Part shown: piece by piece, positions 1-61,515 of the stretch
Layout: each line of letters begins with the position of its first letter
Numbering within the stretch: position 1 is the stretch's first letter
Position numbers and translations under genes: made by a program
The notes under the pieces: generated by a model
What the model was told of the DNA's origin: nothing
The model's database searches: none
What the model saw: the letters and a program-made list of their open reading frames with translations, nothing else
Source of the DNA: Nitrospinaceae bacterium
Lineage (GTDB): Bacteria; Nitrospinota; Nitrospinia; Nitrospinales; Nitrospinaceae
Direction of reading: 5' to 3'
Length of the DNA: 61,515 nt
NCBI GenBank assembly: GCA_029261395.1
Contig: JAJDBJ010000080.1
Coordinates: 1 to 61,515 of the forward strand

Positions 1-47
1 CCCCCTCGTCCCGAACGAGGTGCGCTACCAGGCTGCGCTACATCCCG
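1..47 (-). tRNA. tRNA-Pro (CGG), 5' part, cut by window edge
   Basis: Read on the minus strand, the first 47 bases give a tRNA 5' acceptor strand (CGGGATG), a D-arm with the tRNA-Pro-like TAGCGCAGCCTGGTAGCGC pattern, and an anticodon stem CCTCG/CGAGG around the loop TTCGGGA. The anticodon is therefore CGG, proline. The variable loop, T-arm and acceptor 3' strand lie outside the window. Confidence 0.85.
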
Positions 48-85
48 AATATTTTATGTGTGTATGATCCGAAAGCGAACTCGGC

Positions 86-274
86 TTAACTTTTGTCCCA
101 CACGTAACGGTTGATGCTTTCGGACTGGAAAGAGTTGTTCGTCACGTTGCGCGTTACATCTTTCGACTTCTTGCACTTGGGGCACTTCACTTCCTTCTCG
201 CCCACTTCGGACATCTTCATTTCCACGATAAAGTCGTGTTTGCATTTCTTGCAGGTGTGATCGTACTGCGGCAT
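86..274 (-). CDS. FmdB-family zinc-ribbon protein
   Basis: This 62-residue protein begins MPQYDHTC and carries two CxxC knuckles (CKKC near residue 8, CPKC near residue 31), the layout of the FmdB/CxxC_CxxC_SSSS putative regulatory zinc ribbon. Such proteins are presumed to bind one zinc ion; their biochemical role is not settled. The tail is lysine- and serine-rich. It lies 76 bp downstream of cmoA on the same strand and just upstream of tRNA-Pro. An AGAGG sequence sits about 9 bases before the ATG. Confidence 0.8.
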   Translation of the reverse strand: MPQYDHTCKKCKHDFIVEMKMSEVGEKEVKCPKCKKSKDVTRNVTNNSFQSESINRYVWDKS

Positions 275-350
275 AATTTCGACCTCTGAAAGCTGATAAG
301 AATACCTTATTTATATCGTTTTTTTAAAGCCTTCGCAAGCGCCGGATGCA

Positions 351-1100
351 TCAACTCCGCCTTTTTCCTGGCTTGATGGCAAGAAATCCCGCGAAATTGA
401 ACCATTTGAAGAAGATATCCACCTGGCGGAATCCGGCTGTCTCCAGCAAACCCCGGTTTTTTCCCGGTTTCAGGGGGGTCAGCACTTTTTCCAAGGCTTC
501 CCGTTTCTTGGCGATTTCCAGTTTCGAGTAGCCCTGACGGTGTTTGTAGGCGTGGTATTCTTCGATGAACAAATCGTTGAGGCCATCCGATTCCCCCCGT
601 ACTTTTTCGATGAGGATCAGACCGCCGCCAGGGCGCAATCCTTGATAAATCTTTTTCAGCATGGCCGCCCGTCGCCTCGGTGGCAGGAACTGCAGGGTGT
701 AATTCATAATCACCACGCTGGCATCAGCCAATTCGAAATCGCCTTCCAGATCGGCTTCCACAAGATCACACCGTTTTAAATGGCCCTTCAGTTTGCCACG
801 CGCTTTTTTCAGCATGGCGTCAGAATTGTCAAGTCCCACAAACCGAATTTTTTGCGTTGGTGGGATAGCTTTGACAAGGTGATGCAAAAGTGTTCCGGTG
901 GAGCATCCGAGATCGTACACTGCCGAATCCTTTTGCGCGAAGTGCAGGGCGAGATCGATCACCATCCGCTGGCACTCTTTATAGAACGGAATGCTCCGCT
1001 CCAGCATGTCATCGAACACACGCGCCACCGGTTCGTTGAACTCGAATTTACCGGGGGCGGTAGATTTTTTGAATAGAGTATCTTTTTTTTTATTAGCCAT
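351..1100 (-). CDS. cmoA: Carboxy-S-adenosyl-L-methionine synthase CmoA
   Basis: CmoA converts SAM and prephenate to carboxy-SAM, used by CmoB to build the wobble nucleoside cmo5U34 in tRNAs. The 249-aa product shows the CmoA signature: DTLF near the N-terminus, FDDMLERSIPFY, the SAM-binding loop VYDLGCSTGT, IMNYTLQFL and GLRPGGGLILIEK. I chose the ATG at 1100 because homologues begin just before the DTLF segment; an upstream in-frame start would add nine unconserved residues. No cmoB is nearby. It lies downstream of leuA behind a short stem-loop, so it may be partly independent of leuA. Confidence 0.88.
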   Translation of the reverse strand: MANKKKDTLFKKSTAPGKFEFNEPVARVFDDMLERSIPFYKECQRMVIDLALHFAQKDSAVYDLGCSTGTLLHHLVKAIPPTQKIRFVGLDNSDAMLKKARGKLKGHLKRCDLVEADLEGDFELADASVVIMNYTLQFLPPRRRAAMLKKIYQGLRPGGGLILIEKVRGESDGLNDLFIEEYHAYKHRQGYSKLEIAKKREALEKVLTPLKPGKNRGLLETAGFRQVDIFFKWFNFAGFLAIKPGKRRS

Positions 1101-1127
1101 ATGCGAAGTGGTCGCGCCTAAACGCAA

Positions 1128-1155
1128 TCAGGGCGACCCGCACGAGTCGCCCTGA
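1128..1155 (-). terminator. Stem-loop between leuA and cmoA
   Basis: A perfect 10-bp stem (TCAGGGCGAC / GTCGCCCTGA) encloses an 8-base loop 31 bases past the leuA stop codon. On the minus strand only a short T-containing tract follows, so it is a weak or partial terminator, or an mRNA-stabilising hairpin. Confidence 0.5.
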
Positions 1156-1185
1156 CAGGATTGATGTGTGAATGTGAGTGAACGA

Positions 1186-2745
1186 TCAGGGCCCCTGGAT
1201 TTCTTCGCCGCCCACCGGACCGGATTTGGTTTTGATCAGCAGTTTATTGATGGCGTTGACGTAGGCCTCGGCGCTGGCTTCCACTGTGTTCACGCCGGTG
1301 CCCTTGCCGAGGACCTCGCGGTTTTCGTGACGCACGCGCACGGTGACTTCTCCCTGTGCATCCTTGCCGCGGGTCTTCGCCATCACCTGATAATCAATCA
1401 GTTTGCAGGTCATCCCGGTGATGTGGTCGATGGCGTTGTACATGGCGTCGATCGGTCCGTCACCCTGGCCGATCTCTGTATGCACTTTACCGTCGCGGCT
1501 TTTCAAGGTGACCGTTGCGCCGGGCGTGGTACCGCTTTCAAACGTTCCCTGAACTTTTTCCAGCGTGTAGGTGTTCAGCTCCTCATCAGTGAATCTCCGT
1601 TTCTGGATCAGCGCGACGATATCCTCATCGAACACTTCCTTCTTCTGATCCGCCAGAGATTTGAAGCCGGCGAATACACGATCAAGATCCTCCTGCGTCA
1701 CCTGATAGCCCATTGCCTCGATTTTTTTCGATAATGCGTTCCTGCCGGAATGTTTTCCCAGTACCAGCTCGGCGCTTTCGAGTCCGATATCCTGCGGATT
1801 CATAATCTCGTAAGTATCCCTCTTCTTGAGGTAGCCGTCCTGGTGCACGCCGGACTCGTGCGCAAACGCATTTTTGCCGACGATGGCTTTGTTGCGTTGC
1901 ACGAAGAAGCCGGTGAGACTGCTCACCAGCCGACTGCAGGCCATGATGTGCCGGGTGTCGAGGCGTGTATCGATACCGAAAAAATCTTTGCGCGTTTTGA
2001 GTGCCATGACAATCTCTTCCATCGCCGCGTTGCCAGCACGCTCGCCGATGCCGTTGATGGTGCACTCCACCTGTCGTGCGCCTTCCTTAACGGCTTCGAG
2101 TGAATTCGCCACCGCCATACCGAGATCGTTATGACAATGCACACTGATGATTGCCTGTTCGATGTTGGGCACGTTCTGTTTCAAGGAGCGGATGATTTGA
2201 CCGAACTGGGACGGCACCGAATAGCCGACTGTATCGGGAATGTTCACCGTGCCCGCACCAGCATCGATCACCGCTTCCACCACTTCGGCGAGAAAATCCG
2301 GCTCCGTGCGCGAAGCGTCCTCTGGAGAGAATTCTATATCGTCACAGAACTTGCGGCCAAACTTCACAGCGTCGACTGCCATCCGGATGACCTCATCCTT
2401 GCCTTTGAGCAGTTTGTGGTCGCGGTGCAGTTTGGAGGTCGACAGAAATATATGGATGCGGGGCGATTCCGCTTTTTCGAGGGCACGTGCCGCCGCTTCA
2501 ACATCTTTTTCGAGAGCGCGGGCGAGACCCGCCACGGAAGAACCTTTGATCTCGCTTGCGATCTGCTGGACCGATTCGAAATCACCGGGAGATGCGGCCG
2601 GAAAGCCTGCCTCAATGACGTCCACTTTCAATAGAGACAACTGCCGCGCGATTTCCAGCTTTTCCTTGTTGTTCATACTGGCGCCGGGGCATTGTTCCCC
2701 ATCTCTTAAAGTGGTGTCGAATATAATGAGTCGTTCCGGTTGCAT
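1186..2745 (-). CDS. leuA: 2-isopropylmalate synthase
   Basis: LeuA catalyses the committed step of leucine synthesis: acetyl-CoA plus 2-ketoisovalerate to 2-isopropylmalate. The 519-aa protein is full length for the bacterial type. The TIM barrel starts with FDTTLRDGEQ (metal-binding Asp), contains HCHNDLGMAVANS (metal-binding His pair) and GIGERAGNAAMEE, followed by AFAHESGVHQDG and the LGKHSGR linker. The C-terminal leucine-binding regulatory domain occupies roughly residues 390-510, with GDGPIDAMYNAI. A GGAGG lies about 15 bases before the ATG. A truncated paralogue precedes it by 32 bp on the same strand, so the two are probably co-transcribed. Confidence 0.95.
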   Translation of the reverse strand: MQPERLIIFDTTLRDGEQCPGASMNNKEKLEIARQLSLLKVDVIEAGFPAASPGDFESVQQIASEIKGSSVAGLARALEKDVEAAARALEKAESPRIHIFLSTSKLHRDHKLLKGKDEVIRMAVDAVKFGRKFCDDIEFSPEDASRTEPDFLAEVVEAVIDAGAGTVNIPDTVGYSVPSQFGQIIRSLKQNVPNIEQAIISVHCHNDLGMAVANSLEAVKEGARQVECTINGIGERAGNAAMEEIVMALKTRKDFFGIDTRLDTRHIMACSRLVSSLTGFFVQRNKAIVGKNAFAHESGVHQDGYLKKRDTYEIMNPQDIGLESAELVLGKHSGRNALSKKIEAMGYQVTQEDLDRVFAGFKSLADQKKEVFDEDIVALIQKRRFTDEELNTYTLEKVQGTFESGTTPGATVTLKSRDGKVHTEIGQGDGPIDAMYNAIDHITGMTCKLIDYQVMAKTRGKDAQGEVTVRVRHENREVLGKGTGVNTVEASAEAYVNAINKLLIKTKSGPVGGEEIQGP

Positions 2746-2777
2746 GGTTCGGGTTCGTAACCTCCGTTGAGTGGTTG

Positions 2778-3746
2778 TTATTGTGAGTCGATATCTTCGG
2801 TTTTTATCATCTCATAGCTTTCCTGTTTAGAAAAGCCGCTTTGAAACATTCCTGTATCATAGTCCAGGGCCTCCGCGCCCACAATGGCCTTGTTGCGGGG
2901 CACCGGGTAGCCGGTGATTTCGCTGACCATGCGGCTGGTACTCATGATTTGACGGGAGTCGATGGCGCAATCCATCCCAAAAACGTCGCGCCGGGTGCGG
3001 AGAGCCATGACGATTTCCTCCATCGCCGCGTTGCCCGCCCGTTCACCGATACCATTGATAGTGCATTCCACCTGCCGCGCTCCCGCCTGAATAGCGGCGA
3101 GAGAATTGGCCACTGCCATGCCCAGATCGTTGTGGCAATGCACGCTGAGGATCGCCTGATCAATATTCGATACGTGCTGTCGGAGTGATTGGATCAATCC
3201 GCCAAATTGATCGGGAACGGCATATCCGACGGTATCGGAAATATTAAGGGTGGTGGCTCCGGCATCAATAGCTGCTGTACTGATTTCCATGAGGAAATCT
3301 TTGTCCATTCGTGTGGCGTTATGCGGAGAAAATTCGATATCCTCAAAATACTTTTTAGCCTGCCCAATCGCTGTCACCGCCGTGCGTATAACTTCTTCTC
3401 TCTGCGTCGCGGAGGTGGTTTTGGCTTTTATTTTAGATGTGGAAACGAAAAGGTGGATTCGGGGCGATTCCGCTTTTTCGAGGGCGCGGGCGACCTTTTC
3501 AATATCCTCTTCCGTGGCCCGGGCCAAACCGGCGATCATACACCCCTTGATTTCACCAGCGATCAACTTTAGTGAATCAAAATCGTCCGACGATGTGGCG
3601 GGGAAACCGCATTCGATCACGTCCACCCGAAGCCGCGCCAGCTGGTGCGCCACCTTCAGCTTTTCTTCGGGAGAGAGCGCTTTGCCCCGGCACTGGCCGC
3701 CGTCTCTTAACGTGGTGTCGAGTACATAGATTTTATCGACTGGCAT
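2778..3746 (-). CDS. Truncated LeuA paralogue (condensing-barrel domain only)
   Basis: The 322-residue protein aligns along its whole length with the N-terminal part of the neighbouring LeuA: DTTLRDGGQ, IECGFPATSSDDF, HCHNDLGMAVANS and GIGERAGNAAMEEIVMAL are kept, including the barrel metal ligands. It stops just after the stretch matching LeuA YEIMNPQDIG, so the LGKHSGR linker and the leucine-binding domain are absent. The GEQ of the first motif is GGQ. The catalytic HESGVHQDG segment has become DTGMFQSG, losing both histidines. The frame is open and clean-ended, so this is not an obvious recent frameshift. It may be a regulatory partner of LeuA, a diverged condensing enzyme, or a decaying duplicate. 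Function is unknown. Confidence 0.85.
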   Translation of the reverse strand: MPVDKIYVLDTTLRDGGQCRGKALSPEEKLKVAHQLARLRVDVIECGFPATSSDDFDSLKLIAGEIKGCMIAGLARATEEDIEKVARALEKAESPRIHLFVSTSKIKAKTTSATQREEVIRTAVTAIGQAKKYFEDIEFSPHNATRMDKDFLMEISTAAIDAGATTLNISDTVGYAVPDQFGGLIQSLRQHVSNIDQAILSVHCHNDLGMAVANSLAAIQAGARQVECTINGIGERAGNAAMEEIVMALRTRRDVFGMDCAIDSRQIMSTSRMVSEITGYPVPRNKAIVGAEALDYDTGMFQSGFSKQESYEMIKTEDIDSQ

Positions 3747-3799
3747 GGGATTGTCTGGGTATGGGCCAGATGAAACCCGCTGTTGGGAGTTGGCCGAAA

Positions 3800-4444
3800 T
3801 TAATTGATCGCGCTGATGACTTTATATCCGGCTTTTTCAATTTTTTTGACGACGTTTGCCGTGTCGCATAAATCGAGGCGGAAAAAATACACCTGTTTTT
3901 TGCCACCATCTCCGTGGGGCGCCATACCGACACTGATGATATTCAGATCTTCCTTGTGAAAGATATTCGATACCTTTTCAAAATTCTTGGGATCCTTGTC
4001 CATCACCACGTCGACTCGCGAACTGGAATGAAGTATACCCATCAAGTCGACAAATATTCCCAGGATATCCATAATGGAAATGATACCCACCAGTTTGTTT
4101 CGCTTGATCACCGGCAGGGCGCCGATTTTATATTTGTAGATGATCAGCGCCGCGTCCTCGATATGAGTTTCCGGCGTAACCACCATCGGGTCGCGAGTCA
4201 TGTGACTGGACACCTTCATTTTGGCCGGATTCAACTCATGGATTTTCCCAGAATTTGTTTTGGCTCCTTTGCCGATAAAAGCGCTACGGATATCGCTTTC
4301 GGTGATGATTCCCATGAGTTCTGTGCCGTCCATTACCGGCAGATGGCGGATGGATTTTTCCACTAAAATATCCTGTGCCTTTTTCAGGGAATCGGTTTTT
4401 TTAATGGTGATCAATTTCTTCGACATGACTTCGCCGACAATCAT
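3800..4444 (-). CDS. CBS-domain pair plus ACT-like domain protein (AcuB-like)
   Basis: The 214-aa product has two CBS motifs (about residues 1-60 and 75-135, with IRHLPVMDG and IGALPVIKRNKLVGIISIMD) followed by a C-terminal ACT-like segment (about 140-214). CBS pairs usually sense adenine nucleotides and ACT domains sense amino acids. This architecture is that of AcuB-type proteins, whose role varies. GGAGG lies 7 bases before the ATG. It heads a minus-strand run into the leuA pair, which suggests a metabolite-sensing role tied to branched-chain synthesis; that link is inference from position. Confidence 0.8.
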   Translation of the reverse strand: MIVGEVMSKKLITIKKTDSLKKAQDILVEKSIRHLPVMDGTELMGIITESDIRSAFIGKGAKTNSGKIHELNPAKMKVSSHMTRDPMVVTPETHIEDAALIIYKYKIGALPVIKRNKLVGIISIMDILGIFVDLMGILHSSSRVDVVMDKDPKNFEKVSNIFHKEDLNIISVGMAPHGDGGKKQVYFFRLDLCDTANVVKKIEKAGYKVISAIN

Positions 4445-4783
4445 AATAAACCTCCAAAAATTCGGTATCGATTATTCAAAAACGCGCTGTGATTTAAATT
4501 GAGGAATCCGCTGGGAAACGGGTGATAAGAGTTGAGTCGGATTGCTCAACCAGAGAAAATCCGGGCGACTGCGGTTTATGTCCGCCTGCATTCCACTGTA
4601 AACCTTTTTACCAGAATGGGAATCTAAAATATATTAAAAACAAAGGCTTCCTATGTACTTGATATTTCAGGTTTATGTAACGCTAAGCCATATTGAGTAA
4701 TAAATTAACACTAATAATAGTGATAAATACACACAGTTCTTGGGTGTGTTTCGTAACTTATTATAAATTAGTGGCTTAATAGT
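4445..4783. other. AT-rich divergent intergenic region upstream of gltBD
   Basis: About 450 bases separate the CBS-ACT start from gltB. The part left of the sigma-54 element is AT-rich with no credible ORF. It is the natural place for enhancer sites for an NtrC-type activator and for the minus-strand promoter. I cannot assign individual operators. Confidence 0.5.
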
Positions 4784-4800
4784 TTGGCATAGCATTTGCT
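4784..4800 (+). promoter_or_regulatory. Sigma-54 (RpoN) type -24/-12 promoter for gltBD
   Basis: TTGGCATAGCATTTGCT matches the consensus TGGCAC-N5-TTGCW at all but one base, with the invariant GG and GC dinucleotides at the correct spacing. It lies 99 bases upstream of the gltB start codon on the coding strand, and no comparable -35/-10 pair stands out. Sigma-54 control of glutamate synthase fits nitrogen regulation. Confidence 0.75.
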
Positions 4801-4899
4801 TTATATTATCCCGCTGGACAAAAACCAGACTGGCCTTGATTTTGGTAGAAATCTCTATAGAATTTCAGGATTCCGCAATCATCCAATACACATACCTAT

Positions 4900-7800
4900 A
4901 TGAATATAGAAAAGTATCCTAAAAAACAGGGTCTTTATGATCCTACCAATGAGAAAGAAAACTGTGGTGTCGGCTTTATCGCCCATATGAAGGGAGATAA
5001 GTCTCATAGCATTATTCGCCAGGGTTTGGACTTACTGAATCGCCTGGAGCATAGAGGCGCTGTAGGGGCCGATCCGTTGACCGGAGATGGTGCCGGTATT
5101 TTGATTCAGGTCCCTCATGAGCTGTTCAAGGTTCAATGCAAAAAGATCGGAATTCCGCTACCTGCTGAAGGCAAATATGGCACTGGCCTGGTCTTTTTGC
5201 CTCGGGACGAACGTGGCCAGCAGTTGATGGATATCTTCGAGCAGGCGACCGCCCGGGAAGGGCTGGAAATGCTTGGATGGCGCAAGGTACCGGTCGACAA
5301 TACCCATATTGGCGAAACTTCCCGTCAGGTCGAACCGGATATCCGCCAGATTTTCATTGGAGCCGGGGACATTGAGGATCAGGAAATTTTTGAGCGCAAG
5401 CTCTATGTGATTCGCAAGCAAGCGGGTCAGGCCATCCGTGCCTCAGGTCTGGGGGAACTTTACGAGTCCTATTACATCTGCAGTCTTTCCAGCAAAACGT
5501 TCATCTATAAGGGCCAGTTGATGGCGCCGCAGGTCGAGAAGTATTACCTCGATATTCAGGATCCATTGATGACGTCGGCACTGGCGCTGGTGCATTCGCG
5601 TTACAGCACAAATACGTTTCCTTCCTGGGGACGTGCTCAACCCATGCGTATGATTGCACACAACGGGGAAATCAATACCATCCGCGGCAACAAGAATTGG
5701 ATGGTGGCGCGCGAATCCATGTTCGAAAGTGATTTGTTTGACGATGTGGAGAAAATCCTGCCCGTCATTCCGCCGGGTGGCAGTGATTCCGCCGACTTCG
5801 ATCAGGCGTTGGAATTTTTGGTAGAAACCGGACGGTCTTTGCCGCAGGCAGTGATGATGATGATTCCCGAGCCGTGGAGCGGACACGAAACCATGAGCGA
5901 AGACAAACGCGCGTTCTTCGAATACCACGCGTCGATGATGGAGCCGTGGGATGGTCCGGCATCCATCACCTTCACCGATGGCGATGTGATCGGTGCTGTT
6001 CTGGATCGCAACGGCCTGCGACCTTCCCGCTACATTGTAACGAGTGACGATCTGGTGGTCATGGCATCGGAAGTGGGTGTTCTGCCCATCGAGGAATCGC
6101 GGATCATCAAGAAGGGCCGTCTCCAGCCGGGCAAGATGTTCCTGGTCAATCTCAAAGAGGGACGGATTCTCGCCGACCAGGAGATCAAATCCCATTTAGC
6201 CAACCGGAAACCGTATGGACAGTGGGTGAAGGACCAGCAGGTCAATATCGAGAATCTGCCCGATCCCAAATCGCGACCCGAAAAAATTAAGGACCCTTTA
6301 GCCCAGCAGATTGCCTTCGGTTACACCAACGAGGATTTAAAAATCATTATGGCTCCAATGATCTCCGCCGGGCAGGAGGCTACCGGTTCCATGGGCAACG
6401 ACGCTCCGCTGGCGGTGCGTTCGGAAAAGCCGCAGATGCTGTTCAACTATTTCAAGCAACTGTTCGCGCAGGTGACCAACCCGGCGATTGATTCCATTCG
6501 AGAAGAGCTGGTTATGTCGATGGAAGTCACACTGGGGAAAGAGCGCAACTTATTATCGGAAACGCCAGAGCATTGCCGGAAATTGAAATTGAAACATCCG
6601 CTTCTGACTCCGGAGGAATTCGAAAAAATCAGATTGCTGAATCAGGAAGATTTAAAACCCGTCACGCTCTCCATGCTGTTCCCGGTAGCGGAAGGGGAGG
6701 AGGGCATGGAAAAGGCCCTTGAGAATTTATGCGATCAGGCTTCTGAGGCGATGGAAGGCGGTGCGACGATTTTGATTTTGTCGGACCGTGGAGTCGATGA
6801 AAACCATGCGGCAATCCCCAGTCTGTTAGCCACCGCCGCCGTGCACCATCATTTGTTACGAGAGCGCACCCGCACCCGGGTTGGGCTGGTTATCGAGACG
6901 GGTGAAGCACGCGAGATGATGCACTTTGCGTTATTGATCGGTTACGGCGCAGGCGGTATTTTCCCCTATATGGCCTACGAAACGATTGAACAGATCATTC
7001 GCGAAGGCCGGTATGTGAAGGACATAGGTTTTGAGAAAGGAATTCAGAATTTTATCAAGGCCACCCGTAAAGGCTTGTTCAAGATCACCGCGAAAATGGG
7101 AATCTCCACTATCCAGAGTTACCGGGGTGCGCAGATTTTCGAGACGGTCGGTCTGAACGATTCTGTGACCTCCCGCTATTTTACCGGAACGCCTTCACGC
7201 ATCAGCGGCGTCGGGTTGGAAGTTATCGCGCGGGAAACCCTGGTGCGTCATACCAACGCCTACGAGCGGTCGAAAATCATCCGTCCGGAGTTGGATCCCG
7301 GTGGGCAGTATCATTGGCGGCGCGGCCATGAAAAACACATGATGAATCCCAACTTTGTGGCCATGTTGCAACATGCCACCCGGTCGGGTGATTATTCATT
7401 GTTTAAGAAATTTTCGCAGATCAGTGACGATCAGAATACCCGCGACTGTACCCTGCGTGGATTATTCCGGTTTAAAAAACGAAAGTCGATTCCGATCGAA
7501 GAGGTGGAGCCGGTCGAAAATATCACCAAACGATTCTGCACCGGAGCGATGTCCATCGGGTCGATTTCCCGCGAGGTGCATGAAACCCTGGCCATTGCCA
7601 TGAATCGCCTGGGAGGCAAAAGCAATACCGGTGAAGGCGGCGAGGACTCGGTCCGGTACACTCCAGATGCCAACGGCGATTCACGACGCAGTAAGATCAA
7701 GCAGGTGGCCTCCGGCCGGTTTGGCGTGAGCAGTCATTATCTGACCAATGCCGACGAGTTGCAGATCAAAATCGCCCAGGGGGCAAAGCCGGGAGAGGGC

Positions 7801-9429
7801 GGGCAGTTGCCGGGCCATAAGGTATCCGAATACATTGCGAAGATCCGGCACTCCACACCGGGAGTGGGATTGATTTCGCCGCCGCCGCATCACGATATTT
7901 ATTCGATCGAAGATCTCCAACAATTGATTTTCGATCTGCACAGTGCCAATCCGGAAGCGGATGTCAGCGTCAAGCTGGTGGCCGAGGCGGGAGTGGGTAC
8001 CATTGCCGCAGGTGTCTCCAAGGCGCGGGCCGAGGGAGTTCTCATTGCCGGTCACGACGGCGGAACCGGTGCATCTCCGCAGACGTCGATCAAATATGCC
8101 GGCCTGCCCTGGGAGTTGGGCCTTTCCGAGACTCAGCAGGTGTTGGTGATAAACGATTTACGCGGGCGGATCCGGGTGCAGGTGGATGGTCAATTGAAAA
8201 CCGGGCGGGATGTGGTGATTGGCGCCTTGCTGGGAGCTGACGAGTTCGGATTTTCCACGGCACCCCTCATTACCATGGGATGCATCATGATGCGCAAATG
8301 CCATCTCAATACCTGTTCGGTAGGTGTGGCGACGCAGGACCCTGAACTGCGCAAAAAGTTTTCCGGTAAGCCGGAATACCTGGTGAATTTTTTCCAGTTC
8401 ATTGCCCAGGAAGTGCGGGAATTGATGGCTGAACTGGGATTTCGAAAATTTGAAGAAATGATTGGGATGGCTGATCTTTTGGAAATGGACGACGCCATTG
8501 ACCACTGGAAATCCAAAGGTCTCGATTTTACAAAAATATTGTTCAAAGCGGATGTGAGTTCGGATGTGGCCATCCGCAATGTGTGTACTCAGGACTTGAG
8601 CGGAGATATCGGCGAAGGGCATCTTGATCGCAAACTGATTCTGGAGTGCCAGCCGGCGATTGAGCATCAAAAACCGGTTCGGGTGGCCACTCTGATCGGC
8701 AACGTGGACCGGGCCACCGGCGCCATGTTGAGTTATGAAATTTCGAAACGGTACCAGGAAGAGGGTTTACCGCAAGATACTATCCGAATCGATTTCAAAG
8801 GCTCGGCAGGACAAAGTTTTGGTGCATTTCTAGCCCCGGGGGTGACCTTTACTCTACGCGGTGACGCCAACGATTATGTCGGAAAAGGTCTTTCCGGCGG
8901 TCATGTGGTCGTGTCGCCCGCAGAGGAATCCCCCATCATTCCCGAAGAAAATATCATCATTGGTAATGTGGCCTTATACGGTGCGATTGCCGGGCAAGCC
9001 TTTTTCCGCGGCATCGCCGGGGAACGCTTCGCGGTTCGCAACAGTGGAGCGCAAACGGTTGTCGAGGGCGTGGGCGACCACGGGTGTGAATACATGACTG
9101 GCGGTTGTGTGGTGGTGCTGGGTGATACCGGCCGCAACTTTGCCGCTGGAATGAGCGGCGGTATTGCCTACGTGCTGGACCGTGAGGGACAGTTTGATAT
9201 CCATTGCAACAAAAGTGGAGTGGACCTTCTGCCTGTTGAAGAGGAAGAAGATGTTACTGAACTGAAAAGCCTGATTGCAGAGCATCAAAAGCTGACAGGA
9301 AGCACAGTCGCCGAAAAAATTCTGGCTGATTGGGAAACGATGCTTCCCAAGTTCGTAAAAGTGTACCCGACCGATTACCGGCGGGTTCTGGAAGAGCGTA
9401 AAAAGAAACTATTGGAAGAGGTGGCTTGA
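4900..9429 (+). CDS. gltB: Glutamate synthase (GOGAT), large subunit
   Basis: The 1509-aa protein transfers the amide of glutamine to 2-oxoglutarate, giving two glutamates. The N-terminal class II amidotransferase domain has its catalytic cysteine at C22 (ENCGVGF), so a short propeptide is probably removed. A central domain is followed by the FMN-binding synthase barrel with HDGGTGASP. The 3Fe-4S cysteines are C1128, C1134 and C1139 ([12 protein letters not shown]). The C-terminal GXGXG beta-helix includes GGHVVV and [11 protein letters not shown]. Length is normal. It overlaps gltD by one base (TGATG), implying translational coupling. A good sigma-54 element lies upstream. No strong Shine-Dalgarno precedes the ATG. 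Confidence 0.97.
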
Positions 9430-10898
9430 TGGGTGCGATTAAAGGGTTTATCGAAAATCCAAGGGAGACCCCGAAGTCTCGTCCGGTCAGCGACCGGCTG
9501 AAAGATCAGAAAGAAGTCTATCAGCCGTTCCCGGTCGAAAAGTATCAGGAACAGGGCGCGCGTTGTATGGATTGCGGTGTGCCGTTCTGTCAGAGCAATA
9601 CCGGGTGTCCGTTGGGCAATGCCATCCCCGACTGGAACGATATGGTGTACCGCAACGAGTGGGAAGAGGCGTTATCCCTGCTCCTCAGCACCAATAATTT
9701 TCCCGAGTTTACCGGACGCATCTGTCCTGCTCCCTGTGAGGGGGCTTGCGTGCTGGGCATCACCGAGCCGCCAGTAGCAATTCGCAACATTGAAGAGATC
9801 ATTGCGGAAAAGGGATTTGAGAATGGCTGGATGCAACCGAACCCACCTAAAAAGCGAACCGGTAAAAAAGTAGCGGTGGTGGGCTCCGGTCCTGCGGGGT
9901 TGGCGGCGGCGGATCAATTGAATCGTGTCGGTCATACGGTGACGGTTTATGAGAAGGCGGATCGCATTGGCGGGCTTTTGATGTATGGTATTCCCAACTT
10001 CAAGCTGGAAAAAAGAATCGTAAAACGCCGGATTGATTTGATGGAAGCGGAGGGGGTTATTTTCAAACCCAATTCGCATGTCGGGATCAACTTGCCAGGC
10101 AAAGAACTGCGGGATAATTTCGACTCGGTCATTCTGTGTTGTGGGTCCGAGAAGCCGCGGGAGTTGCCGGTACCTGGGCGCGAGTTGGACGGCGTGCACT
10201 TTGCGATGGATTTTCTTCCGCAACAGAACAAGCGCAACGAGGGTGATTCCATTCCCGAGAATATTGCCATAACCGCCAAGGATAAAAACGTACTCATTAT
10301 TGGCGGCGGGGATACAGGTTCGGATTGTCTGGGGACGTCTTTACGGCAGGGTGCAAAAAAAGTGTATCAGTTTGAACTGCTGGACCAACCGCCTGAGGAG
10401 AGAGCCTCCAATAATCCCTGGCCGCAATGGCCGGCGACGTTACGCATCACTTCTTCCCATGAAGAGGCGCAGGAGCAGGTCACCCGATACAATATCTCGA
10501 CCCAAAAATTCTCCGGTAAAGACGGTCAAGTGACACAAGTCCATGCCGTTAAAGTCCAGTTTGGAGAACCGGATTCTGAAACCGGTCGTCGTCCATTGGA
10601 AGAGGTTCCTGGTTCCGAGTTCACGTTAGATGTCGATCTGGTATTGCTGGCGATGGGGTTCGTGCATCCCGTGCATGAAGGACTGGTTATGGAAATGGGA
10701 CTGGGTTTGGACGGGCGCGGCAACGTTTCCTGCGATGACAAGAAGATGACTACCGTGGAGGGTGTGTTTGTGGCGGGGGATATGACGCGTGGTCAGTCGT
10801 TGGTGGTCTGGGCGATTGCCGAAGGCCGCGAAGCTGCACGTTCCGTGGACGAATACATCATGGGCTCTACTTTCCTGCCTCACAGCGAATTTCTATAA
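9429..10898 (+). CDS. gltD: Glutamate synthase small subunit (NAD(P)H-dependent)
   Basis: GltD passes electrons from NAD(P)H through FAD and 4Fe-4S clusters to GltB. The 489-aa product has N-terminal cluster cysteines (CMDCGVPFCQ, GCPLGN, CPAPCEGAC), an FAD dinucleotide fold (GSGPAGLAAADQL) and an NAD(P)H fold (IGGGDTGSDCLGT), ending with VFVAGDMTRGQSLVVWAI. I start it at the ATG that overlaps the gltB stop by one base; a TTG codon three bases upstream is less likely. GGAAGAGG within the gltB end supplies the ribosome-binding site. Confidence 0.95.
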   Translation: MGAIKGFIENPRETPKSRPVSDRLKDQKEVYQPFPVEKYQEQGARCMDCGVPFCQSNTGCPLGNAIPDWNDMVYRNEWEEALSLLLSTNNFPEFTGRICPAPCEGACVLGITEPPVAIRNIEEIIAEKGFENGWMQPNPPKKRTGKKVAVVGSGPAGLAAADQLNRVGHTVTVYEKADRIGGLLMYGIPNFKLEKRIVKRRIDLMEAEGVIFKPNSHVGINLPGKELRDNFDSVILCCGSEKPRELPVPGRELDGVHFAMDFLPQQNKRNEGDSIPENIAITAKDKNVLIIGGGDTGSDCLGTSLRQGAKKVYQFELLDQPPEERASNNPWPQWPATLRITSSHEEAQEQVTRYNISTQKFSGKDGQVTQVHAVKVQFGEPDSETGRRPLEEVPGSEFTLDVDLVLLAMGFVHPVHEGLVMEMGLGLDGRGNVSCDDKKMTTVEGVFVAGDMTRGQSLVVWAIAEGREAARSVDEYIMGSTFLPHSEFL

Positions 10899-10973
10899 GA
10901 CCTCTCCAGGTTGCGCAGGCTTTGTTCAAAGCCGTACGAACAAATCTCTTGAAGTTTCGATTGGAGAGTTGCG

Positions 10974-11579
10974 TTATTTTCCGAGGGAGACGATAAGCTC
11001 CACGCGTTTGTGGATGCCCAGTTTTTTGAAGATGCGTTTCAGATGGAACTTAACGGTGAAGGAACTGATGACTAGCATTTTTGCGATTTCGTTGTCATTG
11101 TAACCCTTGGCTACAAGCTGGACAACTTCTTTTTCCCGCCGGGTGAGTCCCGCCTCATCCAGTTTTAATTTTTGTGCAAAGGTAGGTTTGGGATTACTTG
11201 GGTGCGAGTTGTTCTTTTTTTCTAAACAAAGAGTGATTTTTTCAAATAAATCGTCCCGGTTAACCGGCTTCAAAACATAATCGTCCAAGTCCAGGCGTAA
11301 AGCTTCAATCGCGGTTTCCATGGACCCATAACCCGTTAAAATCATAACCGGAGTTTCAGGGTTCAATTTTTTTATTTCCCGCGACACTTCCAGACCGCCC
11401 ATGCCCTCCATTTTTAAATCGATGATTACAAGATCGTGCTGAAGCTTTTCGAAACTTCGCAGACCTTCTTGGCCCGACTCCGCTGTGGTGACCTTATAAC
11501 CGCTCTCTTTGAGGTCATCGCTAACCGTTTCCAAAAGAACTTTTTCATCATCTATAAGTAAAATGGAGTTTTCCGTCAT
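10974..11579 (-). CDS. NarL/FixJ-family response regulator
   Basis: The 201-aa protein has an N-terminal receiver domain (about 1-120; acidic pair near LLIDDE, phosphoacceptor Asp in VIIDLKMEG, Lys in VLKPVNRD) and a C-terminal LuxR-type helix-turn-helix (LTRREKEVVQLVAKGYNDNEIAKML). It should bind DNA after phosphorylation. No kinase is adjacent. It converges on gltD with 75 bp between the stops; whether it regulates gltBD cannot be told. Confidence 0.9.
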   Translation of the reverse strand: MTENSILLIDDEKVLLETVSDDLKESGYKVTTAESGQEGLRSFEKLQHDLVIIDLKMEGMGGLEVSREIKKLNPETPVMILTGYGSMETAIEALRLDLDDYVLKPVNRDDLFEKITLCLEKKNNSHPSNPKPTFAQKLKLDEAGLTRREKEVVQLVAKGYNDNEIAKMLVISSFTVKFHLKRIFKKLGIHKRVELIVSLGK

Positions 11580-11730
11580 GGTTATGTTTTAAATCTTTCG
11601 ATTATTGCAAACGTTGAAATCGTGTTTAAGCGGGCATGATACCAAAATTGTTTTGTTGATATCGAACTAAAAAAGGGGGTTTGCTGATAATAATTGGTAA
11701 GCGGAACATTAAAAGGGGAGGATTTCTATA

Positions 11731-11776
11731 TTAACCACTCTGTTTTAGGTGAGATCACCTAAAACAGAGTGGTTAA
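11731..11776 (-). terminator. Perfect 22-bp inverted repeat just after dnaJ
   Basis: Two exact 22-base complementary arms (11731-11752 and 11755-11776) flank a 2-base centre. The structure begins five bases past the dnaJ stop. No T-tract follows on either strand, so it is not a textbook intrinsic terminator; it could stabilise the dnaK-grpE-dnaJ mRNA 3' end, act as a protein-binding palindrome, or be a small palindromic repeat element. Confidence 0.6.
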
Positions 11777-11781
11777 TGAAG

Positions 11782-12864
11782 CTAAAATTTCAGGCGCTGA
11801 AAGATCCCTTTCAGTTTTTCTTTGACGGGTTTGCCGACGATTTCGGAGAGTTCGTGGAGAAGTTCCTTTTGCCTTTTATTCAATTTTTTTGGAGTCTCAA
11901 CAATCAGCTGGATGATCTGGTCTCCTCTTCCGTGTCCTCTGATCTGCGGAATACCGGCTCCCTGGATGCGATAGCGATCCCCGGATTGAGTTCCCGGAGT
12001 GATGGAGATCACTTTGGTTTTACCGTCGAGCAATGGTACTTCGATTTCCGCACCGAGTGCCGCTTGTGAAAAAGAAATATTCAGTTGGCTGTAGATATCC
12101 AAACCTTCGCGGTGAAAAAACTCGTTAGCCTGGACGTGGACAAAAACATAAAGATCTCCAGCAGGCATTCCAGGTCCTGCTTCGCCTTCACCTCGAAGAC
12201 GAAGACGTGAGCCATCATCTACACCGGCTGGGATGTTGACCGAGATTTCTTTTTTGTCGATTTCCACGCCTTCTCCATGACAGGTTCGGCAAGGGTCTTT
12301 AATGATTTGACCGGTTCCATGGCAGTGAGGGCAGGGGCTTTGTAAACTGAAAAATCCTTGGGAACGTACGACCTGACCGGTACCTCGGCAGGTGTGGCAA
12401 TGATCGGGGGAAGTGCCGGGTTTGCATCGGGATCCTTTACAGGTTCGGCAGGGTACGTGTTTGCGGACTTCCACGGATTGCTCCGTTCCGAAGGCGGCAT
12501 GTTCGAATGAGATGGTGACATCGGCGCGTAAGTCTGCGCCGGTTTGTTGGCCACCACCACCTCCGCCAAAGAAATCACCGAAGATGTCTCCGAAGTTGGA
12601 AAAGATGTCTTCAAACCCGCCGAATCCACTCGCTCCTTTTCCTTTTAAGCCTTCGTGTCCAAACTGATCGTAAATGCTTCTTTTTTCCGAGTCGCTTAGG
12701 ACTCCGTAAGCTTCTGCGGCTTCCTTGAATTTTTCCTCGGCTTCTTTATTGCCGGGGTTTTTGTCTGGATGGTACTTGAGCGCCATTTGGCGGTAAGATT
12801 TCTTTAATACGGATTCGGAAGCATTACGGTCAACACTCAGGACTTCATAATAATCTCGCTTCAC
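11782..12864 (-). CDS. dnaJ: Chaperone protein DnaJ
   Basis: DnaJ delivers unfolded clients to DnaK and stimulates its ATPase. The 360-aa protein has a J-domain with the essential HPD motif (KYHPDKNPG), a Gly/Phe-rich linker, and four zinc-finger CxxC modules between about residues 130 and 200 ([32 protein letters not shown]). The first repeat is slightly degenerate at its glycines. A C-terminal substrate-binding domain follows. It lies 9 bp after grpE, so the two are co-transcribed, and ends next to a 22-bp palindrome. Confidence 0.96.
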
Positions 12865-12873
12865 TCAAGCTCC

Positions 12874-13488
12874 TTACTGTTTTAGTTTTGCCACTTTAAC
12901 TTTGGCGGGTTTGAGTAGTTTGTCTTTAAAAAGGTAACCCGGTTCGAGTTCTTCCACAACATCATTATCTTTATCCGGGTCGGTGGTGTCCTCGGTCAGA
13001 GAGGCTTCATCGGTCTGGGGGTTGAATTTGCGTCTCGCCGTTGAAATGGTTTCAACTCCGCTTTCCTTGAGAGTGCTGAGCAGATGGGAGTACGTCATTT
13101 CAATACCCTGTTTCAGACTTTCGTAGTCGGCAGAGGACTGAGCAGAATCGATTGCTCTTTTGAAATTATCCGTAATGGGGATCAGTTTTTTGAAGAAATC
13201 AGCCTTGATCTGATCGAGTCGATTTTCGTTTTCCTTTTGAAGCCGGATTCGGATTTCATCGATTTCTGCAGTTTTGGCTTTGTAGGCGGCAATATATTCC
13301 CGAAGTTGTTTGTCTTTGGCTTCGGCCTGGTCTTTTAATTGCTGGACGTAGGAGGGAAGACGTTCTTCGGGTTCGTCGCCCAAATTTCCTTCTTCATCTT
13401 CGTGAGCCCAATGACGCCGGTCACTGACCGTGAACTTGGATGTTTCCTGGTTCTCAGTCTGTTTGTCTTTGATTTTTGGCTTGCTCAT
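12874..13488 (-). CDS. grpE: Nucleotide exchange factor GrpE
   Basis: GrpE releases ADP from DnaK. The 204-aa protein has a charged, probably disordered N-terminus, a long helical dimerisation segment (about 45-115) and the C-terminal beta-wing with YLFKDKLLKPAKVKVA. The core LIPITDNFKRAIDSA and the block around GIEMTYSHLLSTLKESGVE are typical. It follows dnaK after a 161-bp gap containing two hairpins and precedes dnaJ by 9 bp. Confidence 0.92.
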   Translation of the reverse strand: MSKPKIKDKQTENQETSKFTVSDRRHWAHEDEEGNLGDEPEERLPSYVQQLKDQAEAKDKQLREYIAAYKAKTAEIDEIRIRLQKENENRLDQIKADFFKKLIPITDNFKRAIDSAQSSADYESLKQGIEMTYSHLLSTLKESGVETISTARRKFNPQTDEASLTEDTTDPDKDNDVVEELEPGYLFKDKLLKPAKVKVAKLKQ

Positions 13489-13515
13489 AAGTCCACCGCA
13501 TACGAGATAAATATT

Positions 13516-13549
13516 AAGCGGGGAAGCCAGTAAACCAGCTTCCCCGCTT
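13516..13549 (-). terminator. Hairpin between dnaK and grpE (grpE-proximal)
   Basis: A 12-bp perfect stem (AAGCGGGGAAGC / GCTTCCCCGCTT) with a 10-base loop lies 28 bases before grpE. On the minus strand it is followed by AATATTTATC, a weak U-rich tail. It may attenuate grpE-dnaJ relative to dnaK or mark an RNA processing site. Confidence 0.55.
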
Positions 13550-13577
13550 GGTAGAGAGAAAACCCTCTAAGGGAGGT

Positions 13578-13603
13578 GAGAAACCGGGTACACCCGGTTT
13601 CTC
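13578..13603 (-). terminator. Hairpin between dnaK and grpE (dnaK-proximal)
   Basis: A second 12-bp perfect stem (GAGAAACCGGGT / ACCCGGTTTCTC) with a 2-base centre lies 46 bases past the dnaK stop. No T-run follows directly; a smaller CCCT/AGGG hairpin with TTTTCTCTC comes next on the minus strand. It is a partial terminator or 3'-end stabiliser for dnaK mRNA. Confidence 0.55.
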
Positions 13604-13649
13604 GATACTAGCCGGAGCGATGTTCTAAGACACCCACCAGCCTTGGCAA

Positions 13650-15593
13650 TTACTTTTCTTTGCTGACGTCTTCAAATTCGGCGTCGACTACATCTTCATC
13701 AGACTTGCCGGAGTCACTGCCACCTTCACCTGATTCAGGGCCACCTTCCGGTCCGCCCTCAGGACCTCCTTCGGGGCCTCCTTCGGCTTCGGCTTGTGTG
13801 TACATCTTTTGAGCCAGGTTATGGGAAGCTTGAGTCAAGGCTTCAGTTTGAGTTTTAATTTGCTCAAGATCAGGTTCCTCACCTTCCAACACCTTCTTGG
13901 CTTCGGCAATGGCTTCTTCTGCCGATTTGATGTCTTCTTCGCCCAGCTTCTCCTTATTGTCCCGAATGGTTTTTTCGGTGCTGTAAATCAGGGAATCCAG
14001 CTGGTTCTTGGCATCAATTGCTTCACGCCGTTCCTTATCGGCATCCGCATTGGATTCGGCATCCTTCACCATGTTTTCGATATCGCTGTCACTGAGACCG
14101 GTGTTGTCGGTGATAGTGATTTTCTGTTCCTTGCCGGTGCCCTTGTCCTTCGCAGACACGTGGAGGATACCGTTGGCATCGATGTCGAAGGTGACTTCGA
14201 CCTGCGGTACGCCCCGGGGCGCGGCAGGAATCCCATCGAGATGAAATTTACCCAGCGATCGGTTGTCTTTCGCCATTTCCCGTTCCCCTTGAAGCACGTT
14301 GACTTCGACGCTCGGTTGGTTGTCCGATGCGGTAGAGAATGTTTCGCTTTTGCGGGTCGGAATAGTGGTGTTGCGATCGATCAGTCGAGTGGTGACTCCG
14401 CCCAGGGTTTCGATACCCAGGGAAAGAGGAGTGACGTCCAGCAACAAGATGTCTTTCACGTCACCGGAAAGAACACCGGCTTGTACGGCGGCACCCAGAG
14501 CTACGACTTCGTCCGGATTGACGCCGCGATGAGGTTCTTTTCCGAACAGGTTCTTGACGATTTCCTGAACTTTTGGAACCCGTGTAGAACCACCCACCAG
14601 AATGGCCTCGTGAATCTTGCCGGAATCCAGTCCGGCATCTTTGAGGGCTTTTTTACAGGGCGCTTTGGTGCGATCCAGCAAATCGTCCACCAATGATTCG
14701 AACTTGGCGCGAGACAGTTTTAAGTTGAGATGTTTGGGGCCCGTTTGATCGGCGGTGATGAACGGGAGGTTGATATCGGTTTCACTGGTAGAGGAGAGCT
14801 CCATCTTGGCCTTCTCCGCTCCTTCTTTCAATCTCTGGAGAGCCATACTGTCGTTGGACAGATCAATTCCGCTATCCTTTTTGAATTCAGTTACCAGCCA
14901 GTCGATAACGCGTTGATCAAGGTTGTCGCCGCCGAGATGGGTATCCCCGTTGGTGGCTTTTACCTCTACAACGTTGTCGCCCACTTCCAGGATGGAGACA
15001 TCGAACGTGCCGCCGCCAAAGTCATAAACGGCGATCATATGATCTTTGTTTTTATCCAGGCCGTAGGCGAGGGCAGATGCCGTGGGCTCGTTGATGATTC
15101 GTTTGACGTCGAGGCCCGCGATTTTCCCCGCATCCTTGGTGGCTTGTCTTTGAGCATCGTTGAAATAAGCGGGAACGGTGATCACCGCTTCCGATACGGT
15201 TTCTCCCAGATAGGCTTCGGCTGATTTTTTCAGTTTTTGGAGAATCATGGCGGAAATTTCCGGCGGGCTGTATTGTTTGCCCTGAATCTCGATTTTCACG
15301 TCATGTTTAGAACCCTTTACAACTTTATAGGGAACCATTTTCATTTCTTCGCTGACTTCGTCATACCCCCGCCCCATGAACCGTTTCACGGAAAAGATGG
15401 TGTTTTCAGGGTTGGCAATGGCCTGGCGCTTGGCCACTTGACCCACCAGAATTTCTCCTTCTTTGGTAAACGCCACGACGGATGGAGTGGTCTGGTTGCC
15501 TTCTTCATTGACTATGACTTTCGGCTCACTTCCTTCCATCACGGCGACCACGGAATTGGTGGTCCCTAAATCGATTCCAATGATCTTTCCCAT
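13650..15593 (-). CDS. dnaK: Chaperone protein DnaK (Hsp70)
   Basis: DnaK is the ATP-driven Hsp70 chaperone. The product from the chosen ATG ([14 protein letters not shown]) is 647 aa. The ATPase domain contains [12 protein letters not shown] and [11 protein letters not shown]; the substrate-binding domain starts after [17 protein letters not shown]; a helical lid follows. The tail carries four GGPE-like repeats before the conserved acidic end [11 protein letters not shown]. An in-frame TTG six codons upstream is rejected because AAAGGA sits correctly before the ATG. Gene order dnaK-grpE-dnaJ differs from the common grpE-dnaK order, and hrcA is absent. Confidence 0.97.
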
Positions 15594-15683
15594 GAGTGTA
15601 AATCCTTTCAAAGTATGCGATATTAGTATTAAGTCTTATATTTAAAGTGGTTACTGTTTTTTGGGTATTTGATGTTACAGGGT

Positions 15684-15712
15684 TAAATAAAATCCCCTGG
15701 AGGCAGAGTCAA
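15684..15712 (-). promoter_or_regulatory. Candidate sigma-70 promoter for dnaK
   Basis: On the minus strand TTGACT and TATTTA are separated by 17 bases, 91 bases upstream of the dnaK ATG. No CIRCE (TTAGCACTC-N9-GAGTGCTAA) operator is present, so heat-shock control by HrcA is not supported here. Confidence 0.55.
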
Positions 15713-15837
15713 GCTGTGGGGTCTTAAAATATTTTAAGTAAGGTAAGGGCGGTTTTTAAGGGGATATTTGAGTAAGCTGATTAAAAACAATGGGTTAACT
15801 ATGATTTCTGAGATAAATCGAGCTTGAGAGAGGCGCT

Positions 15838-16224
15838 ATGAATAAAAAAACTTCGAAAAACAAGAGAGAGTTTTCCCGGGTGGATCTCAAAGTACTTGCC
15901 AAAGTTAATGCCAAGGGTGAGGAGGTGGTTTTCATTGGTATGCACAATGTCAGCATGAAGAGTTTATTTGTGAAGGGCAAGGCCGATTGGACCGTGGGGA
16001 CAGAATGTGAGATTCATTTAATTTTGGATGGCCAGAATCCACCTGTGGACATTAAAGTCAAGGGTAGGGTCCAGAGAATCACTGATGAAGGAATAGCGCT
16101 GATGTTTACCGAGGTCAATCTTGAGGCTTATGAACACCTCCACAACTTGGTACTGTTAAACACCGACGACACGGAAAAGGTAGAAGAGGAATTTAAAAAC
16201 CACTTGGGCCTGAAAAAGAAATAA
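15838..16224 (+). CDS. PilZ-domain protein
   Basis: This 128-aa protein is a single PilZ domain, the common bacterial c-di-GMP receptor. The RxxxR element is present (REFSR, residues 10-14). The second motif, normally (D/N)xSxxG, reads NVSMKS, so the final glycine is replaced; ligand binding may be weakened. GAGAGG lies 7 bases before the ATG. It is convergent with the CheX-like gene. Confidence 0.8.
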   Translation: MNKKTSKNKREFSRVDLKVLAKVNAKGEEVVFIGMHNVSMKSLFVKGKADWTVGTECEIHLILDGQNPPVDIKVKGRVQRITDEGIALMFTEVNLEAYEHLHNLVLLNTDDTEKVEEEFKNHLGLKKK

Positions 16225-16239
16225 CCTTCCTGAGATTGA

Positions 16240-16695
16240 TCATTTAGCATTTTCCTGAAGTATGACCACAAGAAAAGCCAGACCCTCACAATCAAAATTT
16301 ACAGCTGTTAACGTTTGGCTTCCTGTCGGATGAAGATTGTAATCAGTTACGATCACGGAAGGCAGGGATAGGGAGCAAGGGGGAGGGAAAAGAGATTTGA
16401 TATTGCCCGCAAGGATATTAGCGACTTCTCCTATAACATCCTGAATCTGCTGGTCGCTGACTTCAACTTCATCCAGACCGTAAATAGCCGAGGCAACCTT
16501 CTTGCCGATTTCTTCAGGAGCGTAAAGTGTAATGGTTCCCTGCCATTCCCCTGTAATTTGAACGCATCCCGCCAGCGTATTATCTTTGCCGTTTGGCACA
16601 AAGGGTTTGTCGGTAGGAGAAGCCTTCATGCCTAAAAGTGAGGACCAGGTATCCCTTACAAATTGACTGATCTCTGCTTCGCATCCCATGGCCAT
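16240..16695 (-). CDS. CheX/CheC-like chemotaxis phosphatase
   Basis: The 151-aa protein resembles CheX, which dephosphorylates CheY-type receivers. It carries the helix with the ExxN catalytic pair (IGEVANILAGN) and a central beta segment typical of the family. It lies 6 bp after cheR, behind a CheY-like receiver, so the three genes form an operon. Exact subfamily (CheX versus CheC) is uncertain; a single ExxN motif is visible, which favours CheX. Confidence 0.78.
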   Translation of the reverse strand: MAMGCEAEISQFVRDTWSSLLGMKASPTDKPFVPNGKDNTLAGCVQITGEWQGTITLYAPEEIGKKVASAIYGLDEVEVSDQQIQDVIGEVANILAGNIKSLFPPPCSLSLPSVIVTDYNLHPTGSQTLTAVNFDCEGLAFLVVILQENAK

Positions 16696-16701
16696 AACTC
16701 T

Positions 16702-17526
16702 TTACCCTCTTAATAAACGGTAGCAACCTGAATATTTAACACCCATGCGTGTGTAAGATTCATCTAAGTTGAGTGTGGTTTCCGCACCGCCTAAAAACAA
16801 ATAACCGTCCGGTTTAAGAACAGTTCTAAGTTGTTTCAGAACTTTCTTTTTCATTCCAATATCAAAATAAATCAAAACATTCCGTAGGAAGATTATGTCC
16901 ATTTTAGGAAGATAGGGCAATTCCCCGGATAGGTTGATATGTTGAAAATCAATCCTCTCTCGGAGTTCTTTTTTGATGGACCATACAGGTCCGTTTTTGT
17001 CGAAGTATTTGATCAAGAGTGCAGCAGGAAGACCGCGGTTCACTTCGATCTGGTTGAACGTTCCTGATCGGCACCGGTTAAGCATTTTCTCGGAGATATC
17101 GCTTGCGATGAAGTTTATTTTCCAATTGAATAATGTCGGAAAATTTTCCTGGATAAGCATGGCTATTGAATAAGGTTCCTGACCGCTGGAGCTGGCGGCG
17201 CACCAAATATTCAATTCTTTTGTGCTTTGACGGGTTTTAATTAATTCGGGCAGGATGATGTTCTTAAGAGTTTCAAAGGGGTGGATGTCCCTGAAAAAAG
17301 ATGTTTCGTTAGTGGTTAAAGCTTCGGTTACTTTGTATTGAAGACCATTGCTGGGATTCTTGCGAAGGGTCTTAACGAGTTGGTCGATGGTATCAAAACC
17401 TTCGGTTTTGATTATTGGCCCGAGACGGGACTCGACCAAATATTCTTTCCCGTCTTCAAGGACAATGGCGGAGTGCTCAAAAACCAATTCCCGAATAAAA
17501 TTAAAATCGCTATTAGAGATAGGCAT
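16702..17526 (-). CDS. cheR: CheR-type protein-glutamate methyltransferase
   Basis: CheR methylates glutamates on chemoreceptors using SAM. The 274-aa product has the N-terminal helical domain (residues 1-75) and the SAM domain with TNETSFFRDIHPFE, LNIWCAASSSGQEPYSIAML, IDFQHINL and IIFLRNVLIYFD, ending VKYSGCYRL. I chose the ATG at 17526, which starts just before the helical domain; an upstream TTG would add 35 unconserved residues. No chemoreceptor gene is in the window, so the target is unknown. Confidence 0.9.
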   Translation of the reverse strand: MPISNSDFNFIRELVFEHSAIVLEDGKEYLVESRLGPIIKTEGFDTIDQLVKTLRKNPSNGLQYKVTEALTTNETSFFRDIHPFETLKNIILPELIKTRQSTKELNIWCAASSSGQEPYSIAMLIQENFPTLFNWKINFIASDISEKMLNRCRSGTFNQIEVNRGLPAALLIKYFDKNGPVWSIKKELRERIDFQHINLSGELPYLPKMDIIFLRNVLIYFDIGMKKKVLKQLRTVLKPDGYLFLGGAETTLNLDESYTRMGVKYSGCYRLLRG

Positions 17527-17638
17527 TATTTTATAGTGACACTTGACTAGATTATTGCGGTTGTCTGGATGCTGGTGTTTTAAAAGAACTCGAATATCAT
17601 TGATAAGCGGTAATCTCTCACGTCCCGCCAATGAGATT

Positions 17639-18019
17639 TTATTTAGGTGCTGTGGGGATATTAATACCCATGAGGGCTAGTTTTTCAACAATCATTTCTT
17701 TAGAAAAAGGCTTCATGATATATTCATCCGCTCCTGCCTCTAAAGCCTCCGCTATCTTGTTCATAGCGGTTTCTGCAGTCACCATTATCACTCGCATATC
17801 TTTGTAGGCGCTGTCTTTGCGGACCTCTTGGACAAACTCACAACCGTTCATTTCCGGCATGTTCCAATCGACCAGAGCCAAGCTAATCTTTTCTTTTTTG
17901 ATCAAATCCAAAGCCTCTAATCCATTGGCGGCCTCATCAACTGTAAACCCTATGTCTGCAAGGATTTTAGCCATAAGTGAGCGTATGGGTTTGAAATCGT
18001 CAATTACTAAAACACGCAT
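17639..18019 (-). CDS. CheY-like single-domain response regulator
   Basis: The 126-aa protein is a stand-alone receiver: acidic pocket VIDDFKP, phosphoacceptor Asp in ALVDWNMPEMNG, conserved Thr in MVTAET and Lys in IMKPFSKEM. It leads the cheR-cheX gene group. A GCAGGAG ribosome-binding site precedes the ATG. A 7-bp stem (18040-18046 / 18056-18062) lies in its 5' leader. It probably acts on a motor or a downstream histidine kinase. Confidence 0.9.
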   Translation of the reverse strand: MRVLVIDDFKPIRSLMAKILADIGFTVDEAANGLEALDLIKKEKISLALVDWNMPEMNGCEFVQEVRKDSAYKDMRVIMVTAETAMNKIAEALEAGADEYIMKPFSKEMIVEKLALMGINIPTAPK

Positions 18020-18283
18020 CCGTTTTCTCCTGCTAGAGTGGTCTCCGCATGAGTGGGAGACCTTTCAAAAACAAAGGCTTAAAAGATCACAATAACTGTT
18101 GTTTGAATTCAGGCTAAGGGGTAAATCAGGGGCTGTCAATTGAAAAAGAAGAGACTGGGATGAGGGGGGCAGGCGATGATAACCTATTGTTTTTTCATAT
18201 AAAAATAAAGTAAGTACGATTGCTTGGAGGAGGGGGGCGATATAAGTCGCAAGTTTTTAAAAATGATAATTCGGGGATAGTGA

Positions 18284-18315
18284 TGAAAAAAAGGCCCGCC
18301 AAAAGGCGGGCCTTT
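18284..18315 (-). terminator. Intrinsic terminator after the PorE-like gene
   Basis: An 11-bp GC-rich stem (AAAGGCCCGCC / GGCGGGCCTTT) with a 4-base loop is followed on the minus strand by a run of seven T residues. It begins five bases past the 18320 stop codon and is a textbook Rho-independent terminator. Confidence 0.92.
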
Positions 18316-18319
18316 AAAA

Positions 18320-19036
18320 TTATTCCTGATTCTCGTCGAGGCCCTGGTGGAGTTCTCCCATAAACAGAGTCGCATTTTCCTTGGTCTGTGCTTTGAGTCT
18401 TTCCTTGTTGTATCGGATTTCTTCCAGTTCTTCCTTGCCCTCTGGAGTTAAAGCCCAGGGAGTTAAGGATTTCTTGGCTTTTTTAATCGCTGCAGTAATT
18501 AGTAGTAATTTTTCAGAATCCAAATCCCGGAGGGACAATAGGGCGTCCTCATGTCCGTCATAGGCACACCAAGCCTGAGTGTAGCAGTTGGTGTTCGCCC
18601 GGATCATTTTTAGGGTGATATTGGCAAAATGGCAGTGAACCCCGATAAGGGCGCATACATGAATCTTGTTATGCTGAATGGTTAAATTCGGGTGACAGGG
18701 ATTGATTACGGCTTCCGGATCGATTTTGGGATAAATCGGTCGATAATCCGGCATTGGAATGATATTCGATCCAGGAATTTCCTTCGCCAAATCCAACATC
18801 AATTTTGCTTTATGCCGAGTTTCCTCGTTCCATCCCCAAACGATCATGGGGCCAGGAAACAGGGTTGGGTTCCTTCGGGTCAGTAATTCGTGCGCAGCCT
18901 TTTCGATGGCTTTTTCTGTGGGAATGTGTTCCCCTTCTACCAATTCCATATTCGACCCTTTGTCGGGCTGGAAAATTCCCAGCGATGCGGCTGAAGGGGG
19001 TAGAAACCCCGCAGGACCCAGTTCTAATTTCGGCAT
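18320..19036 (-). CDS. Orphan PorE/CODH-beta-like subunit (tentative)
   Basis: The 238-aa soluble protein, with the core IVWGWNEETRHKAKLMLDLA, INPCHPNLTIQHNKIHVC, GVHCHFANITLKMIRANTNC and AWCAYDGHEDALLSLRDL, resembles the small proteins annotated as carbon monoxide dehydrogenase beta-subunit family, found with five-subunit pyruvate/2-oxoglutarate:ferredoxin oxidoreductases of chemolithoautotrophs. The assignment is from memory and not certain. Several Cys and His residues are conserved-looking and could bind metal. GGAGG lies 9 bases before the ATG. It stands alone between its own terminator and pyrE, not beside other oxidoreductase subunits. Confidence 0.5.
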   Translation of the reverse strand: MPKLELGPAGFLPPSAASLGIFQPDKGSNMELVEGEHIPTEKAIEKAAHELLTRRNPTLFPGPMIVWGWNEETRHKAKLMLDLAKEIPGSNIIPMPDYRPIYPKIDPEAVINPCHPNLTIQHNKIHVCALIGVHCHFANITLKMIRANTNCYTQAWCAYDGHEDALLSLRDLDSEKLLLITAAIKKAKKSLTPWALTPEGKEELEEIRYNKERLKAQTKENATLFMGELHQGLDENQE

Positions 19037-19260
19037 TCTAATAAACCTCCAAAAATCAAATATTTAACATAAACCCGTAAGGGGGCTAAACTATTTTAAA
19101 TCTGCCCTTTAACACCTTTATCAGGAAGAAAATCACTGAAAATGGGCAGGTACACATCTCTCACCTGCAAGACATGCGATGTTATTATCAAAAGCGAAAA
19201 CTGTCAATAACTTAATGGGGTAAATGTAGCGGATTCTAGAGAAAGCTCAGATGAGGGTCA

Positions 19261-19902
19261 TTAAAATCCCTGTAGTTTTCCCCATTCAAAGGGATTTTGC
19301 CTCCAAGTGTCGACCACCTGCTTTTCCTCTGAAGCGATATATCCTTCTTTTATTGCCAACTGGAGGAGGGAGTCTAGATTTAAGAGGGTATGGAGTTGGC
19401 ATTGTGACTTGTCAAACTGTTCCTTGGCTTCTGGAAACCCGTAGCCGAAGATTCCCAGGCAGTGTTCGACCACCCCGCCGGCTTCACGTATGGTATCGAC
19501 TGCTTTTAAGGCGCTTCCGCCGGTTGAAATCAGATCTTCCACCACAACCACGGCCTGTCCGGGTTTCAATATGCCCTCCACCTGGTTTTTCAACCCGTGT
19601 TCTTTGGGGGAGGAGCGGACATAAATTAAGGGCAATTTGATCAGATTGGCGAGGGAGGTGGCGTGGGGAATGCCGGCAGTGGCCACCCCGGCAACTGTGT
19701 CGACCCGTACGTCTTGTTTTTCGATGATGGCCTTCAACCCCTCAGCGATCAGATTCCGGTGGTCAGCATTGCCCAAGAGCATTCGGTTGTCATTGTATAA
19801 AGGCATCCGGTAGCCCGAAGCCCAAGTAAATGGGTTTTGGGAGTTGATTTTAATCGCCCCGATTTCGAGACTGATTTTTGCCAGTTGTTGTGCAACGCTC
19901 AT
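19261..19902 (-). CDS. pyrE: Orotate phosphoribosyltransferase
   Basis: PyrE joins orotate to PRPP to give OMP in pyrimidine synthesis. The 213-aa protein has the N-terminal segment FTWASGYRMPLYNDNR, a PRPP-proximal GVATAGIPHA loop, and the type I phosphoribosyltransferase signature VVVVEDLISTGGSAL. RSSPKEHGLKNQVEG is the catalytic loop. It follows lptD by 26 bp on the same strand. Confidence 0.94.
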   Translation of the reverse strand: MSVAQQLAKISLEIGAIKINSQNPFTWASGYRMPLYNDNRMLLGNADHRNLIAEGLKAIIEKQDVRVDTVAGVATAGIPHATSLANLIKLPLIYVRSSPKEHGLKNQVEGILKPGQAVVVVEDLISTGGSALKAVDTIREAGGVVEHCLGIFGYGFPEAKEQFDKSQCQLHTLLNLDSLLQLAIKEGYIASEEKQVVDTWRQNPFEWGKLQGF

Positions 19903-19928
19903 TTCAGGTAAACCCTCTCGCGGTTGTG

Positions 19929-22130
19929 CTAGAAAGTGCGGTGGATAAAAGACTCTCCTCTGGATCTGTCCAAATCGCCCAAACCTTTTAGCGAAATACT
20001 GAACAGAATCCGGGTTTCATTGGTTTTTGTTGTTCCGGTAACAAGATTGCGGTCGATGTAGTCGATGGCAAATCCCCAACACATGCATTTGTCATTATAA
20101 GTCAAGCGGGCGTTGTGCTCTAACAGCGTGTCGTTGTACTCGTCAAACCGGACGCTGTATTTCCCGTTCCATCCTTTCGGTAAGGTGATGTCCAGAGTGC
20201 CCAGGATGCTGGCCGTCGGATTATTCGGGTCATCTCTTTCCCGGCGCTCAAAAATCAGCATCAGCCACTTGCTCAGTTTGATGCCGGTGTCAATATTCCA
20301 GGTTTCCATGACATCCGTGTAAAAGTTGAAGGTGAAATCGGTATTGAAAAAAAAGTTATCAGAGAGTTTACTGTCCAGATCGAATCGAATCGGAGAAAAG
20401 GGACGGCGTTCACTTCCTGGAATAATGAGACCGCGGGCTTCGTCCAGATTGTAGCTCTGGCTGAGCTCCAATCGGGCAATTTGTCTCACTTCTGTATCTT
20501 TGTCGCTGGCCGGTCCTTTGCGGAGCAGACGTTGGACCAGGAAGAAACCAAGTTTATTTGTATCTTCAACCGCATCAATCGCATCGACCACGCGTATCTT
20601 GGCCCGGTCGTTACGGTCGAGATCCGGTATGTAATCATATTGAAGGCGGGGTTCGATCACATGCTTGAAGCTGGAGCCTTCCGGATCGTCAGAGAAAAAT
20701 ATCCGGTTGAATTTGGGGCCTTCCAACAAAACGTTCACATCTATCATTTCGCGTGAAAAACTACCCTTCTCGGTCACGGTGATTGGGGACGGGGGGGGGC
20801 TGGCTCGGAGTTCTTTATTGTAGAACGTTCCCCGAAAACCCACGCGTGGGGTCAATTGCAACCACGGGGCAATATTGATGGGCATGGCCAGGCTGGGGTG
20901 AAAATCAAACCGTTGGGTGGTTTCAACAGCATCCGAGGTATTGCTGGTGTCCAGATCAAATAAGAAATTGGTGTAACTGGCTTCCTGGTCGAAATATGTA
21001 TTTAAAAGCCCGGTATCTACGGGTTGTGTTTTGTAGGTGACGGTCGGAAGAATCCCAAATGTTTCGTCCAGGTTGAACTGTTCGCTTTCGCGGTAGCGGG
21101 TCAGGACATCAAAAGTGTGGTTGTCCCACTTTCGAAACAGATTGGCGTAGGAGTCCGAGCTCCGTCGCGTTCTCAGCTCAGTCTGATTGCGAAAGGTCTG
21201 ATTGAAATTAGCCTTGGACGTTTGATCGAGCTTGGCGTTCAGTTTGAATCCCAAAGGCAGTTCCTGTCGGTGAATGGCATCGAGTTTCCAGAACGTGTCT
21301 TGAACCAAACTATCATCCAAAAATACGAAATTAACCTGTCCGTAGGTGGTTTTGCTGGGGGCATACCGGAATTCTGTTCGCGAACGAACGCCTCGCCTTT
21401 CAATATAATCGACACCCAGCGTGGCGTCTGCCCACTGATTGATGGCCCAGAAATAGGTCATCGCTACCGTTTCTCCTTCCACACTGCTGGTTGATATTTT
21501 GGGAGTGAGGAACCCGGACTTTCTTTTGGTCAGTATCGGGACATAGCCCACGGGGATATACAGGATGGGAATATTTTTAATTCGAAACACACCGCCCGCG
21601 AACCAGGCACGATCGTCGAGAATGACATCGGCATTGGCGACGTCGATTTGCCAATCGGGAATCTCCCCGGTGCAGGTGGTGAGCGTCGCATCTTGGGCGG
21701 TGTAATGATTCTCCGATAATTTGGTTACCTCTTCCCCGGCGATGTAATACAGATCACCCAACTTCCCCGTCACGTTGAACAATCGTCCCTTCTCGGCTTT
21801 CACATTGAACTGCGCCTTGTCAGCCTCAAATCTTGTCCCCTGTTCCGCAGTCATGACCACATTGCCCTTGGCCTGGCCTTTGCCGGTCTCGGTGTTGACT
21901 ATGATTTCATCGGCGCTGACGGTGCGGGCGCCATAAGTGACCACGACATTTCCTTCCGCTTTGACCAGGTTTTTTTCAACCAGATGAAACATTCGGTCGG
22001 CCGTTAAATTTACCGGTTCATTGTTTTCGACAGCGGGGGAGGGGGGCTTCGATTGAGCCCAGGAATCGAGAAAAAACACCCCGATTGCCAGTGGCAAAAG
22101 GAAGGAGAGAATAAAGAATTTACGAATCAT
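19929..22130 (-). CDS. lptD: LPS-assembly protein LptD
   Basis: LptD is the outer-membrane beta-barrel that inserts lipopolysaccharide. The 733-aa product has a signal peptide (MIRKFFILSFLL through about residue 25), an OstA/LptA-like beta-jellyroll domain (about 35-140, GNVVVTYGARTVSADE) and the LptD C-terminal barrel (about 190-720) with an aromatic-ending strand near the terminus. I start at the ATG overlapping the folC end by 11 bases; a TTG five codons earlier is less likely. Presence of LptD shows a diderm, LPS-type envelope. Cysteines for the interdomain disulfides are few. Confidence 0.9.
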   Translation of the reverse strand: MIRKFFILSFLLPLAIGVFFLDSWAQSKPPSPAVENNEPVNLTADRMFHLVEKNLVKAEGNVVVTYGARTVSADEIIVNTETGKGQAKGNVVMTAEQGTRFEADKAQFNVKAEKGRLFNVTGKLGDLYYIAGEEVTKLSENHYTAQDATLTTCTGEIPDWQIDVANADVILDDRAWFAGGVFRIKNIPILYIPVGYVPILTKRKSGFLTPKISTSSVEGETVAMTYFWAINQWADATLGVDYIERRGVRSRTEFRYAPSKTTYGQVNFVFLDDSLVQDTFWKLDAIHRQELPLGFKLNAKLDQTSKANFNQTFRNQTELRTRRSSDSYANLFRKWDNHTFDVLTRYRESEQFNLDETFGILPTVTYKTQPVDTGLLNTYFDQEASYTNFLFDLDTSNTSDAVETTQRFDFHPSLAMPINIAPWLQLTPRVGFRGTFYNKELRASPPPSPITVTEKGSFSREMIDVNVLLEGPKFNRIFFSDDPEGSSFKHVIEPRLQYDYIPDLDRNDRAKIRVVDAIDAVEDTNKLGFFLVQRLLRKGPASDKDTEVRQIARLELSQSYNLDEARGLIIPGSERRPFSPIRFDLDSKLSDNFFFNTDFTFNFYTDVMETWNIDTGIKLSKWLMLIFERRERDDPNNPTASILGTLDITLPKGWNGKYSVRFDEYNDTLLEHNARLTYNDKCMCWGFAIDYIDRNLVTGTTKTNETRILFSISLKGLGDLDRSRGESFIHRTF

Positions 22131-23406
22131 AGGTTTGATTGTCAATAACCTGCTTAGCCTCAGCTACCGTGAATAGTGAACCTGTGACAACGATCAGGTC
22201 ATCGGGATCAGCCGCTTGATAGGCGCGATCCAAAGCCAATGGGATTTCATCTACCAGATCGATGGGCTTGGTGAAACTCGTAAATGCATTCCGGATTTGT
22301 TCCGGAGGAGTGCTTCTATCGTTTTTGGGCAGGGTCGCTACTATATAATCGGCATATTCTGAAATCAAGGTAGCGATCTCTGTCAAAGGTTTATCCTTCA
22401 TGATTCCGATAACCCATATTTTTCTTTTGTGCGGAAACAATTCAGAAAGAAATGCCGTTAATTTTTTAAAGCTGTCCAGATTATGGGCGCAATCCAAAAT
22501 AAGAGAAGGATTTGTGCCGCGCATTTCCATGCGACCGGGCCAGCCCGCTGACTTCAAACCCTGCCTGATGGTTTGCTCGGTGACTAAAGGGTCTGCCAAC
22601 GCTGTACAAGCGGCCACCGCCAACCCGGCATTGGCCGACTGGTGCCTGCCTGCCAATGTGATTTCCAGACCTTTATACCAAATTTTTGGACCTTTAAAAT
22701 CAAAAACCTGACTCTGCAAGCTGTGAGATTGAATATCGACTTGAAAGTCCTGTCCCAATTGAAGTAGGGAGGCCTTGTGGCTTCGGCTTTGGTCCTGAAT
22801 CACCTGAATTACCTCTTTTTCCTGTGATCCGCAGACCACTGTGCAGGGATGTTTGATGATCGCGGATTTTTCCCGCGCAATTTGGCTGAGGTCGGTCCCC
22901 AGGCTCGATTCATGGTCACGAGATATGGGGGTTATAATGCAGACACGACCCTGGCACAGGTTGGTGGAGTCGAGGCGTCCGCCCATGCCGACTTCCACGA
23001 CGTTCCAGTCGGTTTCCTGCCGGTCAAAATGCAGGAAGGCCATGAGGGTGCTGAATTCGAAATAGGTGGGGGATATTTTTAACTTTTCTGATGCTTGTTT
23101 AAGGGTGGCGATCCAATGAATCATTGCTTCGGGTGCAATGAGTTGCCTGTCAATTTGAATGCGCTCCCGGAAATCCAGAATATGGGGTGAGGTATAAAGT
23201 CCAACGCGATAACCGGAAGCGCGTAGAATGGATTCTACAAACGCCGCCGTGGACCCCTTGCCGTTGGTGCCGGCAATATGAACTGTCGGGGTTTTCAGTT
23301 GGGGATTGCCGAAATAGTCAAGCAACCGCGCTGTGTTTTCCAATCCCAATTTGATTCCCAGCCGAGTCAGGCTGTAAAGATAATCCAGGGATTCTTGATA
23401 GTTCAT
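22120..23406 (-). CDS. folC: Bifunctional dihydrofolate/folylpolyglutamate synthase
   Basis: FolC adds glutamate to dihydropteroate and to reduced folates. The 428-aa protein has the P-loop HIAGTNGKGSTAAFVESIL, the TSPHILDFRERIQID segment, VEVGMGGRLDSTN and ISRDHESSLGTDL, with a Mur ligase-type C-terminal domain containing LILDCAHNLDSF. The start at 23406 (MNYQESLDYLYSLTRLG) gives the usual length; an upstream TTG would add 28 residues. It overlaps lptD by 11 bases, suggesting coupling. Confidence 0.93.
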   Translation of the reverse strand: MNYQESLDYLYSLTRLGIKLGLENTARLLDYFGNPQLKTPTVHIAGTNGKGSTAAFVESILRASGYRVGLYTSPHILDFRERIQIDRQLIAPEAMIHWIATLKQASEKLKISPTYFEFSTLMAFLHFDRQETDWNVVEVGMGGRLDSTNLCQGRVCIITPISRDHESSLGTDLSQIAREKSAIIKHPCTVVCGSQEKEVIQVIQDQSRSHKASLLQLGQDFQVDIQSHSLQSQVFDFKGPKIWYKGLEITLAGRHQSANAGLAVAACTALADPLVTEQTIRQGLKSAGWPGRMEMRGTNPSLILDCAHNLDSFKKLTAFLSELFPHKRKIWVIGIMKDKPLTEIATLISEYADYIVATLPKNDRSTPPEQIRNAFTSFTKPIDLVDEIPLALDRAYQAADPDDLIVVTGSLFTVAEAKQVIDNQTYDS

Positions 23407-23572
23407 AAGTGGGAGGTTTTCAGTTTGCCGGGATGTGCTGAGTTTTTGTTTGGCATCCGTGAATAAGAAACGTGAGACGATCGTTAACAAGCGGATTATA
23501 TTTTCTTATTTCCACTTTGTGTGAGTAAAATGCTTAAAATTGAATATTTCTCATCTTGGCGATAAGGAGAAT

Positions 23573-24139
23573 ATGACCAGTCAACCCACACCGATCCGGA
23601 TGCCATTAGTGGAAATCTCAGGAAAGGTGGAAGCGGAAGGTCGGGCGGAGGAGTTGCCACAAGGCCTGAAACGGATTTCTGAGGTGGAGATCGCCATGTC
23701 CCAGAGTATACCGGAGCGATGCTATGCTCTGGAAATACCTGATATCGTTATGGAATCTGTAGAGCCGGGGAATTTTCTGGGAATATTTGAGCTCGGCAAG
23801 GAGAGTGCGGCGCTGAATGATACTTATGCTCTGGGTCTTGCCGGTCGGGTGCCTTTTGTTTGTAAAGTGATCAAAAACGATGCGCGTTCCGGTGCTTTCC
23901 GTCCGGGAGGACCTTCCGAACCCATTGCTTCCTCCCGAGTGAAGAATCGCAGGAAAAGTTTTATGACCCCGACACCTCTGCACATTCCGGAAAGCCAGGT
24001 GTCGCCCATCCCAGACTCCGCTCACGAAATGATTTATCTCAAAGGTTTAAATGAAGATGAAGCTTTGAAAGTGATTCCCTTGCGGGATGTGGTGTGGATG
24101 CATCCGCTGATTACCGTGGTGAAAAATCCTGAAAGATAA
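23573..24139 (+). CDS. Protein of unknown function (188 aa)
   Basis: I do not recognise this family. The start at 23573 follows AAGGAGAAT, a good ribosome-binding site; an upstream in-frame codon would add 11 residues. The protein is soluble, has no signal peptide or membrane segment, and has a proline/serine-rich middle (about residues 115-150) between two more ordered halves. It is divergent from folC and convergent with the next unknown gene, 11 bp apart. Confidence 0.7.
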   Translation: MTSQPTPIRMPLVEISGKVEAEGRAEELPQGLKRISEVEIAMSQSIPERCYALEIPDIVMESVEPGNFLGIFELGKESAALNDTYALGLAGRVPFVCKVIKNDARSGAFRPGGPSEPIASSRVKNRRKSFMTPTPLHIPESQVSPIPDSAHEMIYLKGLNEDEALKVIPLRDVVWMHPLITVVKNPER

Positions 24140-24150
24140 ACAGCGAGTGA

Positions 24151-24783
24151 TTATTCCAGAACCAAATGAACCAGGTTGCGAAAGGATTGAACCCCCGCCT
24201 GCGTCCAGTTGAGTTCTGGGAAGGATTTGTCCGATACTGGAAAAACTCTCATCAGTTTCAGGTATTGGAGGTGATCGGCTGTCTCCTGAATTTCTTTTTT
24301 GGAAAGATCGGAAACGTTTGAGAAATGAGTTTCACTGAATTCCCATTCCCACGGACTGGCGTGTTTGGAAAGATAAATATTTTCGCAAGCGGCATCCTGT
24401 CGGTTTTCTTTCAGCCGGTTTACGTAGGCACCTAAGTCAGGGCCTTTCAGTAGGAGTGAAAAGCCAAGGTAGTGTCCCCACCAGAAGAGCGTGCGATAAG
24501 TAAAGAACTCCGTTTTTGAGAATTTTTGTGGAATGTCAAGAGAGAGAAAAGGAAATCCTTTATGATTTTCTCCCCTGGCGATTTGGCCTTTGGTCAGATC
24601 CGTATCCGGTGGATAGGGTTTGGGATAAGTTTTTAATTCCTCTACCAGCGCAGAGCGCAACTCCTGAAGATAACTGTCCACCTTTTTCAAGATGGCAGGT
24701 TTGTGCCTGAAGATTTCCGTAACGTTGATCAAATCCCATTCGTCGCGAGACCAATGCGTAGAGTTTTCATTAGTGGTTTTCAT
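24151..24783 (-). CDS. Protein of unknown function (210 aa)
   Basis: I do not recognise the family. The sequence is rich in aromatic residues (FFTYRTLFWWGHYLGFSLLL near the middle) and is predicted mostly helical and soluble, with that stretch possibly a buried helix rather than a membrane span. No metal or nucleotide motif stands out. It lies 27 bp downstream of the PilZ gene on the same strand, so it may belong to the motA-motB-PilZ transcript. Confidence 0.65.
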   Translation of the reverse strand: MKTTNENSTHWSRDEWDLINVTEIFRHKPAILKKVDSYLQELRSALVEELKTYPKPYPPDTDLTKGQIARGENHKGFPFLSLDIPQKFSKTEFFTYRTLFWWGHYLGFSLLLKGPDLGAYVNRLKENRQDAACENIYLSKHASPWEWEFSETHFSNVSDLSKKEIQETADHLQYLKLMRVFPVSDKSFPELNWTQAGVQSFRNLVHLVLE

Positions 24784-24810
24784 GATGCCTGAAGCTGACC
24801 TTGAAAAGGA

Positions 24811-25185
24811 TCAGAAATTTTGGGATCGGAGGTCTTCTTTTTGACGAACCAAAACGTAACGGTGGAGAGAATCTTCGGAATCGACATCCAGGTTAATGTA
24901 ATTACACCGGCAAATGTCCTCTTCATCAATGCGTAAAATTTTTATCTGGGTTTTGATAAGGCCTCCCGTAGGCAGGACGAAGTCGATCATATATACGGAA
25001 CCTGCCTTGAGCCCCTGATTTTTAAATGCCAGTCCACCGGAACTGACTTCCACGACTTCCAGGGAAGCCCCTTCCAGATTAAGGAACAGAGGGTTTTCCG
25101 AATCGGGTGCGACTCGGTACGCCTGGCGCGCTTCTTCCGGTGGTTTTAATTTCTCTTCCTTTTTATTTTTCTTTTTCCAGAACAA
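24811..25185 (-). CDS. PilZ-domain protein overlapping motB
   Basis: The 124-aa protein has a lysine-rich N-terminus (MFWKKKNKKEEK) and a PilZ-type barrel with RQAYR (the RxxxR element) and EVSSGGLAF (the second motif, with Glu in place of Asp/Asn). PilZ proteins bind c-di-GMP. It overlaps the end of motB by 23 bases, so it is probably translated by coupling and works with the stator. Confidence 0.78.
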   Translation of the reverse strand: MFWKKKNKKEEKLKPPEEARQAYRVAPDSENPLFLNLEGASLEVVEVSSGGLAFKNQGLKAGSVYMIDFVLPTGGLIKTQIKILRIDEEDICRCNYINLDVDSEDSLHRYVLVRQKEDLRSQNF

Positions 25186-26650
25186 ATTCGACCCTCCTGT
25201 TGGTGGCTTGCCCTAAAACCGAATCGTTAGAAGCTATAGGGAATATATCGGCATATCCGGTGGCGGTCAACCGTTTAGGGTCAATGTTTTTATCGATGAA
25301 ATACCTCAAGACTGCTGTGGCTCGGGCTGAAGACAACTCCCAATTGGATGGAAAACGATCAGTAGCAATGGGAGAATCGTCAGTGTGTCCTTGAACGCTT
25401 ATGCGATAACGAGGATAACTATCCAAAATCCGGACGATTTCGTCCAGTACCGGCTTGCTTTTTTTTAGATCGAGATTAGCATTTCCGGGTTCAAACAGAG
25501 ATCCTCCAGGGATACGAATGACGACTTTGGTGCGGTCCGTTGAAATATCCATGATTGCATTCATGGCTTCCCGGTCAGCGACGTGTTGAATATCCGATAA
25601 TATATTGTCGGATTTGAGTCCGGTCAGCAATTGGATCGATTCCTTCTTTTTGACTTCAACGGAATCTAAAAGCTCCAGTAATCCGATACTGGCGGATTCG
25701 GTTCCGAGGATAGCCTCCTTGAACTTGTTGTTCGCGATAGAAGATAATGAATAATACAAAATGAAAAACGTTAAAAGAAGAATAGCCATATCGGCATAGG
25801 TGGTCATCCACAAGGGTGAGGACTTGTCATCAATCGCTTCATCCATGAACTCGGCTAATTTTTTTCTGGTGAAACGGGATCGTTTCAGTTTTTTTCCGAC
25901 GCTTTCCTCTGCTCTTTTAACCTCATAGTCCAATTCAGATTTGAATTTTTTTCTTTGTAGAACGAGTTCTTTTTCCAGGTCATCTTTTTCCGATTGCAGT
26001 TCGGTTAATTCCTTGCGTACCTGTTTGACAATTTCCGCTGGAAACTGGGTGTCGTCTTCTTTCTCGAAATCACCGTCGAGAAGCTTTTCGTATGTTTTGA
26101 TCAGATCTTCCTTCTCTTTAATCAGCTGTTCGAAACGTTCCCGCGATTCGTCATCCAGTTTGTCTACCCGCTCTTTTTTATTTTTCAGGGAAGGGGCGGG
26201 CTTGGTGTCTTTTTGAAGACGTCGGATTTCCCGGGTCAATACTCCTTTTTCATCGGACAGCCGTTCTTTGGCTTTGCGCTCCTCTTCGATTTTTTGGGTC
26301 AGTCGGGAGTTTTTGTCACGCAGTTCCTTCAGCAGTGGGTTTATTTTCTCAGCCAGTTCAGGAGATCCTTCCAGAGCCGGACCCTTGGTAGTGGATGCGG
26401 AGGCAGTGCTTCGATTACTGCCTGAACTTGTTATAGTGGATCGCTGGTAGGAAATGGATTTTTGTAAGCGGAGTTGCTCTTTTTTCTCAGTCACCTGCTG
26501 TTGCAGGTCATTGATTTTCTTGCCGGTTACTGCCAGCAAATGCTTGATTTTTACTTCCTGCCGGTTTTTTTCAGCATTCGTTTTTTTTAGCTCAGTATTT
26601 TTAATTCGGAGCTGTTCTTTGACCTGTTCCAGGTTTTCTCTGTTTTCCAT
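25163..26650 (-). CDS. motB: MotB-type stator protein with long N-terminal coiled coil
   Basis: MotB anchors the proton- or sodium-driven stator to peptidoglycan. The single transmembrane helix (YADMAILLLTFFILYYSL, about residues 285-303) has the ion-coupling Asp in YAD. The OmpA-like peptidoglycan-binding domain (about 375-490) contains GHTDDSPIATDRFPSNWELS and LTATGYADIFP. Unusually, some 280 residues precede the membrane helix, most of them charged heptad-like coiled coil; typical MotB has about 25. motA lies upstream by 21 bp and a PilZ gene overlaps downstream. Confidence 0.85.
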   Translation of the reverse strand: MENRENLEQVKEQLRIKNTELKKTNAEKNRQEVKIKHLLAVTGKKINDLQQQVTEKKEQLRLQKSISYQRSTITSSGSNRSTASASTTKGPALEGSPELAEKINPLLKELRDKNSRLTQKIEEERKAKERLSDEKGVLTREIRRLQKDTKPAPSLKNKKERVDKLDDESRERFEQLIKEKEDLIKTYEKLLDGDFEKEDDTQFPAEIVKQVRKELTELQSEKDDLEKELVLQRKKFKSELDYEVKRAEESVGKKLKRSRFTRKKLAEFMDEAIDDKSSPLWMTTYADMAILLLTFFILYYSLSSIANNKFKEAILGTESASIGLLELLDSVEVKKKESIQLLTGLKSDNILSDIQHVADREAMNAIMDISTDRTKVVIRIPGGSLFEPGNANLDLKKSKPVLDEIVRILDSYPRYRISVQGHTDDSPIATDRFPSNWELSSARATAVLRYFIDKNIDPKRLTATGYADIFPIASNDSVLGQATNRRVEFVLEKEK

Positions 26651-26671
26651 AATGATGCTCGGTTGACCCGG

Positions 26672-27445
26672 CTATTTTTTTACGAAGAAAGGTCTGCGTG
26701 GTCTCCGCTTCTTCGCAGGAATATAAGACGACAATTTTTCATAAACGAAAATTGGATTGTTGTCTTCAAGAATAGATATGGCTCCCTCAAATATGATCTC
26801 AAGCTTGATGACTTCTACCAGAGTCCGATCTTTAAGCTTTCCGGCGATAGGCAGAAAAAATAAGGTCGACAACAGCATTCCATAAAAAGTTGTCAGTAGC
26901 GCCACGGCCATGGCCGGCCCAATGGTCTCGGGGTTGGAGAGCTGACTTAACATTTGCACCAGCCCGATCAGGGTTCCCATCATTCCAAAAGAAGGCGCGT
27001 AAATTGCCATTTTTCTGAAAACATCCTGAACAATAAAGTGCCTTAGCTTCATGGATTCAATTTCAATATGAAGTGTATCCCGGATCAGATCTTCCTTGGA
27101 GCCGTCCGCAATCAGGTTGCAGGCTTTTCTGAGTAAATCATCCTCGATATTCATACGGCTCAATGCGATCAATCCCTGGCGGCGGCTGATGGTGCACAAC
27201 TCAATCATGGTTTCCACCATGTCGTTGGGATCCTGTTTTTTTTCTGTGAAAACAAAAAATGCCGCTTTAAAAGCGGAAATTACATCTTTCAGTTGGAAAG
27301 TAATTAAAGTGGCGGCGATCGTTCCCCCGAAGACAATCATGAACCCTGGCAAATTGAAGAAATTGTCCAGATGGCCATCAATGAAGATGGCACCCACGAT
27401 GAGAGAGATCCCTAATATAATTCCTACGAGGGAAGCAGCATCCAC
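26672..27445 (-). CDS. motA: MotA/TolQ/ExbB-type stator protein MotA
   Basis: MotA forms the stator channel with MotB. The 257-aa protein has four predicted membrane helices (about 4-22, 33-50, 148-170, 180-200), including the pore-lining APSFGMMGTLIGLVQML and GPAMAVALLTTFYGMLLSTLFFLPIA. A cytoplasmic loop (about 65-145) separates the helix pairs. It precedes motB by 21 bp. Confidence 0.9.
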   Translation of the reverse strand: MDAASLVGIILGISLIVGAIFIDGHLDNFFNLPGFMIVFGGTIAATLITFQLKDVISAFKAAFFVFTEKKQDPNDMVETMIELCTISRRQGLIALSRMNIEDDLLRKACNLIADGSKEDLIRDTLHIEIESMKLRHFIVQDVFRKMAIYAPSFGMMGTLIGLVQMLSQLSNPETIGPAMAVALLTTFYGMLLSTLFFLPIAGKLKDRTLVEVIKLEIIFEGAISILEDNNPIFVYEKLSSYIPAKKRRPRRPFFVKK

Positions 27446-27623
27446 TAATTATGGTCCTTTTGCTAATATTGAAGAATGGGGATATGCTTTAAATTTAACA
27501 TGTCAATGCTGTTTCTGCAATTTATTCATGGGTTTAGGGTGATGAAATCATCCACTTTCTTTGTAAAGGATTGGCTGGATAGGGGGTAATTCGAGATTAG
27601 GGGAGAGGCGAGCGTTGAGGATT

Positions 27624-29741
27624 TCAGTCGGATTCGGGGCGGGGAGGGCCTGTTTGAAGGAACTGGGTCATATCGGCAGGGGACAGAACCGGGCTCAGCA
27701 TGATTCCCTGTCCCAGGTCACAGCCGGTATCTTTGAGGAAAGCCAATTGTTCCTCTGTTTCCACTCCCTCAGCGATCGTCTGCAGTTCCAGGTTTTGGGC
27801 CAGCGAAACCACGGCTTGTATAATGGCGCTATTGGCTTTCAGTTGGTGCTCATGGACGAAGGTTTGATCGATTTTCAGGCTGTGAATAGGCATGTCCTTT
27901 AAATATTTCAGAGAAGAAAAACCGGTGCCAAAATCGTCGATTGACAACCGAAGCCCAAAATCGTGCAAAGTCTTCAGGCGGGTAATGGCGTTAGCGGAAT
28001 TTTCCATAAGGATGGTTTCGGTCAACTCCAACTCCAGAAGTCCCGGGTCGACCCCGGCTTGGACCACCTGCCTTTCCACCTGCTGAGCAAAATTGTCCTG
28101 ATTGAACTGGTGACCCGAAAGGTTGACGGCCACGTTGATCGGATTCAACCCCATAGACTTCCACATTTTGATCTGTTGGCATGCGGTCTGAAGAACCCAT
28201 TGCCCAATTGGTAGGATCAGGCGATTTTCTTCTGCCGCCAGAATAAACTCCAGAGTGGGGACCCAGCCCTTTTCGGGGTGGCACCACCGTATCAACGATT
28301 CCATGCCGGCCAATTGTCCGGTTTTCAGATCAAACTTGGGCTGGTAGTGCAGTTCGAATTCTTCACGCTCTAACGCTTTCCGTAAATCCGTTTCCATATC
28401 GACTTTTTTTGCCGATTGGAACAGGAAGGCGGGGTTGTAATATTGAAAAGAATGTTTGTCCTTTTCCTTGGCAGTCCACAAAGCGGCTTGTGCATTTTTG
28501 ACCAGAGAGTGCGGATCTTTGCCGTCATGGGGATAAAGAGAGATTCCCATGGTGGAGCGTATGCTGACATCCTGATTGTTGATTGTGAACAGAGGATCCA
28601 GTGTTTGTAGAATTTTTTGAGCCATCAGAGTGATAAACCGCTGGTGGCTGGCGCCACTCAAGATCAGGAGGAAATCCTCACCTTCCAGTCGGGCTACCGT
28701 GTCCTCTTTTCGCAGGCATCTTTCCAGTCGCTTTCCAATATCCTTGAGTAGCAGTTCCCCCATGTGAGGATTGAGAGAGTGGCTTATGGATTGGAAGTTA
28801 ACAATATTTACAATGACCACCGCAATTAACTTTTCCGTACGATCCGCCTGGGAGATGGCGACACTCAACCGATCCTTGGCGAGTGCTATGTTAGGGAGAT
28901 TGGTTACCGGATCGAAATATGCCAGGGTCTCCAGACGTTCTTCCATCAGTAACCGTTCGGTTTTGTCTACGGCCATTGCAACATAAAGAGGGTTTGAGTC
29001 TTTCTGTAAAAGTTTAAAGCGGATTTCAGAATTGTATTGTGTGCTGTTTTTCCTTTGATGAATACCTTGAAACGTGACAAAGGAGTTTCCGTTGTTGTGA
29101 AGAGGCCGCGATAAATTATTGAATATGTCGGGTGTCAGGTTCTTGATGACATCGAAGAGGGTGCGTTTTGTGATTTCATCCTTGCTGTAACCGAGGTTGT
29201 TCAACGCCAGCGAGTTGCCGCGAACAAAATGATGATCGGTGGAGTCGAAGATATAAATCTCATTGGGAGAATCGTCCAGGATGCGAAGCAAATGAACTGA
29301 TATTTTTTCCTGGGCTTCCTTTTTCTTGTAACCCATCGCCAGGTCACTGATGTTGCCCCGGGACCGTTCTGACAAGGTGCTTAGCAGGGAAAATAGAAAT
29401 TGATCATCGGATGCCAGTAGAGAATCAAACTGTGGTTTGGTGATTTCAATTAAAGTGACTTGGTCCGTCGCTTGAACCGTTGCAGAACGGTTTTTTGATT
29501 CGATGATGGCCATTTCTCCAAAAACATGTCCGCTGTTGATAACGGATATTTTCTGGCCTTCTTTCAAGATGGTAAGATGCCCGCCCAGGACCGCGTACAT
29601 GTGGTGGCCCGGATCACCATCTTTGAATAAAGTCTCTCCCGGCTGCAAAACAATCGTTTCACACTGTTCCGAGAGCTCTCTCAAAGTGGAGTCAGGCAAA
29701 GATTTAAACAGCTCGACGTCTTTTAATTGAACCAAATTCAT
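27624..29741 (-). CDS. cNMP-binding/PAS/GGDEF/EAL signalling protein
   Basis: The 705-aa cytoplasmic protein has a cyclic-nucleotide-binding domain (1-130; PGETLFKDGDPG, GHVFGEMAIIESKNRSAT), a PAS domain (about 155-270), a GGDEF domain (about 280-435) and an EAL domain (about 450-695). The GGDEF motif reads EGEDF, so diguanylate cyclase activity is doubtful. The EAL motif is ESL and the catalytic core (NLSGHQF, ELTETILMEN, DDFGTGFSSL, LKIDQTFV) is kept, so it is probably a c-di-GMP phosphodiesterase tuned by the other domains. It lies 178 bp downstream of motA on the opposite end of the same block. Confidence 0.88.
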   Translation of the reverse strand: MNLVQLKDVELFKSLPDSTLRELSEQCETIVLQPGETLFKDGDPGHHMYAVLGGHLTILKEGQKISVINSGHVFGEMAIIESKNRSATVQATDQVTLIEITKPQFDSLLASDDQFLFSLLSTLSERSRGNISDLAMGYKKKEAQEKISVHLLRILDDSPNEIYIFDSTDHHFVRGNSLALNNLGYSKDEITKRTLFDVIKNLTPDIFNNLSRPLHNNGNSFVTFQGIHQRKNSTQYNSEIRFKLLQKDSNPLYVAMAVDKTERLLMEERLETLAYFDPVTNLPNIALAKDRLSVAISQADRTEKLIAVVIVNIVNFQSISHSLNPHMGELLLKDIGKRLERCLRKEDTVARLEGEDFLLILSGASHQRFITLMAQKILQTLDPLFTINNQDVSIRSTMGISLYPHDGKDPHSLVKNAQAALWTAKEKDKHSFQYYNPAFLFQSAKKVDMETDLRKALEREEFELHYQPKFDLKTGQLAGMESLIRWCHPEKGWVPTLEFILAAEENRLILPIGQWVLQTACQQIKMWKSMGLNPINVAVNLSGHQFNQDNFAQQVERQVVQAGVDPGLLELELTETILMENSANAITRLKTLHDFGLRLSIDDFGTGFSSLKYLKDMPIHSLKIDQTFVHEHQLKANSAIIQAVVSLAQNLELQTIAEGVETEEQLAFLKDTGCDLGQGIMLSPVLSPADMTQFLQTGPPRPESD

Positions 29742-29952
29742 GCAGTATTATTTCTGTGTTTGATTGTATGGGTATAAAAATAAGTATAAGGGCTGTTTGA
29801 AAAGTTTGTTCGGAAAAATCTCTATAAATTGCGAATAATTAAGAGGTTCTGATGTAAATGTAATTTGAAGGCAGGAAGTTGGTTATAGCGAAAGATATTG
29901 ATATTGGTTAAGAAAAATGACTCTTTTTGGAGAGCAAAATCAGGTTTGGATT

Positions 29953-30840
29953 TTATCCGAGGAGGATGAGAGTGCAGGGAATAATAATGATGGCTAGTAG
30001 TGTTGAGATTAAAATAGTCGATGCCACAATTTCCGGTTGCGCCTGGTACTTTTCCGCAACCAGGGAGGTGATCACGGCGCAGGGCATCACCGATTCCAAG
30101 ATGACGACCTTGTATGCCAGGCCCTCGAGTTGAAACAACCACACGCAAAAAATCCCTGTCAGCGCTCCGCCGACAAAGCGGATGGCTACGGCAATGAACG
30201 ACAGTTTCAGTTCGGTGATCTTGACCTGGGCCAACTGTATCCCGAGTGCCAGCAGGACCATTGGGATGGTGGCCTGTGCCAGCATGTGGGCACTCCCATT
30301 GATGAACTCAGGGACTTCGACTCCTCCTGCATTGAACAGAAGTGCAAAGAAAACGACGTACAACACCGGTTCTCGAAAGATTTTTAAATAGCCTTTTTCT
30401 TTCCCACCGGAAACGATAATCAACCCCAACGTGAATATACCCAGGAAAGCGGTCAGGTAGAACATTAACGCAAGCGGAATGGCGCCCTCGCCATAAGCCG
30501 CCGCTAAAATCGGGAAGGGCAGGTTGACGGAGTTCATAAACATGATAGGCAGGTAAACTCCCCGTCGCGAAATGCCCATTACTCGAAACACTACCCAGGC
30601 GATCAGTCCGGGCACCAACATGACGATGATCGCGGATAACAGGACATCGGTAAGGCCACTACTTTCCAGTTTCATCCGGTAAAGGTGTTCCCACGCGAAT
30701 GCCGGCACCAGAACGCCCATCGTTATTTTGATCAGCGCTTCGTTGCCGTTCTGGATGTAACGACTGCAACCATATCCCAGGCCAATGAGAAAAAATGCCG
30801 GGGCAACGATTTGCAGGACGTGAATGAGGGTGCTCACCAT
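29953..30840 (-). CDS. AEC-family (auxin efflux carrier-like) permease
   Basis: The 295-aa protein has about ten membrane helices: IHVLQIVAPAFFLIGLGYG at the N-terminus, VLLSAIIVMLVPGLIAWVVF, and a C-terminal half ending IASTILISTLLAIIIIPCTLIL. The family transports organic acids or related anions. The start at 30840 is 17 bases past the OppF stop; an upstream GTG would overlap OppF with hydrophilic residues. Substrate is unknown. Confidence 0.8.
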   Translation of the reverse strand: MVSTLIHVLQIVAPAFFLIGLGYGCSRYIQNGNEALIKITMGVLVPAFAWEHLYRMKLESSGLTDVLLSAIIVMLVPGLIAWVVFRVMGISRRGVYLPIMFMNSVNLPFPILAAAYGEGAIPLALMFYLTAFLGIFTLGLIIVSGGKEKGYLKIFREPVLYVVFFALLFNAGGVEVPEFINGSAHMLAQATIPMVLLALGIQLAQVKITELKLSFIAVAIRFVGGALTGIFCVWLFQLEGLAYKVVILESVMPCAVITSLVAEKYQAQPEIVASTILISTLLAIIIIPCTLILLG

Positions 30841-30857
30841 AAGGGATAAGTGACCGG

Positions 30858-31832
30858 TTAAGCGGAATCGCTGTAAAGATGGCAATCTACGGTATGGCCG
30901 GGACTCACTTGAATGGTGCGGGGAGCCTCCGTTTTGCAGTGGTCCATCACTTTTGGGCACCGGGGATGGAAATGGCATCCGGAAGGAGGATTCATGGGGG
31001 AGGGTACATCGCCGCCCAGAATAATGCGCTGATTTCGTTCCTTCGGGTTCAGCGAGGGTTTGGAGGCCAGCAGTGCCTGTGTATAAGGATGAGCCGCTTC
31101 ACGATTGAGAACCTCCGTCGGCGCGGTCTCCACAATTTTACCGAGGTACATCACCGCCGTTCGCTGGGACAGATGTTTGACCACGTTCAGGTCATGCGAA
31201 ATAAACAGCATGGATATTTCACCTTCCTCCTGTAATTGTTGCAGGAGGTTGATGATCTGCGCCTGAATGGAAACGTCGAGCGCAGAGACCGGCTCATCGC
31301 ACACGATATATTTCGGGTTCAACGCCAACGCCCGGGCAATGCCGATCCTTTGCCGCTGGCCGCCGGAAAATTCGTGGGGATACCGTCGCGCATATTTTGG
31401 AGAAAGTCCCACTTTGTCCATAATCGCTTCGACTTTTTGTTTGAGTGTCGAACGGTCGGCCATTTTATGGATGACCAACGCTTCGCCGATGATCCGCTCC
31501 ACTGTGAACCGGGGATTGAGCGAGCTGTACGGGTCTTGGAAGATGATCTGCATTTTGGGGCGCAGTCGAGTCATCTCTTTTGAATCGAGATCGAAAATAT
31601 TTTGGCTCTCGAAGAAAACTTTCCCGTCGGTAGGCTCCAGCAGGCGAATACTCAACCGACCGACTGTGGTCTTGCCGCAACCGGACTCACCGACAAGACC
31701 TAGTGTTTCTCCCGGCCCGATTTCCAGTGAGACGTCGTCGACGGCTTTCACCTGATTCACGGTTTTGCCGAGCACGCCGCCTGTCACCGGAAAATATTTT
31801 TTGAGGGATTCGATTTTGAGGACGGCGCTCAT
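30858..31832 (-). CDS. Oligopeptide/dipeptide ABC transporter ATPase (OppF/DppF-type)
   Basis: The 324-aa ATPase has Walker A GESGCGKTTVGR, signature FSGGQRQRIGIARAL and Walker B YIVCDEPVSALD, followed by the family's C-terminal segment (CHFHPRCPKVMDHCKTEAP), which in many relatives binds an Fe-S cluster. It overlaps the OppD ATPase by four bases (ATGA), so translation is coupled. No permease or solute-binding gene is in the window. The next gene is an AEC permease, not an ABC membrane subunit. Confidence 0.9.
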   Translation of the reverse strand: MSAVLKIESLKKYFPVTGGVLGKTVNQVKAVDDVSLEIGPGETLGLVGESGCGKTTVGRLSIRLLEPTDGKVFFESQNIFDLDSKEMTRLRPKMQIIFQDPYSSLNPRFTVERIIGEALVIHKMADRSTLKQKVEAIMDKVGLSPKYARRYPHEFSGGQRQRIGIARALALNPKYIVCDEPVSALDVSIQAQIINLLQQLQEEGEISMLFISHDLNVVKHLSQRTAVMYLGKIVETAPTEVLNREAAHPYTQALLASKPSLNPKERNQRIILGGDVPSPMNPPSGCHFHPRCPKVMDHCKTEAPRTIQVSPGHTVDCHLYSDSA

Positions 31833-32815
31833 GAGGGGACCTCTTTGGACCCACGGTATAACCAGCAGGCGACCTGCTGTTGGGGTTGCTCGGTTTGGAA
31901 GTTCGGCGGAATCTCCTGACTGCACTCGGGCATCACATCCTTGCAACGGGGATGAAAGGCGCACCCGGCGGGAAGGGACACCGGATTGGGAACCGTGCCG
32001 GGAATGGATTCCAAAGCTTCTCCCGGTTCGCCCCGGGGCAGGGAGTTCAGAAGTCCCTTCGTGTAAGGGTGAGCGGGCGATTCAAACAACACTTCCACCG
32101 GCGCTTCTTCGACAATCTTTCCGGAATACATCACCGCCACCCGGTCGGCGTATTGCGCGACGATGCCCAGGTTGTGCGTGATCAGCAGTATTGCCATATC
32201 CGTGTCGCGCCGCAATTGATCCAGCAACTCCAGAATTTGCGCTTCAATGGTGACATCGAGTGCGGTGGTCGGTTCGTCGGCGATCAACAGCGCCGGTTCG
32301 CAGGCGATGGCCATGGCGATCATCACGCGTTGCTTCATTCCGCCAGAGAGTTCGTGCGGGTATTGGTCAATGCGGCTCTCGGGGGAGGGGATGGCAACCT
32401 TGCGCAACAGCTCCAGGGTGATCACCCGTGCTTCGCCTCTGGTTTTCTTTTGGTGCAGGATGATAGACTCGGCAATCTGGTCGCCAATGGTGAAAATGGG
32501 ATTGAGCGAGGTCATCGGTTCCTGAAAGATCATGCTGATGTCGTTGCCGCGCAACTGCTCCATCTGTTTCTCCGTTTTGGAGAAGATGTCTGTGTCGTTG
32601 AAAAGGATATTACCGGTTTCAAATTTTCCCGGCGGGGTGGGGACGAGGCGGAGGACGCTGAGCGCGGTGACCGATTTGCCGCAACCGGATTCCCCGACCA
32701 GCGCCAGGGTTTCTCCCTTGCGGATCTTCAAATCCACATTGCGGACGGATTGGACGACGCCCTCTTCAATGTAAAAAAACGTGCTGAGGTTCTGGATTTC
32801 GAGGAGAGAACTCAT
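31829..32815 (-). CDS. Oligopeptide/dipeptide ABC transporter ATPase (OppD/DppD-type)
   Basis: The 328-aa ATPase has Walker [14 protein letters not shown], signature [15 protein letters not shown], Walker [13 protein letters not shown] and the C-terminal [14 protein letters not shown] segment. It should energise peptide import with OppF and two permeases that are not encoded here. It follows the PpiC-rhodanese gene by 27 bp. Confidence 0.9.
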
Positions 32816-32842
32816 GCGATGAGCGGGTGCCTCGGCAGTGGG

Positions 32843-33718
32843 TTATTGAGGCGAGTCGAAAATGTCCTCGTAACGGTAGTCGTCATCCTCGGAGTCAATA
32901 TCGTAACGGGCCAGATGGGTGTTCACTTTTTCCGACCAGGCATCAATGCCGCCTTCGAGACATTTGACGTTGGTGAAGCCGCGCTCGCCCAGCCATTTCT
33001 GAAAACTCGGCGCGCGGTCGCCCTTCCAGTCGATCAACACGACCTCTCGATCCTTTGGCGTGGTGGTTATGATTTTTTCGGAGTTGTCGCGGGTGATCAG
33101 CGTCGCGCCTTCGATTTTGGCGATGTCGTGTTCCCACTTTTCACGGATGTCGAGCAGAACCAGATCGGTGCGGCCGGATTCGATTTGCAATTTCAACTCT
33201 TCCGGCGTGATGACGGGCAACAGCTTGCCGCCGGCTTCCCGGTTCAACAGAGACAGCACCTCGCCGATTTTCTTGTCGTGCTTCTCGCACACCGTGAAAA
33301 TGGTCTCATCCGGTTTGTATCCGGAAACGGGCATGCCGATGTGAAACGTTTTGAACAACAGGGTATGCACTTCCGGTAGCACCTTGTTGACCTCTATCAT
33401 TGACGTGTCCGGATTAAAAACGACCGGTTCGTCGCTCTCCTCCACCTTGACCTCGGTAATTTTAATGATGTGATAGCCGTAAGGAGTGTGCAGAGGGCCT
33501 AAGAGGGCACCCTGGCTGATTTCAGAAAGATCCCCCATGAGGGCTCCGGCGCTTTCCTCGGGCATCCATCCCAGGTCGCCGCCGTTTTGTTTGGAAGGAC
33601 AAGTACTATATTTTTCAACCACTTCGGCGAAAGGCGTTCCGGCATCCAACTGCTTTTTGGCCGCCACTGCATCGTCGATTTCGTTGGTAAAGACCTGGCT
33701 GGCTCGTACACTGATCAT
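32843..33718 (-). CDS. PpiC-like isomerase fused to a rhodanese-like domain
   Basis: The 291-aa protein begins at the ATG preceded by AAAGGAG. The N-terminal parvulin-type domain (about 1-95) has VRASQVF, YSTCPSKQNGGDLGW and YGYHIIKITEV. The C-terminal rhodanese-like domain (about 190-275) has LVLLDIREKWEHDIAKIEGA and VKCLEGGIDAW. The catalytic cysteine position is Asp (LIDWKGDRAPSF, D230), so sulfurtransferase activity is unlikely. No signal peptide is visible, so it is probably cytoplasmic. It is first in line before oppD-oppF. Confidence 0.85.
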   Translation of the reverse strand: MISVRASQVFTNEIDDAVAAKKQLDAGTPFAEVVEKYSTCPSKQNGGDLGWMPEESAGALMGDLSEISQGALLGPLHTPYGYHIIKITEVKVEESDEPVVFNPDTSMIEVNKVLPEVHTLLFKTFHIGMPVSGYKPDETIFTVCEKHDKKIGEVLSLLNREAGGKLLPVITPEELKLQIESGRTDLVLLDIREKWEHDIAKIEGATLITRDNSEKIITTTPKDREVVLIDWKGDRAPSFQKWLGERGFTNVKCLEGGIDAWSEKVNTHLARYDIDSEDDDYRYEDIFDSPQ

Positions 33719-33904
33719 AGCTGTTTGGCTCCTTTGGGTTAAGTCTGTGATTCTCGACATCATATAACGACTGGCTTTGGGATTCAATATATTAGGTGAG
33801 GGCACAGAGTTTTAGTCCGCGGGTCACCACGCCCATAAGCAATATGCCCCAAGCCTTGCCTGGCCTTCTTCAGCTAAGGAGACTATTGCTCAATCGTGTC
33901 ATCT

Positions 33905-33949
33905 TGAGATTGCCTAAGGGAGACAGGGTGTGACCCTTAGGCAATCTCA
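33905..33949. repeat. Perfect 16-bp inverted repeat upstream of tRNA-Arg
   Basis: Exact complementary 16-base arms (33905-33920 and 33934-33949) flank a 13-base loop in the gap between the PpiC gene and tRNA-Arg. There is no T-tract on either side. It may be a palindromic repeat element, a remnant of mobile DNA or a barrier between divergent units. Confidence 0.6.
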
Positions 33950-33968
33950 GTATTATCCAAAGGTCTCA

Positions 33969-33997
33969 TTGAAGGTATTTGGGAGAAGTGCTATATA
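33969..33997 (+). promoter_or_regulatory. Sigma-70 promoter of tRNA-Arg
   Basis: TTGAAG and TATATA are separated by 17 bases, and the -10 lies 27 bases before the mature tRNA start. This is a good housekeeping promoter. Confidence 0.75.
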
Positions 33998-34023
33998 AGG
34001 TAATAAAGTTTAGGTATATAGGA

Positions 34024-34100
34024 GCCCCCGTAGCTCAGCAGGATAGAGCACCAGATTCCTAATCTGGGGGTCGTGCGTTCGAATCGCGCCGGGGGCACCA
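34024..34100 (+). tRNA. tRNA-Arg (CCT)
   Basis: All four arms fold: acceptor GCCCCCG/CGGGGGC, D-stem GCTC/GAGC, anticodon stem CCAGA/TCTGG with loop TTCCTAA, and a T-arm with TTCGAAT. The anticodon CCT reads AGG, arginine. Length is 77 bases with CCA encoded. Confidence 0.95.
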
Positions 34101-34124
34101 TTTTAAAAAAGTCTGCCGATTCAA

Positions 34125-34805
34125 ATGAAAATCAAAGGTATGCTCAAAGTTTTGTGCGTGGGAATCACCGCCGTCGTCCTGGGTTTGGCGGGGCGGGCCA
34201 TTCCAATGGAGGAAAAGGACAAGCGCCTGTTCGATGCTGTAGAGCGTAATGATTCTGCAACCGTCCAACAACTCCTGAAAAAAGGGACAAATGTCCGCAG
34301 TCGCGATGCACAGGGACGCACGGCCTTGCTGGTTGCGGTCGCCGGTCATCATCTTGAATCGGCCCGGCTGTTGATCAATGCGGGTGCCGATGTGAACGCA
34401 CAGGATCATCGACTGGACAGTCCATTGTTGCTGGCCGGTGCTGAGGGAACTCTGGAAATTTTAAAGTTGATCCTGCAAGCCAATCCCAATTTCAGTCTGT
34501 ACAACCGTTTTGGAGGGACGGCCCTGATCCCCGCCTGCGAACGGGGCCATGTGGAGGTCGTCAAAATATTGCTCAAGACCAAGGTGGATATGGACCATGT
34601 GAACCATCTGGGGTGGACCGCCTTGCTGGAGGCTATCGTTCTGAGTGACGGCGGCCCCCGGCATCAGGAAATCGTCAAGCTCCTGGTGGACGCTGGCGCC
34701 GATGTGAATATTGGGGATCACGATGGCATCACGCCGCTCCAGCATGCCCGGCAAAAAGGCGTTACCGCTATCGTAAAAATTTTGGAATTGGCTGGAGCAA
34801 AATAG
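34125..34805 (+). CDS. Exported ankyrin-repeat protein
   Basis: The 226-aa protein has a hydrophobic N-terminal segment (MLKVLCVGITAVVLGLAGRA), probably a signal peptide or anchor, then about five ankyrin repeats from residue 35 on, marked by GRTALLVAVAGHHLESARLL, INAGADVNAQD, GTALIPACERGHVEVVKILL and DGITPLQHARQKGVTAIVKIL. Ankyrin repeats bind proteins. It starts 25 bases after tRNA-Arg and may share its transcript. No clear ribosome-binding site is visible. Confidence 0.85.
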   Translation: MKIKGMLKVLCVGITAVVLGLAGRAIPMEEKDKRLFDAVERNDSATVQQLLKKGTNVRSRDAQGRTALLVAVAGHHLESARLLINAGADVNAQDHRLDSPLLLAGAEGTLEILKLILQANPNFSLYNRFGGTALIPACERGHVEVVKILLKTKVDMDHVNHLGWTALLEAIVLSDGGPRHQEIVKLLVDAGADVNIGDHDGITPLQHARQKGVTAIVKILELAGAK

Positions 34806-34841
34806 TTTAAATAAAGTTTATTTTTATAATAGGAGAACGTC

Positions 34842-35336
34842 ATGCAATCTGGATTATTTGTATTTTGTCTGGTTGGACTGTTAACTGTAAGTGCCTCAGC
34901 GGCTGAATTACCCAAGGAGAGCGTTCTGCCACTTTCCCTGGCGACCAAAGCCGCGCAAGCGGCAGTAGATAAATGTAAAGCCGATGGCTACAGCGTGAGC
35001 GCAGCCGTGGTAGACCGCGGGGGGAACGTCCGAGCTTTACTGAGAAATGATGGCGCAGGTCCGCACACAGTGGAAAGCAGTCGTAAGAAAGCCTACACTT
35101 CGGCCAGCTTGAAACGGCCCACGGCTGAGTTGGGGCAGTTGATTGTGAAGATGCCTGCGGTTCAGGGACTCCAGCATATGAACGAGCATATCCTCATGCT
35201 GGGCGGCGGTCTGCCGATCGAAATAGGCGGTGATGTGGTGGGTGGAATCGGTGTGGGTGGCGCACCCGGTGGCCATCTGGACGAAGCGTGTTCGCAGGCA
35301 GGATTGAACAGCATAGGTGCCGCATCAAAGAAATAG
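34842..35336 (+). CDS. Secreted HbpS/GlcG-family protein
   Basis: The 164-aa protein has a signal peptide (cleavage near ASAAEL) and a GlcG/HbpS-type domain (formerly DUF336): LSLATKAAQAAVDKCKADGYSVSAAVVDRGGNVRALLR and a glycine-rich LPIEIGGDVVGGIGVGGAPGG end. Members include the haem-binding HbpS; others have unknown ligands. AGGAGAA precedes the ATG. It follows the ankyrin gene by 36 bp. Confidence 0.85.
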   Translation: MQSGLFVFCLVGLLTVSASAAELPKESVLPLSLATKAAQAAVDKCKADGYSVSAAVVDRGGNVRALLRNDGAGPHTVESSRKKAYTSASLKRPTAELGQLIVKMPAVQGLQHMNEHILMLGGGLPIEIGGDVVGGIGVGGAPGGHLDEACSQAGLNSIGAASKK

Positions 35337-35346
35337 TGATTAATTT

Positions 35347-35478
35347 ATGAAAGACGAAAATAAGAAAATAGAACCACGTAAAGAAAACCCCATCTTCACC
35401 ATCTGGGTGCATACCGGCTACGCCGTCCTCATCCTGTCCATGATCGCGTGGATGGTCTACATGGAATTTTTTATGTAG
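35347..35478 (+). CDS. 43-aa single-pass membrane peptide
   Basis: A short ORF begins 10 bases after the HbpS-like stop. It encodes a hydrophilic Lys/Glu-rich head (about 15 residues) and one membrane helix (IWVHTGYAVLILSMIAW) ending near YMEFFM. The composition is that of genuine tiny membrane subunits rather than random sequence, but no strong Shine-Dalgarno is seen. It is convergent with the radical-SAM gene, six bases away. Function is unknown. Confidence 0.5.
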   Translation: MKDENKKIEPRKENPIFTIWVHTGYAVLILSMIAWMVYMEFFM

Positions 35479-35484
35479 AGAAAA

Positions 35485-37326
35485 TTAGAGGTTGGAATTG
35501 TGCGGCAATGCCAAATTTAAATATTTGCCGCGCTCGCTGTAGATGAGGCGTTGGTCTTCCAAGTCTTTGAGGATGCTTTCCAGTTCGGCGCGTTCGACGG
35601 TTTCTCCCTTTTCCTTGAGGTGCGCCTGGATCTGATCCAGGTTCCGCGGCGCATCACTGCAGAACGCGAAGGCTCTACCCGCCGCGCCTTCCAGCCGCAG
35701 TTTCACCGGATGTTCCGCCGACCGCTCGTCGTACACGGTGACGAAATCCATCGACTTGGTGAACATAAGATAAGGCAGGTTCTCGGATTGGTGCCGCTGT
35801 TTCCAATACTCCACTGTCTGCTGGAGTTCCTCGACGAGGGCCGGGTCGATTTTCAAGTCGGATTCAAACTCAAAGTCGTAGGCCACTTTCATGAGGTCGA
35901 TGGTGTCGCCGTCATACACATAGGGATACGCCACGCCGGGACCGGTGATGCGGATGCCGTACTGGTCGGGTCGCGTGAAGTAGGGGCTGAACCGTTCCAG
36001 CCAGATGTCGCCGACTGAAATCGGCGGTTGCAGGTGGATGAGTGATTTGAGCAGGTCGATCTGCTGGCGGTAATCGTCGTCCGTCTCCAGCGGGAAGCCG
36101 GTGAGAATGCTCCAGCTCACTTCCATCCCGTAATAGAGAGCCCACTTCAGGCAGAACACGTTTTGCAGGGGGCGCACGCCCTTGTCCATTTCCTGTAATT
36201 GATTCGCGCTGAAACTTTCGATGCCGGGCTGGATCACGTTCACCCCGCCGTGCGCCAGGTTCTTGATTTGCGCTTTGGTGAGGTTGCTCTTCACCTCGAT
36301 GAAAAATTGCAGGTCGTAATTGTTCTGTGCGAACTCCCCGAACACGCCGTCGATGTATTTCATCTCCAGAATGTTGTCCACCAGCCGGAAGCGATAGCTG
36401 TTGTAGCGTTTGGACAGGTCGGCGAGATCGGCGTGGACCTGCTCCATGGACCGCGACCGGAACTCCATGGTCGAGGCGTTGAGGCCACAAAAAGTACAGT
36501 GATGTTTCTCCCCCCACCAGCAACCCCGCGCGGTTTCGTACAGGATGATCGGGTTCTCCAGCAGGGGAGACTGGGGATCAATCTCCCGGATCTGTTCCAT
36601 ATAATCGTCGTAATCCGGCGGACCGTATTGCTTGAAGTCGTTGAAATTATCCTGGCTCTCCTCGAAGCGGATATCGCCGTCTACACGGTGGATCACGCCT
36701 TGTGGAATCGGGTCGCCCGATTCCAGTGCCGCCATCAATGCCGGGAGCGAGTCTTCTGCTTCGCCGGAGACGACGTAATCGATCCACTCGAACACGCGGA
36801 AATACTCCATCCCCATTTCCGAATCGAAGTTGGCTCCACCGCACATGATCTTGATGGAAGGGTATTTTTCCTTGATCAACTTGGCCAGGGTGACGCTGGC
36901 AATATTCTGATTGAAGGTCGAGGTGAAGCCCACCACATCGTATTCCCCCCAATTGACAGACTCCAGGGCCCAGTGGAGAAATTCCGGCACCATTTTAACT
37001 TTGACGTCATTCAAAAACGACGAGGGTCGGTTTATTGTCTGGCAGATGTTCTGGAGGTGGGATTTGAAACGCTCTGCGTATTCCTGGTTCTTGCGGGATT
37101 CGCCGAACAGGGTGTGGGAGAACAGCCATTCGCCGATCAGGAACCGCTCCTCGCACAGTTTGTTGTAGACCTCCAGATCGATCTGGTGGGCGAAATGGAG
37201 GTTCAGGTAAAAGCTTTTCACCTCGTGGCCGTGGGTTTTCAGCAGGGTCGAAAGCGTCCCCAACTGAATGGATGGATACACGTGAAAGCCGAACGGCATA
37301 TTGACTAAAGCAATTTTAGAAGGCAT
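35485..37326 (-). CDS. RiPP-maturation-type B12-binding radical SAM enzyme
   Basis: The 613-aa protein has a cobalamin-binding Rossmann domain (about 1-230; VVGFTSTFNQN, IMCGGANFDSEMG, YVVSGEAEDSLPAL) and a radical SAM domain opening with ARGCWWGEKHHCTFCGLN, whose CxxxxxxxCxxC spacing and WWGEKHHC wording match the family of radical SAM C-methyltransferases acting on ribosomal peptides. A C-terminal winged-helix-like segment follows (about 520-605). The family normally modifies a leader peptide encoded nearby; none is obvious. An alternative is a modifying enzyme for another substrate. Confidence 0.85.
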   Translation of the reverse strand: MPSKIALVNMPFGFHVYPSIQLGTLSTLLKTHGHEVKSFYLNLHFAHQIDLEVYNKLCEERFLIGEWLFSHTLFGESRKNQEYAERFKSHLQNICQTINRPSSFLNDVKVKMVPEFLHWALESVNWGEYDVVGFTSTFNQNIASVTLAKLIKEKYPSIKIMCGGANFDSEMGMEYFRVFEWIDYVVSGEAEDSLPALMAALESGDPIPQGVIHRVDGDIRFEESQDNFNDFKQYGPPDYDDYMEQIREIDPQSPLLENPIILYETARGCWWGEKHHCTFCGLNASTMEFRSRSMEQVHADLADLSKRYNSYRFRLVDNILEMKYIDGVFGEFAQNNYDLQFFIEVKSNLTKAQIKNLAHGGVNVIQPGIESFSANQLQEMDKGVRPLQNVFCLKWALYYGMEVSWSILTGFPLETDDDYRQQIDLLKSLIHLQPPISVGDIWLERFSPYFTRPDQYGIRITGPGVAYPYVYDGDTIDLMKVAYDFEFESDLKIDPALVEELQQTVEYWKQRHQSENLPYLMFTKSMDFVTVYDERSAEHPVKLRLEGAAGRAFAFCSDAPRNLDQIQAHLKEKGETVERAELESILKDLEDQRLIYSERGKYLNLALPHNSNL

Positions 37327-37521
37327 GGCAGGTATCTTATCAATTCAACTAGGGCAATTCATCCGAAAAGTGGGGTGGATAGCCTCAGAAGGTCGTTGGT
37401 CGATCCTTAAACGGTTTGATTTGAGAGGAGGTTAGTCTTATCCTGAATAGGCGGGATTTGTACTATCAATTGGATTCAGACACTCTAATCAAAAATTAAA
37501 TCATATCGATTGGGGCAATTT

Positions 37522-37902
37522 ATGAAAAAGGCTATGGTTTGTGTCGCGGCAATGTTGTTTTTAGCGGCGTGTAACTCTTCAGTGCCTGCACCGAAAGCCA
37601 GCGTCGTGTTTTCTGAACCTCTGCCGGAGACGGAGGGTGAGCTCTTGTATCTGGATATGAAATGCCCTACCTGCCACGGCCATCAGGGGTCGGGGGACGG
37701 TTTTTTCTCGGGTGGCCTGCAACCGAAATCGGTGGATTTTTCCTCTGCTGAGATCATGGGGCCTATCCCAGATGCACAATTGAAAGACGCGATCCGCAAC
37801 GGTAAAGGCGGGGTAATGCCGGGTTATGCCCAATTTACCGACCATCAGGTTACCGAACTGGTGCGGTACATCCGCTCCCTGGCGCATCCCCCGTCAAATT
37901 AA
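37522..37902 (+). CDS. Lipoprotein c-type cytochrome
   Basis: The 126-aa product starts at ATG (MKKAMVCVAAMLFLAAC), a lipoprotein signal with lipobox LAAC, so it is membrane-anchored on the periplasmic side. A single haem-c site CPTCH and a likely distal Met ligand in MPGYAQF make a class I monohaem cytochrome, a small electron carrier. It lies divergent from the radical-SAM gene. Confidence 0.88.
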   Translation: MKKAMVCVAAMLFLAACNSSVPAPKASVVFSEPLPETEGELLYLDMKCPTCHGHQGSGDGFFSGGLQPKSVDFSSAEIMGPIPDAQLKDAIRNGKGGVMPGYAQFTDHQVTELVRYIRSLAHPPSN

Positions 37903-37917
37903 GATATTTGCAACCGT

Positions 37918-37976
37918 GTCGCCCTTTCCTTCGGCAAGCTCAGGACAGGCTAATCGGCTCAGGGGGACACCGAAGG
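37918..37976. repeat. Dispersed-repeat-like intergenic element
   Basis: The segment contains CCTTCGGCAAGCTCAGGACA, a wording common in dispersed intergenic repeats, between GTGTCGCCC and GGGGGACAC ends that can pair imperfectly. It is probably one copy of a genome-wide non-coding repeat. Confidence 0.5.
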
Positions 37977-38009
37977 CGTTGTTTGGGCGATTTTTCTAGG
38001 GATTTGCGA

Positions 38010-38015
38010 TATAAT
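38010..38015 (+). promoter_or_regulatory. -10 element of a typA promoter
   Basis: A consensus TATAAT lies 93 bases before typA. The matching -35 is poor, so the promoter is weak or needs an activator. Confidence 0.4.
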
Positions 38016-38107
38016 ACAGTATAGTCAACGGTTTTTGTTGAATCCTCTCCCTGGTTTCTCCAAAGCACACCGACACACATTTACCCATTGAGGAATACCC
38101 CATAATT

Positions 38108-39931
38108 ATGAGTAGTGAAATGATTCGTAACATCGGCATTATTGCCCACGTCGACCACGGCAAGACCACACTGGTGGATTGCCTTCTCAAGCAGGGCGGT
38201 ACCTTCCGCGAGGATAAAGTGGTGGAGACCTGCGTGATGGACAGCAACGACCTGGAGCGCGAGCGCGGCATCACCATCTTTTCCAAAAACGCATCCATCC
38301 ATTATAAAGAATACAAGATCAATATCGTCGATACCCCCGGCCATGCCGATTTCGGCGGTGAGGTGGAGCGTATTCTGAAGATGGTCAACGGCGTTTTGCT
38401 GATCGTTGATGCGGCAGAGGGGCCGATGCCACAGACTCGTTTCGTCCTCAAAAAATCACTCGACCTGGGACTCAAGCCTATTGTGGTGATCAACAAGATC
38501 GACCGTCCCGGAGCCGATCCAGTGAAAGCGCTCAATGAAGTCTTCGACCTGTTTGTGAACCTGGGCGCGAGCGATGAGCAATTGGACTTTTCTACCATTT
38601 ATGCTTCCGCCAAACAGGGGTTCTGCCGTTTGGAGCCGGACGGGGAAGACCACGACATGAAGCCCATGCTCGACCTCATCATCGATAAAGTGGATACCCA
38701 CGATGGCGATTCTGAAGGACCGTTTCAAATGCTGGTTTCTTCCATCGATTACAATGATTATGTGGGGCGAATCGCTATTGGAAAAATTCAACGCGGTTGT
38801 TATGACTCGAAGAAACAATACACACTGATCAATCGCGCAGGCGATGTGCAGGAGTTTAAAGTTACCAAGTTATTTACCTATGAGGGATTGGCGCAGGTCG
38901 AGGTGGATGTTGCCTTAACTGGAGATATCGTAGGTGTTGCTGGAATGAAAGAAGTGGATATTGGTGAGACTATTGCCGACAGCGAATATCCGGAAGCTTT
39001 ACCGGTAATTGAGATCGACGAGCCGACGCTGTCCATCAACTTTATCGTTAACGATTCTCCATTCGCAGGACGGGAAGGGAAATTTGTCACCTCGCGGCAA
39101 TTGCGCGATCGGTTATTCAAGGAAATCAAGAAAAACGTTGCCCTTCGCGTCGAAGAGTCTGGTGCCGGCGATTCGTACAAGGTTTCCGGACGAGGGGAAC
39201 TCCATCTCGGTATCCTCATTGAAACCATGCGGAGGGAAGGCTATGAGTTTGCCGTGTCCCGACCGGAAGTGGTGATGAAAGAAGTGGATGGTAAAACCCT
39301 GGAGCCTGAAGAGTTCGTTATCATTGACGTGGACGAAGCCTACATGGGGCCGGTCATGGAGGCGATGGGACAGCGCAAAGGTACGATGAAGAATATGCTG
39401 CACTCCGGATCCGAAATGGTTCGTTTGGAGTTTGTGATCCCCACCCGGGGATTGTTCGGTTTCCGTTCGCAAATGTTGACTTTGACCAAGGGGACCGGGA
39501 CGCTGAATAGTAGTTTTCATAACTACATCCCTTATTGCGGGGCTTTGGCGCGACGTCAGAATGGTGTTCTGATCTCCCTCGAAGGTGGGAAGACCACGGG
39601 CTATTCCATCTACAATCTGGAAGACCGAGGGACAATGTTCATGGGACCGGGGGAAGAAGTCTACACGGGAATGATTATCGGAGAAAATAAAAAGGACAGC
39701 GATCTGGTGGTCAATGTTTGCAAAGGTAAAAAACTGACCAACATGAGAACCTCCGGGTCTGACGACACCATCAGCATCACGCCTCCGCGCCGAATGAGCC
39801 TGGAGCAGATTCTGGGTTATCTGAACCATGACGAGCTGGCGGAAATCACCCCTCTAAGTATTCGCCTGCGCAAAAAACTGCTGGATGAAAATGCCCGCAA
39901 ACGAGATTCCAAAAAGCAGAATGTTTCCTGA
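38108..39931 (+). CDS. typA: Ribosome-associated GTPase TypA/BipA
   Basis: TypA is a translational GTPase that helps ribosome assembly under stress. The 607-aa protein has the G1 loop [14 protein letters not shown], switch [30 protein letters not shown]-Tu-like domain II, two elongation factor G-like alpha/beta domains ([10 protein letters not shown]) and the TypA C-terminal domain with [13 protein letters not shown]. The ATG at 38108 gives the usual length. Confidence 0.96.
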
Positions 39932-39965
39932 CTTTTAGTTCCCGGCTTCCTGAAGTGCGCGTTAT

Positions 39966-39990
39966 GCGGGATTCTTGATAAGAATCCCGC
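39966..39990 (+). terminator. Hairpin between typA and the convergent secreted gene
   Basis: An 11-bp stem (GCGGGATTCTT / AAGAATCCCGC) with a 3-base loop lies 35 bases past the typA stop, before the convergent gene. T-tracts are short on both sides; it probably serves as a shared weak terminator. Confidence 0.6.
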
Positions 39991-40000
39991 TTGACCCGCT

Positions 40001-40477
40001 TTAATTGAAATTTTCCGAATGCGGGGAAGGAGCCGAGAACATATTGGAAGGGCTGTCATAGTAGGTCTCGTTGCCATTCACCCCGTCCTCGTTCAGATCT
40101 TTATACATCAAATCCCAGGTGCCATCCTCGTTCACATCAAACGCGTAAAACAAAGCCTTCTTGGAAATCACGTATATCTGATTGGCCGGCCCATAATTGA
40201 CATAGAAAACGGGTGAGCCTTTGTAATATCCAGGTAATTGCTTAAGAGGCTCGCTCGCCAAATAAGCTTTTATAACGAAATGGACCGTGTGGTAATCGGC
40301 CTGACCGTTTTGGTCGAGGTCGAAGCTGATGTAGAGCAGTCCATTGCTCTTAAGGTCCCAACCGAGTTTGTTTTTTAGTGGGGGATCAACGAGAAGAAGG
40401 TTAGGGAATCCCATTCCCAAGCTCGGGAGCAGTACAAGAATTGCCACTAGGATGGCTTTGGTGATCAGGCGTTTCAT
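40001..40477 (-). CDS. Secreted protein with EF-hand-like Asp/Asn repeats
   Basis: The 158-aa product starts at the ATG preceded by GGAGG and has a signal peptide (MKRLITKAILVAILVLLPSL, cleavage near GFP). The mature part contains three Asp/Asn-rich loops, DLDQNGQADYH, DVNEDGTWDLM and DLNEDGVNGNE, resembling calcium-binding EF-hand/dockerin or FG-GAP-like turns. No enzyme motif is seen. Its start overlaps the stop of a 52-aa upstream gene (ATGA), so the two are translationally coupled. Confidence 0.75.
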   Translation of the reverse strand: MKRLITKAILVAILVLLPSLGMGFPNLLLVDPPLKNKLGWDLKSNGLLYISFDLDQNGQADYHTVHFVIKAYLASEPLKQLPGYYKGSPVFYVNYGPANQIYVISKKALFYAFDVNEDGTWDLMYKDLNEDGVNGNETYYDSPSNMFSAPSPHSENFN

Positions 40478-40632
40478 GATGAACACCTCCTCTTTCTTGC
40501 GGCAATCAGTCCTGGAGGTTTGCCGCTCATCCGGACTTGATTCTCAAGCTCCTCCTTCCGGATAAAAATATTGAATTCAGTTTCTTCATAAATTAGTTTT
40601 CCTCTGTGCAATACATTCAATTCCTGTGCCAT
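40474..40632 (-). CDS. 52-aa small gene coupled to the secreted EF-hand-like protein
   Basis: An ATG with GGAGG seven bases before it opens a 52-codon frame whose TGA overlaps the next gene's ATG in an ATGA junction, strong evidence of translation. The peptide (MAQELNVLHRGKLIYEETEF...) is charged, soluble, has no signal peptide and ends in a basic Arg-rich stretch with one Cys. It has no family I recognise. It may be a leader-like or regulatory peptide for the downstream gene, or an independent small protein. Confidence 0.7.
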   Translation of the reverse strand: MAQELNVLHRGKLIYEETEFNIFIRKEELENQVRMSGKPPGLIAARKRRCSS

Positions 40633-40852
40633 TTTGAGCCTCCAAAATAGATTTCGCGGAAAGCCTTTGTTTCAAGTGAGTTATTAGATTTCTGCTGTAT
40701 GGTGGGCTTTCTAAATGTGCCAATTTTGGGTGAAATATGCCAAAATTTGTCTATTTTTTGGACAGATTTACAGTGGAAATTCCACTGTCATAATAATTTT
40801 GAGATGGTGGAACAAGAGCGCTATTTGAAGACTTGGCAAATTTAAAAATGGA

Positions 40853-40880
40853 TTGACAACTTGAGGGTTTGCCGTATATG
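40853..40880 (+). promoter_or_regulatory. Sigma-70 promoter of the cobalamin operon
   Basis: TTGACA and TATATG with a 16-base spacer lie immediately upstream of the riboswitch. The -35 is consensus. This is the start of the riboswitch transcript. Confidence 0.72.
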
Positions 40881-40884
40881 CTCT

Positions 40885-41040
40885 TGCGAAATCACCATTT
40901 ATTGGAAAAGGGAAGACGGTGAGAAACCGTCGCGGACCCGCCGCTGTAACCGGGAACGAAACCTGCAAAAACCACTGTTTGATTGCAAACGGGAAGGTGC
41001 GGGAAGTAGGTCGATCCGGAAGTCAGAAGACCTTGCCAAA
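40885..41040 (+). ncRNA. Cobalamin (B12) riboswitch
   Basis: The leader has the conserved core GACGGTGAGAAACCGTCGCGG, CCCGCCGCTGTAACCGGGA (40937 onward) and the B12 box AGTCAGAAGACCTTGCC (41021-41037), in the correct order. Exact edges are approximate. When adenosylcobalamin binds, the downstream terminator should form and reduce expression of the cob genes. Confidence 0.93.
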
Positions 41041-41085
41041 AATGCATTATCAACTCTTCGCGGACTGAGAGGTTGTGGGTTTTGG

Positions 41086-41117
41086 AAAACCCCCTCCCTA
41101 CGGACGGGGTTTTTTTG
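41086..41117 (+). terminator. Riboswitch expression-platform terminator
   Basis: A stem AAAACCCC/GGGGTTTT with an internal mismatch and TCC/GGA extension, loop CTAC, is followed by T residues, 46 bases past the B12 box and 72 bases before cobS. It is the transcriptional switch of the leader. Confidence 0.8.
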
Positions 41118-41188
41118 TGCCCGGCTCGTATATTCAAGCTAGTGGTATCCTCCCTACGTTCCGCCGAAAGTATTGAAAAGTAGATTCC

Positions 41189-41926
41189 ATGAGGAATTTT
41201 TTTTCGGCGTTGTCCTTTTTGACTCTTATTCCTTCAGGCAAGCTTGCAGGCAAACCGAATGGTACTTCCCTTCTGTATTTCCCGGTGGTTGGGCTTCTAA
41301 TCGGCAGTTTGTTTGCAGGGATCGATTGGCTGGGGTCGTTATTTTTGTATGATGAGCTCCGCGTTCTAACAGATGTAGCCTTTCTCGCGTTAATTACAGG
41401 GGGACTGCATCTGGATGGTCTCGCCGACTCTGGCGATGCCCTTTACATTCTTCACGACAAGGAAAAGTCATTAGAGATCATGAAGGACCCACGGATTGGC
41501 GTCATGGGTGTTCTGGCGCTACTGTTTTGCCTGGGGTTCAAGTTGACCGGGGTATTGGCTCTGAAATTCGAGCATTGCTGGGTTTGGTTTGTTGTGGCGC
41601 CTGCACTGGCCCGGTCGGCGCAGGTGGTGGGCCTGGTTTTTATGAGTGATGCCCGCCAAACCGGTGGAGTGGGGCAAGGGTTGTATCAAAACGGTCAATA
41701 CCAGTATCTGACGCTTTGTATAATCCCTTTGGCTTTACCGTTTTGGGTGAGCGTTCCTGTAGGTGTTGCGGTTGTGGTGGCATTTTTAATAATCAATGCT
41801 TCTCTTTTTTGGTTTTTTCAGCGTCGCTTGGGCGGTATGACCGGTGACACCTTTGGCGCTTTGACTGAAATTACAGAAACCTTTTTTCTGGTATTCGGAG
41901 GCTTGGTTTGCAAAGGACTGATTTGA
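41189..41926 (+). CDS. cobS: Adenosylcobinamide-GDP ribazoletransferase
   Basis: CobS joins adenosylcobinamide-GDP to alpha-ribazole, the last assembly step of cobalamin. The 245-aa membrane protein has FFSALSFLTLIPSG, GGLHLDGLADSGDAL with the acidic metal-binding cluster, MKDPRIGVMGVLAL, and the C-terminal LGGMTGDTFGALTEITE. It is first in the riboswitch-controlled operon; cobU follows after 12 bp. Confidence 0.93.
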   Translation: MRNFFSALSFLTLIPSGKLAGKPNGTSLLYFPVVGLLIGSLFAGIDWLGSLFLYDELRVLTDVAFLALITGGLHLDGLADSGDALYILHDKEKSLEIMKDPRIGVMGVLALLFCLGFKLTGVLALKFEHCWVWFVVAPALARSAQVVGLVFMSDARQTGGVGQGLYQNGQYQYLTLCIIPLALPFWVSVPVGVAVVVAFLIINASLFWFFQRRLGGMTGDTFGALTEITETFFLVFGGLVCKGLI

Positions 41927-41938
41927 GGACTCGAATTT

Positions 41939-42475
41939 ATGGGTAAAAAAATATTAATTACCGGTGGGTGCCGAAGCGGAAAAAGCCGTCATGCCCTGAC
42001 GCTGGCTCGGAGTATTTCCGGAGAAAAATTGTACGTAGCTACCGCGGAGGCTCTCGATTCAGAGATGAAAGAGCGGATTGCGAAGCATCAGCAGGAACGG
42101 GGCGACGATTGGGAAACGCACGAAGAACCGACAGGACTGATCCGGATTTTCAACCAACTTGAAAATCGCTCCGGAGTCCTGATTTTGGACTGCCTGACTT
42201 TATGGCTGAGTAATTTGTTGATCAAAGACTATGATCAGGAACAGATTCTAAAAGAAACGGTTCATTTGATGGATCAAAGTGAACTCATGCAATGCCAGCT
42301 TATTTTTGTGACCAATGAGGTTGGGGCAGGCATTGTGCCGGAGAACAAGCTAGCTCGGGACTTCAGAGATATTGTGGGGGCCGCCAATCAACTCGTTGCT
42401 CAACGTTTCGATGAAGTGATTCATATGGTATCCGGAATACCGGTGACGATTAAAACCAGCGACACGAACCTGTAA
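41939..42475 (+). CDS. cobU: Adenosylcobinamide kinase/guanylyltransferase
   Basis: CobU phosphorylates adenosylcobinamide and attaches GMP, activating it for CobS. The 178-aa protein has a P-loop ITGGCRSGKSRHAL, the RIAKHQQERGDDWETHEEP segment with the guanylylated-His region, LILDCLTLWLSNLL and VTNEVGAGIVPENKLARDFRD. Length is typical. The bluB start is 9 bp downstream. Confidence 0.94.
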   Translation: MGKKILITGGCRSGKSRHALTLARSISGEKLYVATAEALDSEMKERIAKHQQERGDDWETHEEPTGLIRIFNQLENRSGVLILDCLTLWLSNLLIKDYDQEQILKETVHLMDQSELMQCQLIFVTNEVGAGIVPENKLARDFRDIVGAANQLVAQRFDEVIHMVSGIPVTIKTSDTNL

Positions 42476-42484
42476 AAGGACCTT

Positions 42485-43156
42485 ATGCATAAATCCAGGC
42501 ACCAGTTTTCAGCGATCAAGAAAGAGGGCTTGTATGATGCGATTTATAAAAGGCGGGACGTGCGTGAATTTCTGCCTGATCCTGTTCCGAAAGATGTATT
42601 GGCGAGAGTTTTAAATGCGGCTCATCATGCGGGGTCTGTTGGGTTCATGCAACCCTGGAATTTTATAATTATCCAGGATGAGAAAATCAAAGAAGGAGTC
42701 TATCAAAATTTCCTGTCGGCGAACCAACAAGCCGCACAACGATTTTCCGGGGATAAGGGGGATTTGTATAATTCTTTAAAACTCGAAGGAATTTTAGAAA
42801 GCCCAATCAATATTTGTGTTACCTGCGATTCATCACGATTGGGTCCTCATGTTTTGGGAAAGGATACAATTCCAGAAACGGATGTATTCAGTACTTGTTG
42901 TGCTATCCAAAACCTTTGGTTGGCCGCCCGTGTAGAGGGTTTAGGGGTTGGTTGGGTCAGTATATTAAATGTGAATCAACTCAAAGAGGGATTGCAAATT
43001 CCTAAGCATATTATCCCAGTGGCGTATCTTTGCATGGGATATCCTCAGGAGTTCCTGGATCGACCGATGCTCGAAAAAACGGGCTGGGCTAAGAGAATTC
43101 CTGTGGAAGAATTGATTTTTACTGATTTATGGGGAAACAAACCGGAACGAGATTGA
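42485..43156 (+). CDS. bluB: 5,6-dimethylbenzimidazole synthase BluB
   Basis: BluB breaks FMNH2 with O2 to make the lower ligand DMB. The 223-aa nitroreductase-fold protein has YKRRDVREFLPDPVP, LNAAHHAGSVGFMQPWNFI and GVGWVSILNV, the BluB pattern. AAGGA precedes the ATG. Its presence between cobU and cobT indicates DMB-type cobalamin made aerobically. Confidence 0.93.
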   Translation: MHKSRHQFSAIKKEGLYDAIYKRRDVREFLPDPVPKDVLARVLNAAHHAGSVGFMQPWNFIIIQDEKIKEGVYQNFLSANQQAAQRFSGDKGDLYNSLKLEGILESPINICVTCDSSRLGPHVLGKDTIPETDVFSTCCAIQNLWLAARVEGLGVGWVSILNVNQLKEGLQIPKHIIPVAYLCMGYPQEFLDRPMLEKTGWAKRIPVEELIFTDLWGNKPERD

Positions 43157-43258
43157 GAAGTAAACAGCCATGATTTTTAAATGGATTACTCGGGAATGCG
43201 TGTGGATTTTTCTGGAACAGGGGATCCGTTAATACGGTTTTCTTTTGAGGTATGCAAC

Positions 43259-44329
43259 ATGAATTCTGATTTTGAGAAAATTATTAATAATATCGCTCCT
43301 GTTTCGCCTGAGAGTTTGCGACAGGCTCAGAATCATCTGGATTCGTTGACCAAGCCACCGGGGAGCCTCGGCCGCCTGGAGGAGTTGGCCCGTCGTTATG
43401 CCGCGATCAAGGGGCTTGATTCCCCGCAAGTACGCAACAAGGCGGTGTATGTGTTTGCGGCGGATCATGGCGTTGCTCAGCAAGGGGTCAGCGCGTTTCC
43501 GGCAGAGGTGACACCGCAGATGGTACTCAATTTTTTGAATGGCGGTGCGGCTATCAATGTGCTGGCCAACCATTTTGAAACCCACGTGGTTGTGGTCGAT
43601 ATGGGAGTCAATTATGACTTCGGCGAGACTCCCGGATTATTGAATAAAAAGATCGCCAAGGGGACCGGGGATTTGTCTCTGGGGCCCGGTATGACGCGCT
43701 CGCAAGCGGAACAGGCCGTGCAGGTGGGAATGGTGCTGGCAAGGGAGGCCGCTGAAAGGGACGTCGACATTCTTGGGACGGGTGATATGGGAATCGCCAA
43801 CACCACTGCCAGTGTTGCTGTTATCGCGGCTTTGACTCAACGTTCAGTCAAAGACCTGACCGGGCGTGGAACCGGCATCGACGATACAACTTTGCAGAAG
43901 AAAATCAAGATTGTCGAGAAAGCCCTCCAAATAAACCGGCCGGACGCGAATGATCCGCTGGATGTTCTGGCCAAAGTCGGTGGCTTTGAAATCGCCGGGA
44001 TAGCCGGGTTTATATTGGGAAGCGCGTCGGCGCGCACCCCTGTAGTGATTGATGGCGTCATATCAGGAGCGGCGGCGCTGATTGCGCATCGAATGAACCC
44101 CACAGTCGCCGATTATATGTTTATGTCGCACCGTTCCCAGGAGCCTGCCCATGACGTGCTCTTTGAACAGGTTAAGCAGGAGGCGTTGTTTGATTTTGAG
44201 ATGCGGTTGGGAGAAGGAACGGGTGCGGTGATGGCTATGAATATTTTAGAGGCCGCGGTTAAAATTTATTCGGAGATGGCGACTTTTGAAAATGCCGGGG
44301 TCTCGAATAAAAGTAACGACAGGGGATGA
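43259..44329 (+). CDS. cobT: Nicotinate-nucleotide-DMB phosphoribosyltransferase
   Basis: CobT makes alpha-ribazole-5'-phosphate from DMB and NaMN. The 356-aa protein has LTKPPGSLGRLEELA, VYVFAADHGVAQQGVSAFP, LGTGDMGIANTTAS, GRGTGIDD and the catalytic-glutamate region FEMRLGEGTGAVMAM. The ATG at 43259, with GAGG nine bases upstream, gives the usual length; an earlier in-frame ATG at 43181 would add 26 unconserved residues. No cobC phosphatase is present in the window. Confidence 0.94.
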   Translation: MNSDFEKIINNIAPVSPESLRQAQNHLDSLTKPPGSLGRLEELARRYAAIKGLDSPQVRNKAVYVFAADHGVAQQGVSAFPAEVTPQMVLNFLNGGAAINVLANHFETHVVVVDMGVNYDFGETPGLLNKKIAKGTGDLSLGPGMTRSQAEQAVQVGMVLAREAAERDVDILGTGDMGIANTTASVAVIAALTQRSVKDLTGRGTGIDDTTLQKKIKIVEKALQINRPDANDPLDVLAKVGGFEIAGIAGFILGSASARTPVVIDGVISGAAALIAHRMNPTVADYMFMSHRSQEPAHDVLFEQVKQEALFDFEMRLGEGTGAVMAMNILEAAVKIYSEMATFENAGVSNKSNDRG

Positions 44330-44352
44330 CTGGAAGCGCCACCAGTGGATAT

Positions 44353-45471
44353 TTACCTGAGGGGGATTTCAAACGAGAAGGTGGTTCCGAAACCCATTTG
44401 GCTGTTTACGTTCAGGCAACCGCCGTGTGCGTGAATCATCTTTTTCGAAATGGCTAGCCCCAGTCCCGAACTGGATTCACCGGCGGTGGGGCGAGCGGTT
44501 AACTTCTGGAAATGCTGAAAAAGTTTTGCCTGGTCTTCATCAGAAATTCCCGGTCCTTCATCCTTGACGCTAAAAATCAATTTGCCTTCGCCTTTCTTCA
44601 GGTTGATATAAATGGTTGTCCCGGCTTCGGAAAATTTTATGGCATTGCTGATCAGGTTGTCGATTACCTGGCCTATCTTGTTGGCATCGACTTGGCATTG
44701 AGGAACATCGTGGAGCTCGAGTTGAAGGCGGATGTTTTTTTTGTCGGCAAAAAATTGGTTGATCATAATGTTATGGTCGATTAGGTTTTTTAACGATTCA
44801 GGTTGAAGGTCCAGCTGCAGTTTTCCACTTTCAATAACCGAAACGTCGAGCAGTTCATTGACCATCTTCAACATATTCTCGCTACTTTTAGCGATAAAGT
44901 TGAGAAACTGGTCTTTGGTTTCCTCAGCCAACTCTTTTCTATCTTCCTTTAGAATATGGGAGTAACCATTAATCGCGCTCAGATAATTTCTCATATCGTG
45001 AGACGCCATTCCCAGGAATTTGTTTTTGAGTTCGTTGAGCTCTTTTAATTGATCATTTTTTAATCCCAACTGTCTTATCAATTGCTGAACTTTCAAGTGA
45101 GTTTGGACTCGCGCAAGTACTTCGCTGTGGTTGAAGGGTTTGGTGATGTAATCGACCCCTCCCTCATTGAATCCCTGGATAATGTCCTCAGGCTCGGCCC
45201 GGGCGGTAATGAAAACCACGGGTATCCCTTGCGTGTCCTCCTGAGATTTCAGCTTACGGCAGGTTTCAAACCCGTCGATACCCGGCATGTTGACATCGAG
45301 GAGGATCAGGTCCGGCGTGAATTTCTCGATGATGCTCAGGGCCTGCTTGCCACTTTGAGCTACAGAGATAAAGTAATCCTCATTCAGGATTTCTTCAAGG
45401 ATGCTCAAATTCGTAGGCGTATCATCCACGATTAAGATTTTTGGCTTGTCGGTAGGATTGGCGTCGGTCAT
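44353..45471 (-). CDS. Receiver-histidine kinase (REC-HisKA-HATPase)
   Basis: The 372-aa soluble protein begins with a receiver domain (1-125; ILIVDDTPTNLSILE, Asp in LILLDVNMPGIDG, Lys in YITKPFNH), then a HisKA dimerisation domain with phosphoacceptor His in MASHDMRNYLSAI, and an HATPase with DNLISNAIKFSE, DEGPGIS and SSGLGLAISKKMI. Its sensing input is therefore a phosphorelay through the receiver. It is divergent from the NtrC-type regulator 176 bp away. Confidence 0.92.
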   Translation of the reverse strand: MTDANPTDKPKILIVDDTPTNLSILEEILNEDYFISVAQSGKQALSIIEKFTPDLILLDVNMPGIDGFETCRKLKSQEDTQGIPVVFITARAEPEDIIQGFNEGGVDYITKPFNHSEVLARVQTHLKVQQLIRQLGLKNDQLKELNELKNKFLGMASHDMRNYLSAINGYSHILKEDRKELAEETKDQFLNFIAKSSENMLKMVNELLDVSVIESGKLQLDLQPESLKNLIDHNIMINQFFADKKNIRLQLELHDVPQCQVDANKIGQVIDNLISNAIKFSEAGTTIYINLKKGEGKLIFSVKDEGPGISDEDQAKLFQHFQKLTARPTAGESSSGLGLAISKKMIHAHGGCLNVNSQMGFGTTFSFEIPLR

Positions 45472-45647
45472 GCGCTATATGGTTTTGATGTTATTAAAGA
45501 ATTGATTTTCTGTCTGGGATTGCCAAAAAAAATAAATTAGCTTACCCTTATGGAGCAAGAAATCAGTCTGTTTGGTTTACTTCCTGCTTTTTAAGTTCAT
45601 TCGGTCTGGTTCGATATTGTAGTTGGCTTTCTCGGAATAATCAAATT

Positions 45648-47072
45648 ATGGCGAAAACTTTAATATTTGTAGTGGATGATGAAACCGAATCTAGGCTCTT
45701 GCTCGCTTATCATTTGGAGAAATCCGGTTATGAGGTTGAGCAGTTTTCCAATGGGCCGGACTGTCTAAAGGCGCTGGATCGCAAACCCGGTATTGTTTGT
45801 CTGGATATGCAAATGCCGAAGATGGACGGTTTGGAAGTCCTCAAACGGATCAAGAAGAAAGATCCTCAAACGGGTGTCATCATGGTCACCTCTAATAATG
45901 TGGTCGACACGGCAGTTCAGGCATTGAAGCTGGGAGCGGCGGATTACATCATCAAACCGGCAGATCGGGAAAAACTCCTGACAACGGTGGAGGATGCTTT
46001 GGACTCGACCCGAGTGGTGGGCCAGATCCGTAATATGGAAAAAGGAATGAAGGACGATTTCGCCTACAAAAATATTGTGGGAGAGAGCCAAGTCATCAAG
46101 GACGTGTTCACTCAAATTGAGCGTGTTAAAGACAGCAACGTCAATGTGTATATCAACGGCGAAAGTGGGACGGGCAAAGAGCTGGTGGCACGTGCCATCC
46201 ATTTTAGCGGACTGGATGACAACCGGCCATTTATCGACATCAACTGCAGTGCACTGGCCGAAGGCTTGTTGGAAACCGAAATGTTTGGACATGAAAAAGG
46301 AGCCTTTACCGGGGCCATAGGAACCCACAGGGGCAAGTTGGAGTTAGCCGATGGAGGGACTCTGTTTTTCGATGAAATTGCCGATATGAGCCTCAAACTT
46401 CAGGTCAAGCTTCTCAGGTTTCTGGAGGAAAAAAGTTTTGAAAGGGTGGGGGGCACCAAGAAAATCAAGGTCAACGTAAGAGTGGTTTCGGCGACCAACA
46501 AGGATTTGCAAAAGGAGGTCGAAAAGGGGAATTTTCGGGAGGACTTATATTACCGCCTGGTGGTCTTTACCATTCATGTCCCTCCGTTGAGAGAAAGAAG
46601 GAATGATATTCCCCTTTTGTGTGCTTATCTCCTGAATAAATTCAAAGATGAGCTCAATAAAGAAATTAACCATATTTCACCCGAGGCCATGGATATCCTT
46701 AATCATTACCGTTGGCCAGGAAACGTCCGGCAACTCCAGAATGTGATATTGCAATCGATGTTGATGGCTCAGACCGATACGATTGAGGTTGAAAATCTTC
46801 CCCAGGAAATGCGGAAAGCACGGGAGTCCACTGCCTCGGCTGTAGAAGAATCTGCTTCGCCTGGGAAAGAGAGGATGGTCGAAGGAGAGGGTGCAAACAG
46901 CCAGTCTGCTCCTAATAGTATCTCCTTGGATGAAGGTGAAAAACAGGCACTCCTAAGCGCCCTCAAGATGACCAACTGGAATATTTCCGAAGCTTCAAAC
47001 CTGTTAAGAATCAGCCGAACGACCTTCTACCGGAAACTCAAAAAGCATGGGTTGAGCCAGACACGAGGTTGA
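45648..47072 (+). CDS. NtrC-type sigma-54 response regulator
   Basis: The 474-aa protein has a receiver (1-120; FVVDDE, phospho-Asp in IVCLDMQMPKMDG), an AAA+ sigma-54 interaction domain (about 140-385) with Walker A GESGTGKELVARAI, the sigma-54-contacting GAFTGA loop and Walker B LFFDEIADMS, and a Fis-type helix-turn-helix at the end (NISEASNLLRISRTTFYRKL). It activates sigma-54 promoters when phosphorylated. The divergent receiver-kinase may be its partner; targets may include the nearby secreted-protein promoter. Confidence 0.94.
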   Translation: MAKTLIFVVDDETESRLLLAYHLEKSGYEVEQFSNGPDCLKALDRKPGIVCLDMQMPKMDGLEVLKRIKKKDPQTGVIMVTSNNVVDTAVQALKLGAADYIIKPADREKLLTTVEDALDSTRVVGQIRNMEKGMKDDFAYKNIVGESQVIKDVFTQIERVKDSNVNVYINGESGTGKELVARAIHFSGLDDNRPFIDINCSALAEGLLETEMFGHEKGAFTGAIGTHRGKLELADGGTLFFDEIADMSLKLQVKLLRFLEEKSFERVGGTKKIKVNVRVVSATNKDLQKEVEKGNFREDLYYRLVVFTIHVPPLRERRNDIPLLCAYLLNKFKDELNKEINHISPEAMDILNHYRWPGNVRQLQNVILQSMLMAQTDTIEVENLPQEMRKARESTASAVEESASPGKERMVEGEGANSQSAPNSISLDEGEKQALLSALKMTNWNISEASNLLRISRTTFYRKLKKHGLSQTRG

Positions 47073-47186
47073 TTTTTGTCAAAAAACTGGTTCCCACGAT
47101 TTTGGAATCTTCCTAGCCAATTATCGACCCACTTTTTAGCCCGGTTTTAGTATCGAATTAATCCTTGGCGGGCGGATCCCAAAAAA

Positions 47187-47216
47187 AACGCCCGACGGCT
47201 CCTACCGTCGGGCGTT
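47187..47216 (-). terminator. Intrinsic terminator of the secreted repeat protein gene
   Basis: A perfect 12-bp stem (AACGCCCGACGG / CCGTCGGGCGTT) with a 6-base loop is followed on the minus strand by eight T residues, 27 bases past the 47244 stop codon. Confidence 0.92.
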
Positions 47217-47243
47217 GGAAGTGCATAAAGTGTACTTTTAAAA

Positions 47244-47660
47244 TTAGAACTGGTAACAAAAAGGGAAAGTACCAGCTTCGGGACATACTGGAACAACTGG
47301 TTCTTCTGGAACAACTGGTTCTTCTGAAGCAACTGGTTCTTCCACCGGATTCGATGCGTGGTATCTAGCATTGTGCCTCGCAAGTTTTCTGTCGTATTTT
47401 CTTTGCCATTTGTTAGCTTTATGGGGTCGCCGGGTATTTTTTCTCTCTAACCATTTTTCAAGCTTAGCGTGCCATTTGTCGTCATTGTAACGATCGTTAT
47501 CACGATCGTTATCATGATGGTTATATTGATGGTGATACGATTGCTTGTGCGACTTGCGGTCATTCTTTTTGTCCTTATGTGCCAAAACAGGTGACCCAAA
47601 TACTAAACCTAAGATGGCTACCATTGCTATTTGCAATAACCAAAATTTAACTTTTTTCAT
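47244..47660 (-). CDS. Secreted His/Asp-rich protein with EEPV repeats
   Basis: The 138-aa product has a signal peptide (about 27 residues, cleavage near VLAHKD), then a His/Asp/Lys-rich stretch (about 28-62; SYHHQYNHHDNDRDNDR), a basic helical part (64-100), three near-identical EEPVxx repeats and a short tail with two cysteines (VCPEAGTFPFC). The His/Asp patch suggests metal binding; the repeats suggest a surface or stalk role. No family is recognised. It is preceded by a sigma-54-like promoter and followed by a strong terminator, so it is monocistronic. Confidence 0.75.
   Translation of the reverse strand: MKKVKFWLLQIAMVAILGLVFGSPVLAHKDKKNDRKSHKQSYHHQYNHHDNDRDNDRYNDDKWHAKLEKWLERKNTRRPHKANKWQRKYDRKLARHNARYHASNPVEEPVASEEPVVPEEPVVPVCPEAGTFPFCYQF
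47290..47343. repeat. Three tandem 18-bp repeats inside the secreted protein gene
   Basis: Units at 47290, 47308 and 47326 read GGAACAACTGGTTCTTCT, the same, and a copy with three changes. They encode the EEPVVP/EEPVVP/EEPVAS hexapeptides. Repeat number may vary between strains by slippage. Confidence 0.9.
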
Positions 47661-47736
47661 CTTTTGTTACCTCTCTTGTTAATAACTATAGAATCTATAT
47701 AGATACCCCAAGTGGAGTATTAATTGCTATTAATAC

Positions 47737-47752
47737 AGCAGGATGTATGCCA
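47737..47752 (-). promoter_or_regulatory. Sigma-54-like promoter for the secreted repeat protein
   Basis: On the minus strand TGGCATACATCCTGCT keeps the -24 GG and -12 GC at the correct spacing, with two differences from TGGCAC-N5-TTGCW. It lies 77 bases before the 47660 start codon. Confidence 0.6.
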
Positions 47753-48090
47753 CTCGGTCGACTAAGTGGTTAATATTATTTATATAATTGAATATAAAAG
47801 GTTTACTCGGTTATTTTTTTATTCAGCTTGAGTTCAACTGTAGTTTTGGGGGCTATCGGAAGGGGCTTTATGCCAATTTTAGGCTCTGATTGGTTAATTT
47901 TTGTAACTTCTCACGTAACTATTTAATTTCATAAGACTTAATTCGTTACTGAAAACCGCGCAAATTTGTCCTCTTTAACCTCCATATAATCAAAAAGTTT
48001 GTAATTTAGGCGGTTAAATATGCAGGAGGGTTCAAGGTAAAACAGAGCTGTGAGCCCTAGGTCACATTACCAAGGGCATTCCATGTGCCG
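47753..48090. other. AT-rich intergenic region without a recognised gene
   Basis: The gap lies upstream of the secreted gene and downstream of the PAS kinase stop at 48091. It is AT-rich and has no credible ORF, tRNA or strong terminator. It could hold enhancer sites for the sigma-54 promoter at 47737-47752. Confidence 0.5.
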
Positions 48091-50097
48091 CTATAACATC
48101 GGCAGGGAGACGGTAAAGGAAGTTCCTTTTCCGCATTGAGAGCTCACTTCGATGTTTCCTCCGTGAGACTGAACGATGCTATGGGTGACCCAAAGACCCA
48201 GTCCGGTACCCTCTGCCTTGGATTTGGTGGTGAAAAAAGGCTCAAAGATATCTTTTCGAGTTTCTTCACTCATCCCGATTCCATTGTCTTTAACCGTGAA
48301 ATATAAATGGGAATCCTGCTGGTGAGTGCTCAAGCTGATTTCTCCTCCGGTTTCGGGAATGGCATCCATCGCATTTTGAAACAGATTCAAGGAGACTTGT
48401 TTAATTTGGTCTGGATACGCCGACACTTCGGGAAGAAGGTCGCTGTAATGGGTTTTGAGACGGATGTTTCGGTCTGTCAATTCCTTCTGAGCCAGTAAAA
48501 CCATGTCTTCCAGGACTCGATTGATCTGTACCGGTTCTTTATTTTCCCGAGTAGGACGGAAGAAGTTATTGAGCCGGCGGGTCAGTTTGGCGATCCGGTC
48601 GGTTTCGCTGATGGCCATATCTATAAAATGCTCATCCGTTTCCTTCAGCGGAACACACATTTTGGTTCGCTCCAGAACGTTGCGGATACCAAAGAGTGGG
48701 TTGTTGATTTCGTGGGCAATCGAGCCGGTCAGTTTACCAATGGAAGACAGCTTCTCCGCGTGCAACAGTTGTTCCTGATAGGCCTTCAGCTTTTCCTCGG
48801 CTTGTTTTCTTTCGGTTATATCTTGAACGATTCCTCTTAGTTTTGTTGGTTTTCCCTGTTCATTGTAAAACGTTTTGCATTCTTGATGGACTGTTCGGAT
48901 CGTTCCATCGGGCAACACGATTCGATGATCGATGCTGTAGGTCTTTTTGTTTTCCATGACTTGTTTGTTGATACGATCGACGAATTCGTGGTCTTCCGGA
49001 TGAACAGAGTTTAAAAATGCCTGATAGGAAGCGTTGAACTTTTTGGAGCTAAGGCCAAAAATCCGGTAGACTTCATCGGACCACCACAATTCATTTTTTT
49101 CGATATCATAAACCCAGTTGCCCATTTTCCCAATTTTCTGTGCGATGGAAAGCTCGCGTTCGCCGTGTCTAAGGGATTCCTCCACTTTTTTGCGTTCGGT
49201 GATGTCCTGCGCGATACCACGGACTTTCAGGGGATTGTCCAGGTCATCCAGAAAGACCCTCGATTCTTCATAAATGATTCTTTCTGTGCCGTCGGATAAA
49301 GGAACCCGGTATTCCAGTTGATGCCCCCTCCCTGTGAGTAGGGATTCCTGATGAGATGCGTCTACCCTCTGGCGATCATCGGGATGGATTAGTTTGATGA
49401 AAGCCTTATAAGTTGCTTGAAATGTTTGCGGGCTGGTCTCGAAAATCCGGTGTGTTTCATTGGACATTCTAACTTCCTGGGTGCTCATATTATAAACCCA
49501 GCTTCCCAGGCGAGCTATTTTCTGAGCCAGCGCCATATCCCATTCGCTTTGAATGAGTTCCTTTTCGACCCGTTTTTGTTGCGTAATGTCTCTTCCCGAC
49601 AAGAGAATTCCCTTGGTTGCACCTTCAGCATCCTTTAGAGCGAGGCCTTCCCATTCGATGAGATACTCCTCTTCCTTTTTATTGATGATGGGGATGACGA
49701 TGTAACCCAGGGAGTCTTCCTCTCCGGAAAATAATTTCTGGAGTGACGTCAAGGCGCTCATCCTCATGGAAGGGGTAACAAAACGTTCGAACCAGTTTTC
49801 TCCAATTATTTTTTTGTGAGGATATCCTAAAGCTTTAGACCCCGCTTTGTTGATCGTTTGGATAGTGTGATCTTTTCTCAGGCTGATAATAATATCGCTG
49901 GACAGATGAATGATGTTTTCAATGTTGGTGCCGATGAAATCCCGGGTGATGACTTTCAAGGGGGAAATAATATGCGAAGATTTATCAGCGGTTGCTTGGT
50001 TTTGTTTTGTGGGTTCCGAGGAATTAGTGTCGGGTGGGGAATGTGCGGTGGCGGCACGTTTGGACGGTTTTTGTCTTTTGGTAGCAGGCTTTTTCAT
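48091..50097 (-). CDS. Soluble PAS sensor histidine kinase
   Basis: The 668-aa protein has a Lys/Ala/Pro-rich N-terminus, three PAS domains (roughly 60-165, 180-310 and 310-440; two of them near-duplicates with [12 protein letters not shown] and [12 protein letters not shown]), a HisKA domain with phosphoacceptor His in [13 protein letters not shown], and an HATPase with [38 protein letters not shown]. No membrane span is seen, so it is cytoplasmic. The ATG at 50097 was preferred to a GTG 23 codons upstream; neither has a good ribosome-binding site. No partner regulator is adjacent downstream. Confidence 0.88.
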
Positions 50098-50249
50098 AGT
50101 AGCAAAAAAAGATTTTGCCAATAAGTAAAGGGGTTGATATGAACCATTTGATTCATGCCCAAACACCTGATTTCAACAATTTTGGGCTTTTTATTATTAT
50201 GCCTCTCTTATTCTCATCCGACAATCACTATTAGCAGATAGGTGTATCT

Positions 50250-51083
50250 CTATCGTGTACCTCCGCGTTTTCTCAACAAAAAACTGATGCTCAAGATTAT
50301 CATAAATGTGATACCGAAGGCGCACACCAGGGTTGAACCCGTGGGCAAATCATAAATAAAGGAAAGGCCTAATCCCGCCCAGCTAACCAAAACACCCATA
50401 AGGGTTCCTGCCCACAGTTGTTTTCCCAGAGAATCATACAATTGGATTGCGCAGGCGGCGGGGATGATCAGGAGAGTAAAAATAAGGAAGATGCCTGCTG
50501 TTTGAATGCACGCTACAATAGCCAGCCCCAACGTCAGATAGAAAACGAAATCCCAGAATTCCCTTTTTTGAGTATAAGGCTCCAACGAGTTGGCTTCATC
50601 CGTGCATTTTATAAACGGTTTTCGGGTGAACCAGAGAAAACTTCCGAGGATGATGAAGGCGGTTAGCAATTGCAGGACTCCTCCCCATGAAATCCATAGG
50701 ATCGATCCGTTTAAGGTATGCTGAATATGTTCCGCCGCGCGGGGTGAGCGGTCGGCGATGATCACTGCCAATGAGGCGGTGACCACGTAAACGATGCCAA
50801 TCACCGCTTCCTGCGATATCCGGGGCGTCATAAATCGTACGAGTGTGAAAAACGTGGCTCCAATGAAAATAAATCCAATGGAAACCAGAATCGTTCCGAA
50901 AGAATGCTCCTCCAGGTTCAGGGCGAACGCCACCGTGGTGCCCAACGCGGCCAGTTGCGCCATGGATAGGTCAATAAAAACTATGCCGCGCTTCAGAACG
51001 TGAATACCGAAGTAGGTAAAGATGAACGACATCACCAGGCAACCCACCGCCGGAGCGGCCATAAATGTTATAAAATCACTCAT
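50250..51083 (-). CDS. Zinc/manganese-type ABC transporter permease (ZnuB family)
   Basis: The 277-aa protein has about eight membrane helices of the ABC-3 permease family, with MSDFITFMAAPAVGCLVMSF, FIDLSMAQLAALG and GIFLIFTLLIIPAACAIQL. Its ATG at 51083 overlaps the substrate-binding gene's stop by eight bases, so it is coupled to it. No ATPase subunit gene is found next to it. Confidence 0.87.
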   Translation of the reverse strand: MSDFITFMAAPAVGCLVMSFIFTYFGIHVLKRGIVFIDLSMAQLAALGTTVAFALNLEEHSFGTILVSIGFIFIGATFFTLVRFMTPRISQEAVIGIVYVVTASLAVIIADRSPRAAEHIQHTLNGSILWISWGGVLQLLTAFIILGSFLWFTRKPFIKCTDEANSLEPYTQKREFWDFVFYLTLGLAIVACIQTAGIFLIFTLLIIPAACAIQLYDSLGKQLWAGTLMGVLVSWAGLGLSFIYDLPTGSTLVCAFGITFMIILSISFLLRKRGGTR

Positions 51084-52014
51084 TGTCTTCAAGCGCCTTA
51101 GTAATTTGGTTGACGAGGGTATCAAACAGCCCGATGGTATCGCTGGCTTCGGGTACGCCGCCGACGCCCGGGGGTAATGTCAGAACATGTGCTCCGGTTT
51201 TGGCGGCCAGCAGATTGGCGAATTTGTCCCGGTAGTAATTTGCCTGAAGGATCAGGCGAACGTTTTCCGCTTTCATCAGTTTTGACAGCTGAATCAAATG
51301 AGAGGGGGAGGGTTGGATGCCTGGTACCGGTTCCAGGGTTCCAATATATTGCATCCCGAAGTCGCGTAAAAAATAGCTCCAGGTACGATGAAAGGTGACC
51401 ACCTTTTTACCTTTAAAGGGTTGCATGCGTTGTTTCCACCCGGCCAACCGCGCATCAAATTTTTTCATAAAGGTGTTGCGGTTGGATTTGAACTGCGCTT
51501 CATGAGTGGGGTCCAGCTCGGATAAATGGTCTGCGATCATGAAAAGCATCGGTTTGATATTGCTGGGGGCCAGGTTGTAATGTGGATTACCGAAGGCATG
51601 CACATCTCCCAGGGATCGATCCAGTGTGCCTTGAGGCACTTCGATCGGATCAATGGAAAGCGAAAGATCCAGGTTACCTGGTTGTCCCAGAAAGACTTTT
51701 GGGTTGCGTGCTCCCTGAATCAATAACGGTAGCCACCCGACCTCAAGTTCCATGCCCTGATAGATCAATAGATCGGCCTGGTGCACGGTGACCATGAGGC
51801 TGGGTTTGGCCTGGACAAAATGGGTGTCCTGGTAGCCCCGCGAGAGGGTTTCCACGTTCACCCATTCCCCGCCCACCACTCGGACCAATGAAGCGACATC
51901 TTCGGTGGTGGCGACTACATTGAGCTGTGCCCACACTGTTTGAATCTGAAATAATAGAGAGAATAATATGCAGATCCAAAATGAATGGGCTTTGGATGAA
52001 AAAAATAAAGACAT
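51076..52014 (-). CDS. Zinc-type ABC transporter substrate-binding protein (ZnuA family)
   Basis: The 312-aa periplasmic protein has a signal peptide (cleavage near VWAQL) and the cluster A-I metal-binding pattern: His in YQDTHFVQAKPS, His in HAFGNPHYNL, and His in VVTFHRTWSYFL. The third ligand being His rather than Glu favours zinc over manganese. The flexible His-rich loop of some ZnuA proteins is absent. It is followed by the overlapping permease gene and preceded by a porin-like gene. Confidence 0.87.
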   Translation of the reverse strand: MSLFFSSKAHSFWICILFSLLFQIQTVWAQLNVVATTEDVASLVRVVGGEWVNVETLSRGYQDTHFVQAKPSLMVTVHQADLLIYQGMELEVGWLPLLIQGARNPKVFLGQPGNLDLSLSIDPIEVPQGTLDRSLGDVHAFGNPHYNLAPSNIKPMLFMIADHLSELDPTHEAQFKSNRNTFMKKFDARLAGWKQRMQPFKGKKVVTFHRTWSYFLRDFGMQYIGTLEPVPGIQPSPSHLIQLSKLMKAENVRLILQANYYRDKFANLLAAKTGAHVLTLPPGVGGVPEASDTIGLFDTLVNQITKALEDNE

Positions 52015-52022
52015 ATTGATCC

Positions 52023-53336
52023 TCAGTACAAGTGGGCGGGATGTGATCCCAGTGAAAAGTTCAATTGAAGAATCAATTGATGTTCGTCCCGAAGGTCGTC
52101 CAAGAAGCTATACTGCAGGCGCAATCCAGAAAATTCGCTGGGCACGTAGCCGACCAGAGCACTGTACCGATGTTTCTCGTTGATGCCTGCCGATCGATGC
52201 AATCCAAAATAATCATACCGTCCTTGAAGCCACCAGCGTTCCTGGAACTGGTATTGTAAATAGGAATATATCCCACCCTTGTTTTCGTCGGGTGTGGCGG
52301 GTCCTGTTTCCTGCCAGGCACCCAGGTATTCAGTTTGCCACACCAGTGTTTGATAGCGCAGTCGCTGGGCGGGTTTCCATTTCACTGTGAGATTGGCCCC
52401 TGCGGCCTGAGATTGTGAGTGTTCGGCTCCGCCGGTGGTGCCGTTCCTTCCTGTAACATAAGAACCGCCTACTTCAAGCGTTGTGTCCTCGTCCAGATCC
52501 CACAAATTTTTAGTGTGAAACAGATAGGCAAAATCGTCATTCAACGGAGCGTTGAATATATTTTCGTTACCACCTTCAAGGAATTCGAAAATTAATTCTG
52601 AATACCATGGCACCGGAACTAGATAACTTAGACTTGCTCCTTCTTCCAACAGGCCTTCTCCCCCAAAAATCTCCTGATTCACCAACGGGGCGTCGATAAA
52701 GGGGAACTGATGGGTGTGTAATAGATTGTGTTTCCCGAAATGGGTGTAGAATTGCCCGGCTCGAAGGGCGAGGCGGTTCATCAGGAGAACATCGACAAAA
52801 GCTTCTTCGAGTTCGAATTCGTCATCTTCAAACGTAAAACGGATATTTGCTCTCAGCCATTTATCCACGTTGGCTGAAAATTGCAACTCGATTTCTTGAA
52901 CATTCAAGCCTGTTTTGACTTCGGCATTTGGATTATTGTTTTCTCTAGAACGATAGGTGCCCTGAAACAGGCCATTGACACTGATAGCAGGATTAAAGGT
53001 TCGTGAAAGCCCGGTAGCGGTGGAAAAAGCTGAGTCGGCCGAGCTTCCCGTGGCACGTCCTCCGCTGGCGGTTACGGGTACTTGGGAAGGCGAAGTTCCC
53101 GGAAAGGCAGCCGTCGGATCCGTGATACCGCTTCCCGGAGTTCCCAAGGGTTGTCCTTCCATTTTTTTGATACGGCGCTCCATGCGCTTGACCCGCTCTT
53201 TCAGTTCAATATACTCCGAACTCTCCTCTAACGCCGAGGGAGTCGATGGGGGTTGTTTGGAATGGTCCTGTGCTTGCGCCCCGGTGACTCCCGCGGTGAA
53301 GAGCCAACACAGAGCAATAATGCGCATGAGGGACAT
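52023..53336 (-). CDS. Outer-membrane porin-like protein of the zinc cluster
   Basis: The 437-aa product has a signal peptide (cleavage near AQAQD), a coiled coil of about 30 residues (ELKERVKRMERRIKKMEG), a Gly/Ser/Thr/Pro-rich linker and a beta-barrel of amphipathic strands (about 130-437), ending in alternating hydrophobic/polar strands (LQLNFSLGSHPAHLY). It resembles phosphate-selective/zinc-regulated porins. AGGAG lies ten bases before the ATG. It stands 8 bp before znuA and is likely its outer-membrane partner. Confidence 0.8.
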   Translation of the reverse strand: MSLMRIIALCWLFTAGVTGAQAQDHSKQPPSTPSALEESSEYIELKERVKRMERRIKKMEGQPLGTPGSGITDPTAAFPGTSPSQVPVTASGGRATGSSADSAFSTATGLSRTFNPAISVNGLFQGTYRSRENNNPNAEVKTGLNVQEIELQFSANVDKWLRANIRFTFEDDEFELEEAFVDVLLMNRLALRAGQFYTHFGKHNLLHTHQFPFIDAPLVNQEIFGGEGLLEEGASLSYLVPVPWYSELIFEFLEGGNENIFNAPLNDDFAYLFHTKNLWDLDEDTTLEVGGSYVTGRNGTTGGAEHSQSQAAGANLTVKWKPAQRLRYQTLVWQTEYLGAWQETGPATPDENKGGIYSYLQYQFQERWWLQGRYDYFGLHRSAGINEKHRYSALVGYVPSEFSGLRLQYSFLDDLRDEHQLILQLNFSLGSHPAHLY

Positions 53337-53476
53337 AGAATTTCTCCTGAGTTTTGGTTGTGACCTCAATCAGCCAGGGGATAACATGCCTGCATAATTC
53401 GAATTAACTTTTGCAGGGGGAATTATCCCTGAGGGCCTTTTGACAGGTCAGATATTTTAGTTTGTGAAGATTAAGC

Positions 53477-53773
53477 TCAGGAAAAGACAGGAGGGCTACG
53501 GCCCAAATAGGGTGCGATGAACCTTTGAAAGGGCGCGCGTTCGGATAGAGTGGGTAGGGCCGTGACACTGGGGGCGATGGCAAAGTCCGGTACATCCAAA
53601 TCGAGACTGACGGGGGTTTGGGACCAGTGGCAGGGAGCACAATCTGCGTCGGGGGTAGAAGGATCGAGCTCATGGGTGTGCAGGTAAATGGAAAACACGG
53701 CCATGATGCCGAAGCTGATGGAGATCAAGCCGGCAATAGACTGGCGATTTATTATTTTTTTAAACAATCCCAT
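53477..53773 (-). CDS. Small membrane-anchored Cys protein, DUF2946-like
   Basis: The 98-aa product has an N-terminal membrane helix (IAGLISISFGIMAVFSIYL), a His pair (HTHELD), a CxxCH element (DCAPCHWSQ) and an Arg-containing APYLGRSPP end, an arrangement like small DUF2946-type proteins that accompany metal-uptake genes. The CxxCH could bind haem or metal. It leads the porin-znuA-znuB group with a 140-bp gap. Function is inferred from context. Confidence 0.6.
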   Translation of the reverse strand: MGLFKKIINRQSIAGLISISFGIMAVFSIYLHTHELDPSTPDADCAPCHWSQTPVSLDLDVPDFAIAPSVTALPTLSERAPFQRFIAPYLGRSPPVFS

Positions 53774-53906
53774 ATCAGAATAATGTGGCGGTGCTGAACT
53801 GCTATTCGGTGAATAGTGGCCGCTGTTGATTTCAGCTTTAGATGGTATGAGCTTATTTAGGATTCGTCAATAAGGAACTTTTTTAAAAGAAGACGAAAGG
53901 ATAGGA

Positions 53907-53930
53907 CCCTCCTCCCTGAAAGGAGGAGGG
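53907..53930 (-). terminator. GC-rich hairpin downstream of the 66-aa gene
   Basis: A 9-bp stem (CCCTCCTCC / GGAGGAGGG) with a 6-base loop, 76 bases past the stop of the 66-aa minus-strand gene. The T-tract is weak on that strand. Confidence 0.5.
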
Positions 53931-54006
53931 GGAGGCTGTTTTATCCGAGAGAGAGGTGAAGATCCGTCCTTGGCAGGGAAGGCTTCAAAGGAGGAGATAA
54001 ATAGGC

Positions 54007-54207
54007 TTAATCTTGAGAAAAATTGAGATCATCCAATTCCCATCCCAATTTCTCTCGATCTTTTTTCGAGAGTCCCGGGGCTGTGATCTGGATATTTTTG
54101 CGATCAGGGTCAAATATCTTGCTCCAGTAGGTCTGGCTCAAAACCTTTGAGGTAATTTCTTTTTTAAACGAGCCTTTTTTATTGAATATACGTACGGGGT
54201 AAAACAT
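54007..54207 (-). CDS. 66-aa protein of unknown function
   Basis: The ATG follows GGGAGG at eight bases, a strong ribosome-binding site. The soluble, basic peptide (MFYPVRIFNKKGSFKKEI...) ends in an acidic Trp-containing tail (GWELDDLNFSQD). No family is recognised. Confidence 0.6.
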   Translation of the reverse strand: MFYPVRIFNKKGSFKKEITSKVLSQTYWSKIFDPDRKNIQITAPGLSKKDREKLGWELDDLNFSQD

Positions 54208-54475
54208 GATGCCCTCCCTTCCGGTCTCGTTAGGGGAATGAGGAAAACCTGATTCCTGAAAATATGGTGACTGCCTGAATTTGAAAAGCCCGCTTACGAG
54301 TCAGGCTTATCCAGCCTGATTGGGAACCAGTATAGAAGGGCATAATTAACGGACAGTTAAATGGAGATTAAAAAATTTTAATCATTTCCGGTGACTATTC
54401 CGCAACTTTATGTCGCGAATAGCGTAAGATTTCTGCAAAAAGAGGGGAGGGAACATATCCCGCAGGGGAGGTGTA

Positions 54476-54781
54476 GTGTTGAATAAGTCTATCCGCCGAA
54501 GATTTTTTGGTCCTGAGGTGCATTTTTTAAAAACCGAACGGGATTTATTGAATCTAATGTGTTTAACGTGGGGAGATCTCGTGGATAGAATATCGAATAA
54601 AGACCGCCCGAATGACTCATCTTACAAGGATGCCTTGGCCCAGCCCTTGAAATTAAAGGATTCTCTCAGGATTCGAGATGGTTTGGGAGGTCATGATGTG
54701 CGCCCGGTTGGATGGCTCCAGTTTAAAATTACCCGGTTAAATCCGCCAGACTTGAGTTCCCTTTGGATCAGTAACAATTAG
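54476..54781 (+). CDS. 101-aa protein of unknown function
   Basis: A GTG or the following TTG opens the frame behind GGGGAGG. The product is soluble and mixed alpha/beta in character, with a basic start (IRRRFFGPEVHF) and a Pro-rich end. No family is recognised. It is divergent from the 66-aa gene. Confidence 0.5.
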   Translation: MLNKSIRRRFFGPEVHFLKTERDLLNLMCLTWGDLVDRISNKDRPNDSSYKDALAQPLKLKDSLRIRDGLGGHDVRPVGWLQFKITRLNPPDLSSLWISNN

Positions 54782-54954
54782 GTCTATTGTGAAAATGTTT
54801 CCTGCCGCTTAAATTCCCATCTGCTTTGAATCCATAACTTTTCAAAATATAAGAAGTTCTCTTGGAAATTATTATTTGCTTTTATTTTCGCTAAATTTTC
54901 GTTATGCGGGGCTATTTGAAAAGAGACCATTGTGTAAGTACGGTTATCAGGAAA

Positions 54955-55034
54955 GCCTGGATCCTTCGCTAACGCTCAGGATGACAAATTGGATATCTCT
55001 GTCATTCGGAGGACCGAAGGGACGAAGAATCTGG
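54955..55034. repeat. Dispersed imperfect palindromic repeat
   Basis: GGATCCTTCGCTAACGCTCA with GGATGACA faces TGTCATTCGGAGGACCGAAG with GACGAAGAATCT, forming an imperfect inverted repeat. The wording is typical of intergenic dispersed repeats in many genomes and has no ORF of its own. Confidence 0.55.
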
Positions 55035-55088
55035 GTTTTAATACCCTCCTTCGAGTTATGCAAAGCCCTCGTTTGAAGGGGGGAGTCG

Positions 55089-55262
55089 ATGAACAAACCT
55101 TCAATTACTAAGACGGACGAGGAAGGCTTTCTTGAGGTGGAACTTCTAAGTCAGACTTGCCTGGATTTGGTGGCCCAAAAGGAAAATGACCGATTGAAAA
55201 AAATAGCAATGGAGGGAAATGGAAATTCAGGGAGATCAAGTTTGTCGGATGATACGAGATGA
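55089..55262 (+). CDS. 57-aa small protein (tentative)
   Basis: An ATG behind a G-rich GGGGGGAG opens a 57-codon frame ending 10 bases before the convergent large kinase's stop. The peptide is charged and acidic in its first half, Gly/Ser-rich in its second, with one Cys. Spacing of the ribosome-binding site is short. It may or may not be translated. Confidence 0.35.
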   Translation: MNKPSITKTDEEGFLEVELLSQTCLDLVAQKENDRLKKIAMEGNGNSGRSSLSDDTR

Positions 55263-55272
55263 GTCGTTGCCT

Positions 55273-58200
55273 CTAATGATCTCCATTTTGGTTCAAGGCC
55301 TGCTTGAGAGGGAGAGTGACGGTGAAGGTGGCGCCTTCACCCGGCTCGCTGTGGACGTCGATATTCCCTTTATGGTTCTTGACGATGCCCAACGAAGCTA
55401 ACAAACCCAGTCCGGGGCGATGCGTGGCAGATTTGGTAGTGAAAAAAGGATCAAATATTCGCTCCATATCGGCCTTTTCAATCCCACATCCGGTATCTTG
55501 AATATGGATTTTAATATTGTCCCCCTCCTGCTCTGTCGAGATAGTTATTTTGCCGTCGTCCTCACTTAAAGACTCCTCAGCATTTTTGACAATATTATCG
55601 ATTGCCTGGCGAATTTGGGGAGTAATCCCGTCGATGACAGGCAAGTCATTGGCGTAATGTTTTTCCAGAGTGATGGTGCGATCGTGGATCGTGTCCCTAT
55701 TATCCTGGATGACTTCGTCGAGCACTTGATGGACATCGAATGATTCCAGATTTTCTTTAGTTGGAGGCTGAAAACTTTTTAGTTTGCTGATCAGGTCTGC
55801 GACTCTCCGGCACTCGTTCATGGCAACGGTAACCAGTCCCTTGTGAATATCCGCCATTTCGGCTCGCTCTTTTACCTGTTCCAGAATATTTTCAATTCCT
55901 TGAATGGGATTGTTGACCAGGTCCACCATTGAAGTGGTGATGTGTTCCAATGTATTGATTTTTTCCTCTCGAAGATTGACTTTTTGCTGTTCGATTTCTT
56001 TTGTCATTTCCCGGACTATATTTTCTTTTTCCTGAATCGTCTCCTCGATCAGGTTTTGCTTCTCCAGCAGTATGGTCTCATGTTGTTCCTGATTGGCCAG
56101 TAGCTGTTCCTGAAGCTGGACTTCTGTTGAGATGTCGTGGATAACTTTCAGCTCATATTCCATATCTTTAAAATGGAAAGAAGTGGTGGTGATACTTGCC
56201 GAGAAGAGAGTCCCATCTTTTTTTATCAGATGAATTTTGGGAATTCTATGGGTGGAGCCCAGATCCGTTATCGGCATAGGGCTGTTTCCATTTGGCGACA
56301 GTTCTGTTTCTGCTACAAGGTCCTTAAAGTTCAGATTCATAAATTCTTCCGGCTGATAACCGTGAAAATGTGGGGCGGCAGGATTGCATTCCAGAATCTG
56401 CTGAGTAGCTCCATCGACAATAATCATGGCGTCGGACTCCGCGTCCATGAATCGGTGGTATTTTTCCTGAAGTTCAGCCAGTTTGATTTCACTTTCTTTG
56501 CGTTTTCGAATATCCCGCACAACACCGATGAACAGACGTTGATAGTCTTTGTAAATTTCCTTCAATGTGATTTCTATCGGAAAGGTAGAGCCGTCTTTGT
56601 TTTTCCCAATGAGTTCTTTAGGTGCTCCACCAATGAAACTGGAATTGCCGGTGTCTATATATTTTTTGATGTAATTGTCATGCTCCTTGCTATAAGGATC
56701 AGGCATCAATTGGCTGACATTTTGCCCGGTAATTTCGCGGGAAGTAAAACCAAATAACTTCTCTGCCCCTTCGTTGAAGGATTGGATGATTCCATTGTCA
56801 TCGATACTGATCAACCCGTCTTCTGCTTTATCTACAAGCAAATTCAATAAAAGTTGATTTTCGCGTAATTCCTTTTGGGTATGGTCTAGATTGTTTTGGG
56901 ACTGGCTGAGATTATCTTGAGCGTTACGCATGTTCGTTACATCCTGAGCAATAGCTATAATGCCTTTGACCGATTCGTCCTTGGGGTCGATTTCCTTGAC
57001 CAGGTTCCAAAGAAAAACGCGTTCCGTGTCGCCATCCATTATTTGCGTTTCCATATCTATGGTTGCCTGGGTGCTTATGCGCTCTTGGATATCCTGTGAT
57101 ACTTCTTGCCAGTTTTCCTGCGATAAGGCCACCTCAAAAAAATTCTTTTCCAGAGTGCCTTCCCGATCCCACTGGAAAGTGTGTTCGGCCTTTTCGTTCA
57201 TATCGGCGATGAGGTAATCAGGAGAAAGAGTGACCAGAATTAATCCAGAATTGCCCAGTAAAGTAGTGAATTGCCTTTTAATGGAATTGATTTTTTCCTC
57301 ATTGTTACCTTGAGACAGGTTTATCAAGTATCCCAGAGTGGAGCGGATTCCATTTCGGTCCTTGAAAGATGCAAGACTGATCAGGGCATTGAATACCGTG
57401 CCGTTGGGTTTTTTTATAGGGAGTTCAATATAGTGCCTGGAGTTTTCCCGAAGAGGTGCAAGGAATTCATTTTCAAAATCGAAATCCTCTTTCTCGGCGA
57501 ACATGATTGAAATGGGGGAATCCAGCGCCAGTTCGGGTATGAAGCCGGTTGTGGAGGCAGCCGTTCTATTCCACGTCAGGATGTTTCCATTCTCATCCAA
57601 AGTAAATAATGGAAGATCCATTTGTTCATAGCGGGCGGCTTTTTCCTTGGCCTCATCGATCAGGAAGTTCTTTTCTTCTATGTCAGTCATCAACTGCTCG
57701 TTGGCAATTTCGAGGCTCTCCAGTTCCTGTTGAGTATCCTCAAGCTGGAAAGTTGTTTTATCGAATTCCTTCTGGGTTTTTCTCAGTTCTTTCAGCTCAT
57801 TCTCCAGATTTTGATTCGCTTCCTGAAGAGGTTTGAGGTTTTCATTTTGGGCTTTAAGGGAGGCCTCTATTTTACTTAATTGCTTCTGCAGTTGTTCCTT
57901 GTTTGTTTTTTCTTCTTCTATTTTTTTCTGGAAAATTCTGATCTCCTCATCCTTTTCGGAGATTTTGGTTATGAGCTCTTCGGTATTTGGTTTTTCTGAA
58001 TCATCGGGTTTGGATTTGAGTTGGGTTCGCAAGGAGGCCAGTTCGGTTTCTTTTTTTTGAAGCGCATTACGCATCTCTTTGAGTTCTTTTGCCTGCGCAG
58101 ACATTGGAGAGCCGGTCGAGTCTTCCAGTGAGGGGTTTTTCTGGTCGGCTTTCATGCTAAGTTTGTCTTTGCTACCTGCGCCTGCTGTTCCTGTCAGGAG

Positions 58201-59814
58201 TTTTTCCAGTTCTCTGGACTTTTCGCTCAACTGACGTTCAATCGAATCCCGGCTAGCGCGAAGATCGGCTTCAACTCCTTTTCGCTCTTTCAACTCAGAC
58301 GCCAATTGGGATTGAGTCTTCTCCATACTCTTGATCTTTTCCTGGAATTCTTTTTCAAAAGATTCTCTTACTCGTTTCAACTCCTTATCAACCGAAGGCG
58401 CGGTTTCTTGTGCTGGAGTTTTGGAATCTTTAGGGCTTATAGAGATTGTTTTAGCCGAAAGTTCTGGAAAATCCATTGCAGGCTGAAGTTCCGGGGTTTC
58501 GTCTAAAGAGAGGGTGGATTCTGCTTCAGGCTGAGGTTTCAAGAAAGACGACGAGTGGGTTAGAGATGAAACCAGGCGGGCAATAATTTTGATAAGGTCG
58601 ATTTCGTCACTGTCCCATGTTTTATCCTTTTGGCTCGATTCAAAACCCACATAGCCCACGGCGATATCATTGTGAATGATAGGCACGTTAATCAGAGATT
58701 TAATTCCTTGGGCAAGATACACCTCTTGTTCAGAGGAAGCTTCCTTGGACATTTCTTTTGTTTTTGGAATATGTAGGATCTCTTTTTTTTGTATATTCTT
58801 TTTGAACCACGCGAAGTTATCCAGGGAGATTTCCTCCGGGTCAGGTTTCAGTAACGGCTCACCGGAAACCCATAAATGAGTGTTGACCATGTGCGATCCG
58901 GACTGGGTGAATTTAAATGCATAGCCTTGGTCGACATTTGAAGTTTCGCCAAACAGTTTCAATATTTTTTGAATTCGCTTTTGAATTTCTTCCGGGTCTT
59001 TTACTTGCTCTGGTGATAAATCGATTAAAGTATTTTCCAGCTCAAACCAGAATTTAAAGCGTGACCTTGCGTTTGCGCTCTTGATCGCCTCGCTGTGGTA
59101 TTTCTTTTTGTTGAATTCTAGCTCCGAGGTTAATTTTTTGATATGCGATTCATATTTTCCCTTGAGTTGCGAGATCTCGCTTCTCAGGCGAATTTGTTCC
59201 GAAACATCTTGTCCCGAATTGATGGAGCCATATATCTTGCCATGTTCATCCCGCAGAGGTGCGCTTTGCCAGTCGATTATTTTTTCCGTGCCGTCTTTAG
59301 TTTTTACTGAGGCAGTAAAGCGTATAAAGTTTTGATTTTTATCTTTAACGAATTGCTGATACCGACTTCTCAATTCCTCTTGACCGTTTTCTTCAACCAA
59401 TAGGGATATCCAATCCTGCTTCAGCATTTCGTCTTCCTTGTATCCTAAAAGGAAAGAGGTCTTTTTGTTGGTTTGCATGATTTGGTTGGAGTTATTGATC
59501 ACCAGAATGATTGAGTTGTCTACTGAGAAGAAGACTTTGGAGAGGGCCTGCTCGCCGTGTAATGCGTTTTCCATCGATTCTATTTCGTCCTGAGTTCTTT
59601 TCATGCTTTTTAAGGGAAGAATCAGGGATAAGCATACAATGGCGAGGAACGCTACAATAAGGGTCCATCGATCCAGAGAGTTTTTGTGGATTTCACCTTC
59701 AAGGTAGTTGACGAATACAAGCTCTTCCAGCCAGAACTCCCATAGTACCAAGAACCCGAAAGTGAGAAGCAAGGTAAGAAACACCATGTATCTGGCATTA
59801 GTTTTTGATTTCAT
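55273..59814 (-). CDS. 1513-aa membrane PAS/GAF sensor kinase-like protein with H-to-D phosphoacceptor
   Basis: Two N-terminal membrane helices (about 9-28 and 50-68) precede a PAS domain (about 85-210), a GAF domain (about 260-430), a long coiled coil (about 480-760), four further PAS domains (about 760-1255), a dimerisation helix pair and a C-terminal HATPase (about 1380-1503; DNIVKNAEESLS, DTGCGIE, FTTKSATHRPGLGL). The site equivalent to the phosphoacceptor His of AHEINNPL reads VDLVNNPI, with D1298 in its place, so ordinary autophosphorylation is unlikely while ATP binding looks intact. It may be an allosteric or pseudokinase partner. Confidence 0.9.
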   Translation of the reverse strand: MKSKTNARYMVFLTLLLTFGFLVLWEFWLEELVFVNYLEGEIHKNSLDRWTLIVAFLAIVCLSLILPLKSMKRTQDEIESMENALHGEQALSKVFFSVDNSIILVINNSNQIMQTNKKTSFLLGYKEDEMLKQDWISLLVEENGQEELRSRYQQFVKDKNQNFIRFTASVKTKDGTEKIIDWQSAPLRDEHGKIYGSINSGQDVSEQIRLRSEISQLKGKYESHIKKLTSELEFNKKKYHSEAIKSANARSRFKFWFELENTLIDLSPEQVKDPEEIQKRIQKILKLFGETSNVDQGYAFKFTQSGSHMVNTHLWVSGEPLLKPDPEEISLDNFAWFKKNIQKKEILHIPKTKEMSKEASSEQEVYLAQGIKSLINVPIIHNDIAVGYVGFESSQKDKTWDSDEIDLIKIIARLVSSLTHSSSFLKPQPEAESTLSLDETPELQPAMDFPELSAKTISISPKDSKTPAQETAPSVDKELKRVRESFEKEFQEKIKSMEKTQSQLASELKERKGVEADLRASRDSIERQLSEKSRELEKLLTGTAGAGSKDKLSMKADQKNPSLEDSTGSPMSAQAKELKEMRNALQKKETELASLRTQLKSKPDDSEKPNTEELITKISEKDEEIRIFQKKIEEEKTNKEQLQKQLSKIEASLKAQNENLKPLQEANQNLENELKELRKTQKEFDKTTFQLEDTQQELESLEIANEQLMTDIEEKNFLIDEAKEKAARYEQMDLPLFTLDENGNILTWNRTAASTTGFIPELALDSPISIMFAEKEDFDFENEFLAPLRENSRHYIELPIKKPNGTVFNALISLASFKDRNGIRSTLGYLINLSQGNNEEKINSIKRQFTTLLGNSGLILVTLSPDYLIADMNEKAEHTFQWDREGTLEKNFFEVALSQENWQEVSQDIQERISTQATIDMETQIMDGDTERVFLWNLVKEIDPKDESVKGIIAIAQDVTNMRNAQDNLSQSQNNLDHTQKELRENQLLLNLLVDKAEDGLISIDDNGIIQSFNEGAEKLFGFTSREITGQNVSQLMPDPYSKEHDNYIKKYIDTGNSSFIGGAPKELIGKNKDGSTFPIEITLKEIYKDYQRLFIGVVRDIRKRKESEIKLAELQEKYHRFMDAESDAMIIVDGATQQILECNPAAPHFHGYQPEEFMNLNFKDLVAETELSPNGNSPMPITDLGSTHRIPKIHLIKKDGTLFSASITTTSFHFKDMEYELKVIHDISTEVQLQEQLLANQEQHETILLEKQNLIEETIQEKENIVREMTKEIEQQKVNLREEKINTLEHITTSMVDLVNNPIQGIENILEQVKERAEMADIHKGLVTVAMNECRRVADLISKLKSFQPPTKENLESFDVHQVLDEVIQDNRDTIHDRTITLEKHYANDLPVIDGITPQIRQAIDNIVKNAEESLSEDDGKITISTEQEGDNIKIHIQDTGCGIEKADMERIFDPFFTTKSATHRPGLGLLASLGIVKNHKGNIDVHSEPGEGATFTVTLPLKQALNQNGDH

Positions 59815-60355
59815 TTACGCGACCTTTTTAGGGAAGAAATATTTTCTATATAGCCCTGTTAGAGGGCTCAAATGCATCATGAACGTATTACGTTTGAGGA
59901 CGTCTCAATGCTTGAGTGATCTTTGTTGTATTGGCGAGTCCGTTTAAAACGGTATTTGTTTGCATCCTGAGAAGAGGAGTTTTTTCTCAAAATAACCGTT
60001 TTCTTCTACCGGTAAACGGGAGTGCCAATAGATTATAATTGTGTTTCTATGTAAAAAGTATAATTGACAACACCTTGAAAAGCAACAGATTAGGCGCAAG
60101 TTTTGAGTGGTATGGGCCGAGCCACGAGTGATGTGCATGATATGGACAGTAAGGTTGACTTCAGGAGCAGGAAAAATGGAAGCGTTTCAATATCAATGAG
60201 TATTCAATTTTTTATTAGAATTTGAGGGATTGGCCGGGATATTTGAATCTCGGTAAAGCAAGGTTAAAGTCTTGTTTTTAATTGGTCTTGTAATTCGAAA
60301 AGGCAGGCCTTAATCTAATTTCATATCCCAATGTAAATGTATCCTGATCACGGCT
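59815..60355. other. 541-bp divergent intergenic region
   Basis: This gap separates the starts of the large kinase and the GAF protein. It contains a small AGCCCT/AGGGCT stem-loop (59852-59868) and a CCGTTT/AAACGG inverted repeat (59997-60020 region) but no convincing ORF, tRNA or promoter pair. Confidence 0.5.
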
Positions 60356-61515
60356 ATGCCCTTTTATAAAAAAACAAAGAAAGAATCTACCGTCAAAGTC
60401 GCCCCCAAAAGTGCAGAGACTCGTGGAGCTTCGCCTTCGTCCACAAAATCAGCGGCTCTAAGCGCCAGTGAGATGCGAAGTGAAAGCGGCGGAAGAAGAG
60501 TGGCAGATCGTCTGAGACCTCTCCTGGCCAAAGTGGTATCGGTTGTTTCCTCCGATAGCATCAATGCGGCTTTTTTCAACCTGACGGATGATATTAAGCG
60601 GTTTTTCGAATGCGAAACGCTTGTCATTTATTCTATTAGTTCCGACAAAACTCAACTCGTTTCCAGGAATTCTATTTCTGATGAGATTGTAGAAAAACGT
60701 ATCGACATTTCCAAATCCAATTTACAGGCGTATGTTTTTGGAACTGGAGTCTCACTCAATATCAGGGACGTCTATGACAAAAAGGAATTGGCGGAGTATC
60801 CCGGTTTGACTCATGATTCCTCCTGGGATGAAAAAATTGGCATTAAGTCTCGTTCAGTCCTTGCGGTTCCTATTTTTCATAAAGCCAAAACCATTGGTGT
60901 GCTTGAAATTATCAATAAACTGGACTTAGCTCCCTTTTCAGAACAATTGCTGAAACTGGCGGAAAATCTGGCGGAATCCCTGGGCAGCGCCCTTGAGAAG
61001 CTGGCACACGAAGAGGATAAAGAAAAACTTCAAACGATAGGATTGACCATTCAGGAAGCCACTGTAATGGAGGATATATTGTTTGATACCACTCAGCCGA
61101 TGCTTGACTTATTCGATGCTGATGTAGTGAATATTTTTGCTGTGGATAAAAATCGAAATGAAATTTATTCGAAAGCGAAAACTCCCTTTGGAATGAGAGA
61201 GAGAAGGGTGCCCATCGGTTCGCAAAGTATTGTGGGGTGGGTGGCGCTGGAAAAAAGAATGGTCAATATCAATGATGTCCGCTTTTCTGAGTCATTATCC
61301 AAATATCATCCTGATCTCGTGTATGACAAGACCTGGGACAGTGAGATGAGTATAGAGGCTAAGGCAATGTTATGTTGCCCTATGATTCATGAGAACAAAC
61401 TCATGGGTATTCTTCAGGTCATCAATATTCGCATTGCGGAGCCATTCAATTCCAATCATGAAAAAAATATCATTTCGGTCGCTCAAATGCTGGCAATTGC
61501 CTTTCATAATAATTC
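60356..61515 (+). CDS. Tandem GAF-domain protein, 3' end beyond window
   Basis: An ATG opens a frame with no stop over 386 codons to the window edge. After a basic, Ser/Lys-rich start (about 45 residues) come two GAF domains, about residues 60-225 (with SRSVLAVPIFHKAKTIGVLE) and 235-386 (with VPIGSQSIVGWVALEKRMVN and MLCCPMIHENKLMGILQVIN). GAF domains bind small ligands or sense redox. The effector part lies outside the window; cyclase, kinase or secretion ATPase are all possible. Confidence 0.8.
   Translation, partial: MPFYKKTKKESTVKVAPKSAETRGASPSSTKSAALSASEMRSESGGRRVADRLRPLLAKVVSVVSSDSINAAFFNLTDDIKRFFECETLVIYSISSDKTQLVSRNSISDEIVEKRIDISKSNLQAYVFGTGVSLNIRDVYDKKELAEYPGLTHDSSWDEKIGIKSRSVLAVPIFHKAKTIGVLEIINKLDLAPFSEQLLKLAENLAESLGSALEKLAHEEDKEKLQTIGLTIQEATVMEDILFDTTQPMLDLFDADVVNIFAVDKNRNEIYSKAKTPFGMRERRVPIGSQSIVGWVALEKRMVNINDVRFSESLSKYHPDLVYDKTWDSEMSIEAKAMLCCPMIHENKLMGILQVINIRIAEPFNSNHEKNIISVAQMLAIAFHNN

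Follow-up and report, generated by a model that had tools for sequence, protein, structure and literature searches.

The window, by which we mean the whole 61,515-nucleotide stretch of Nitrospinaceae DNA analyzed here, encodes on its minus strand, in the order motA, motB, pilZ, a second, PomAB-type stator beside the canonical short MotAB of the same genome. The system is real, conserved and of more interest than a chance overlap of genes. On balance, and with only modest confidence, we favor reading it as an auxiliary flagellar stator of the PomAB type, whose gating by c-di-GMP runs through PilZ at the loop of MotA and whose lineage-specific MotB stalk docks or tethers.

Gene content of the locus

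Coordinates refer to the window. We call stators of the window's type class A.

26672..27445, minus strand: motA, 257 aa, PomA-type stator A subunit; residue 96 is Ser and residue 97 is Arg
25163..26650, minus strand: motB, 495 aa, with a 280-residue cytoplasmic N-terminal region (MotB_plug E 7.4e-12, OmpA E 6.6e-17)
26471..26650, minus strand: MotB residues 1-60, conserved tip (KEQLR..ELKK), homologous by HMM to the tip of an adenylate-cyclase-linked MotB
25811..26470, minus strand: MotB residues 61-280, comprising the end of helix 1, a low-confidence stretch and helical segments 97-148, 154-192 and 205-273
25730..25810, minus strand: MotB membrane/plug segment, from W281; D287 is the conserved ion-site Asp
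25166..25618, minus strand: MotB periplasmic OmpA/MotB peptidoglycan-binding domain, from Pfam and fold match
24811..25185, minus strand: pilZ, 124 aa, PilZ domain only, with RQAYR, EVSSGG and a C-terminal helix HxYxLxRQK
25163..25185, minus strand: motB/pilZ overlap, 23 nt, with a TTG start and a Shine-Dalgarno sequence CAGGAGG just 5' of it, within motB
27624..29741, minus strand: upstream neighbor, a cNMP-binding, PAS, degenerate GGDEF (EGEDF) and EAL protein, from Pfam and sequence
24151..24783, minus strand: ORF4, 210 aa, syntenic, judged to lie outside the system

The motB coordinates and the 23-base overlap with pilZ in the initial annotation were correct. MotA matches PF01618 (E 3.7e-24) and MotA_N (E 2.7e-6) in Pfam. 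The upstream cNMP/PAS/GGDEF/EAL protein also occurs at L003-L006 and L045 and is missing from L044 and L047; it is possibly linked to the stator operon, in the window's family only, and may set c-di-GMP locally.

The pilZ gene and its junction with motB

The PilZ protein lacks an N-terminal YcgR domain, and PF07238 matches only residues 20-111 (E 2.4e-5, above the family cut-off). A single-sequence phmmer search (up to E 1) returned no PDB match. The TTG start of pilZ is placed behind the good ribosome site CAGGAGG, and 43 loci spread over several phyla fit a search pattern built on this junction, with TTG as the start in all. The overlap measures 23-38 nt in 39 of these loci; it is absent in L140, L141 and L143 and is 47 nt in L145, where motB is broken. 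We ruled out that the long motB is a chance ORF, since it is kept across the order and the PilZ junction recurs in 43 loci. The idea that the FWKKK start of PilZ is a by-product of the overlap is unsupported, as L140, L141 and L143 keep FWKKK without overlapping.

In 44 of the 45 class A loci whose sequence continues past motB, pilZ comes directly after it. The exception (L138) is a second copy in one genome (G024), whose other locus, L139, has an ORF for the MotB C terminus followed by PilZ. RxxxR and [D/N/E]xSxxG are kept in 30/30 class A PilZ proteins, which makes c-di-GMP control of the stator likely and bears out the earlier proposal that an extended stator is encoded together with a putative c-di-GMP receptor. 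The second motif begins with D or N in 23 of the 30 and with E in the 7/7 rows (L001-L007) that represent the window's genus and the relative nearest to it, a substitution that could weaken c-di-GMP binding. The C-terminal helix is also conserved, with H108, Y110, L112, Q115 and K116 each present in 41-45 of 45 sequences.

A long, broken, charged helical stalk in MotB

In the window's MotB, 280 residues lie N-terminal to the plug/transmembrane motif at W281; W281, T284 and D287 are invariant in 20/20 aligned long MotBs. Lys, Glu, Arg and Asp make up 45% of residues 1-275. An AlphaFold2 model (mean pLDDT 70.2) places helices at 2-70, 97-148, 154-192 and 205-273, interrupted by a low-confidence stretch rich in Ser, Thr and Gly near 71-96 and by other gaps. 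For the window's MotB alone, only segment 97-148 has a significant heptad a/d contrast (0/2000 shuffles reach its value), the other three segments being matched by 284, 167 and 1389 of 2000 shuffles. When the class A alignment is averaged, three segments show significant periodicity: 97-148, 154-192 and 205-273 (19, 7 and 0 of 2000 shuffles). The period of the third is 3.61, which is not that of a heptad, and segment 2-70 falls short of significance (479/2000). Because only some segments are periodic and the helices are broken, the region is fairly described as a long helical stalk, charged and broken, that forms a coiled coil in part. What had been described as a 280-residue coiled coil thus retains its 280 charged, mostly helical residues; the coil itself is broken, with heptads in parts only.

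Across class A, the stalk ahead of the plug spans 121-361 residues. Residues 11-20 are as strongly conserved (0.72) as some of the periplasmic domain, against 0.29-0.60 elsewhere in the stalk, and internal stretches are poorly conserved. The periplasmic domain aligns to MotB-like 3khn (VIA-align Z 21.7, rmsd 3.4, 152 residues aligned) and to PomBc5 3wpw (Z 19.9, rmsd 2.2, 145 aligned); the fold search matched this domain alone, and the stalk is barely probed by such a search.

More than 150 residues precede the plug in 4 of the best 80 loci of the GTDB collection, all from Nitrospina/Nitrospinaceae, and two further loci of that set have 100 and 121 residues. Five of the 80 were unparsed by the pattern; four of these are short-tailed judging by the printed start, and the fifth, L058, was shown separately to be short. 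In the rest of the taxonomic class, the MotB frames among those listed reach at most 317 aa. In the open-licence PMC literature, we found no account of a long cytoplasmic MotB stalk, of a MotB beside an adenylate cyclase, or of Nitrospina stators.

A second stalked stator, linked to adenylate cyclase, shares the tip

A further stator type, class B, also has a stalked MotB. In all nine loci with an intact neighborhood (L033-L040 and L042; L146, cut and rearranged, was left out of the count), the gene for the stalked MotB is followed by one for a class I adenylate cyclase and then by that for MotA, the cyclase standing in place of a PilZ gene. An adenylate cyclase is also present in L055 and L060. 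Throughout the order, class B looks like an operon that joins a stator to a cyclase; the window's genome is without it. A pentapeptide-repeat protein adjoins class B, recognized by Pfam in L037 and by similar sequences in L033, L038 and L042.

An HMM of the class A tip (residues 1-60) matches the N terminus of 9 of the 10 class B MotBs, with scores of 27.6-51.2 bits. Scores stayed at or below 7.3 bits for plain shuffles and 20.3 for heptad-block shuffles, and, apart from the MotBs, every ORF of the searched loci scored 12 bits or less. The tenth class B MotB, of L146, has a receiver domain where the tip would sit. Within class A, the tip is absent from 8 of 42 MotBs, all of which have stalks of at most 240 residues and retain PilZ. 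The class B MotB core forms a separate clade (support 100/100) that is not sister to class A. The separate core together with the shared tip implies that the tip was exchanged or recruited twice. Common descent of the stalked MotBs as whole genes is unsupported by the MotB-core tree, and the MotA tree concurs. That c-di-GMP-linked and adenylate-cyclase-linked stators have a stalk in common suggests direct wiring of motors to second messengers in these relatives of marine nitrite oxidizers.

Other long MotBs were seen in passing. Two loci (L146:1922-3742, plus strand; L151:1720-3852, minus strand) encode an N-terminal receiver domain (PF00072, E 1.2e-20 and 9.2e-20), long helices, and plug plus OmpA. 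Two more (L043:2024-4730 and L153:2338-4751, both minus strand) represent a further stator type with a PilZ gene upstream of MotA, and their MotBs give a weak helix-turn-helix match at the N terminus. A third long-MotB type (L041:6627-8429, minus strand; L152:2531-4435, plus strand) comprises MotBs whose lengths are 600 and 635 aa, whose plug is preceded by >370 residues and whose partner MotAs are unlike those of class A.

The torque loop of MotA

The window's MotA aligns without gaps to PomA (8bri) over 247 residues (1-247, E 2.7e-47), and its best NCBIfam match is PomA PRK08990 (E 7.7e-68; 228.5 bits, below the equivalog cut-off of 341). Thr occupies the positions of PomA T158 and T186, at which Thr is linked to Na+ coupling; the residues suggest that the class A stator is coupled to Na+.

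We take PomA E96 to be equivalent to E. coli MotA E98, a FliG contact, and PomA R88 to E. coli R90. Class A MotAs have Ser (34) or Gly (5) at the E96 position (39/39), and Arg at 88 is retained in 39/39. In the MotA and MotB-core trees, class A groups with Desulfobacteraceae, Desulfarculus and some Gammaproteobacteria, forming the clade with overlapping pilZ genes discussed below. Across the named collection (75 MotAs), the 15 members of this clade carry G, S, A or M at the E96 position and the other 60 carry E (54), D (5) or a gap (1), so that in total 54/54 MotAs of the overlapping-PilZ clade have no acidic residue there. E is found at this position in the short MotA of the window's genome, in 10/10 class B MotAs, in 2/2 other MotAs and in a Desulfovibrionaceae pair whose PilZ gene does not overlap. 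Being lost in the clade and retained elsewhere, E96 marks the overlapping-PilZ clade by its absence. Given Ser or Gly at residue 96, we call the class A stator a derived, stator-like relative and do not file it as a standard PomAB.

In E. coli, MotA R90 and E98 are conserved charged rotor-contact residues, and E98 pairs with R281 in the contact (PMC12505986). The loss of E96 could mean that the stator no longer drives FliG at all. The C-tail helix of YcgR binds the E. coli MotA residues that contact FliG, and YcgR suppressors map to Q91, G93 and S96 of the MotA loop (PMC12713396). From these contacts and the conserved C-terminal helix of PilZ, we infer that PilZ docks at the MotA loop.

Proposed mode of action

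By homology, the stator would assemble as MotA5:MotB2, and PilZ would be made from the end of motB by coupled translation. Loaded with c-di-GMP, PilZ would most likely dock, through its C-terminal helix, on MotA's torque loop in the cytoplasm, in the manner of YcgR, and there brake, clutch or gate the auxiliary stator. The motor would most likely be able to take up this stator in addition to the standard one, with PilZ deciding whether it engages, and the missing acidic residue would plausibly make it a weak or conditional engine. The stalk, presumably added later, in the window's Nitrospinota order, would not be the PilZ receptor. As its tip is common to both stators, it would most likely dock both on a common cytoplasmic partner or scaffold.

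A bolder version, which we put forward tentatively, treats the stators of this order as signaling hubs: a docking tip would have been grafted onto two unrelated MotBs, tying motors to second-messenger systems, and rotor contact would have been partly given up, with PilZ, and not charge pairing alone, deciding engagement. If true, the ties would run to c-di-GMP via PilZ, to cAMP via class I adenylate cyclase and to a phosphorelay via the receiver-MotB fusions.

It is doubtful that the stator is more a sensor than an engine, its cytoplasmic part reporting engagement or load to second-messenger proteins, on the side of c-di-GMP here, of cAMP in the cyclase-linked stator and of a phosphorelay in the receiver-MotB fusions. 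The long MotBs of the order that are tied to adenylate cyclase or fused to a receiver (L146, L151), the altered torque loop of the PilZ-linked MotA, and the EAL protein with its cNMP domain upstream in the window's family are all consistent with such a role. However, PilZ is an output (receptor) domain and not an enzyme.

We also doubt that the stalk is a lineage oddity, acting as a passive spacer or dimer stabilizer with no specific partner. Its variable length, its poorly conserved inner stretches and the loss of the tip in some class A MotBs would fit a spacer, but residues 11-20 are conserved like parts of the periplasmic domain, and a homologous tip occurs in a non-sister stator.

Association with flagella

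The window's genome (G000, Nitrospinota) comprises 2.94 Mb in 84 contigs and is 97% complete; the relatives with names among the genomes scanned are Nitrospina and Nitrospinaceae. The class A system is present in 45 of 61 relatives, including one genome (G006) recognized by fragments and one (G034) with a broken motB. Among genomes at least 90% complete, 22 of the 24 that have an intact FlhA carry it, as against 0 of the 4 that do not (Fisher p 7e-4, only a guide because related genomes are not independent). Over all 61 genomes, the counts are 44 of 52 with intact FlhA and 1 of 9 without, the lone case (G009) being 72% complete with FliG present. Two flagellate genomes at least 90% complete (G028 and G032) are without the class A system, which is therefore dispensable.

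Checking the window's genome for flagellar genes, as had been proposed, revealed many of them together with the canonical short stator. Contig C17 carries FliM, FliN, FliO/P/R, FlhB, FlhA, FlhF and FlhG and, ~15 kb past FlhA, a canonical short MotA/MotB of 273 and 264 aa (names were given by sequence recognition, except for FlhA and MotAB). Neither FliF nor FliG_C was detected in this genome; FliG_C is present in 50/61 genomes. As fliF and fliG are usually adjacent, a missing contig or assembly gap is likely; the genome's own flagellum may be incomplete.

The initial annotation had raised the possibility of a stator specialized for another machine, such as gliding or a non-flagellar motor; envelope or secretion work would come under the same reading. 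The stalked-MotB locus does lie on a different contig from the main flagellar cluster, the genome already has a canonical short MotAB, and the acidic torque residue is gone. We consider this reading unlikely, because the system is missing from all four near-complete genomes without intact FlhA, FlhA is present in 17/17 genomes bearing the sister-clade and Desulfovibrionaceae PilZ loci, and MotA aligns to PomA without gaps.

Several genomes appear to be stages of decay. In G034 (L145), a broken motB stands next to an intact PilZ gene; in G012, the FlhA frame is interrupted by a stop codon and a MotB plug was not found; G015 has lost both FlhA and the stator and still has ORF4.

Separate distributions of stalk and PilZ

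Phylogeny, another check proposed at the outset, placed class A within a clade of PilZ stators and showed the stalk and PilZ to be distributed separately. In the sister-clade loci that could be parsed, motB is short, with the plug at residue 19-45. Nevertheless, pilZ overlaps the short motB in 13 of the 14 sister-clade loci with room for it. The sole miss, L068, has an apparent decayed PilZ reading frame, and L059, which is without room, starts a PilZ frame. An overlapping pilZ was found in 0/57 other loci. In two Desulfovibrionaceae loci, PilZ lies 53-54 bp downstream of motB.

The stalk as docking site or lever for PilZ, that is, a direct c-di-GMP brake through the coiled coil as first suggested, is quite improbable: the two occur together in 44/45 class A loci, but PilZ accompanies a short MotB in the sister clade, is retained in L140-L143, L050, L132, L136 and L137 despite a shortened, tipless stalk, and is missing from the stalked adenylate-cyclase stators. 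Together, these findings go much of the way toward the pattern that the initial annotation had named as contrary to its idea, a coiled coil common in flagellar MotBs of relatives that have no PilZ partner. These separate distributions also rule out the stalk and PilZ as one co-evolved unit. Since the two arose separately, the stalk serves something else, probably docking.

It is still disputed whether c-di-GMP stops flagella at the stator or at the rotor. Across the several phyla with an overlapping PilZ, the acidic torque-loop residue is always lost, with the MotB stalk present or not. Evolution has separated these variables, which offers a natural test of PilZ action at the MotA loop.

Comparison with known systems

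The known precedent for a motAB-pilZ operon is MotL of Shewanella putrefaciens. Like the window's protein, MotL is PilZ-only, is encoded right after motA-motB of a secondary stator and lacks the YcgR N domain (PMC8203827). It also has conserved c-di-GMP motifs, of which the window's protein keeps RxxxR and has E in place of D/N in the second. The MotL gene lies 34 bp downstream of motB of a lateral-flagella stator (PMC8203827), whereas here pilZ overlaps motB; the window's stator further differs in its 280-residue MotB stalk and in a MotA without the acidic torque residue. Within the literature searched, the stalk, the shared tip, the cyclase-linked stalked stator and the PilZ-tied torque-loop change are new.

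With PomAB (Na+-type, FIT, TGI4; PMC12505986), the window's stator shares the gapless MotA alignment and a PomBc5-like periplasmic domain. It has a PomA-alignable A subunit, a plug and transmembrane Asp with an expanded OmpA-like domain, and co-occurrence with the flagellum. It differs from PomAB in having Ser for E96, a long stalk and a PilZ partner in the operon. As in the YcgR, FlgZ and MotI brakes, PilZ is expected to act at the stator A subunit and has a conserved C-terminal helix; unlike them, it is without the N-terminal YcgR domain, and its gene is joined to the stator operon by overlap.

ZorAB and GldLM resemble the window's stator as 5:2-type motors with long cytoplasmic parts. ZorA, of an anti-phage motor, has a long cytoplasmic tail, and GldL of the gliding motor has a cytoplasmic tail as well. 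In both, it is the pentameric A-type subunit that carries the long part (for GldL, PMC9389320), whereas here the MotB dimer carries it and the 257-aa MotA is tailless. The generic ion transporters (ExbBD, TolQR, AglRS, GldLM) are defined by a condensed cytoplasmic domain and no expanded OmpA-like domain (PMC12505986). The window's stator falls outside this definition, and its MotA is PomA-like, not ExbB-, AglR- or GldL-like.

ORF4

ORF4 was considered as a fourth component and dropped, as it is present in the stator-less genomes G012 and G015. It lies on contigs other than the stator's in G016, G018 and G022 and at a distant site in G031. Searches of Pfam and NCBIfam gave no match to ORF4, and its model (pLDDT 88.9) had no significant match in the PDB, the best being bilin reductases (PcyA/RCCR; E 0.012, TM <0.4). 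ORF4 was found only in this order, in 49 of 77 Nitrospinota genomes.

Follow-up and report, generated by a model that had tools for sequence, protein, structure and literature searches.

A conserved family of pseudo-histidine kinases with PAS and GAF sensor domains in a Nitrospinaceae bacterium and its relatives

Analysis of the window (the whole stretch of DNA examined here, 61,515 nucleotides) indicated that its large PAS/GAF protein is a pseudo-histidine kinase, as judged from its residues and their conservation. Within the genus, where the gene is under purifying selection, the phosphoacceptor position is fixed as Asp. The acidic residue at +1 and the opening Gly of the G2 box are gone, and a His-acid pair is present in 0 of 11 family members. 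The histidine kinase fold of the model, the residue losses and the purifying selection all agree with this assignment, which was one of the options raised in a preliminary description of the sequence and is now well supported. How the protein signals is less certain. With slightly better than even confidence, we propose that it is vertically inherited and, like NifL and DivL, acts by binding other proteins, under the control of nucleotide and of its PAS domains. The features discussed below are as follows.

55273..59814, minus strand, pseudo-histidine kinase gene, 1513 aa (open reading frame, Pfam, hydropathy)
55765..55989, minus strand, degenerate DHp (HisKA-like) region, aa 1276-1350 (alignment to paralogues and solved kinases, AlphaFold helices)
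55303..55620, minus strand, HATPase_c (CA) domain (Pfam PF02518, E 4.6e-24; 90 bits in the genome census)
55942..55944, minus strand, H1291, seven residues upstream of D1298
55921..55923, minus strand, D1298, Asp at the phosphoacceptor position, codon GAC
55918..55920, minus strand, L1299, at +1
55909..55911, minus strand, N1302, at +4, the retained HisKA phosphatase residue
55582..55584, minus strand, N1411, Asn of the N box, intact
55495..55497, minus strand, D1440, Asp of the G1 box (DTGCGI), intact
55417..55419, minus strand, R1466, replacing the first Gly of the G2 box (GTGLGL to RPGLGL)
48091..50097, minus strand, sister kinase used for comparison, with canonical HEINNP and GTGLGL motifs

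Hydropathy revealed two N-terminal transmembrane helices (aa 6-30 and 46-72) in the 1513-aa protein. Pfam placed a PAS domain at about aa 100-207, a GAF domain at 277-416 and HATPase_c at 1399-1504, with further PAS domains of which the best lay at 991-1102. The protein also contains a long charged stretch resembling a coiled coil, and the degenerate DHp region precedes HATPase_c. Pfam HisKA gave no match in the window protein even at E<=1. The C-terminal 252 aa were modelled with AlphaFold from the window's own sequences. The model was of moderate quality, with a mean pLDDT of 68 and values under 50 near D1298, so only its fold, and no side chain, was interpreted. It showed helices at residues 2-40, 42-56 and 61-85 of this piece, and the closest solved fold was that of ZraS (E 4e-18), followed by the pseudokinase DivL (4q20). 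The sensor part varied strongly in length among the window protein and its orthologues, from 1174 to 2033 aa. PAS copies were gained or lost inside one genus, and the DHp-CA core was retained.

D1298 lies in TTSMVDLVNNPIQGI and occupied the His column in every alignment, so that the earlier placement of Asp (GAC) at the HisKA phosphoacceptor position is confirmed. Aligned by BLASTP without gaps, the protein and its sister kinase shared 35% identity over 223 aa (E 6e-45), and D1298 fell on the sister's phosphoacceptor His; in the profile alignment to ZraS (9jfj) the family column coincided with the His of HEIRNP. The preliminary description had allowed that a structural alignment might move the site to a different His; both of these alignments kept it at D1298. 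Misalignment was rejected on the same ungapped alignments, the only other His residues in the region being H1291 and H1324. The features of an active HisKA kinase, namely a His in DHp α1, an acid at +1 and a Pfam HisKA match, were all absent. An acidic residue at +1 is needed for autokinase activity (PMC3510030); this position was L, Q, K or R in the family and acidic in 0/11 members.

The CA domain presented a mixed picture. The N, G1 and G2 boxes had all been described as looking intact. This held for the N-box Asn and the G1-box Asp, each present in 11/11 family members, as was the F box, but not for the first Gly of G2, which is R or K in all 11. The 24 nearest paralogues, all canonical, carry H at site 0, E at +1 and G at this G2 position (24/24). 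With R or K in its ATP lid, the domain might bind nucleotide poorly in general.

The family comprised 11 proteins, the window protein and ten members obtained by searching relatives and reading loci. In a phylum-wide profile search of 77 genomes, the lowest score among the members from which the profile had been built was 362 bits, and the rest scored 277 bits or less. Two proteins (G016 and G018) scored about 271 bits, yet they were full-length matches with the same layout and were counted as members. All five members of the window's genus (the window protein, G001, G002, G005 and G007) carry Asp-Leu at 0/+1, with the Asp codon being GAC or GAT. The presence of Asp in five species ruled out a strain-specific mutation or a sequencing error. 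The sister genus (G008, G010 and G011) has Gln-Gln, with Gln at site 0 in 3/3. In another family of the same order, the pair is His-Lys in G014, Ser-Arg in G018 and Thr-Arg in G016. His is therefore absent from site 0 in 10 of the 11 members. The preliminary description had asked whether orthologues retain His at 1298: none of the seven closest does, and the distant G014 does, but with Lys at +1. Proline at +5 was kept in 11/11, and +4 was N or T in 10/11, the exception being G014 with His.

The 11 proteins formed one clade with support 100/99 against 26 other kinases in the tree, within which G016 and G018 grouped with G014 at 100/98. Their N-termini (aa 1-430) also matched across the family at 27-72% identity, further supporting orthology. 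On this tree, two changes from His to other residues were required. The most economical history suggested by the sequences is that the +1 acid and the G2 glycine were lost in the common ancestor, and that the old His site then changed at least twice separately; this order is inferred. Synonymous change was near-saturated, and dN/dS was about 0.03-0.16 where estimable. These values, together with the variation between GAC and GAT codons, indicated that the gene is maintained by selection. The frame was open over its full length in 10/10 other genomes, cut short only in G011, where the contig stops.

The protein was also unusual within its own genome, which is 97% complete. All 28 Pfam-HisKA domains there carry His, and all 28 are accompanied by HATPase_c in frame. 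Among the 29 strong HATPase_c domains, only that of the 1513-aa protein had no in-frame HisKA match, and one contig scan of the genome returned a single remote kinase. A separate REC-HisKA-HATPase protein at 44353-45471 of the window has the H box HDMRNYLSAI, in which Tyr replaces the usual Pro. In published surveys, His is missing in 0.9% of HisKA domains (PMC12632262). Such Pfam-based counts probably miss the present family, because all three members tested lacked a Pfam HisKA match, G008 and G014 having none at E<=0.01.

The gene neighbourhood supplied candidate partners. Two further features are relevant here.

59815..60355, strand not assigned, divergent intergenic region, 541 bp (five-species alignment; conserved blocks at 60049-60093 and 60304-60342)
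60356..61515, plus strand, continuing beyond the window end (L035:357-3290), divergent partner gene, 977 aa, GAF-GAF-MshEN-T2SSE, a PilB-like ATPase (Pfam, NCBIfam)

The best NCBIfam match of the ATPase was PilB at 507 bits, under the 676-bit cut-off. Outside the two blocks, the intergenic region was poorly conserved across the genus; neither a sigma-54 nor a sigma-70-like promoter was found in it, and Rfam returned nothing significant (E 0.78 only). The genome contains three PilB-like ATPases bearing GAF domains, two further GAF-T2SSE ATPases lying in tandem on another contig (C72, L099:5993-11935). At 50250-53369 of the window, genes for a metal ABC permease, a solute-binding protein and a porin-like protein lie in a row, with no adjoining ATPase gene seen.

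In each of the two genera that make up the window's family here, the ATPase gene adjoins the pseudokinase gene and diverges from it, and a receiver-TM-Lcl_C gene (L035:3345-4406 next to the window) lies beyond it. The phospho-Asp of this linked receiver is intact in the window's genus and replaced by Glu in two of the three sister-genus genomes (G008 and G010). These Glu-bearing proteins (L031:17637-18746 and L032:144-1295) may carry a phosphomimic. A 264-aa protein that carries remnants of two receivers sits between the genes of the sister-genus locus; L031:16231-17025 and L032:1923-2723 have the look of such remnants. In G007, a second, unrelated pseudokinase lies beside the locus (L027:14960-16891), with H to Q (FSQDLKTP) and loss of both the ATP lid and the receiver Asp. 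This decaying kinase differs in its lost lid from the family, in which the N, G1 and F boxes are invariant. Its orthologues are canonical in other genera, and no equivalent is present at the locus in the window genome, G001 or G005. The dead kinase in G007 and the receiver Glu in the sister genus show that the two-component module beside the pseudokinase has also been losing its phosphotransfer residues. In other families of the order, the receiver-Lcl_C gene comes after an HDOD gene and the gene of a GAF-HisKA-HATPase kinase, which also bears one or more receiver domains and has its His intact; the dead kinase of G007 corresponds to this one. The family members in G014, G016 and G018 are unlinked to ATPase or Lcl_C genes, and those genomes have no Lcl_C receiver.

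Comparison with known systems pointed to probable likenesses in working to NifL and DivL, without membership of either family. NifL of Azotobacter vinelandii has no kinase or phosphatase activity; it binds ADP/ATP and works by trapping NifA (PMC11509896). It resembles the window protein in combining PAS sensors with a DHp-like region and a nucleotide-binding GHKL domain; however, the window protein is membrane-anchored and three times longer. The NCBIfam nifL model (TIGR02938) matched aa 1277-1502 (E 3.5e-25) at 88.5 bits against a 242-bit cut-off, and no NifA-type gene adjoins, so identity with NifL was rejected. DivL of Caulobacter has neither kinase nor phosphatase activity, yet senses DivK~P (PMC4211667). 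It shares the His-less DHp, the histidine kinase fold, multiple PAS domains and a replaced residue that is conserved in orthologues. DivL has Tyr at site 0, whereas the window family has D, Q, S, T or H; DivL is described as keeping the other kinase boxes, whereas the window family also lost the +1 acid and the G2 glycine. The two differ in lineage and gene neighbourhood as well, and identity with DivL, which calls for Tyr or Ala at site 0 and the alphaproteobacterial CtrA pathway, was rejected. The nearest catalytic relatives by profile and fold were HisKA kinases of the ZraS/AtoS/NtrB type (9jfj, E 3.8e-40; AtoS and ZraS models), which keep HE(I/F)(R/N)NP and GTGLGL, unlike the window family.

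In the binding mechanism that we favor, the DHp would not be phosphorylatable on His, the autokinase machinery (His, +1 acid and first lid Gly) having been lost, while the dimerization helices and the nucleotide pocket were retained. PAS, GAF and membrane input, together with the ATP/ADP state of the CA domain, would determine the shape of the DHp dimer, and the dimer would exert its effect on a partner to which it binds. This partner could be a receiver domain, another kinase or the neighboring PilB-like ATPase complex. The adjoining receiver-TM-Lcl_C protein and the GAF-MshEN-PilB ATPase would be the first candidates. Both nucleotide binding and an output by binding rather than catalysis are inferred for the pseudokinase. 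The Glu in the G008 and G010 receivers makes phosphotransfer to or from that receiver impossible there, which fits a binding mechanism. Linkage to the ATPase and Lcl_C genes is confined to the window's family (two genera), which counts against this mechanism, as do the Asn or Thr kept at +4 in 10/11 members and the R or K in the ATP lid.

The main alternative, although rather unlikely, is a phosphatase-only HisKA protein, in which the +4 residue would hydrolyze the phospho-Asp of a regulator under PAS/GAF control, with ADP or ATP in the CA domain as cofactor. The +4 residue is the phosphatase residue of HisKA proteins (PMC3510030), and N1302 has the Asn expected there. In CrdS, H371A and E372A (+1) abolish kinase activity, E372A remains phosphatase-competent, and only N375 (+4) is needed for phosphatase activity (PMC3510030). 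With H371A that activity is almost unimpaired, the half-life of RR~P being 2.6 min against 0.7 min, and 53.5 min without kinase (PMC3510030). Exactly 0 and +1 are lost in the family and N/T at +4 is kept in 10/11, as this logic would predict, and the linked receiver in the window's genus has its Asp. HisKA phosphatase activity is stimulated by nucleotide (PMC7005713), which would explain why the CA domain was retained. However, the linked receiver in the sister genus has no phospho-Asp in 2/3 genomes and G014 has His at +4. DivL, with its kinase boxes seemingly intact except for His, has no phosphatase activity, NNP may have a structural role, and phosphatase activity has been argued not to be a general role of His-less kinases (PMC12632262). 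It was the receiver Asp loss in the sister genus and the inactivity of DivL that led us to prefer binding over phosphatase activity. A more specific form, in which the DHp helix is a dedicated receiver phosphatase and the Asp or Gln at the old His site positions the attacking water with the +4 Asn, seems improbable. The resulting D-x-x-x-N pair would resemble the DxxxQ and ExxN motifs of the HisKA_3, CheX and CheC phosphatases. If this is true, a kinase has evolved into a PAS-controlled 'eraser' that works in one direction.

A role as heterodimer partner, also suggested in the preliminary description, appears doubtful. Here the protein would form a mixed dimer with a second kinase, and its CA domain would phosphorylate the partner's His, or its DHp would dampen the partner. 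The invariant N, G1 and F boxes are consistent with this, as is the sister kinase, whose DHp-CA is 35% identical and which lies 5 kb away and is co-conserved in the genus; in the other genus, the pseudokinase gene does not have it as a neighbor. There are precedents both for heterodimers, in ChrS/HrrS (PMC9491836), and for split kinases, in CheA3/CheA4 (PMC3591291). The Rhodobacter CheA3/CheA4 pair likewise has a CA domain without its own phosphoacceptor, but none of the 28 HisKA domains checked in the window genome lacks its own CA domain to serve as such a partner, and the split-kinase form of the idea was discarded. Replacement of the first G2 glycine in 11/11 also argues against a trans-kinase. 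Activity with another phosphoacceptor, either D1298 itself or the upstream His, is very improbable. That His had been numbered H1290, eight residues before the site; it is H1291. It lies one heptad before D1298 and is conserved in 5/5 same-genus orthologues, but it does not occur outside the genus (the sister genus has Q), no acid lies next to it, and the whole family has lost the +1 acid and the first G2 glycine. A decaying gene, a pseudogene in progress, is hardly tenable. Losses of catalytic residues in the linked G007 kinase and the sister-genus receivers would fit such decay; the intact frames and the low dN/dS largely refute it.

To our knowledge, few pseudo-histidine kinases have been studied experimentally. 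The present family is lineage-wide: Asp, Gln, Ser or Thr has taken over its old phosphoacceptor site, but the nucleotide pocket and the phosphatase residue have been preserved. Some of the adjoining two-component genes are partly degenerate. Its members thus form a ready-made series for finding out what a kinase still requires after phosphorylation has been lost.
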